Source: a virus. From it: 24,032 nucleotides of DNA. The notes below the pieces were generated by a model. That model ran no database searches. It had not been told where the DNA came from and saw nothing but the letters and a program-made list of their open reading frames with translations. A program made the translations under genes and the position numbers. Position 1 is the first letter of the stretch; every line of letters starts with the position of its first letter. Location: the IMG/VR virus record IMGVR_UViG_3300007540_000104, positions 1-24,032 of that record. The stretch is one strand, 5' to 3'. Of the stretch, positions 1 to 24,032 are shown piece after piece.

Positions 1-1
1 A

Positions 2-3000
2 ACTTTTACATATGATGATATACAAACATATTTAAAAGATAGATTTACAGGCAGACAAACACAATATTACGGAACACCAGAAACAAGACAAACAAGTACA
101 TTAGACCAAGAAATAGAACTTAATCCATTTATCTTAGATGAACAACTTACAACTTTTGGTTCTGACTTAAGAAAAAGTGGTAGAGCAGAAACACCTGAAG
201 GAAGTAAACCTACAACCCTAAGAATTAGAGATAACTTTGAGTTTGATATAGCTAGAAAAGCAGAAGCATTTGGTGAAACACCAGAAGAATTTGGAGTTAG
301 ACTGACTTCAGAAAATAAATTACCTGAAGAAACTATTAACCAGTTAATAGAATCTGAGCGTGTACGACAAGAAAAAGTATTACCACCTGCTGAAATAGAA
401 CCTAAGATTATAAACTTTAATGAAGTTATAGAAGAAGGTAGAACTAATAAGTTTGCTACAGAGCTTAAGAAAAGATTAAACAAAATAGGACTTAGAGAAA
501 CAGGTGTTATTGTTAGTGATGACATACTATCTTCAGAAAATTTAGTTGCTGGTCAAAGAGGTGAAATAGTATTTGACCCTACACAAACCAGACAAGAACA
601 AACAACAGCACAATATGACCTCAATACTGATACCATATTTTTATCTCTAAATGCTGTAAATCCTGAAGGTACAGCCACAGATATAGAAATACAAGAAAGA
701 CTAGACTCTATTATAGATGCACAAGTTATACATGCGTTTCGTGCTAAAGATTTAATCAACGAAAAAGAATACAACTATCTTAAGAATCAAGTAAGAAGTA
801 GAAAAGTTCCTGCTGCATTTGATGAAAACTACAAAGGCAGAACTTTTTATGAAAGAAGTAAAGCTATCAATGCTTCTAAGGCAGAACAGCTTACATCAGA
901 AGGTAGAGGTGTTGATTATGTAGATGAGCTATATATAGAAAGTGCTATAGCAGATTTATACAAATCAAGAAATATAAAGCCTGACATGCCATCAAAAGCT
1001 AAAGGTATATTTGGTAAGTTCTTAAACTTTTTTAAAAGCATGGGAACAGCTATGCGTTCTTCTGGTTACAAAAAATCATCAGATATATTTAATGACATAG
1101 AGTCTGGCAAGATTGGTAGTAGAAGTAGAGGTGATATAAGAACCTTGCGAGAGTTAGATAGACTGCCAATAACAGCAGAGTTAGCACCTATATCTGAAAT
1201 AGATGAGACTGTAACTCAAACTACTGAAGAAGAAACAGAAGTATCTATAGAAGAAATAGAAGAATTTGATATTGCTGGTGCAACATTTGGTACAGGTACA
1301 GAAACTACAGACTTTATACCTTCTAAGAATGAACCTATTAAAGGAAAAATTATTGGTCCGCCTAAAGGAAGTAGAACTACTACGGCTGGTAAAAGAAAAG
1401 GTCAATATGATGCTAAAAAATTAAGTGAAGAAGAATACCTAGAAGATGCTGGAGCTATTATAGATGGCACTAAAGACAAAGGTCTTATAGGTGCTATGGA
1501 ATGGTTTATAAGAAATGCACCTAGCAAAGATTATGAAGTAATAGCTAAAAGTGTAGTTAAACAACTTAAGAAATTACAATCTAGTTTTAATCTAGACTTT
1601 GATTTTACTATAGCTGATGAAGCATTTCTTGCACAAAAAACAACTAATGATGCCCTTCGCAAAGATATTCAATATATAAAAAAGAAAAGGAGAGGTCTTG
1701 GTGGCGTTTCTATGTACCCTAAACTAGGTGCAAGTTTTAGAGTTTATCTTACAAATTTAGATGGCGGTTATAACGGAGTTAATTTTGAAACTATGTTGCA
1801 TGAAGCTATACATGCAGCAACTCAAGGTGCTACTCATGTAGCAGAAAATCCATTTTACTTTGGAGATGCTGGTGCACAATTAGCTGATAACTACAAAAGA
1901 CTAGAAAATTTACGCAAAAAAATTAATCAAGAAATTAAGAAAACTGGTTCAGTAGATTACTATGTAAGATATGGTACAAAAAATGTAGATGAACTGTTAG
2001 CAGTTGGATTAACTAATAGAAAGTTTCAAGAATTTTTAGAAGGTGTTGAGTATAAACAACAAGGCAGTCAAAATTTATGGGATGCTTTTGTAAATAATGT
2101 TAGACAGTTACTAGGATTACCTGCAAAACAGGGAACAGCTTTATCTGTTTTCTTAAAACAAGCTAGCGGTATGCTTAATCTTGATGCTGACAGTACAAAA
2201 GTAATAGGTAGTTATTTTGAAAGAGGTAGTAGAGGAGCTAGAGCATCAGAGCTAGACCCTCTTACCAGTAGAGGTCCGCCACAAAAACAAGTTATAGAAA
2301 CACAAATTCGTGAACTAGAAAGTAGATTATATGACTTAAACAATGTCCGTAATAGAGAAGGCGGTGCAATGAGCAATGCCAATCTAAATAAACTCGATAG
2401 TCAGATAAGACAAACTGAGACTGAAATACAAACATTACAAAATAAATTAAATAACTTACCACCTGAACAAAAAGATTTATTTAATGCGTTTAAACCTAAC
2501 TCGCGTTCTGAGAATCCCACTCCTTCATTACAACAAGCAGTAGAAAGTGCTGAAGAACTTAGTAAAAAAACACCTAGAGGTGATATACCTCCTTATAATT
2601 TAAATGCTTCTGATGTAGCTTTAAAATCTGCACAAGATTTTGTTAAAGATTTATCTGCTCCTGCTCCTAAACTTCCTGAACTTAACATGGAAGTTCCTGC
2701 AGAATTTTCACAACAAGCTGCACAAAGCGGACATAGAAGCTCAACACTTACATCTGGTGAGCGTTTAATAGATATAGCTGCTGACCCTATAACTAATATA
2801 AAGAAATCATTTAATGGATTTAGGCAAGCTGTTATTGATAGCTTAGACCCTATAACAAAAACTATAATAGATGGTCAAACTAAAGAATGGTATTTACAAG
2901 CAGGAAGAAAAAATCCTAAAACTGGACAACTATGGACTCAAGCTGAAGCAGAATCAGCAGCAGAAGAAGTTAGACTTGCTAACAGTTTAATAACAACACA

Positions 3001-5497
3001 AACAGAAGCATCTATAAGATTAGCAGATAGAGCTAGAGGTATCTTTGCACAAATGCTTACAAGAGGAATACCTGCAGCAAAAATAAAAGGAACTGATTCT
3101 TCAACAGTAGTAAATCAATTAGAAATAGATACTAAATACAATCCATTTATTGACGGAGAAAAAGGTAAAGGTGGCTTTGTTCAGTTTACTGCACCACTTT
3201 ATGCAGACCCTACAGTAGATTTAGAATATGTATTTGGTCTGTATTCTAAACTTAAAAGAATAAAAACATTACAAGATAATGGTGTTGAAATAGACACACC
3301 ACCTTCATTAAAAGATTTAGAACAAATAAAACAAATAGAAAATAACTACAAGAGTGTAGTAGAAGTCTATAACAATTATCAAAAATGGAATAATGGATTA
3401 ATTAGTTTTGCAAGAACTAAAGGTTTATTGAGTGAAGCACAAGCTAAACAATGGATAGAACATTCATCTTACTACCCATTTTATAGAGAAATGATAGATG
3501 ACGAAGGTAGAGTAGCACCTGCTATTGGTGGTGGTTACTTGCCTAACAATCCTTTATCAATAAAAATGAAAGGTTCAGAAAAAGAAATTACTGTGCCTCC
3601 ATTAGAAGCTATAGCCAGAAACTCTTTATCTATTCTTACTGCATCTATGAAAAATGATGGTGTTAGTAAATTAATAAGAGACATAGAAACAATGGGCATG
3701 GCTCGAGAAATTGCTGCTAAAGATACACCAGGATTACAAACAATATTTATGTTTGAAGATGGCAACAAAAAACATTTTTTATTAGAAGACCCAGAAATAT
3801 ATTATGCAGTTCAAACAGTAGGTGGTATTAAAACAGATGCCTTAACCAAATTCTTTGCTATGCCAGCAGGTTTCTTAAGAGACATGGTTACAAGAGACCC
3901 AGGATTTGTTGTTGTAAACATACTTAGAGATACCTTATCTTCTGCTGTTACATCAGGAGTAGAACTAGGTATAGATTCAGATAGCTATACACCAATTGTA
4001 GATTCAGTTAAGAATATGTTTGGCGATATGCAAGACTTAGAAAAGTTTGGAATCATAGGTGGTTATGACTTTGCTAATGATGAAGGTGACATTGTTCAAT
4101 TCATGGCTAGAACTAGAAGGCAACAAGGACTCTCACCAAATAACGGAATGAACGCAGAAGATATTTTCTTCAAGATGTGGGATGGACTTGGTGGATTAAC
4201 AACTAAATCTGATGGTGCAACTCGTAAAGCTGTATATGATTCAGTTTATAAAAATGCAATTAAAGAAGGACAGACTGAAGGCGAAGCTCAATCAAGAGCA
4301 TCTTATCAGGCTTTAGAAATTATTAACTTTGGTCGTAGAGGGAACTCACCAACTTTCAAACTTATTACTGCATCAATACCATTTTTAAATGCAAGAATAC
4401 AAGGTCTTGATGTTCTATACAGGTCTTTCTCTGGTAAATATTCTGCTACAGAAAGTTTGCAAGAAAATGAAAGCATGCAAGATGTAAGAAATAGAATTGC
4501 AAAAACAGCCCTGTTAAGAGGTTTGAGCTTGATGGGAATAACTGCATTATATTATTTACTGGTAAGTGATACTGAAGATTACAAAGAAGCTAAACGAGAA
4601 ATCAGAGATGACAACTGGTTATTACCTACACCTTGGGATTACACAGTCAAGATACCTATACCTTTTGAAGTAGGTATGTTGTTCAAAGCTTTACCTGAGA
4701 GGGTAATTGATATGGCTTGGGGTCAAGTAGAAAAAGACCCATTGAAATCTATAACAAGACAAATAGCTACATCTACCAAGATACCAGTTATAGGTGGAGA
4801 CATAAGTATTCAAGCTGTAAAACCTTTGTTCGAGGCTATCACTAATAGAAGTGCTTTTACAGGCACAGATATAGTTCCTTACTACAAGTTAGGTAAACAA
4901 GGAGGCTATCAATCTAATCCACAAACAAACGAGTTAGCGAGGCTTATAGGCGAAGCCCTCAACATATCACCTATTAAGATAGAATATGTCTTAAAAGGCT
5001 ATACAGGAACTCTGGGAGGGTATGCTTTATCTGTTGCTGATAGTATTACTAGAACAGCTACAGGAAGCCCATACATTCCTAAAAACGCTTTTAATAATCC
5101 TACTAACTTTACACAACTACCAGTCTTTAAAAGACTACTTGTTGATACTAAGAAAATGGGAGGACTGCAACAGCAGTTTTATGAGTTAAGAGGCGAAGTA
5201 AATAAGGTTACACAGACCATGAACAGCCTGAAGAAAGACAAACGATTTGATGAACTGGCAACTTATAGAGCCAACTATCAAGGTGTAATGAATGTTAAGG
5301 GTCAAGTAAGAGCCTTAGAGAGATACCTAGAGAACTGGAGAAAGAAAAGAGATGCCGTTATGAGAAGGGATGATATCTCCGTTGTAGTTAAATCTGACTT
5401 AGTTAGAGAACTAGAAATGCAAAGAGACCAACGACTAGCCTTCGTGCCTGAACTAAGGAAGAAAGCTAATGTCCCTGTGTTCCAAGGTGGTCTGTAA
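2..5497 (+). CDS. Giant polyvalent virion-associated protein, 5' end outside window (metallopeptidase + LPD38-like)
   Basis: The reading frame is open from base 2 to the TAA at 5495-5497, giving at least 1831 residues. The ATG at 986 is internal to an uninterrupted frame, so no start is assigned. Numbering from base 2: a degenerate zinc-peptidase copy lies around residues 205-350, where the HExxH position reads A-Q-V-I-H (H244) but the later E-S-A-I-A-D-L-Y segment is kept. A second copy at about 560-720 is intact: H600-E601-A-I-H604, with a probable third ligand E664 in an N-V-D-E-L-L context. A coiled-coil stretch follows at about 764-820. An LPD38-like region (R-D-P-G-F then N-I-L-R-D-T) begins near residue 1290, and a hydrophobic segment lies near 1510. 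Such multidomain proteins of phages are thought to be packaged or ejected with the DNA; that role is inferred. It converges with the minus-strand gene at 5453 and overlaps it by 45 nt. Confidence 0.85.
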   Translation, partial: TFTYDDIQTYLKDRFTGRQTQYYGTPETRQTSTLDQEIELNPFILDEQLTTFGSDLRKSGRAETPEGSKPTTLRIRDNFEFDIARKAEAFGETPEEFGVRLTSENKLPEETINQLIESERVRQEKVLPPAEIEPKIINFNEVIEEGRTNKFATELKKRLNKIGLRETGVIVSDDILSSENLVAGQRGEIVFDPTQTRQEQTTAQYDLNTDTIFLSLNAVNPEGTATDIEIQERLDSIIDAQVIHAFRAKDLINEKEYNYLKNQVRSRKVPAAFDENYKGRTFYERSKAINASKAEQLTSEGRGVDYVDELYIESAIADLYKSRNIKPDMPSKAKGIFGKFLNFFKSMGTAMRSSGYKKSSDIFNDIESGKIGSRSRGDIRTLRELDRLPITAELAPISEIDETVTQTTEEETEVSIEEIEEFDIAGATFGTGTETTDFIPSKNEPIKGKIIGPPKGSRTTTAGKRKGQYDAKKLSEEEYLEDAGAIIDGTKDKGLIGAMEWFIRNAPSKDYEVIAKSVVKQLKKLQSSFNLDFDFTIADEAFLAQKTTNDALRKDIQYIKKKRRGLGGVSMYPKLGASFRVYLTNLDGGYNGVNFETMLHEAIHAATQGATHVAENPFYFGDAGAQLADNYKRLENLRKKINQEIKKTGSVDYYVRYGTKNVDELLAVGLTNRKFQEFLEGVEYKQQGSQNLWDAFVNNVRQLLGLPAKQGTALSVFLKQASGMLNLDADSTKVIGSYFERGSRGARASELDPLTSRGPPQKQVIETQIRELESRLYDLNNVRNREGGAMSNANLNKLDSQIRQTETEIQTLQNKLNNLPPEQKDLFNAFKPNSRSENPTPSLQQAVESAEELSKKTPRGDIPPYNLNASDVALKSAQDFVKDLSAPAPKLPELNMEVPAEFSQQAAQSGHRSSTLTSGERLIDIAADPITNIKKSFNGFRQAVIDSLDPITKTIIDGQTKEWYLQAGRKNPKTGQLWTQAEAESAAEEVRLANSLITTQTEASIRLADRARGIFAQMLTRGIPAAKIKGTDSSTVVNQLEIDTKYNPFIDGEKGKGGFVQFTAPLYADPTVDLEYVFGLYSKLKRIKTLQDNGVEIDTPPSLKDLEQIKQIENNYKSVVEVYNNYQKWNNGLISFARTKGLLSEAQAKQWIEHSSYYPFYREMIDDEGRVAPAIGGGYLPNNPLSIKMKGSEKEITVPPLEAIARNSLSILTASMKNDGVSKLIRDIETMGMAREIAAKDTPGLQTIFMFEDGNKKHFLLEDPEIYYAVQTVGGIKTDALTKFFAMPAGFLRDMVTRDPGFVVVNILRDTLSSAVTSGVELGIDSDSYTPIVDSVKNMFGDMQDLEKFGIIGGYDFANDEGDIVQFMARTRRQQGLSPNNGMNAEDIFFKMWDGLGGLTTKSDGATRKAVYDSVYKNAIKEGQTEGEAQSRASYQALEIINFGRRGNSPTFKLITASIPFLNARIQGLDVLYRSFSGKYSATESLQENESMQDVRNRIAKTALLRGLSLMGITALYYLLVSDTEDYKEAKREIRDDNWLLPTPWDYTVKIPIPFEVGMLFKALPERVIDMAWGQVEKDPLKSITRQIATSTKIPVIGGDISIQAVKPLFEAITNRSAFTGTDIVPYYKLGKQGGYQSNPQTNELARLIGEALNISPIKIEYVLKGYTGTLGGYALSVADSITRTATGSPYIPKNAFNNPTNFTQLPVFKRLLVDTKKMGGLQQQFYELRGEVNKVTQTMNSLKKDKRFDELATYRANYQGVMNVKGQVRALERYLENWRKKRDAVMRRDDISVVVKSDLVRELEMQRDQRLAFVPELRKKANVPVFQGGL
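4548..4563 (-). repeat. Dispersed motif, weaker copy within the giant gene
   Basis: On the minus strand ACCAGTAAATAATATA; it matches the motif but lies in coding sequence and may be chance. Confidence 0.3.
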
Positions 5498-5818
5498 TTC
5501 GTCTATCATCTTTTCTTCTTTCAACTGCTTTAGTCTAAAGAAGTCTTTATGCTCAGGATAACGAGCATGAAACAACCTAGCGTAGAAACAGATGTAGTCA
5601 TTACTAATCTTAAACTCTCCACCGCTTGTCTCTATCTCACTATGCCAACGAATCCTGTTGATAATCGCCCAATGCGAGTAGTTTTTTCTACCTGACTTGA
5701 TTGCTTCAAGGGTGTATTCCTCAAACTTCAACCAAACATCAGGGTTTTTTTTGTGCCACTCCCACCAAACTTCCTTCCTTTCTTGCAAATCTGCTTGCAG
5801 TTGTTCCATTAACTTCAT
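5453..5818 (-). CDS. Conserved phage protein of unknown function, 121 aa
   Basis: It starts at ATG 5818 with a GGAGG Shine-Dalgarno 7 nt upstream. The protein has a W-E-W-H-K-K-N-P opening, then an I-N-R-I-R-W-H segment near residue 55 and an S-N-D-Y-I-C-F-Y-A-R-L-F segment near residue 73, followed by P-E-H-K-D-F-F. This pattern recurs in uncharacterised proteins next to recombination genes of many phages; I recall the pattern but know no function. It is charged and soluble with no membrane segment. As the last gene of the minus-strand replication run, it ends 45 nt inside the opposing giant gene. No terminator is visible between them. Confidence 0.8.
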   Translation of the reverse strand: MKLMEQLQADLQERKEVWWEWHKKNPDVWLKFEEYTLEAIKSGRKNYSHWAIINRIRWHSEIETSGGEFKISNDYICFYARLFHARYPEHKDFFRLKQLKEEKMIDELQTTLEHRDISFLP

Positions 5819-5841
5819 GATTTTCCTCCAGAAAAATTCTA

Positions 5842-6243
5842 TTAACTAGTTAAATATTTTTTATCCTTGATGGTATCTATCACCAACACACATCTTGGGT
5901 TATCTTTCTCCACCCCACCAAACTTATAAATCACTTCTTTGATTTGCTCAAAACTATCATCCACTAACACTTCTGCTTTAACCAAAGCATCGCAAGTAAA
6001 CTTATCTATTATTGAACAGGGATTGCTGATGTCTAATCTTCTATTGCTTTTAGCGTAATAGGTGTATGTCAAACGAACAGGTTTTTCATAGGTCGGATGA
6101 CTGATTCTATCAACTAGATTTTCAGAGTATATCCTCTTAGCACTAGACAGTATTCGGTAATGAGCGTTGCGATAGTTGTTTAAGTTCAAGATAAACTTCT
6201 TGTTCTTGGAATAGTAAACTTCTAATGGTAAATCAATCCTCAT
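5842..6243 (-). CDS. rusA: RusA-like Holliday junction resolvase
   Basis: RusA is a small homodimeric, metal-dependent endonuclease that cuts four-way DNA junctions and can trim branched phage DNA before packaging. The 133 residues match the usual family length. The acidic active-site pattern is visible: D71-I-S-N74, I-I-D-K81 with D85-A-L, then D95-D96. An N-terminal S-K-N-K-K-F and N-N-Y-R-N segment precedes it, as in the family. It sits in the same run as the annealing protein, exonuclease and Ref-like nuclease, which suits recombination-dependent replication. Its last codons and stop lie within a copy of the dispersed ACYRGT motif, so the C-terminus reads K-Y-L-T-S. The 59 bp gap upstream holds another copy. 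Confidence 0.88.
   Translation of the reverse strand: MRIDLPLEVYYSKNKKFILNLNNYRNAHYRILSSAKRIYSENLVDRISHPTYEKPVRLTYTYYAKSNRRLDISNPCSIIDKFTCDALVKAEVLVDDSFEQIKEVIYKFGGVEKDNPRCVLVIDTIKDKKYLTS
5843..5862 (+). repeat. Dispersed ACYRGT motif, copy 1
   Basis: TAACTAGTTAAATATTTTTT, at the 3' end of the RusA gene and containing its stop codon. Confidence 0.7.
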
Positions 6244-6265
6244 CCTGCTTCCCCGAAATATCTAT

Positions 6266-6283
6266 AACCAGTAAATATTTTTT
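6266..6283 (+). repeat. Dispersed ACYRGT motif, copy 2
   Basis: AACCAGTAAATATTTTTT, in the gap between the Ref-like and RusA genes, next to a GCAGC / GCTGC hairpin. Confidence 0.7.
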
Positions 6284-6302
6284 ATTGCAGCTCCAGGCTG
6301 CG

Positions 6303-6626
6303 TCAAAATGGTAGGTCATCATAGAAGTTATCTCCCTTTAATAATTTATCTACTTGCTCTAATAATTCTTGTTCAGTTCCATATGCTTTTACGAACCTAG
6401 CTTTATAGGGATGTCTGCTTATAGGCTCTTTATCACTCCCCATACGATGATGCTCAAAGCATAATGGTAATACTTTGAAATGTGCATCTTGTTTAGTTTT
6501 CCCTTCGATGTGATGAATCTCACAGGGTACATATAATCTGCCTTGATTCCTACAAACAATACATCCTAACTGACTAACATCATCCATGTGCTTAGACTCT
6601 GCCTTGTTAGGACTTCTGCCTTTCAT
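6303..6626 (-). CDS. Ref-like HNH nuclease with an SSB-like C-terminal tip
   Basis: The 107 residues carry a zinc/HNH arrangement: C22-x2-C25, then C35-E-I-H38-H39, L-P-L-C56 and E-H59-H60, with S-R71-H72-P and a Y-G-T-E segment after it. This matches the phage P1 Ref (recombination enhancement, RecA-dependent nuclease) group, which cuts DNA at RecA-made D-loops. The start ATG at 6626 overlaps the stop of the upstream 50-residue gene in an ATGA arrangement, pointing to translational coupling. The protein ends in D-D-L-P-F, which resembles the tip by which bacterial SSB recruits partner proteins. RecA dependence in this phage is not shown. Confidence 0.82.
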   Translation of the reverse strand: MKGRSPNKAESKHMDDVSQLGCIVCRNQGRLYVPCEIHHIEGKTKQDAHFKVLPLCFEHHRMGSDKEPISRHPYKARFVKAYGTEQELLEQVDKLLKGDNFYDDLPF

Positions 6627-6775
6627 ATCTGCGTTTCTTTTATAAGTTCTGTAGCATCTTTTATTGATAGTTCTGTAAGCATAGAAGCAATTAGTAATAA
6701 AGCTAACTGCTTCTTTTGATGTTCAGATAAATCTAATATTTTATTTAATAAAGCCTTGGTTATCTTACGCTCCAT
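6623..6775 (-). CDS. Small hypothetical protein, 50 aa
   Basis: The likely start is the ATG at 6775, with a GGAAAGAG-type purine stretch upstream inside the preceding gene, which it overlaps by 11 nt. An in-frame start further upstream would overlap that gene by about 70 nt and lacks a ribosome site. The product is helical and leucine-rich (A-L-L-N-K-I-L-D-L-S near residue 10) with a short hydrophobic L-A-L-L-L-I-A stretch. I do not recognise a family. The ATGA overlap with the Ref-like gene suggests coupled translation. Confidence 0.55.
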   Translation of the reverse strand: MERKITKALLNKILDLSEHQKKQLALLLIASMLTELSIKDATELIKETQI

Positions 6776-7100
6776 ATCTAGCTTGCTCTTTCCTTGCGGA
6801 CACTTGTTCTGTTCTCCATTGCTCAAAGCCAATCTCTAATGCCCTTAACTCAATCTTCAAAGCACTCAATCCACTCTTATAACTAGCAACTTTAAGTCTA
6901 GCTTGAAACAACTCATCCTTGCTTTCAGCATAAGTATCTTGTGCGGAAGTAGTCTTGATACCTTCTCCCAATGCTTGCACCTTTAATATTGCTTGTAGCT
7001 TCTTGACTTCGGCATCTGACTTTAATACTGAATACTCACACTTCTCTATAAGAGGAGCAAGTTCCCTTATCTTGTGCATCCAATTCTCAACTTCAATCAT
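6765..7100 (-). CDS. Coiled-coil hypothetical protein, 111 aa
   Basis: The start is the ATG at 7100, with an AAGGTGGG ribosome site about 5 nt upstream inside the previous gene; the two overlap by 8 nt. An in-frame GTG 9 nt earlier is less well placed. The sequence is almost entirely helical with heptad-like spacing (leucine, lysine and glutamate rich), typical of small dimeric coiled-coil proteins near phage recombination genes. It has no cysteine cluster or catalytic motif. Function unknown. Confidence 0.7.
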   Translation of the reverse strand: MIEVENWMHKIRELAPLIEKCEYSVLKSDAEVKKLQAILKVQALGEGIKTTSAQDTYAESKDELFQARLKVASYKSGLSALKIELRALEIGFEQWRTEQVSARKEQARYGA

Positions 7101-7248
7101 CAAACCCACCTTCTAGTTTCTGCCTGTTATCTTCTTCTGCCTCATCATCTAATCCCATGATGATTACTTTGTCGCTAACAAACTTCTTACCAAAATCTGC
7201 CTCTAGCTTTTCTTTAAGCTTCTTATTAAATTCATCTACACTAGCCAT
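7093..7248 (-). CDS. Small acidic protein, 51 aa
   Basis: This short gene begins at ATG 7248, preceded by GGAGG at a normal 7 nt distance, and ends with TGA at 7093-7095. It starts M-A-S-V-D-E-F-N-K-K and ends acidic (E-G-G-F-D-D). It overlaps both neighbours by exactly 8 nt, filling what would otherwise be a 140 bp hole in the run; that spacing and the strong ribosome site are the main evidence. No family recognised. Confidence 0.72.
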   Translation of the reverse strand: MASVDEFNKKLKEKLEADFGKKFVSDKVIIMGLDDEAEEDNRQKLEGGFDD

Positions 7249-7471
7249 TAGATTCCCTCCTGTCCTCATCTTCTAAATATTGACATTCATCACACCATAA
7301 CCAACTATTGTTTATATGATGTTTTATATTGTCTAAAAAATCGAAAACATTTCTTTTAACATCATCTTTGTCTATAAGAAAAATACTATCATCAGAAGGT
7401 AATACTTCTTTACACTCTGTACAAATTAATCCTAGTGCATTTGGCTTACTTAATTCATCTAACTTAGGCAC
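7241..7471 (-). CDS. Small zinc-ribbon-like protein, 76 aa
   Basis: Two CxxC knuckles are visible: I-C-T-E-C near residue 17 and W-C-D-E-C near residue 60, separated by an acidic, aromatic middle. This suggests one structural zinc. The start is GTG 7471, with GGAGG 6 nt upstream; a TTG 15 nt earlier lies before that ribosome site and is unlikely. It overlaps the upstream gene by 8 nt (GTGCCTAA) and the downstream gene by 8 nt. It could bind nucleic acid or protein; nothing decides between them. Confidence 0.7.
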   Translation of the reverse strand: MPKLDELSKPNALGLICTECKEVLPSDDSIFLIDKDDVKRNVFDFLDNIKHHINNSWLWCDECQYLEDEDRRESNG

Positions 7472-7787
7472 AGGCTTCCTCCTCAAAAGTTTCTAATCCG
7501 TCTGCGATTATCTGTTGTAAATCCCAGTCTCCAAGATGCTCTGCTAAAACCCTAGCATCATCCCTAGAAACTTCCTCCCAATCATATATAGAAACAATCC
7601 TACAATCAGACCACCAATCATCGTCTTGTAAATTTATATAACCAAATTGCCATGCAAGAAAATTCTGTTGCCAATTCTTATGGTCTGCATCTAATTGCTT
7701 ATCTGTCATTTTAGTTCTGACTAAAACCTTATCGTAATACTCATGTTCTCCGTCTCTGTTATGGTCTGTAATTAAAAAATATCTCAT
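7464..7787 (-). CDS. Hypothetical phage protein, 107 aa, acidic and tryptophan-rich
   Basis: The start is ATG 7787, whose A is shared with the upstream gene's TAA stop; a GGAGG lies 7 nt before it. The protein opens M-R-Y-F-L-I-T-D-H and contains a W-Q-Q-N-F-L-A-W segment, D-D-D-W-W-S-D, and a C-terminal helix rich in glutamate. It has no cysteine motif or membrane segment. I do not recognise a named family. Confidence 0.72.
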   Translation of the reverse strand: MRYFLITDHNRDGEHEYYDKVLVRTKMTDKQLDADHKNWQQNFLAWQFGYINLQDDDWWSDCRIVSIYDWEEVSRDDARVLAEHLGDWDLQQIIADGLETFEEEACA

Positions 7788-7969
7788 TATACTTTCCTCC
7801 AACCAACAACTAAAAAGTCTATATCTTCAAATTCCTCATCCTCTAAAGCCTTTTCAGGCAACCATTCAGCTAATTGCTGATGAGACTTACCACCAAACCA
7901 AGCGAATCCTTGCTCGCTTTCCATAGGATTCCAACCCTCTTTTCTAATTTCTGTAATGTTCTTAGCCAT
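7787..7969 (-). CDS. Small hypothetical protein, 60 aa
   Basis: The start is ATG 7969, with GGAGAAAAAG upstream. The frame stays open 120 nt further upstream, but that stretch encodes an implausible lysine/arginine run and overlaps a better gene in another frame, so it is not used. The product reads M-A-K-N-I-T-E-I-R-K and later W-F-G-G-K-S-H, ending D-F-L-V-V-G-W-R-K-V. Its stop shares one base with the next start (TAATG). Function unknown. Confidence 0.68.
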   Translation of the reverse strand: MAKNITEIRKEGWNPMESEQGFAWFGGKSHQQLAEWLPEKALEDEEFEDIDFLVVGWRKV

Positions 7970-8102
7970 TCTTTTTCTCCTTCTTTGTTTTCTCTTTTTT
8001 AGTATCTTTGTCCTTACGAAAAATCCTGTCAAAATTTTCATCAAACTTATCTTTATCGTAAGGCTTCTGTATACTCCCTTTACCACCATGCCACTTAGTC
8101 AT
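7962..8102 (-). CDS. Small basic phage protein, 46 aa (T-K-W-H-G-G-K-G type)
   Basis: The gene starts at ATG 8102 and stops at 7962-7964. It opens M-T-K-W-H-G-G-K-G-S and has a D-K-F-D-E-N-F-D-R-I-F segment before a lysine-rich tail. I recognise this as a recurrent tiny protein of phage replication regions with no assigned function. It overlaps the gene on each side by 8 nt, as elsewhere in this run. The shared pattern and the tight spacing support it over the overlapping basic frame. Confidence 0.72.
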   Translation of the reverse strand: MTKWHGGKGSIQKPYDKDKFDENFDRIFRKDKDTKKEKTKKEKKNG

Positions 8103-8190
8103 TGTGTCTATTCTTAAACATTCTATCTGCCGTTCTTTGAAAAGATTTCTCCAAAAATCTGTTCCAAAGATTACTCAAAAACTCTCTCAT
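8095..8190 (-). CDS. Very small hypothetical protein, 31 aa
   Basis: The gene starts at ATG 8190 in an ATGA overlap with the stop of the upstream gene and ends 8 nt inside the next start. It reads M-R-E-F-L-S-N-L-W-N-R-F and is basic and amphipathic. Support is positional (exact 4- and 8-nt overlaps, GGAGGG 11 nt upstream) rather than by family. Confidence 0.5.
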   Translation of the reverse strand: MREFLSNLWNRFLEKSFQRTADRMFKNRHND

Positions 8191-8393
8191 TCTTCTTCAA
8201 CCCTCCATGCAAAAGGTTTTAACACCGCTCTCTTAAAAGCTTTGTTCCCATACTGTTCATTAAAAATCCTTTGAGCAACTTCTTCGTTGTAAGGTTCTTC
8301 TTTGTTGTCTCTTTTTTCTTTTGTATTCATACTAAACCAAACTTGGAAGTTTGATTTGTAATCAGATTGGTCATCGTATTTGAATTGTTCCAT
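8187..8393 (-). CDS. Hypothetical protein, 68 aa
   Basis: It starts at ATG 8393 behind a GGAGAGCTGGG purine stretch. The protein is hydrophilic, rich in lysine and glutamate, and ends W-R-V-E-E-E. There is no recognised domain. It follows a 22 bp gap containing part of a dispersed motif copy, then leads the coupled chain of genes that continues down to 6303. Confidence 0.65.
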   Translation of the reverse strand: MEQFKYDDQSDYKSNFQVWFSMNTKEKRDNKEEPYNEEVAQRIFNEQYGNKAFKRAVLKPFAWRVEEE

Positions 8394-8410
8394 CCCAGCT
8401 CTCCATAAAA

Positions 8411-8430
8411 AAATATTATTTACTAGTTAA
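8411..8430 (-). repeat. Dispersed ACYRGT motif, copy 3
   Basis: On the minus strand TTAACTAGTAAATAATATTT; it supplies the last codons and the stop of the 75-residue gene. Confidence 0.75.
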
Positions 8431-8643
8431 TAATTTCTGAACCTTGTCACTAAGTTCATACATAACCATTTTATAACTTTGCACATTTACCTCTTGGTAA
8501 TTGTCATTTGCACTTTCAAAATGAACAATACATTCTTCAAGTCTTGTATGAATTTCTTCAAGTCCTTGACGATGAGAACACTTACTGCTCTCATCATCAA
8601 TCTTGACTACCTTATTAGCCTTAGAATGGGATATCGTCATCAC
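8416..8643 (-). CDS. Hypothetical helical protein, 75 aa
   Basis: Two adjacent ATGs (8643, 8640) lie within the end of the SSB-like gene, an overlap of about 23 nt, without a clear ribosome site, so the start is uncertain. The C-terminal half is helical (E-L-S-D-K-V-Q-K-L-L). The last residues L-L-T-S-K and the TAA stop are encoded by a copy of the dispersed ACYRGT motif, just as the RusA gene ends. It may bind or help the SSB-like protein, but only position suggests this. Confidence 0.55.
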   Translation of the reverse strand: MMTISHSKANKVVKIDDESSKCSHRQGLEEIHTRLEECIVHFESANDNYQEVNVQSYKMVMYELSDKVQKLLTSK

Positions 8644-8932
8644 TTAACTCAGGTCTAGTTTGTTGAACAGGTGGAGTAGGTCTTGGGTCTCCTTGTTGTG
8701 TTTGTGGTTGCGGTATATCAAAGCGAGCATACTTATAATCGTTGCCGTTTTTAGACCTCCTATCCCACAAAGCAACACGAACCTCTGCTTCTTCTCCGTT
8801 CTTTATTTTCTCTACCAAAGCTTTTAGTAGAGCCTTATCAAAGGCAACTTTACCAGTCCAGTCAGGCTGTTTATCGCCAGTCTTATAGTTATTGGTATAG
8901 ATTGCTCCGTCAGTTTGTATTCTTTCTTCCAT
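8621..8932 (-). CDS. Single-stranded DNA-binding-like protein with acidic tip, 103 aa
   Basis: The N-terminal region (G-A-I-Y-T-N-N-Y-K-T-G-D near residue 9, then P-D-W-T-G-K) resembles small DUF736-like beta-rich proteins rather than classical SSB. A proline/glutamine-rich linker (about residues 75-95) leads to the terminal S-D-D-D-I-P-F, the hallmark tip of SSB proteins. I infer that it coats single-stranded DNA during phage recombination. The ATG at 8932 directly follows the TAA of the annealing protein (TAAATG), with GGAGGG in that gene's tail. The position beside the DUF1071 annealase and exonuclease fits. Confidence 0.7.
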   Translation of the reverse strand: MEERIQTDGAIYTNNYKTGDKQPDWTGKVAFDKALLKALVEKIKNGEEAEVRVALWDRRSKNGNDYKYARFDIPQPQTQQGDPRPTPPVQQTRPELSDDDIPF

Positions 8933-9658
8933 TTACTTACCCTCCTCAGAGTCTGTGTCTTTTTTAAATGTATCTATTAACGATGTAATAGCCTTGTCTA
9001 GTTTATCTTTTTGCTCAGGAAACTTATCTTTCAACACTCCTATTGCCTCACTATTTGATTTATAAAAATCAACTAATTGGTCTCTACTTTCGTAAAGTCC
9101 TCCGTCAATAAGCTTCATTGCTCCTTCCACAAAAACATTCGCCCACCCTTCATCAAAGACTTGCTCTGCTTCTACAGGAGTTTCTTCCTTAACAGCTTCA
9201 TCTTTTTTTACAGGGGTTTTCTTGCCTACAGGTTGCTCATCTTTTTCTGCATCAGGCAAAGTCTCGTCAGCCATTCCTGTAAATACAGATATGCCTAAAC
9301 CAAACATCGCCACACACTTGACTAAGCAACGCATAGCATTATCAGAAACTTGCCTAGCATGAGGATTAACAACTGGGTTGTTTTTATAATCCATAACAGG
9401 CAGTCTCATTTCTCTTACCAAGTTATCAATAGTAATCCTAGTGACAACTTCAGTAGTTCCGTCAGGAAGTGTCTTGTAAGGCACTCCGTCAAAATCAACA
9501 AACTCGTATTGTGCCTGTGGATAACTTTGCATAAGCAAATTCCACATCCTACTCCACGACAAGTATGTCAACTTCATCTTTTCCTCTGTATGTTTACTCA
9601 CATCCACCTTGGATAGTGTTTCCCATACATCTTTATAAGTTAGTTCTTTATCAGCCAT
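8933..9658 (-). CDS. DUF1071 (Sak3-type) single-strand annealing protein
   Basis: Single-strand annealing proteins pair complementary DNA strands during phage recombination, after a partner exonuclease has resected an end. The 241 residues show the DUF1071 pattern: L-T-Y-L-S-W-S-R-M-W near 30-39, Y-P-Q-A-Q-Y near 46, L-P-V-M-D at 86-90, then N-A-M-R-C-L-V-K and M-F-G-L-G-I-S-V near 107-125. A charged lysine/glutamate linker follows, with a separate helical C-terminal part. The start is ATG 9658, with GGAG upstream inside the exonuclease gene (8 nt overlap); in-frame starts further upstream lack a ribosome site. Exonuclease, annealase and SSB-like genes in immediate succession form a classical recombination cassette. 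Confidence 0.85.
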   Translation of the reverse strand: MADKELTYKDVWETLSKVDVSKHTEEKMKLTYLSWSRMWNLLMQSYPQAQYEFVDFDGVPYKTLPDGTTEVVTRITIDNLVREMRLPVMDYKNNPVVNPHARQVSDNAMRCLVKCVAMFGLGISVFTGMADETLPDAEKDEQPVGKKTPVKKDEAVKEETPVEAEQVFDEGWANVFVEGAMKLIDGGLYESRDQLVDFYKSNSEAIGVLKDKFPEQKDKLDKAITSLIDTFKKDTDSEEGK

Positions 9659-10547
9659 TAGTTTTCTCCATTTGATACTGATTACAAAATTCAGCCACAT
9701 CACAATAGTCTTTGCATCGTATAGCTTCTCCTTTAAGAAACTCTATAGTCAACTTAGATTTGTCATCATGACCACTCACATACTCATCGGCTAATTTTTG
9801 TGTGTCTAGCACACGCAAGGCAGACTTCCTACCCTTCTTCATTACCCTATAAGTATCTTTCCTTCTCCACCTTTCCGCATCACTACACAATGGTAGTTCT
9901 TTACTGATTAGATAATCAGCTTCTGCTTGTTGATGAATCGAAACTCTTTCTTCTATGAATTGTTCTTGTTCTTCGTCAGTCCATTTTGGTATTGGGATGA
10001 CGGAAATTGGTGCAACTGGATAGTCGCTACCACTTCTAAGCATTTGGTTTTTGCTCCAGTCTCTATTGACTGTAATAATATTTAACTGGTTAATAGAATT
10101 TCCTGGGTTGTTTTTTCGGTACAGCCAATCATAACAATTTAGCTGTTGCTCCCATTCAGGCTTGCCGTCTTTTAAAGCGTTCATAACAGTCCAACTGCTA
10201 GTCACTTTATAATCCTTTAGGATTTTTTCTTCGATAGAAATACTATCGGTCTGCCCACTTATAGTCCACCCATTCACTACAGCAAAGTTTCTTTGCTCCG
10301 TAATAGTGTCTGTGTTGCCCTCATTGGCTCTCTCTAAGATTGTGTGAACACTTTGACCTAACAGCTTCCAAATCTCGTTAGAGACATCTACAACGATTTT
10401 GTCGTCATGTTCTTCTTTAAGAACTCTAATCCTAGGAGGTTGTAACAAACCAGTAACAGAAATAGTAGAAGCACCTTTTGAATAGCTATCATTAGATACT
10501 GCTCTAATTATCTCTTGCGGTATGTTATTTAAATTTGTGTATTTCAC
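9651..10547 (-). CDS. PD-(D/E)XK exonuclease with putative iron-sulfur cysteines
   Basis: The 298-residue protein has the RecB/Cas4-like nuclease core: H68 in G-Q-S-V-H, then G-Q-T-D101 and K-D112-Y-K114. Four cysteines (C221, C278, C282, C288; C-x3-C-x5-C at the C-terminus) are placed as in Cas4/AddB-type iron-sulfur nucleases. It would resect DNA ends for the annealing protein encoded immediately downstream. The start is GTG 10547, sharing its G with the TAG stop of the preceding small gene (TAGTG). A copy of the dispersed motif lies inside the coding sequence at 10074-10093. Metal binding and polarity are inferred. Confidence 0.82.
   Translation of the reverse strand: MKYTNLNNIPQEIIRAVSNDSYSKGASTISVTGLLQPPRIRVLKEEHDDKIVVDVSNEIWKLLGQSVHTILERANEGNTDTITEQRNFAVVNGWTISGQTDSISIEEKILKDYKVTSSWTVMNALKDGKPEWEQQLNCYDWLYRKNNPGNSINQLNIITVNRDWSKNQMLRSGSDYPVAPISVIPIPKWTDEEQEQFIEERVSIHQQAEADYLISKELPLCSDAERWRRKDTYRVMKKGRKSALRVLDTQKLADEYVSGHDDKSKLTIEFLKGEAIRCKDYCDVAEFCNQYQMEKTNG
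10074..10093 (-). repeat. Dispersed ACYRGT motif, copy 4
   Basis: On the minus strand TTAACCAGTTAAATATTATT, inside the exonuclease coding sequence. Confidence 0.6.
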
Positions 10548-10711
10548 TAAAGTATTTCTTCAAGTTCTGCTTTCATACAAAAAACTATGTCTTGCATTGC
10601 CTTTACTTTTTCTTGGCTCTCTGCCAAAAGTTTTTCTGCCTTTGCCACTTGTTCTTTTAACCTAAAAACGCCTTTAATAATCCTGATACTTTTGATTTCT
10701 ACATTTTCCAT
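10547..10711 (-). CDS. Small coiled-coil protein, 54 aa
   Basis: It starts at ATG 10711 with GGAG 7 nt upstream and ends at TAG 10547-10549, sharing one base with the exonuclease start. It overlaps the upstream gene by 13 nt. The sequence (M-E-N-V-E-I-K-S-I-R, then a lysine, alanine and glutamate-rich helix) looks like a short coiled coil. Without it there would be an unexplained 150 bp gap in an otherwise gapless run. It might be an accessory factor of the exonuclease; no family recognised. Confidence 0.68.
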   Translation of the reverse strand: MENVEIKSIRIIKGVFRLKEQVAKAEKLLAESQEKVKAMQDIVFCMKAELEEIL

Positions 10712-10941
10712 ATGCCAACTCCATTATCCATTTGTCTTACTGTAAATTTTGTACTTGGATTTTTATGTTTATATCTAAGTACATAGTTTCTAACTATCTT
10801 TACCTCTTGGGGTATCTTGGTCTTTGGTAATTCAATCAAGATATGGTCTCCTGATTTCATTGTGTCTAAAGGTATGTCATATTTCCTTGGCTTACCTCTG
10901 CCAACTGGTAAAGGTATTCCTTCTTTTATTTCAAACTTCAT
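10699..10941 (-). CDS. Conserved small phage protein, 80 aa
   Basis: The ATG at 10941 follows AGGAG at a normal distance. The protein opens with I-P-L-P-V-G-R-G-K-P, then M-K-S-G-D-H-I near residue 28, a Y-V-L-R-Y helix, and a K-F-T-V-R-Q-M-D-N-G-V-G-I-W ending. This layout recurs in small proteins of phage replication modules that lack an assigned function. The G-D-x-I-x-I strand and terminal R-x-x-x-x-G-V-x-x-W suggest a compact DNA- or protein-binding fold, which is a guess. Confidence 0.72.
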   Translation of the reverse strand: MKFEIKEGIPLPVGRGKPRKYDIPLDTMKSGDHILIELPKTKIPQEVKIVRNYVLRYKHKNPSTKFTVRQMDNGVGIWKM

Positions 10942-10946
10942 CTGTT

Positions 10947-11648
10947 TTACTCCTGTAAATTTATGCTCTCAATCGAAAGCGGTTTTTCCCACATGGTTTT
11001 ATCAGATATCATTCTGTATCTACCACCTAGTAACTGGTAATTCTGTAAATTAATTGAAGGGTCTGAATAATTTAATATTTCGTTATAGTCTAATATGCTA
11101 TACCTAACTATATTCTTAGGTTTAATTACACCCTTATGACAACAGTTGCCAAGTCCGAATAAGCTTGTCTGATAATCGTCTTTGTAATCTAATAAATTTT
11201 GTTTGAAATAAATAGTTCTTTCTTGCATCGTAGTTTTTTCAACAGCATCTTTCCATTGTGGTGCTATCCTGTGATACTGCTCTAAAAAATCCTCATCAGG
11301 ATATAATCTCTTAGTATCAACTATCACTTCTAATACAACTGGTTCATCCTTTTCAGAATCACAATTCTTTTCGTTATAAGCATTTACTGATTGTTGTGCG
11401 AAATAAACTGGATAAGCATCAGACAAGTAAACCATAAGCGGATGACTTGGATTGCCACTCCAATTTCCAATACCTTTGTTATGTCTTGGGGTTATACCTT
11501 TTGATAGAATATCATCTAGGTATTTAGTAGAAGTGCCATGATATAAAGTTACCTTACCTTTGCTATAATCTTTAGGTGGGTACTTCAGTTCTTCTTCTCT
11601 CTGTAAGGCTTGTCTATCTGCCAATTCTTGTAACTCATTCATATTCAT
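10947..11648 (-). CDS. ADP-ribosyltransferase-like protein, 233 aa
   Basis: The signature is L-Y36-H37-G-T-S near the N-terminus followed by D-D-I-L-S-K-G-I-T-P, then V-Y74-L-S-D and an alanine-containing helix, and V-V-L-E107-V-I-V-D. This order matches the H-Y-E layout of ADP-ribosyltransferase folds (DarT, KptA and PARP-like families), so transfer of ADP-ribose from NAD to a host macromolecule is the best hypothesis. Chemistry and target are unknown; a KptA-like RNA 2'-phosphotransferase is an alternative. The start is ATG 11648 with GGAG 5 nt upstream. As first gene of the minus run, behind a divergent intergenic region with a palindrome, it should be among the first expressed, which suits host takeover. 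Confidence 0.6.
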   Translation of the reverse strand: MNMNELQELADRQALQREEELKYPPKDYSKGKVTLYHGTSTKYLDDILSKGITPRHNKGIGNWSGNPSHPLMVYLSDAYPVYFAQQSVNAYNEKNCDSEKDEPVVLEVIVDTKRLYPDEDFLEQYHRIAPQWKDAVEKTTMQERTIYFKQNLLDYKDDYQTSLFGLGNCCHKGVIKPKNIVRYSILDYNEILNYSDPSINLQNYQLLGGRYRMISDKTMWEKPLSIESINLQE

Positions 11649-11693
11649 ATTTGCTCCAACATTTATGATGTCTAAATGAAGTTTACTTGATGT

Positions 11694-11709
11694 CTTGCAA
11701 ATGTGCAAG
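11694..11709. promoter_or_regulatory. Palindrome in the divergent promoter region
   Basis: Perfect 6 bp arms CTTGCA / TGCAAG are separated by AATG. The palindrome lies between the divergent starts at 11648 (minus) and 11730 (plus), so it could be an operator controlling both. I could not assign confident -35/-10 boxes on either strand. A similar ATTGCA / TGCAAT palindrome lies at 15477-15491. Confidence 0.45.
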
Positions 11710-11729
11710 AGATGAATTAAGCTTTGTTA

Positions 11730-12005
11730 ATGGAGATTGACTTAGTAAAATTAGACTCGTTAGTGATGAAGCAAGCAGTAAGAGATGTTGCTAGCAAAGA
11801 CGAGAATTTATCGAATCAGGCACTCTCTTATTTTATATCAGATGACTTCAAAGTTCTATGCTTTAGAAATAATATAGACAGAGAAATAATCTTATCAAGT
11901 ATAAAAGAATTAAATCAGTACCCTATACTATCACGCAAAAAGTTAGCCAATGACATAGCGAAAGTCATTGATAGTTCGTTTGTGGAGAGGGTACATAGTA
12001 GGTAG
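11730..12005 (+). CDS. Conserved small phage protein, 91 aa
   Basis: The chosen start is ATG 11730; a TTG at 11724 is in frame. Neither has a strong ribosome site. The sequence shows K-Q-A-V-R-D-V-A near residue 15, then A-L-S-Y-F-I-S-D-D-F-K-V-L-C and an N-N-I-D-R-E-I-I segment, a layout I recall from uncharacterised helical phage proteins preceding replication genes. It is the first rightward gene, diverging from the ADP-ribosyltransferase-like gene. Its stop codon lies inside the 11996-12017 palindrome. Confidence 0.65.
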   Translation: MEIDLVKLDSLVMKQAVRDVASKDENLSNQALSYFISDDFKVLCFRNNIDREIILSSIKELNQYPILSRKKLANDIAKVIDSSFVERVHSR

Positions 12006-12017
12006 ATATACCTACTA
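11996..12017. promoter_or_regulatory. 9-bp-arm palindrome upstream of the primase-helicase
   Basis: Perfect arms TAGTAGGTA and TACCTACTA flank GATA. The palindrome spans the stop of the 91-residue gene and lies 60 bp before the primase-helicase start. No T-run follows, so an operator fits better than a terminator. Related TACCTAGTA and TAGGTA-TACTA sequences precede the large terminase gene. Confidence 0.5.
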
Positions 12018-12028
12018 AGTTTTAACAA

Positions 12029-12061
12029 TAAGTATATACATAGTAGTAAGTATATAAATAG
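12029..12061 (+). repeat. Two 15-bp direct repeats before the primase-helicase
   Basis: TAAGTATATACATAG (12029-12043) and TAAGTATATAAATAG (12047-12061) differ at one base and start 18 bp apart. They fill the gap between the palindrome and the GGAGG ribosome site of the primase-helicase. They could be activator or repressor sites, or promoter elements. Confidence 0.5.
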
Positions 12062-12077
12062 CATAAACGGAGGTTAT

Positions 12078-13841
12078 ATGCAGAGTCAAGAGAAAATTGA
12101 TATAAAAAATCATATTCATAGTAATTCAAAAACAAATAGCTATGGACACGGACAATACAAAATCACTTGTCCAAGTTGTCAGAATGAAAGGTCGAAGAAC
12201 AGGAGGGACACCCCTCTATCAGTAAATATAAACGCAGAAACAATCGTATACCATTGTCATCATTGCGGTATAAATGGAGCAATCGCTAGAAACCAAGGAG
12301 TTAAAATGGCAATAGTCAAAACAGAAACGACACCAATAAAAAAGAAACCAATCAATTTACCAACACCTGATAAGCAAGCAGAGAAATGGTTACTGGAGCG
12401 AGGGATAAGTATTGAAACGGCAAACGCATCTGGTTGTGTTCTGGGTAAAAAAAATAATAAACCAGTCATAGGTTTTTCTTTCACCGAGGGAGATGAGACA
12501 GTTGCAATCAAATGGAGAACAGCAAATGGGAGTAAGGATTTTTGGTGGGATAACAATGCTACTCGTCTTTGGGGTAATCAAGTACACGATGCGACCTTGC
12601 CTACGATAGAAAAAACTTTGGTAATTACAGAAGGAGAATTAGATTGCTTGGCAATCAAAGAAGCATTTAAGAACCACAGCAACATTACAGTTTATTCAGT
12701 ACCAAATGGAGCACCAAACAAAATCACAGAAGGTAAAGTTTCTCCTTCAGAAGATAAGAGGTTTAAGTATGTATGGGATGACAGAGAAAAGTTTGAAGGA
12801 ATAGACAGGATAATCTTAGCAACAGATACAGATAACAACGGACAGATTTTAGCTGATGAGTTAGCAAGAAGATTGAATAAGGCAAGATGTTATACAGTTG
12901 ATTACTTAGGTAGCAAAGATGCAAATGATTTACTGGTAAAAACAGATTCGGAAACTGTTAGGAAACAGATACTTAATGCAGAGCCAGTTCCTTTACATGG
13001 GTTAAACAACATTGCACATTACTCAGATGAGTTTCAATCACTTTATGAACAAGGAAAACCAAGAGGGGTATCGACAGGATTTGATTCAGTTGACGAACTA
13101 TTTACTCTACAGACTGGTTATTTAAATATTGTTACTGGATATCCAGGAGACGGCAAGTCAGCTTTCATTGACCAAATAATAGTAAATGTAGCTAAGAACA
13201 ATGGTTGGAAAACTTGCTTTTGTTCTTTTGAAAAACCACCAACACTACATTCAGTTCAGTTAGCACAAGTATTAGTTGGTAAGCCATTCTTTGAAGGACA
13301 GAATGAGAGAATGACCCAAGAAGAAAAAGACTTTAGTGAGTCATGGATTAATGAGCATATCTTATTCCAAGATTATCAAGACGGAGGTATGCCTACGATT
13401 GAAAGCATATTAGAAAAAGGAGCGAGTGCAGTAATGAGATATGGCATAAGAATTTTAGTCATAGACCCATTCAATTTTATACAAACAGACCACAAAGGAT
13501 TAGAGACAGACATGGTTAGTGAGATGCTTACAAAGGTGCAATTATTCTGCAAGCAACACGATGTTTGTTGCTTCTTTGTTGCTCATCCTACTAAGCCTGC
13601 CGAGAGAGGTAAAAAGAATATAGTTACAGGAGTTGACATAGCTAAGTCAATGGCATGGTTCTCTAAAGCAGACATGGGATTGACAGTTTTCCGAGGAGAA
13701 GCTAGTGTAAGTGTTAATGTTTGGAAAGCTAGGTGGGGTTGGTCAGCCAAATGTGGTACGACAGACCTAACATTCAATCCTTTAAGTGGGAGGTATAGTG
13801 AGACAGAAGAAGTTGAAGATAACTACGACTGGACATTCTAA
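12078..13841 (+). CDS. T7 gp4/Twinkle-like primase-helicase
   Basis: This 587-residue protein should prime lagging-strand synthesis and unwind the replication fork. Domains in order: a zinc-binding domain with C31-x2-C34 and C60-x2-C63; a TOPRIM region with E185-G186 in L-V-I-T-E-G-E-L-D and D250-T-D252; and a RecA-fold DnaB-type helicase with Walker A G-Y-P-G-D-G-K-S (354-361), Walker B I-L-V-I-D-P (459-464) and a motif III histidine at 503 in V-A-H-P-T. The start ATG 12078 has GGAGG 5 nt upstream. All key residues are present, so both activities are expected. No DNA polymerase lies in the window. The last 44 nt overlap the next gene in another frame. Confidence 0.93.
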   Translation: MQSQEKIDIKNHIHSNSKTNSYGHGQYKITCPSCQNERSKNRRDTPLSVNINAETIVYHCHHCGINGAIARNQGVKMAIVKTETTPIKKKPINLPTPDKQAEKWLLERGISIETANASGCVLGKKNNKPVIGFSFTEGDETVAIKWRTANGSKDFWWDNNATRLWGNQVHDATLPTIEKTLVITEGELDCLAIKEAFKNHSNITVYSVPNGAPNKITEGKVSPSEDKRFKYVWDDREKFEGIDRIILATDTDNNGQILADELARRLNKARCYTVDYLGSKDANDLLVKTDSETVRKQILNAEPVPLHGLNNIAHYSDEFQSLYEQGKPRGVSTGFDSVDELFTLQTGYLNIVTGYPGDGKSAFIDQIIVNVAKNNGWKTCFCSFEKPPTLHSVQLAQVLVGKPFFEGQNERMTQEEKDFSESWINEHILFQDYQDGGMPTIESILEKGASAVMRYGIRILVIDPFNFIQTDHKGLETDMVSEMLTKVQLFCKQHDVCCFFVAHPTKPAERGKKNIVTGVDIAKSMAWFSKADMGLTVFRGEASVSVNVWKARWGWSAKCGTTDLTFNPLSGRYSETEEVEDNYDWTF

Positions 13842-14334
13842 CGAAGAAGTTCATGTCAATGATGTAGGCAGTCCCTATCTGCATAAACATCATAAAGTTG
13901 CAATCAAGGTATTCAATAAAAGTAATGTTGGGCGAGCCATAGTTCTTGACCAACATTTAATTGATGTACTTTTCCTAGATGATTTGATTGATGCAAGACA
14001 GCATAGCGTATGCAATAAATACTTAGGCATGATTTCCAAATCAGGTTGCCATGTCAGTCCGCCAGACCTACGACAAATATTATCTACCAGTAAATATTAT
14101 TTAGCTCCGTTGCCACGCAGTTGCATTTTGATTGGTGTCCAAAGAACAATTACTGATATATGTGGAGGAACAAAAGAGAAGATGTTTTGGAAACTAATGA
14201 CAAGTAACCCAAAGAAAATTACTAAGTTAGATGTAAAGATAGTCCAAGAATGTTCCGAAGCTTTGCTTAACTATTGGTATGTCAGTCAGGAAAGTCCTGT
14301 TTCCTTGTTTCAACAAGCCCTGATAAGCCAGTAA
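13798..14334 (+). CDS. Unrecognised protein, 178 aa
   Basis: The start is GTG 13798, with GGGAGG 4-5 nt upstream inside the helicase gene; a GTG at 13786 precedes that ribosome site. The overlap suggests coupled translation with the helicase. The protein has an L-H-K-H-H-K-V-A-I-K-V-F segment, L-D-D-L-I-D-A-R-Q-H near residue 75, and a C-terminal helical half. A weak likeness to small helical DNA-binding domains of alphaproteobacterial proteins (DUF6456-like) is not enough to name it. A dispersed motif copy lies at 14086-14102. The 3' end overlaps the opposing ribbon-helix-helix gene by 53 nt. Confidence 0.7.
   Translation: MRQKKLKITTTGHSNEEVHVNDVGSPYLHKHHKVAIKVFNKSNVGRAIVLDQHLIDVLFLDDLIDARQHSVCNKYLGMISKSGCHVSPPDLRQILSTSKYYLAPLPRSCILIGVQRTITDICGGTKEKMFWKLMTSNPKKITKLDVKIVQECSEALLNYWYVSQESPVSLFQQALISQ
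14086..14102 (+). repeat. Dispersed ACYRGT motif, copy 5
   Basis: ACCAGTAAATATTATTT, inside the 178-residue gene. Confidence 0.65.
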
Positions 14335-14524
14335 TAGGAACAGAAGATTCAACTTTAGTTTCTACAACTTCTTTAGGTTCGACTACAACATTTCTGTTAT
14401 CAGCCTCATTGTGAATCATATGGATTATTTGCTTATTTAAAGAGCGACTTTCTTTCTTCGCCAAAGCATGTGCAAGTTCGTAAGTTTCTTCCGAACATCT
14501 AATGAATAGACTTTTTGTTGTCAT
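14282..14524 (-). CDS. Ribbon-helix-helix (Arc-like) DNA-binding regulator, 80 aa
   Basis: The first half (T-T-K-S-L-F-I-R-C-S-E-E-T-Y-E near the start, then S-R-S-L-N-K-Q-I-I) fits a ribbon-helix-helix fold: one DNA-contacting strand and two helices that dimerise. The second half is a valine and glutamate-rich tail. Such dimers bind short palindromes, so this is a candidate reader of the dispersed motif or of the palindrome upstream of its own operon. It is the second gene behind the promoter at 14838-14866 and overlaps the first by 26 nt. GAGG lies about 9 nt before the ATG. Confidence 0.75.
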   Translation of the reverse strand: MTTKSLFIRCSEETYELAHALAKKESRSLNKQIIHMIHNEADNRNVVVEPKEVVETKVESSVPITGLSGLVETRKQDFPD

Positions 14525-14831
14525 CGTATACTACCTCTGTATCTTCTTCGTAAATAATTTCAGGTGAATGTTCCACCTCCGCAATAGCAACGCTCTCTCT
14601 ACCGACTTGATAAAACCTATCTTCTTTTAATTGATTGATAGCACTTTTAAGCATGTATTCGTTTGACCTTATTAAAGGGTCATCCAATAAAGAGATAGCA
14701 TAAGACAAAGCATCAAGTTCTGTTTCAAAAATCCATACCCTATGAACCCACTTAGCACTACTCTTAGTTGAGTTAGGATTATTTGGCTCAGGTATATCTA
14801 ATTGATATGTGTGTCTCACTACTGCATACAT
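14499..14831 (-). CDS. Hypothetical protein, 110 aa, probably from a leaderless mRNA
   Basis: The start chosen is ATG 14831. A TATAAT -10 box ends 7 nt upstream, so transcription would begin at or next to the start codon. The in-frame ATG at 14855 would lie upstream of that box. The protein begins M-Y-A-V-V-R-H-T and contains W-V-H-R-V-W-I-F-E-T-E-L-D-A-L-S-Y-A; the C-terminus is very acidic. No family recognised. It is cotranscribed with the ribbon-helix-helix gene. Confidence 0.68.
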   Translation of the reverse strand: MYAVVRHTYQLDIPEPNNPNSTKSSAKWVHRVWIFETELDALSYAISLLDDPLIRSNEYMLKSAINQLKEDRFYQVGRESVAIAEVEHSPEIIYEEDTEVVYDDNKKSIH

Positions 14832-14837
14832 ATCTAT

Positions 14838-14866
14838 ATTATAGGCATAATGCAATCAAATTGAAA
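14838..14866 (-). promoter_or_regulatory. Sigma70-like promoter for the 110-aa gene and RHH operon
   Basis: On the minus strand a perfect TATAAT (14843-14838) lies 17 nt after a weaker TTTCAA -35 (14866-14861). Predicted initiation is at about 14831, the A of the start codon. A 20-base-class palindrome sits directly upstream of the -35, as an activator or repressor site might. Confidence 0.6.
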
Positions 14867-14870
14867 GCGA

Positions 14871-14888
14871 ATGTTCCATGTGGAACAT
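14871..14888. promoter_or_regulatory. parS-like palindrome (ATGTTCCA-TG-TGGAACAT)
   Basis: Perfect 8 bp arms flank a TG centre. The inner 16 bp differ from a symmetric TGTTCCACGTGGAACA, a form close to the ParB/Noc site consensus (TGTTNCACGTGAAACA), by one central base. No ParB-like gene is in the window. Because it abuts the -35 of a promoter, it could instead be an operator. Confidence 0.5.
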
Positions 14889-14928
14889 AGTGAAAGCCCT
14901 ACCTGCCCTGCCAGTTTTCGCTGCTGGG

Positions 14929-14962
14929 AAATAATATTTACTAGTCATAGATATTTACTGGG
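14929..14962 (-). repeat. Dispersed ACYRGT motif, copies 6 and 7 in tandem
   Basis: On the minus strand CCCAGTAAATATC (14962-14950) is followed by ACTAGTAAATATTATTT (14945-14929), in the gene-free control region. Confidence 0.7.
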
Positions 14963-15018
14963 CTGTAGCGGTATCGTCTTCACAAGAACGGCTTGGCTTC
15001 CAGGGAGGGCTTTTTTAG

Positions 15019-15035
15019 AAATATTATTTACTAGT
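15019..15035 (-). repeat. Dispersed ACYRGT motif, copy 8
   Basis: On the minus strand ACTAGTAAATAATATTT, overlapping the left arm of the inverted repeat around the DnaA box. Confidence 0.75.
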
Positions 15036-15070
15036 ACAGAAAAACCTGTGGATAAGATTAGTTCTGTACT
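15033..15070. other. DnaA box inside a 9-bp inverted repeat
   Basis: A perfect consensus DnaA box (TGTGGATAA, 15047-15055; TTATCCACA on the other strand) lies between exact 9 bp arms AGTACAGAA (15033-15041) and TTCTGTACT (15062-15070). A dispersed motif copy adjoins the left arm and AT-rich DNA follows on the right. A single box does not prove an origin. Confidence 0.45.
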
Positions 15071-15310
15071 TATGGAAGAATTAATAAATCTTATGATATA
15101 ATTATTACAAGATAAGAAAGATGTATATGTAGCCTGTAAACTTATATACATTGGGTTCTGAAAACTTTTGTTTATGCTTTAGATGTGAGTGACCAGTTGT
15201 TTATTACAGTAAATAACGCACTACTATTCAAAGGCTACGCATTAACTGATGTCGTTGGTGGCAATCAATATTAGACTAGGAGCGAGTGACTTAATTTATC
15301 CCATTTAAAG

Positions 15311-15336
15311 AGAGAGCATACGCTCTCTTTTTTTTT
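15311..15336 (+). terminator. Rho-independent terminator, rightward
   Basis: A 7 bp stem AGAGAGC / GCTCTCT with loop ATAC is followed by a run of eight or more T. No rightward gene lies just upstream, so it either ends an untranslated RNA from this region or read-through from the helicase side. Confidence 0.8.
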
Positions 15337-15372
15337 AGACTATCTATCAATGCCGACTCTCAATCATAGACC

Positions 15373-15411
15373 AAAAAAAAGGGTAGCTAGTCCGAAAACT
15401 AACCACCCTTT
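15373..15411 (-). terminator. Rho-independent terminator, leftward
   Basis: On the minus strand the AAAGGGT / ACCCTTT stem, with inner TAGT / ACTA pairing, is followed by a run of T (eight A on the plus strand at 15373-15380). It backs up the terminator at 15699-15737 for the leftward operon. Confidence 0.8.
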
Positions 15412-15560
15412 AGACATCTAACTAACTTAGACATGGAGGTTTCTCTTAAAAGAGAACATCAACTATAGACTATCTGATTGCACTATGCAATAAGAAACAC
15501 AATATATAGTGTATTTTTTTTAATCAACCACTAGATGTTGTGGTTTTTGTAATTTTGTAC

Positions 15561-15582
15561 ACCCAGTCAATAATATTTTTTT
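15561..15582 (+). repeat. Dispersed ACYRGT motif, copy 9
   Basis: CCCAGTCAATAATATTTTTT form, with one C in place of A after the core; in the control region. Confidence 0.55.
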
Positions 15583-15638
15583 ACAGCACGTTCACAGCAC
15601 GGAAATCCCCCCCCTCGCAAACCCTTGAAATATATATG

Positions 15639-15655
15639 ACTGGTAAATATTTTTT
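15639..15655 (+). repeat. Dispersed ACYRGT motif, copy 10
   Basis: ACTGGTAAATATTTTTT, 44 bp upstream on the plus strand of the operon-ending terminator hairpin. Confidence 0.7.
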
Positions 15656-15698
15656 CTATCTTGTTTTTTTAAAATTTCTTATCACCTTTTTTCAGACC

Positions 15699-15737
15699 AA
15701 AAAAAAAGGCGAACACCACCTAAGTAGTATTCGCCTT
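15699..15737 (-). terminator. Rho-independent terminator ending the leftward operon
   Basis: The stem AAGGCGAA (15706-15713) with TTCGCCTT (15730-15737) is followed on the minus strand by a run of nine T. It lies 13 bp after the stop of the 53-residue gene and is the expected end of the long leftward operon. Confidence 0.85.
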
Positions 15738-15749
15738 AATTTATTTTAG

Positions 15750-15911
15750 CTATATCTTTACTGGTTTCCCATTAGGATATTTGATTGCTTGCGATAATCT
15801 ATACCAATCACTAGGACTAAGTATTTCTTTTAACTCAAATACATTTGTACTCTCATCAACATCATACTTAACTTTGATTTCAGCAAAGATTTCTTGCCAA
15901 TACCTTTTCAT
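15750..15911 (-). CDS. Small hypothetical protein, 53 aa
   Basis: It starts at ATG 15911, with GGAGG 7 nt upstream and an ATGA overlap with the previous stop; it ends at TAG 15750-15752, just before a strong terminator. It opens M-K-R-Y-W-Q-E-I-F-A and includes S-P-S-D-W-Y-R-L-S. Last gene of the leftward operon. No family recognised. Confidence 0.75.
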   Translation of the reverse strand: MKRYWQEIFAEIKVKYDVDESTNVFELKEILSPSDWYRLSQAIKYPNGKPVKI

Positions 15912-16126
15912 GATTGCACCTCCTTATTGATAATTGAATGAATCAAATCCATAACATCCAATCTTATCTCCGCACATTTCATAAAACTGGAATCTTCAAC
16001 CCCAGTATATTTATCTACAAGACTCTCAATATCTTCTGTTAGACAAGCGAACCCTTCTGAATTAAGGGTAAGTTTCTCATCAACATTACCCTCCTCATCA
16101 ATGTAATTATCAAAATAAATACTCAT
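15908..16126 (-). CDS. Small acidic protein, 72 aa
   Basis: ATG 16126 follows GGAGG by 7 nt and overlaps the upstream gene's TGA by 4 nt. The protein begins M-S-I-Y-F-D-N-Y-I-D-E-E-G and is acidic, with a helical C-terminus (D-V-M-D-L-I-H-S-I-I). Unrecognised; one of five tiny genes in a row with ATGA couplings. Confidence 0.7.
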   Translation of the reverse strand: MSIYFDNYIDEEGNVDEKLTLNSEGFACLTEDIESLVDKYTGVEDSSFMKCAEIRLDVMDLIHSIINKEVQS

Positions 16127-16263
16127 GATAGTTCCTCCTCATCAATAAAGAATTTGACATGAACAAATCCTCCACTCATAGATGATATTGAATATCTATA
16201 ATCGCAAGTTTCTAACCAAGCGATAAAAGATTTTAAATGCTTCGTCTGAATACTGGCACTCAT
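16123..16263 (-). CDS. Small hypothetical protein, 46 aa
   Basis: It runs from ATG 16263, behind a GGAGG ribosome site, to TGA 16123-16125, overlapping both neighbours by 4 nt (ATGA). The sequence has F-I-A-W-L-E-T-C-D-Y near residue 13 and G-G-F-V-H-V-K-F-F-I near 31, suggesting a small alpha/beta protein. No family recognised. Confidence 0.7.
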   Translation of the reverse strand: MSASIQTKHLKSFIAWLETCDYRYSISSMSGGFVHVKFFIDEEELS

Positions 16264-16505
16264 GATTTAACCTCCTCAACATCTCCGCTATCTACTTCCA
16301 TTTGACTATCATCGCCAAAGTCAGAGTATTTAAAAGTTGATGTAATACCACCTTCTTTTACACAATCCCCCTCTTTTAAAATATTAGGCAAACAAACCGC
16401 ATCTAAAATTTCACTTTCAGTTAGCTTTTTGTCAGACACAATTTCAAAGTATCTCACATCAGTAGATTGCTCACTTACCTCGTAAGCATATTTTTTTTTA
16501 TTCAT
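16260..16505 (-). CDS. Small hypothetical protein, 81 aa
   Basis: ATG 16505 lies in an ATGA overlap with the upstream stop; GAGG is present upstream. It starts M-N-K-K-K-Y-A-Y-E-V and has an acidic C-terminal half (D-S-G-D-V-E-E-V). The K-L-T-E-S-E-I-L-D-A segment near residue 27 is helical. Function unknown. Confidence 0.68.
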   Translation of the reverse strand: MNKKKYAYEVSEQSTDVRYFEIVSDKKLTESEILDAVCLPNILKEGDCVKEGGITSTFKYSDFGDDSQMEVDSGDVEEVKS

Positions 16506-16774
16506 GATTGAACCTCGCTATTCAAATAAAAATTTACTCTCTCTTTGTTATCATTATTTTCATTAGTTTCGATATATTTTTTAATCAAAATATCTACTTC
16601 TTTTTTAATGATTGATAACATAAAAGGCATTTCATCATTTGGGTCAGTAGGAAAAAAAACATCTACTCCGCTATTAGATTTTAATTTGACTAGCAAATCA
16701 TAAACCTCGCATAGAGCATCCATTTGATTTTCGTTTATAGGCTCATCCCATTTTTTTATAGTTAATTTATCCAT
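16502..16774 (-). CDS. Hypothetical protein, 90 aa, downstream of hammerhead D
   Basis: The start is ATG 16774, preceded by GGAGGG. The frame remains open upstream to 16948, but that would place the hammerhead at 16808-16865 inside the coding region and lacks a ribosome site. The protein begins M-D-K-L-T-I-K-K-W-D and has a helical C-terminus. After self-cleavage the mRNA for this gene and the four small genes below it would start at 16857 with a hairpin. Confidence 0.68.
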   Translation of the reverse strand: MDKLTIKKWDEPINENQMDALCEVYDLLVKLKSNSGVDVFFPTDPNDEMPFMLSIIKKEVDILIKKYIETNENNDNKERVNFYLNSEVQS

Positions 16775-16807
16775 AAAAATATGTCCCTCCGTAGGACAGT
16801 TAGTTAG

Positions 16808-16865
16808 TTTCTGTTTCGACTCTTTTGAGTCATCATCAGGGAAAATACACATTTTCCGACAGAAA
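16808..16865 (-). ncRNA. Hammerhead ribozyme D (open stem III)
   Basis: On the minus strand: stem III 5' strand TTTCTGT, cleavage nucleotide C (position 16858), stem I GGAAAAT / ATTTTCC with loop GTGT, core CTGATGA (16839-16833), one extra T, stem II GACTC / GAGTC with loop AAAA, then GAA and stem III 3' strand ACAGAAA. All conserved hammerhead core bases are present and the cleavage triplet is GUC, cut between 16858 and 16857. An extra residue between the core A9 and helix II is known from some natural hammerheads. It lies between the VWA gene and the 90-residue gene. Confidence 0.87.
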
Positions 16866-16965
16866 AGTAGAAATTCGACCTCGTAGGAGAGCCATAGAGA
16901 GCAAATCAGGGAGCAAGTGATATCAGGGCATACCCTAAAATCACTCACTCTCCAATCGCTTCTAC

Positions 16966-18348
16966 TTAATAGAAATCAGCAGTATCAACATAAACAACTT
17001 CGCCAAAGGCTAGTTTTTCTGAATAACTGCTTTTTTCCGTTACACACCAAAAGACAGGAACATCAGGCTCAACATCAGGGTCAACAATTCCCCACCCATC
17101 CGTGAAATAGATAAAGGCTTGCACCTCGTCTACATCATCAGAAAAGTCATTGAACAGATTGAACGGAGGGTCAAATTCCGTTCCACCACCACCACGGACT
17201 TGAAGCTTCAAATCATCGCCTTGGTCTAACTCGTAGATATCCCACCACTCGCCTTGACTGTTTTTGATAACAGTATCATCGCAGTAGCAAACTCGAATCT
17301 TATCAAGACCGCACGCTTCAGCTATCGCTTGTATTTCCGTTGCGAACATATTGAGTTCGTATTGGGAAACACTTCCGCTAGTATCAATCGCAATAGCTAA
17401 CTCGCCACCTTGCGGAGACTTTGCTTTGCTAGGCAAATTGATTCCTCGATGTTGATGCCTTCTATTGAGTCTCGCCCATGAGTTCTCATCACAAAAAGCA
17501 GATTGTAGAAAATCTAAAAGCAAATCCTTCCAATCGACTTGCACATCTTTTAGTTCTTCAATCCTATTTCTCATTCCACTTGAACCGCTACCCATTGCAA
17601 TTTCTAGCTTGTCAGCTAAAGAAACCGCTCGTTGAATCTCGCCTTTCAGTTCTTGCATCTCTGCATCATTCATAGGCTTGCCTTCTTCGTTGGTAGCATC
17701 CCAAACTTCGCCAATAGCAGACGGAATGTTATCCCAATCAGAACCAGTCGAACCTTGCTCAGATTCTCCAGTCTCATCTTCAGAAATATTTCCTTGACTA
17801 GTCTCAGAAATTTCTCCGTCTTGCTCCTCGTCAGATTCTTCAGAACCGCCTTGACTTTGAGCATCTTGTTCTTGCTCATCATCTTCTCCATTAGGCTTGT
17901 TCTGATTTTGTATCTGTTCGATAGCTTCTTGCATTGCTTCCTCGTCATTTACCAAAATCTGATAAACCTTTTCAGCAGTCATGCCCTTGTATTTATGGTC
18001 AAGTAAACCACCCATAGGCAGTTGTAAATGTAAATCCCAATACAAGTAAGCATTGATGACATAATCGCACGCGATATTCCAAACTTTAGGATGACGATTG
18101 CCACGCCTTAAAGGATGTTCATATACGACATGCAACGCTTCATGAACGAGAACGCCTTGCAGTTCTTCCTCCGTGCAACCCATAACAAATTCAGGATAGA
18201 AATAAATATTTTTTCCGTCAGTTGCCATAGTGTCGCACTTGGATTTTTCAGTCTCGATTAAATCAAGATGTAGGAGCATGCTCGCCATTCCCACATTGCC
18301 TTTCATTAACTTCGACCTTGCCTTCACAATTGTTTCTAAACTAGTCAT
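16966..18348 (-). CDS. Putative metallopeptidase (DUF2201-like) fused to a VWA domain, 460 aa
   Basis: The N-terminal domain has H69-E-A-L-H73 and a following A-C-D95-Y-V-I-N, as in DUF2201 putative metallopeptidases. An acidic, glutamine-rich linker (about 145-205) leads to a VWA domain whose metal-ion site is complete: D322-T-S-G-S326, G-G-G-G-T390 and T-D417-G. VWA proteins of this kind work with MoxR ATPases, which remodel a target while the VWA part binds substrate through the metal. The start is ATG 18348 behind GGAGG; a 5-codon longer frame begins inside that ribosome site. It overlaps the DUF3150-like gene by 8 nt, and the MoxR gene lies upstream. Phage homologues are sometimes labelled CobT-like; cobalt chelation is unlikely here. 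Confidence 0.85.
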   Translation of the reverse strand: MTSLETIVKARSKLMKGNVGMASMLLHLDLIETEKSKCDTMATDGKNIYFYPEFVMGCTEEELQGVLVHEALHVVYEHPLRRGNRHPKVWNIACDYVINAYLYWDLHLQLPMGGLLDHKYKGMTAEKVYQILVNDEEAMQEAIEQIQNQNKPNGEDDEQEQDAQSQGGSEESDEEQDGEISETSQGNISEDETGESEQGSTGSDWDNIPSAIGEVWDATNEEGKPMNDAEMQELKGEIQRAVSLADKLEIAMGSGSSGMRNRIEELKDVQVDWKDLLLDFLQSAFCDENSWARLNRRHQHRGINLPSKAKSPQGGELAIAIDTSGSVSQYELNMFATEIQAIAEACGLDKIRVCYCDDTVIKNSQGEWWDIYELDQGDDLKLQVRGGGGTEFDPPFNLFNDFSDDVDEVQAFIYFTDGWGIVDPDVEPDVPVFWCVTEKSSYSEKLAFGEVVYVDTADFY

Positions 18349-19321
18349 GTTTCTTACCTCCATAAATCTTACCTAAAAGACCTCCTTTAAGTGAAGAAAC
18401 AGATTGTTCTAATTGCTCTGCTACTTTGTCTCGTTTCTGTTGACCCATTTCTGAATCATCTCGCAACTGTTCGACAGAATTGATTGAAGCAAAAACGCTA
18501 CAAAGTTTTTGATGAGCATCAGAGATATGCGAATCGTTTCCTAAAATATCCTCATTGATAGAGGGCAACACTTCGATTGCTTGCTTCAGCTTGTCGAAAC
18601 TCGACACATTGAAGAAACCGCCTTTTTGTTTATTTTCAGGGTCATATTCTTTTAGCTTCGTAGCTAAATGATTCACTTGCTCCAACAAAGCATCAACAGT
18701 TGTCTTAAAGACATTCTTGATATTGTTGTTGGCTCTGTTTACTGCATCAGATTCTATCCTTGCTCTTAGCTTTTCAGACACATTTAATCTTATGTCATGG
18801 CTAAAAGAAGGAACGACAGATATTTCAAATTGAAAAATAAATTTTCTTCTCAATTCGTCAAAGTCAGGATAATCGTTTTCGTCAAACGCATCTCCAAGAT
18901 TTCTTTTTGCTTGCTCCATTTGTTTTGGATAGGCTCTAAGAAATCCTTCAACCTCTCGCTCCCAAACTTGCTTCGAGATATCAACATGACTCTGAAGCTT
19001 TTCAAGATTAGAGTTAGGGCATAATCGCCAACCGCTCACAGTCTTACCAGTATCATAGTCTGTTGAATTATCATCCCAAGGCAAAGTCAAAGGATAGTAA
19101 AAATCATTCCTAAACCCATTTAAGATAGAGCGGAACTCTTTGTTCACATCTCTACCAAATATATGTTTAGAAACACCCAGTAATCTCTCGTCTGATACTT
19201 TCGTATCAACCGCTAGATTTCTCTTTAATCTCTTATCAGTTTTGATACCGCTAGGATGTTTCGCAGTCATGCGAACCAGTACGGCATTTTCCGACAGAGT
19301 ATTAGTTAATTTTTTATCCAT
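18341..19321 (-). CDS. DUF3150-like protein, 326 aa
   Basis: The start is ATG 19321 in the leader ATGGAGGTTATTATG, where GGAGG is the ribosome site and the first ATG is not used. The protein shows F-Y-Y-P-L-T-L-P-W near residues 74-82, G-W-R-L-C-P near 97, and a long helical middle with F-D-E-N-D-Y-P-D-F-D-E-L. This matches the DUF3150 pattern as I remember it, a family often found beside MoxR and VWA genes in phages and bacteria. It is probably the third component linking the ATPase and the VWA protein. Its mRNA would begin 82 nt upstream at the hammerhead C cut. An 8 nt overlap couples it to the VWA gene. Confidence 0.7.
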   Translation of the reverse strand: MDKKLTNTLSENAVLVRMTAKHPSGIKTDKRLKRNLAVDTKVSDERLLGVSKHIFGRDVNKEFRSILNGFRNDFYYPLTLPWDDNSTDYDTGKTVSGWRLCPNSNLEKLQSHVDISKQVWEREVEGFLRAYPKQMEQAKRNLGDAFDENDYPDFDELRRKFIFQFEISVVPSFSHDIRLNVSEKLRARIESDAVNRANNNIKNVFKTTVDALLEQVNHLATKLKEYDPENKQKGGFFNVSSFDKLKQAIEVLPSINEDILGNDSHISDAHQKLCSVFASINSVEQLRDDSEMGQQKRDKVAEQLEQSVSSLKGGLLGKIYGGKKHD

Positions 19322-19352
19322 AATAACCTCCATTATTTTTAGTTAGATAAAA

Positions 19353-19412
19353 GTTTCTGTTTCGATTCTTTTGAATCATCATCAGGAGAGATACACATCT
19401 CTCGACAGAAAC
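19353..19412 (-). ncRNA. Hammerhead ribozyme C (open stem III)
   Basis: On the minus strand: GTTTCTGT then C17 (19404), stem I GAGAGAT / ATCTCTC with loop GTGT, core CTGATGA (19385-19379), one extra T, stem II GATTC / GAATC with loop AAAA, then GAA and ACAGAAAC closing an 8 bp stem III. Cleavage is predicted between 19404 and 19403. Compared with ribozyme D, stem II changes from a C-G to a T-A pair and stem I changes at several paired positions, all compensated. It lies between the MoxR and DUF3150-like genes, with a dispersed motif copy 8 nt upstream. Confidence 0.88.
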
Positions 19413-19420
19413 GAGCAGAA

Positions 19421-19448
19421 AAAATATTTAACTGGTAAATAATATTTT
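19421..19448. repeat. Dispersed ACYRGT motif, copy 11, two-sided
   Basis: Both arms are present around ACTGGT: AAAATATTTA on the left and AAATAATATTTT on the right, an almost complete palindrome. It lies 8 nt upstream of hammerhead C on the minus strand. Confidence 0.75.
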
Positions 19449-19471
19449 CCACTCGTGTTAGTCAGAATTTT

Positions 19472-20521
19472 TTAGACTTCTAAGTCTTGGTTTTCTACTT
19501 TGAATTGAGCATAAGTAGAAGTGTCGACAATATCAGGTCTTGCTCCAATCAAAGACCTCACAAAGAATATTCCAAATTCAGGTGTTGGAAATTTCTTGAT
19601 GTAAGCAACGCTATTCTCGAACCAGTCAGTAATATCAGAATTACTAGCTTCTTTAAGAACAGTTACCAAAGCACAAACAGTAGCGTACATAAGACCACCG
19701 CTATCAGGTACTTCAACATCCTTGCCTTCAACAATATCTTCTAGGTCAGGAACATCATTTTTCAATGATAGAAATGACATAAATTCTATTGCTGGAGTCT
19801 CCCCAATATCGCCCTCACAAATCAACTGAATAATTTCTTCAGGTGGATTCGTTTTCAGGGTATCGCTCAACCTTGTCCATGCTCTTGGACTTGGTTGCGG
19901 ACTCGTTACTTTGCTATCAAAGACATTTAAGTATTCAGGTTGAAAACTTATATATCCCAATACATCAGGGTGAACATCATTCTTAGTAGCCCATGCTAAC
20001 CAATCATTCGTATCATGCTCGAAGTTAATCATTGTGCAACGACCAACGACATGAGAAGGGAGTTTATTAGACCCCGCTCTATCCGTTGCTCTGTTACCCG
20101 CACAAATAACTTTCCACCCTTTAGGTAAGACATAATCGCCAATCTTACCCTCGTACAATAATTGCCCACAAATAGCTTGAATCGAATTGTGTGCTTGGGC
20201 ATATTCGTCAAAGAATAAAACACCCTCGCCACCAATAGGGAGATTCCCTAGGAACGCTCTCTTTTGTTGATTCTCATCATCTATATATGGCAAACCGCCA
20301 AGGTCAACAGACTCGTATAACGACAGCCTAAAATCAATAAATCCAAACTGCTTTGCAGTAGGATTAATCTCATCGACTAAGACCTCTCGACCTTCGCTCA
20401 CGCTATCCACATAAGACCTAACAATTGCACTTTTTCCAATACCAGTTCCCCCTAAGAGAAACGGAGTATTAGACCCTTTTAATACTGATTTCATCATCAG
20501 TAATGCTTGACTTGGTTTCAT
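19472..20521 (-). CDS. MoxR-family AAA+ ATPase, 349 aa
   Basis: Walker A is G-G-T-G-I-G-K-S (residues 24-31), Walker B V-L-F-F-D-E (101-106), and the sensor-1 asparagine lies in C-A-G-N143-R-A-T-D; a later S-P-R-A-W-T-R fits the sensor-2 region. MoxR ATPases form ring hexamers that act with VWA proteins to activate or remodel targets. The partner genes lie directly downstream. The start is ATG 20521 in the leader ATGGAGGTTATTATG; a longer frame to 20587 would run through the ribozyme B cleavage site and is rejected. The mRNA 5' end made by ribozyme B would lie 60 nt upstream. Phage versions are sometimes annotated CobS. Confidence 0.88.
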   Translation of the reverse strand: MKPSQALLMMKSVLKGSNTPFLLGGTGIGKSAIVRSYVDSVSEGREVLVDEINPTAKQFGFIDFRLSLYESVDLGGLPYIDDENQQKRAFLGNLPIGGEGVLFFDEYAQAHNSIQAICGQLLYEGKIGDYVLPKGWKVICAGNRATDRAGSNKLPSHVVGRCTMINFEHDTNDWLAWATKNDVHPDVLGYISFQPEYLNVFDSKVTSPQPSPRAWTRLSDTLKTNPPEEIIQLICEGDIGETPAIEFMSFLSLKNDVPDLEDIVEGKDVEVPDSGGLMYATVCALVTVLKEASNSDITDWFENSVAYIKKFPTPEFGIFFVRSLIGARPDIVDTSTYAQFKVENQDLEV

Positions 20522-20576
20522 AATAACCTCCATAGTTAATTTCCAAGTTAGTAAAAAGCTAGCAGAAATGCTAGCC

Positions 20577-20645
20577 ACCAAGACCAACCAATAAATATTA
20601 TTTACTGGTTAGTTTCGATTGAATTTCACAATCTCATCAGTTGGT
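20577..20645 (-). ncRNA. Hammerhead ribozyme B (open stem I)
   Basis: On the minus strand, starting on the base after the upstream TAA: ACCAA (stem I), core CTGATGA (20640-20634), stem II GATTG / CAATC with loop TGAAATT, GAA, then stem III from 20613 (ACTAACCAGTAAAT) pairing with ATTTATTGGTTGGT around an AAT loop (two G-U pairs), cleavage nucleotide C at 20582, and TTGGT completing stem I. Cleavage is predicted between 20582 and 20581. Just downstream a GCTAGC / GCTAGC hairpin (20575-20558) would sit near the new 5' end. Part of stem III is a copy of the dispersed motif. Confidence 0.92.
20593..20609 (-). repeat. Dispersed ACYRGT motif, copy 12
   Basis: On the minus strand ACCAGTAAATAATATTT; it forms the distal part of stem III of hammerhead B. 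Confidence 0.75.
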
Positions 20646-20972
20646 TTAGTATCCGCTCATTTGGTCATGGATAGATACCGCTCCATAAAAATCATATCCA
20701 ACCAATTCTCTAATAGTTTCGTTGAATCTTGAATCAGTAGCAGAACCAAAGTTTCCACTAGCATGATAAAAAGTACCCTCATTAGATTCTTGAATTGGTT
20801 TCAAGATAATCAAATTACTACCGCAAGGAGCATGACAAAATAACTCATATTCAGGCAAGTTATCTTTATTCTCACACCACTCCATACCTTTAACATTAGT
20901 CACAAATATCTCATCATATCCGTGGCTTCTTTGTGTACTTACATCGTGACCTTTTAATATTTCAATTCTCAT
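20646..20972 (-). CDS. Hypothetical protein, 108 aa, flanked by hammerheads A and B
   Basis: ATG 20972 is preceded by GGAGG in the leader ATGGAGGATTATTATG. The protein opens M-R-I-E-I-L-K-G-H, has a C-H-A-P-C-G-S segment near residue 47, and ends with Y-D-F-Y-G-A-V-S-I-H-D-Q. No family recognised. Its mRNA would be cut 50 nt before the start by ribozyme A and directly after the stop by ribozyme B, releasing a nearly monocistronic transcript. Confidence 0.72.
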   Translation of the reverse strand: MRIEILKGHDVSTQRSHGYDEIFVTNVKGMEWCENKDNLPEYELFCHAPCGSNLIILKPIQESNEGTFYHASGNFGSATDSRFNETIRELVGYDFYGAVSIHDQMSGY

Positions 20973-21017
20973 AATAATCCTCCATAGATTAAGTTTTGAG
21001 TCAGCTTAATTGCTAAC

Positions 21018-21077
21018 ACCAAGACTGGATAATTACTTACCCAGTTTCGCCTAAATCTCATAGGCTCATCAGTTGGT
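21018..21077 (-). ncRNA. Hammerhead ribozyme A (open stem I)
   Basis: On the minus strand, directly after the TAA of the 77-residue gene: ACCAA, core CTGATGA (21072-21066), stem II GCCTA / TAGGC with loop TGAGATT, GAA, stem III ACTGGGTAA / TTATCCAGT capped by a GTAA (GNRA) tetraloop, cleavage nucleotide C at 21023, then TTGGT. Cleavage is predicted between 21023 and 21022. Stems II and III differ completely from ribozyme B yet still pair, while the core, stem I and loop II are kept. A GTTAGC / GCTGAC hairpin (21017-21000) follows at the new 5' end. Confidence 0.93.
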
Positions 21078-21311
21078 TTAATACTCGAATCCTATTTGCA
21101 CAACTACGCTACCCTTTTTAAAGGTTTCAGCATTAATGTTTTCAGCTTTAGTTACTCGATACTTCCCAAGGCTTCGCTCATAATCTTCACGAATATAAAC
21201 ACCACCATTCTCGCTAAGTCTAAAGAAGTCTCCCTCTTTAACATCAGATAATGTTTTAAGTTCCCAAGTATCTCGTGCATTAATTTCAAATACAGGTTGT
21301 TCTATTTTCAT
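21078..21311 (-). CDS. Small conserved-looking protein, 77 aa
   Basis: The start is ATG 21311 in the leader ATGGAGGATTATATG; an upstream in-frame extension to 21362 is ignored because it crosses this ribosome site. The protein has V-K-E-G-D-F-F-R-L near residue 25, G-G-V-Y-I-R-E-D-Y near 35 and ends V-V-V-Q-I-G-F-E-Y, giving a small beta-barrel-like pattern seen in unnamed phage proteins. Hammerhead A begins on the base after its stop codon. Confidence 0.72.
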   Translation of the reverse strand: MKIEQPVFEINARDTWELKTLSDVKEGDFFRLSENGGVYIREDYERSLGKYRVTKAENINAETFKKGSVVVQIGFEY

Positions 21312-21370
21312 ATAATCCTCCATGGATTGTAGTTTCTTGAACCCCATAATTAGGATTCTCATTCAGCATG

Positions 21371-21678
21371 TTAATTCATGGACTGCGGAGGACAGTCTCT
21401 ATCTTCTTCGAGTTTCGCTTTACGCCTCGCCTGTATGTTAAGAAAATCTACAGGGTCATCAGGTGCGGATTTTGTGAGTTAAAGAGGTAGTGCTTCGACC
21501 TCCTCCCCAGTCTACTCTCACCACTAAACCAATCGTCTAACCTAGTAATGAGCCAAGGGCTGTTGTTTATGTCTGTTCGATAAATTGTCCTGTATTCGTT
21601 GTCATGTCCATATGATACTAAAAGACACACCATAATACAAATCAGTACACATCTTATAAGCAAGCATAATGAGAGCAT
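21371..21678 (-). pseudogene. Small membrane protein gene, possibly frameshifted
   Basis: An intact frame runs from ATG 21678 to TAG 21448 (76 residues): a hydrophobic N-terminal segment (L-I-R-C-V-L-I-C-I-M-V-C-L-L-V) and then a polar part with W-F-S-G-E-S-R-L-G-R-R-S-K-H. The minus-one frame is open from 21478 to TAA 21371-21373, lacks a start, and encodes a protein-like P-D-D-P-V-D-F-L-N-I-Q-A-R-R-K-A-K-L segment. A shift between 21478 and 21450 would join them into one roughly 100-residue protein. This could be programmed frameshifting, a mutation or a sequence error; or the 76-residue form may be the true gene. No strong ribosome site precedes the ATG. Confidence 0.4.
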
Positions 21679-21693
21679 TACAAAATCCCACGG

Positions 21694-21710
21694 ACTAGTA
21701 GATAATATTT
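21694..21710 (+). repeat. Dispersed ACYRGT motif, copy 13
   Basis: ACTAGTAGATAATATTT, in the divergent region between the leftward operon and the small terminase gene. Confidence 0.65.
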
Positions 21711-21754
21711 ATAGGTAATTACGCCATAGAATTTAGATCATCAGGATTTATAAA

Positions 21755-22249
21755 ATGACAGATAAAGACAAAGAAAAAACCAAGCTAAAACTAATCAGGA
21801 ATGACGAGGACTTAACGATTAAGCAGAGGGCATTTGTCAGGGAGATAGTGAAGGGTAAGTTAGGCAGTCAGATTGATTGCTATATGCAAACCTACGATGT
21901 AGCTAGAACCAAGACAGGCGGTATACCTAAGCACGCCCACGTTGATTGCAGTAAGCTTATGGCGAACCCTAAGATAGCCCTAGCTGTTAGGAGGGGATTA
22001 GAGCGTAAAGAGGAGTCTACAGTTGCTTCTTCCATACGAACGAGGAGTTACGTTCTTGAACAGCTTATGAGAGAGTCTAAGGAAGCGGATAGCGACAGTA
22101 CGAGAGTTAGGTCATTGGAACTACTAGGTAAGACATGCGGACTCTTTAGCGACACCATTGAAGTGAAGGAGAGCAGACATAGTGTAGACATAGAGGAGGA
22201 GATAGAAGCTAAGATTATGAGCCTACTGAATGAAGCAGACCCAAGCTAG
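21755..22249 (+). CDS. terS: Terminase small subunit
   Basis: The small subunit recognises the packaging site on phage DNA and presents it to the motor. The 164 residues contain L-T-I-K-Q-R-A-F-V-R-E-I near the N-terminus, a helix-turn-helix-like segment with Y-M-Q-T-Y, and a C-terminal helix with L-E-L-L-G-K-T-C-G-L-F, as in phage small terminases. Start ATG 21755 follows AGGA by about 9 nt. It diverges from the leftward operon, and the large subunit follows after 400 bp. It probably binds repeats in that gap or in its own gene; this is inferred. Confidence 0.85.
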   Translation: MTDKDKEKTKLKLIRNDEDLTIKQRAFVREIVKGKLGSQIDCYMQTYDVARTKTGGIPKHAHVDCSKLMANPKIALAVRRGLERKEESTVASSIRTRSYVLEQLMRESKEADSDSTRVRSLELLGKTCGLFSDTIEVKESRHSVDIEEEIEAKIMSLLNEADPS

Positions 22250-22649
22250 ACCCCCCCTTTTTATATAGAGAATCAGACCCCAATAACGACCCCCCCACAC
22301 CCATATATACAGACAGTTACCTGACTATCATATATACATAGTGTTATGCACATTATATCACCTATTTTTACAGTACCCCCCCCTATTTTATAGCAAAATG
22401 CTAGCTTTTTTCACCGCTTACCCCTGTTTTTGTAGGAAATTGGGTAGGAATCCTAGACCCCACCCCAATTTATTTTCATTTAGGGGTTGCTTTTTATGTG
22501 AAGGGGGTGCATTATGTTAAAATCTTGTAGTTTCTATACCTAGTACATACCATATATCCAGTATTCACTTAATAAGTGCCAACCAATAGGTACTTACTAA
22601 GGTTTTTTTATTTGGTTACTCCTCAATAGGTATATACTAGGTATTAAGT
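22250..22649 (+). other. C-tract-rich region between the terminase genes
   Basis: No gene is seen. Plus-strand C-tracts occur at 22251-22257 (C7), about 22290-22296 (C7) and 22376-22383 (C8), with shorter CCCC groups near 22276 and 22457-22466. Three follow a (T/C)AGACCCC context. G-runs AGGGGTTGC and AGGGGGTGC occur near 22481-22510. A CACTTA / TAAGTG palindrome lies at 22566-22578. Direct repeats before the large terminase are listed separately. The position suits a packaging (cos/pac) or regulatory site. Confidence 0.55.
22584..22641 (+). repeat. CAATAGGTA direct repeats upstream of the large terminase
   Basis: CAATAGGTACTTACTAAGG (22584-22602) and CAATAGGTATATACTAGG (22624-22641) start 40 bp apart. 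The second ends 8 bp before the terminase ATG. A related TACCTAGTA is at 22537-22545, and the 11996-12017 palindrome contains similar half-sites, which suggests one regulator for both promoters. Confidence 0.5.
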
Positions 22650-24032
22650 ATGAATAAAAATGTATTAAGTAAAGTACAGAACCTATCTTCTGACCAGAAG
22701 CAGGAACTTCTTACTCTCTTAGAAGAATTAGAATTAGCCAAAGACAGAGAAAAATGCCATGAAGACTTTATGTGCTTTGTTGGTGAGATGTGGTCTGCTT
22801 TTATACATGGTAGACACCATGAGATTATGGCTGATGCGTTTGAGAGAGTCGCTAAGGGTGATTTAAAGCGTTTAATCATTAATATGCCACCACGACACAC
22901 TAAGAGTGAGTTCGCTTCTTATTTGCTTCCTGCTTGGTTCTTAGGTAAGAACCCTGACAAGAAGATAATCCAGACTGCCCATACTGCTGAACTAGCGGTT
23001 GGCTTTGGTAGGAAGGTTAGGAACTTAGTTAATAGTGCAGACTATAAGAAAGTGTTTCCTAATGTCAGTTTACAATCAGATAGTAAAGCTGCTGGTCGTT
23101 GGAATACAAACCAGGGCGGAGATTACTTTGCGATTGGTGTAGGTGGAGCGGTTACTGGTAAAGGTGCTGACCTCCTAATCATTGATGACCCCCATTCAGA
23201 ACAAGAAGGTGCTAGTTCTGACATAAATGTTTTTAATAGAACCTATGAATGGTATACATCTGGTCCAAGACAGCGTTTACAGCCTAATGGCTCTATCGTT
23301 GTTGTAATGACAAGATGGCACAATAAAGATTTAACAGGTCAAGTTGTTGACGCAAGTATAAAGCGTGGCGGTGCAGACCAATGGGAAGTGATAGAGCTTC
23401 CAGCAATAATGCCTTCTGGAAACCCTTTATGGGCTGAGTTCTGGAAGATGGAAGAATTACAAGCTCTTAAGGCTGAACTGCCAAACAGTAAATGGATGGC
23501 TCAGTATCAGCAAGACCCTACTTCTGAAGAAGGTGCATTAGTTAAAAGAGAATGGTGGCAATCATGGGAAGGTAGAGAACCACCTGACTGTGAGTTTGTT
23601 ATTCAATCATGGGACACAGCGTTCATGAAGAATCAGCGTGCCGACTTTTCAGCTTGCACTACTTGGGGAGTTTTCTACAAAGAAGATGACGATGGAATGA
23701 TTTCTCCTAATGTTATCTTATTAGATGCTTATCAGGAGCGTTTAGAGTTCCCTGACTTGAAGAAGATGGCTTTGGAGAAGTATAGAGCTTATTCGCCTGA
23801 TGCTTGCATTGTAGAGGCTAAGGCTGCAGGTATGCCATTAATCTTTGAATTAAGAGCAATGGGTATCTTAGTGCAAGAATATACACCTAGTCGTGGAAAT
23901 GATAAAATATCCAGAGTTAATGCGGTATCTGATTTGTTTGCTTCAGGTGTTGTTTATGCTCCAGCAACTAGATGGGCAGAAGAAGTTATAGAACAATTTG
24001 CTGGTTTTCCTAACATGGAACATGACGATTTA
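22650..24032 (+). CDS. terL: Terminase large subunit (3' end outside window)
   Basis: The frame is open from ATG 22650 to the right edge, 461 codons. The ATPase domain shows a terminase-type Walker A, M-P-P-R-H-T-K-S-E near residue 79, and Walker B L-L-I-I-D-D-P near 175. A motif III-like V-M-T-R-W-H follows. The RNase H-like nuclease begins with S-W-D-T-A near residue 319, and the window ends inside its last acidic motif (E-H-D-D-L). It pumps DNA into the prohead and cuts the concatemer. The gene is nearly complete; perhaps a few tens of residues are missing. Portal and capsid genes probably follow outside the window. Confidence 0.93.
   Translation, partial: MNKNVLSKVQNLSSDQKQELLTLLEELELAKDREKCHEDFMCFVGEMWSAFIHGRHHEIMADAFERVAKGDLKRLIINMPPRHTKSEFASYLLPAWFLGKNPDKKIIQTAHTAELAVGFGRKVRNLVNSADYKKVFPNVSLQSDSKAAGRWNTNQGGDYFAIGVGGAVTGKGADLLIIDDPHSEQEGASSDINVFNRTYEWYTSGPRQRLQPNGSIVVVMTRWHNKDLTGQVVDASIKRGGADQWEVIELPAIMPSGNPLWAEFWKMEELQALKAELPNSKWMAQYQQDPTSEEGALVKREWWQSWEGREPPDCEFVIQSWDTAFMKNQRADFSACTTWGVFYKEDDDGMISPNVILLDAYQERLEFPDLKKMALEKYRAYSPDACIVEAKAAGMPLIFELRAMGILVQEYTPSRGNDKISRVNAVSDLFASGVVYAPATRWAEEVIEQFAGFPNMEHDDL

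Follow-up and report, generated by a model that had tools for sequence, protein, structure and literature searches.

The minus strand of the window, the whole 24,032-nucleotide stretch of DNA analysed here, carries a marine phage operon in which a hammerhead or hammerhead-like element stands at each gapped gene junction and none stands at the overlapping junctions (Table 1). Judged from sequence, this five-element array very probably punctuates a single polycistronic phage transcript, which would cut itself into separate messages. An initial annotation had counted four ribozymes; the count is right for the four hammerheads HH1 to HH4, but one more element, HH0, which is hammerhead-like, lies ahead of the first gene.

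Table 1. Features of the operon in transcript order, with window coordinates. Bits and E-values for HH1 to HH4 are from the clade-independent covariance models.
Feature	Position	Strand	Evidence or remark
HH0, hammerhead-like, type III, before first gene	21332..21397	-	22 distinct relatives
First small gene, 77 aa from start with Shine-Dalgarno	21078..21311	-	family in six loci
HH1, type I, cut after 21023	21018..21077	-	descriptor, fold, 82.7 bits, E 3.5e-19
108-aa gene	20646..20972	-	
HH2, type I, cut after 20582	20577..20645	-	descriptor, fold, 67.4 bits, E 2.8e-15
Hairpin GGCTAGC..GCTAGCT, terminator-like by consensus	20557..20576	-	
MoxR-type AAA+ ATPase	19472..20521	-	phrog_1297, E 3e-70
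Hairpin CGAG..CTCG, abuts HH3	19412..19455	-	has TTWACYRGT motif
HH3, type III with one added U past A9; cut after 19404	19354..19411	-	80.4 bits, E 3e-24
DUF3150-family gene	18341..19321	-	PF11348 in 4/8 relatives, best E 5.6e-7
DUF2201_N metallopeptidase-like and VWA-like gene	16966..18348	-	PF13203 1.1e-35, PF09967 1.5e-15
HH4, type III with one added U past A9; cut after 16858	16808..16865	-	87.1 bits, E 2e-26
Five small genes in a run	15750..16774	-	without hammerhead
Intrinsic terminator, operon end	15706..15737	-	14 pairs, then T run

A three-stem hammerhead descriptor was run over both strands of the window. It returned exactly four matches, all on the minus strand and each with a GUC cleavage triplet, compared with a mean of 0.03 in shuffled windows, and the positions were identical to the four cut sites that had been proposed in the initial annotation. 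CUGAUGA, GAAA and GUC, the hammerhead core and an NUH triplet, are present in all four, and minimum-energy folding gave the three-stem structure for each. Covariation in relatives was counted by structural position rather than by MAFFT columns, because MAFFT misregistered variants with an 8-bp stem I. All three stems of HH1 to HH4 showed compensatory changes, with up to six pair types per stem position among 73 distinct sequences of type III and 62 of type I, a count that has to be read with the descriptor's own selection of paired sequences in mind. In type III relatives the class of loop I was correlated with that of loop II. A search for a partner of the conserved type I loop II (UGARAY) found none; a kissing contact with the downstream hairpin's loop was rejected, as it suits HH2 (AUUUC) but neither HH1 nor most relatives.

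An Infernal search with the Rfam models, suggested earlier as a check, reported only HH1 and HH2 in the window (E<=10), both well under the gathering thresholds: RF00008 (Hammerhead_3) scored 28.6 bits against 48.5, and RF03152 (RAGATH-1 hammerhead) 29.2 and 27.1 bits against 56.3. At curated thresholds, the Rfam hammerhead models matched nothing in 119 kb of relatives. Covariance models were also trained on relatives only, from which the window's own clade was left out, and built from length-matched sequence subsets in view of the same misregistration; these recovered all four ribozymes at 67-87 bits (E 1e-15 to 1e-26), and the single further match in the window reached 10.5 bits (E 0.6). HH1 to HH4 resemble the type I and type III hammerheads of RF00008 and RF03152 in their core (CUGANGA and GAAA), their three covarying stems, the NUH triplet and, in type III, the correlated loops I and II, and differ in their sub-threshold scores and, in HH3 and HH4, in one additional U that separates A9 from stem II. 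As the Rfam thresholds miss every such ribozyme checked, these elements are probably under-annotated in viral metagenomes. Scores below the curated thresholds could be taken to mean that the four matches are inactive, having arisen by chance or decayed. We consider this extremely improbable, since the same junctions are conserved with many pair types, intact cores and correlated loops, and clade-independent E-values are as low as 1e-26.

HH0 is atypical. Its predicted cut lies after 21381; it contains a hairpin GACTG..CAGTC, stem I (21380-21367, loop AAUUAA) and the core CUGAAUGA at 21366-21359, followed by stem II and then AAGAAAC. The consensus, in which CUGANGA and GAAA directly flank stem II, is not found in it, and with this non-consensus core HH0 matched neither Rfam nor the covariance models R1 and R2. 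In all 22 distinct relatives, stem I is paired (with varied pairs), GUC is present and AA lies between stem II and GAAA; the second stem III pair is A-U in 11 and U-A in 10. Stem III is short, mostly 2-3 pairs past A15.1-U16.1, and the cleavage-site strand has two pairing options, within a hairpin or as part of stem III. Activity could be lowered in HH0 by the AA ahead of GAAA, and in HH3 and HH4 by the additional U that follows A9.

HH1 and HH2 each begin immediately after the stop codon of the upstream gene (TAA in the case of HH1). At the DUF3150 junction, the start of the downstream gene overlaps the DUF3150 stop by 8 nt and there is no ribozyme. The initial annotation had called this the sole ribozyme-free junction of the operon; it is ribozyme-free but not the sole one, as each of the four junctions of the small-gene run is a 4-nt ATGA overlap and none has a hammerhead. 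The DUF3150 label itself holds by homology through the PF11348 matches in relatives, and the window's own protein gave no match. Its neighbour had been labelled VWA, which is correct for the VWA-like part (DUF2201) but incomplete, a DUF2201_N metallopeptidase-like part being present as well. This gene is also listed from an earlier start, 18363, and the first small gene is listed as 94 aa if an earlier ATG is taken.

The array is conserved over related phages, always on the coding strand. In 45 related loci, many of them near-identical, the descriptor gave 153 matches on the coding strand, compared with ~1 in shuffles, and none on the non-coding strand, which excludes antisense or chance hammerheads. 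A junction census with the strict descriptor found a match at 119 of 138 gapped junctions and at none of 39 tight ones. Most gapped-junction exceptions were visible variants or gene-calling errors. A junction-based check located a hammerhead between MoxR and DUF3150 in 40/40 relatives, and HH4 occurs at the same junction in relatives; the pre-MoxR hammerhead has been lost in one group (L036-L039). Across 17 contigs, the largest a ~57-kb genome with terminal repeats, matches were confined to this operon. The proposal that the overlapping DUF3150/VWA pair is kept together passed a comparative test: in more distant relatives in which the two genes do not overlap (L062, L085, L109, L114, L119 and L121), a hammerhead lies between them. 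In phages without detectable relatives of these proteins, a hammerhead was present at 22 of 29 gapped junctions and at 0 of 21 tight ones, with ten ribozymes in one such phage. Operon punctuation, as first proposed, is thus strongly supported, its rule extending over relatives and recurring in other phages. Four cultured phages whose MoxR and VWA genes are related to those of the window (L130-L133) had no hammerheads in the stretches read; two of them are classified as Schitoviridae, a family for which the open-licence papers searched hold no hammerhead report. The type I seed pattern was also reported in 119 stretches of bacterial genome contigs; of the loci scanned from these, only one passed the descriptor, so the seed pattern alone is uninformative there.

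If the hammerheads cut themselves during transcription of the operon, the upstream message would end in a 2',3'-cyclic phosphate and the downstream message would start with a 5'-OH, giving a separate mRNA for each gene or coupled gene block. With this geometry, each of the two new ends would tend to have a hairpin close by. At type I junctions the upstream message would keep the ribozyme as its folded 3' tail, and the downstream message would usually have a hairpin a few nucleotides in; at type III junctions the downstream message would keep the ribozyme as its 5'-terminal hairpin, and the upstream message would usually carry a hairpin before the ribozyme. Downstream flanks of type I elements had a mean hairpin z of -1.91 (random, -0.38) and upstream flanks of type III elements -2.23 (random, -0.64); about a quarter of flanks had no clear hairpin, and none was seen in the 75 nt inspected beside HH4. 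In the window, the terminator-like hairpin begins six nt past the HH2 cut, at the 5' end of the predicted MoxR message, and the hairpin abutting HH3 would lie close to the 3' end of that message after predicted cleavage, when stem I of HH3 would become a blunt 5'-terminal hairpin. The TTWACYRGT motif beside HH3 was considered as a possible promoter; it is palindromic, occurs on both strands genome-wide and is not array-specific. Sigma-70-like internal promoter matches were no commoner than in shuffles, a search that a phage promoter would escape.

We infer that the gain would be a defined leader for every message, together with 5'-OH and hairpin ends that resist 5'-end-dependent decay, so that expression would be independent of the identity of the upstream gene. 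Such independence would suit a locus with frequent gene exchange. The further suggestion that the ribozymes set the stoichiometry of the ATPase system is unsupported; unrelated, interchangeable small genes are flanked by these ribozymes as well.

Gene exchange raises the question of whether the hammerheads are mainly recombination joints, whose repeated, almost identical core and stem sequences at each gene end enable swaps of small-gene cassettes through homologous or annealing recombination, while RNA cleavage is secondary or keeps the junction harmless. Breakpoints were taken at the edges around the MoxR-VWA block, apart from gain or loss of an insertion domain. Close relatives share the stretch from MoxR to VWA, and in every pair compared but one, whose members are near-identical, their homology ends 3-14 nt before HH2, within it or just past it; at the other edge it often ends within HH4 or a few nucleotides away, and two loci that are 99% identical (L001 and L003) diverge from inside HH4 on. 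Gene families also turn up between differing ribozyme types: the 108-aa gene follows HH1 in the window, and its homologue in L102 directly follows HH0, not a type I hammerhead. The phage also has a gene for a Sak-type single-strand annealing protein. Gene borders are, however, normal breakpoints of exchange, so co-location is no proof that ribozymes cause it, and a pure homology patch would have no need for covarying stems, correlated loops, strict strand bias or absence from overlapping junctions. Recombination as the main role is rather doubtful, and we are equally tentative about the related idea that the hammerheads are interchangeable joints of a gene-cassette system in which small genes travel flanked at either end by a partial ribozyme. 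If the latter were true, recombination in the core would rebuild a working ribozyme and the newcomer would at once be cut free as its own message; any gene could then be inserted without upsetting its neighbours, and the joints would be to RNA what integron attachment sites are to DNA.

Some relatives carry an insertion of 28-40 nt after A9, composed of a GNRA-capped hairpin and a 6-11-bp hairpin. A 2023 study (PMC10085705) noted that known alignments have no insertion of more than one or two nucleotides at that core position; the two-hairpin insertion breaks this generalisation, made for all known hammerheads, and is a new structure in the literature searched. It was found in nine distinct relatives, nearly all at HH3 or HH4, and together with the alternative pairing of the HH0 cleavage-site strand it could point to regulated switches, in which a ligand, protein or ion governs cleavage and toggles the following gene; regulated cleavage was raised for slow phage variants by Perreault et al. 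2011 (PMC3088659). The four ribozymes of the window, however, have no insertion domain and resemble fast constitutive hammerheads with putative loop-loop contacts, and the presence of the domain varies at one junction among close relatives, which makes regulation an unlikely role.

The punctuation principle is not new. Perreault et al. 2011 (PMC3088659) described clusters of prophage hammerheads on either side of genes or short gene blocks, demonstrated that tandem sets cleave in vitro and that one set does so in E. coli, and proposed processing of long transcripts. As in those clusters, hammerheads of mixed type here flank single genes or short blocks; unlike them, the present array occupies all gapped and no overlapping junctions, a rule absent from that text, and is found throughout a phage group in one operon only. 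The array had been thought unusual; clusters as such were on record in 2011, and the strict placement rule is new in the literature searched, as, within the same limits, are the two-hairpin core insertion of some relatives and cassette exchange at ribozyme edges. The same authors sought religation products from tandem arrays and found none, which bears on a further alternative, that religation of the cleaved pieces yields circular or spliced RNAs. By established chemistry, the ends left by successive hammerheads are substrates for RtcB-type or Pnkp/Rnl-type ligases, but the genes retain ordinary start, stop and Shine-Dalgarno signals, and we regard religation as very unlikely.

The role of hammerheads in phages and bacteria has been called an open question (PMC6155905), to which a strict rule recurring in different phages brings simple predictions for RNA-end mapping. 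Haloviruses HF1 and HF2 likewise have a hammerhead (HHphage) shortly upstream of a gene start, in their case of an early gene, and the mapped 5' end lies <=3 nt from the cut site (Perreault et al. 2011, PMC3088659); HHphage differs in being a single element with a salt-related core variant and in its archaeal host. The array also hints that the ribozyme-plus-hairpin insulators of synthetic biology have a counterpart in nature. RiboJ, a hammerhead with a 23-nt hairpin, makes 5'-UTRs uniform and about doubles the abundance of transcripts in E. coli; its order of hammerhead, hairpin and ribosome-binding site is analogous to that of the type I junctions described here, although RiboJ is engineered and is placed after a promoter rather than between genes.

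The minus-strand operon of the 24,032-base virus record starts at about 21.4 kb and ends with an intrinsic terminator. When both strands of the window were scanned with a hammerhead descriptor, four sites were returned, all on the coding strand (chance level, a mean of 0.03 sites per shuffled window), and their cut sites were exactly those placed by the initial annotation. Predicted folds gave the expected three-stem form in 4/4. The type I elements HH1 and HH2 each begin immediately after the upstream gene's stop codon, and a single extra U separates A9 from stem II in the type III elements HH3 and HH4. The Rfam hammerhead search that had been proposed as a check picked up HH1 and HH2, both below threshold, missed HH3 and HH4, and gave no matches on nine relatives (119 kb). 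Two covariance models trained on relatives outside the window's clade scored HH4 at 87.1, HH3 at 80.4, HH1 at 82.7 and HH2 at 67.4 bits, with E-values of 1e-15 to 1e-26 that are rough owing to a shortened calibration; in the rest of the window, their sole further match was at E 0.6.

Operon features, hammerhead elements and comparison loci
Feature	Position	Strand	Remarks
77-aa gene		minus	first in operon
108-aa gene		minus	second in operon
MoxR-type ATPase		minus	phrog_1297, E 3e-70
DUF3150-family gene		minus	PF11348 matched by 4/8 relatives, best E 5.6e-7
DUF2201 metallopeptidase/VWA gene		minus	
Five small genes		minus	operon end, after VWA gene
Intrinsic terminator	15737-15706	minus	
HH0	21397-21332	minus	upstream of first gene
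HH1	cut after 21023	minus	type I, descriptor
HH2	cut after 20582	minus	type I, descriptor
HH3	cut after 19404	minus	type III, descriptor
HH4	cut after 16858	minus	type III, descriptor
L159 hammerhead array	about 4.5-11.7 kb	reverse	no detectable MoxR/DUF3150/VWA relatives
Insertion-domain carriers			L009, L017, L019, L023, L026, L027, L034, L005, L067

In the window, a ribozyme is found at each gapped gene boundary and at none of the five overlapping ones, where DUF3150 and VWA share 8 nt and four other gene pairs share 4 nt (ATGA). The DUF3150/VWA pair, initially annotated as the only junction without a ribozyme, indeed lacks one but shares this with the ATGA overlaps. Using the VWA protein as query, we recovered 45 viral-metagenome loci, which held 153 descriptor matches on the coding strand versus 0 on the opposite strand (about 1 in shuffled sequence), counts that are non-independent as many loci are near-identical. 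A hammerhead was present at the MoxR|DUF3150 junction in all 40 loci having both genes, and a strict match followed the VWA gene in 37/44. Inspection of the remaining sequences revealed a contig cut short in L005 and L024, competing type I assignments in L010 and L013, and a mismatch in stem III in L027-L029. Across these relatives, with genes from a simple gene caller, the descriptor matched 119/138 gapped versus 0/39 tight junctions. About half of the 19 exceptions have a visible hammerhead variant and several are gene-calling errors; the sole clear absence is in the gap ahead of MoxR in the L036-L039 group. Plain hairpins stand there instead, and this naturally occurring loss could be used for comparison. 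Where the DUF3150 and VWA genes of more distant relatives are free of overlap, they are separated by a hammerhead; these relatives are an independent test of the junction rule, and they agree with it.

The same pattern was observed in phages without detectable relatives of the query proteins. One of them, L159, has densely packed runs of small genes set apart by ten hammerheads, of which nine are type I and one is type III; L084 has four, and L056 and L082 two each. Pooling nine such contigs, 22/29 gapped versus 0/21 tight junctions had a hammerhead. In 17 whole contigs, strong matches were confined to this operon, and in a 57,385-base contig, apparently complete because its end is repeated, all matches fell in one stretch.

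Self-cleavage would give every gene, or every coupled block, an RNA to itself. Downstream of type I cuts, a hairpin is usual near the predicted new 5' end of the leader (mean z -1.91, 73% below -1; random segments -0.38, 23%), and upstream of type III cuts a hairpin is likewise usual (mean z -2.23, 75%; random -0.64, 28%). A cleaved type III ribozyme would leave a blunt 5'-terminal hairpin on the downstream RNA. In bacteria, RNase E/RppH-type decay is slowed by 5'-OH and 5'-hairpin ends. The type I layout, ribozyme then hairpin, resembles that of RiboJ, a hammerhead with a 23-nt hairpin for normalising 5'-UTRs (PMC7536230). In E. coli, RiboJ increases the amount of transcript about twofold (PMC6206723). 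The initial annotation considered such a punctuation array unusual, but its processing principle was already known from Perreault et al. 2011, who described prophage hammerheads clustered around genes or short runs of genes, suggested that they process transcripts and demonstrated that tandem examples cleave (PMC3088659). The initial annotation's further proposal, that the array sets the stoichiometry of a multi-component ATPase system, is so far unsupported. As far as we searched, what is new within the open-licence literature is a complete junction rule that recurs in several phage groups, an insertion domain, and HH0.

This domain of 28-40 nt lies between A9 and stem II in nine distinct type III relatives and consists of two adjoining hairpins, one of 3-4 bp with a GNRA loop and then one of 6-11 bp, the latter leading into stem II; close relatives differ in its presence at one and the same junction. 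According to a 2023 study, insertions at this point do not exceed one or two nucleotides in known hammerhead alignments (PMC10085705); the window's type III elements have only the single U. Every stem position shows a wide range of pair types, although the descriptor itself selects paired sequences. Type III loops fall into correlated classes, loop I RUGUGU with loop II RAAA (n=52, plus two misclassed) and U-rich loop I with loop II AUUAA (n=9, plus one misclassed), and this suggests a tertiary contact. Contacts of this kind speed up hammerheads.

By sequence and pairing, HH0 is a hammerhead-like element, for which we claim no activity. Among 22 distinct relatives picked by stem II sequence alone, stem I pairs perfectly while varying in sequence, GUC is invariant, and the second pair of stem III is A-U in 11 and U-A in 10. 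Its core departs from the consensus (CUGAAUGA in the window), with AA ahead of GAAA in the window and all 22 relatives, and the GUC-bearing strand could alternatively pair in an upstream hairpin.

In all compared pairs but one near-identical pair, homology of close relatives on the HH2 side of the MoxR-VWA block ends at or close to HH2 (3-14 nt ahead of it, within it or just past it); on the far side of the block, its end often falls within HH4. Small-gene families adjoin differing ribozyme types among loci; the 108-aa gene follows HH1 in the window and HH0 in L102. Breakpoints and gene shuffling fit cassette exchange at ribozyme edges; a causal role of the ribozymes does not follow, since gene borders are where breaks would be expected in any case. 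A small gene of L084 (1523-1759) and its counterparts in L036, L081 and L083, seemingly one family from N-terminal likeness by eye, are flanked by hammerheads in two phage groups that are otherwise unlike each other, as if a cassette had passed from one to the other.

At 16798-16782 (minus strand), the Shine-Dalgarno sequence lies partly inside a small hairpin (TGTCCTACGGAGGGACA), as it does at that place in relatives, and many of the relatives' genes behind HH0 or HH4 have such a hairpin ahead of them, with altered base pairs. The palindrome TTWACYRGT has 23 matches on both strands of the window versus 2.3 expected (about tenfold enrichment), including 19431-19439 in the hairpin before HH3 and 20601-20609 inside stem III of HH2; found genome-wide in relatives, it may be an operator, a phage promoter or a hairpin that binds a protein. 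Finally, a 253-aa protein (10947-11708, minus strand) has below-cut-off likeness to PARP (weak; PF00644, E 4.5e-4) and to an RNA 2'-phosphotransferase domain (PF01885, E 0.035), and is a possible ADP-ribosyltransferase.
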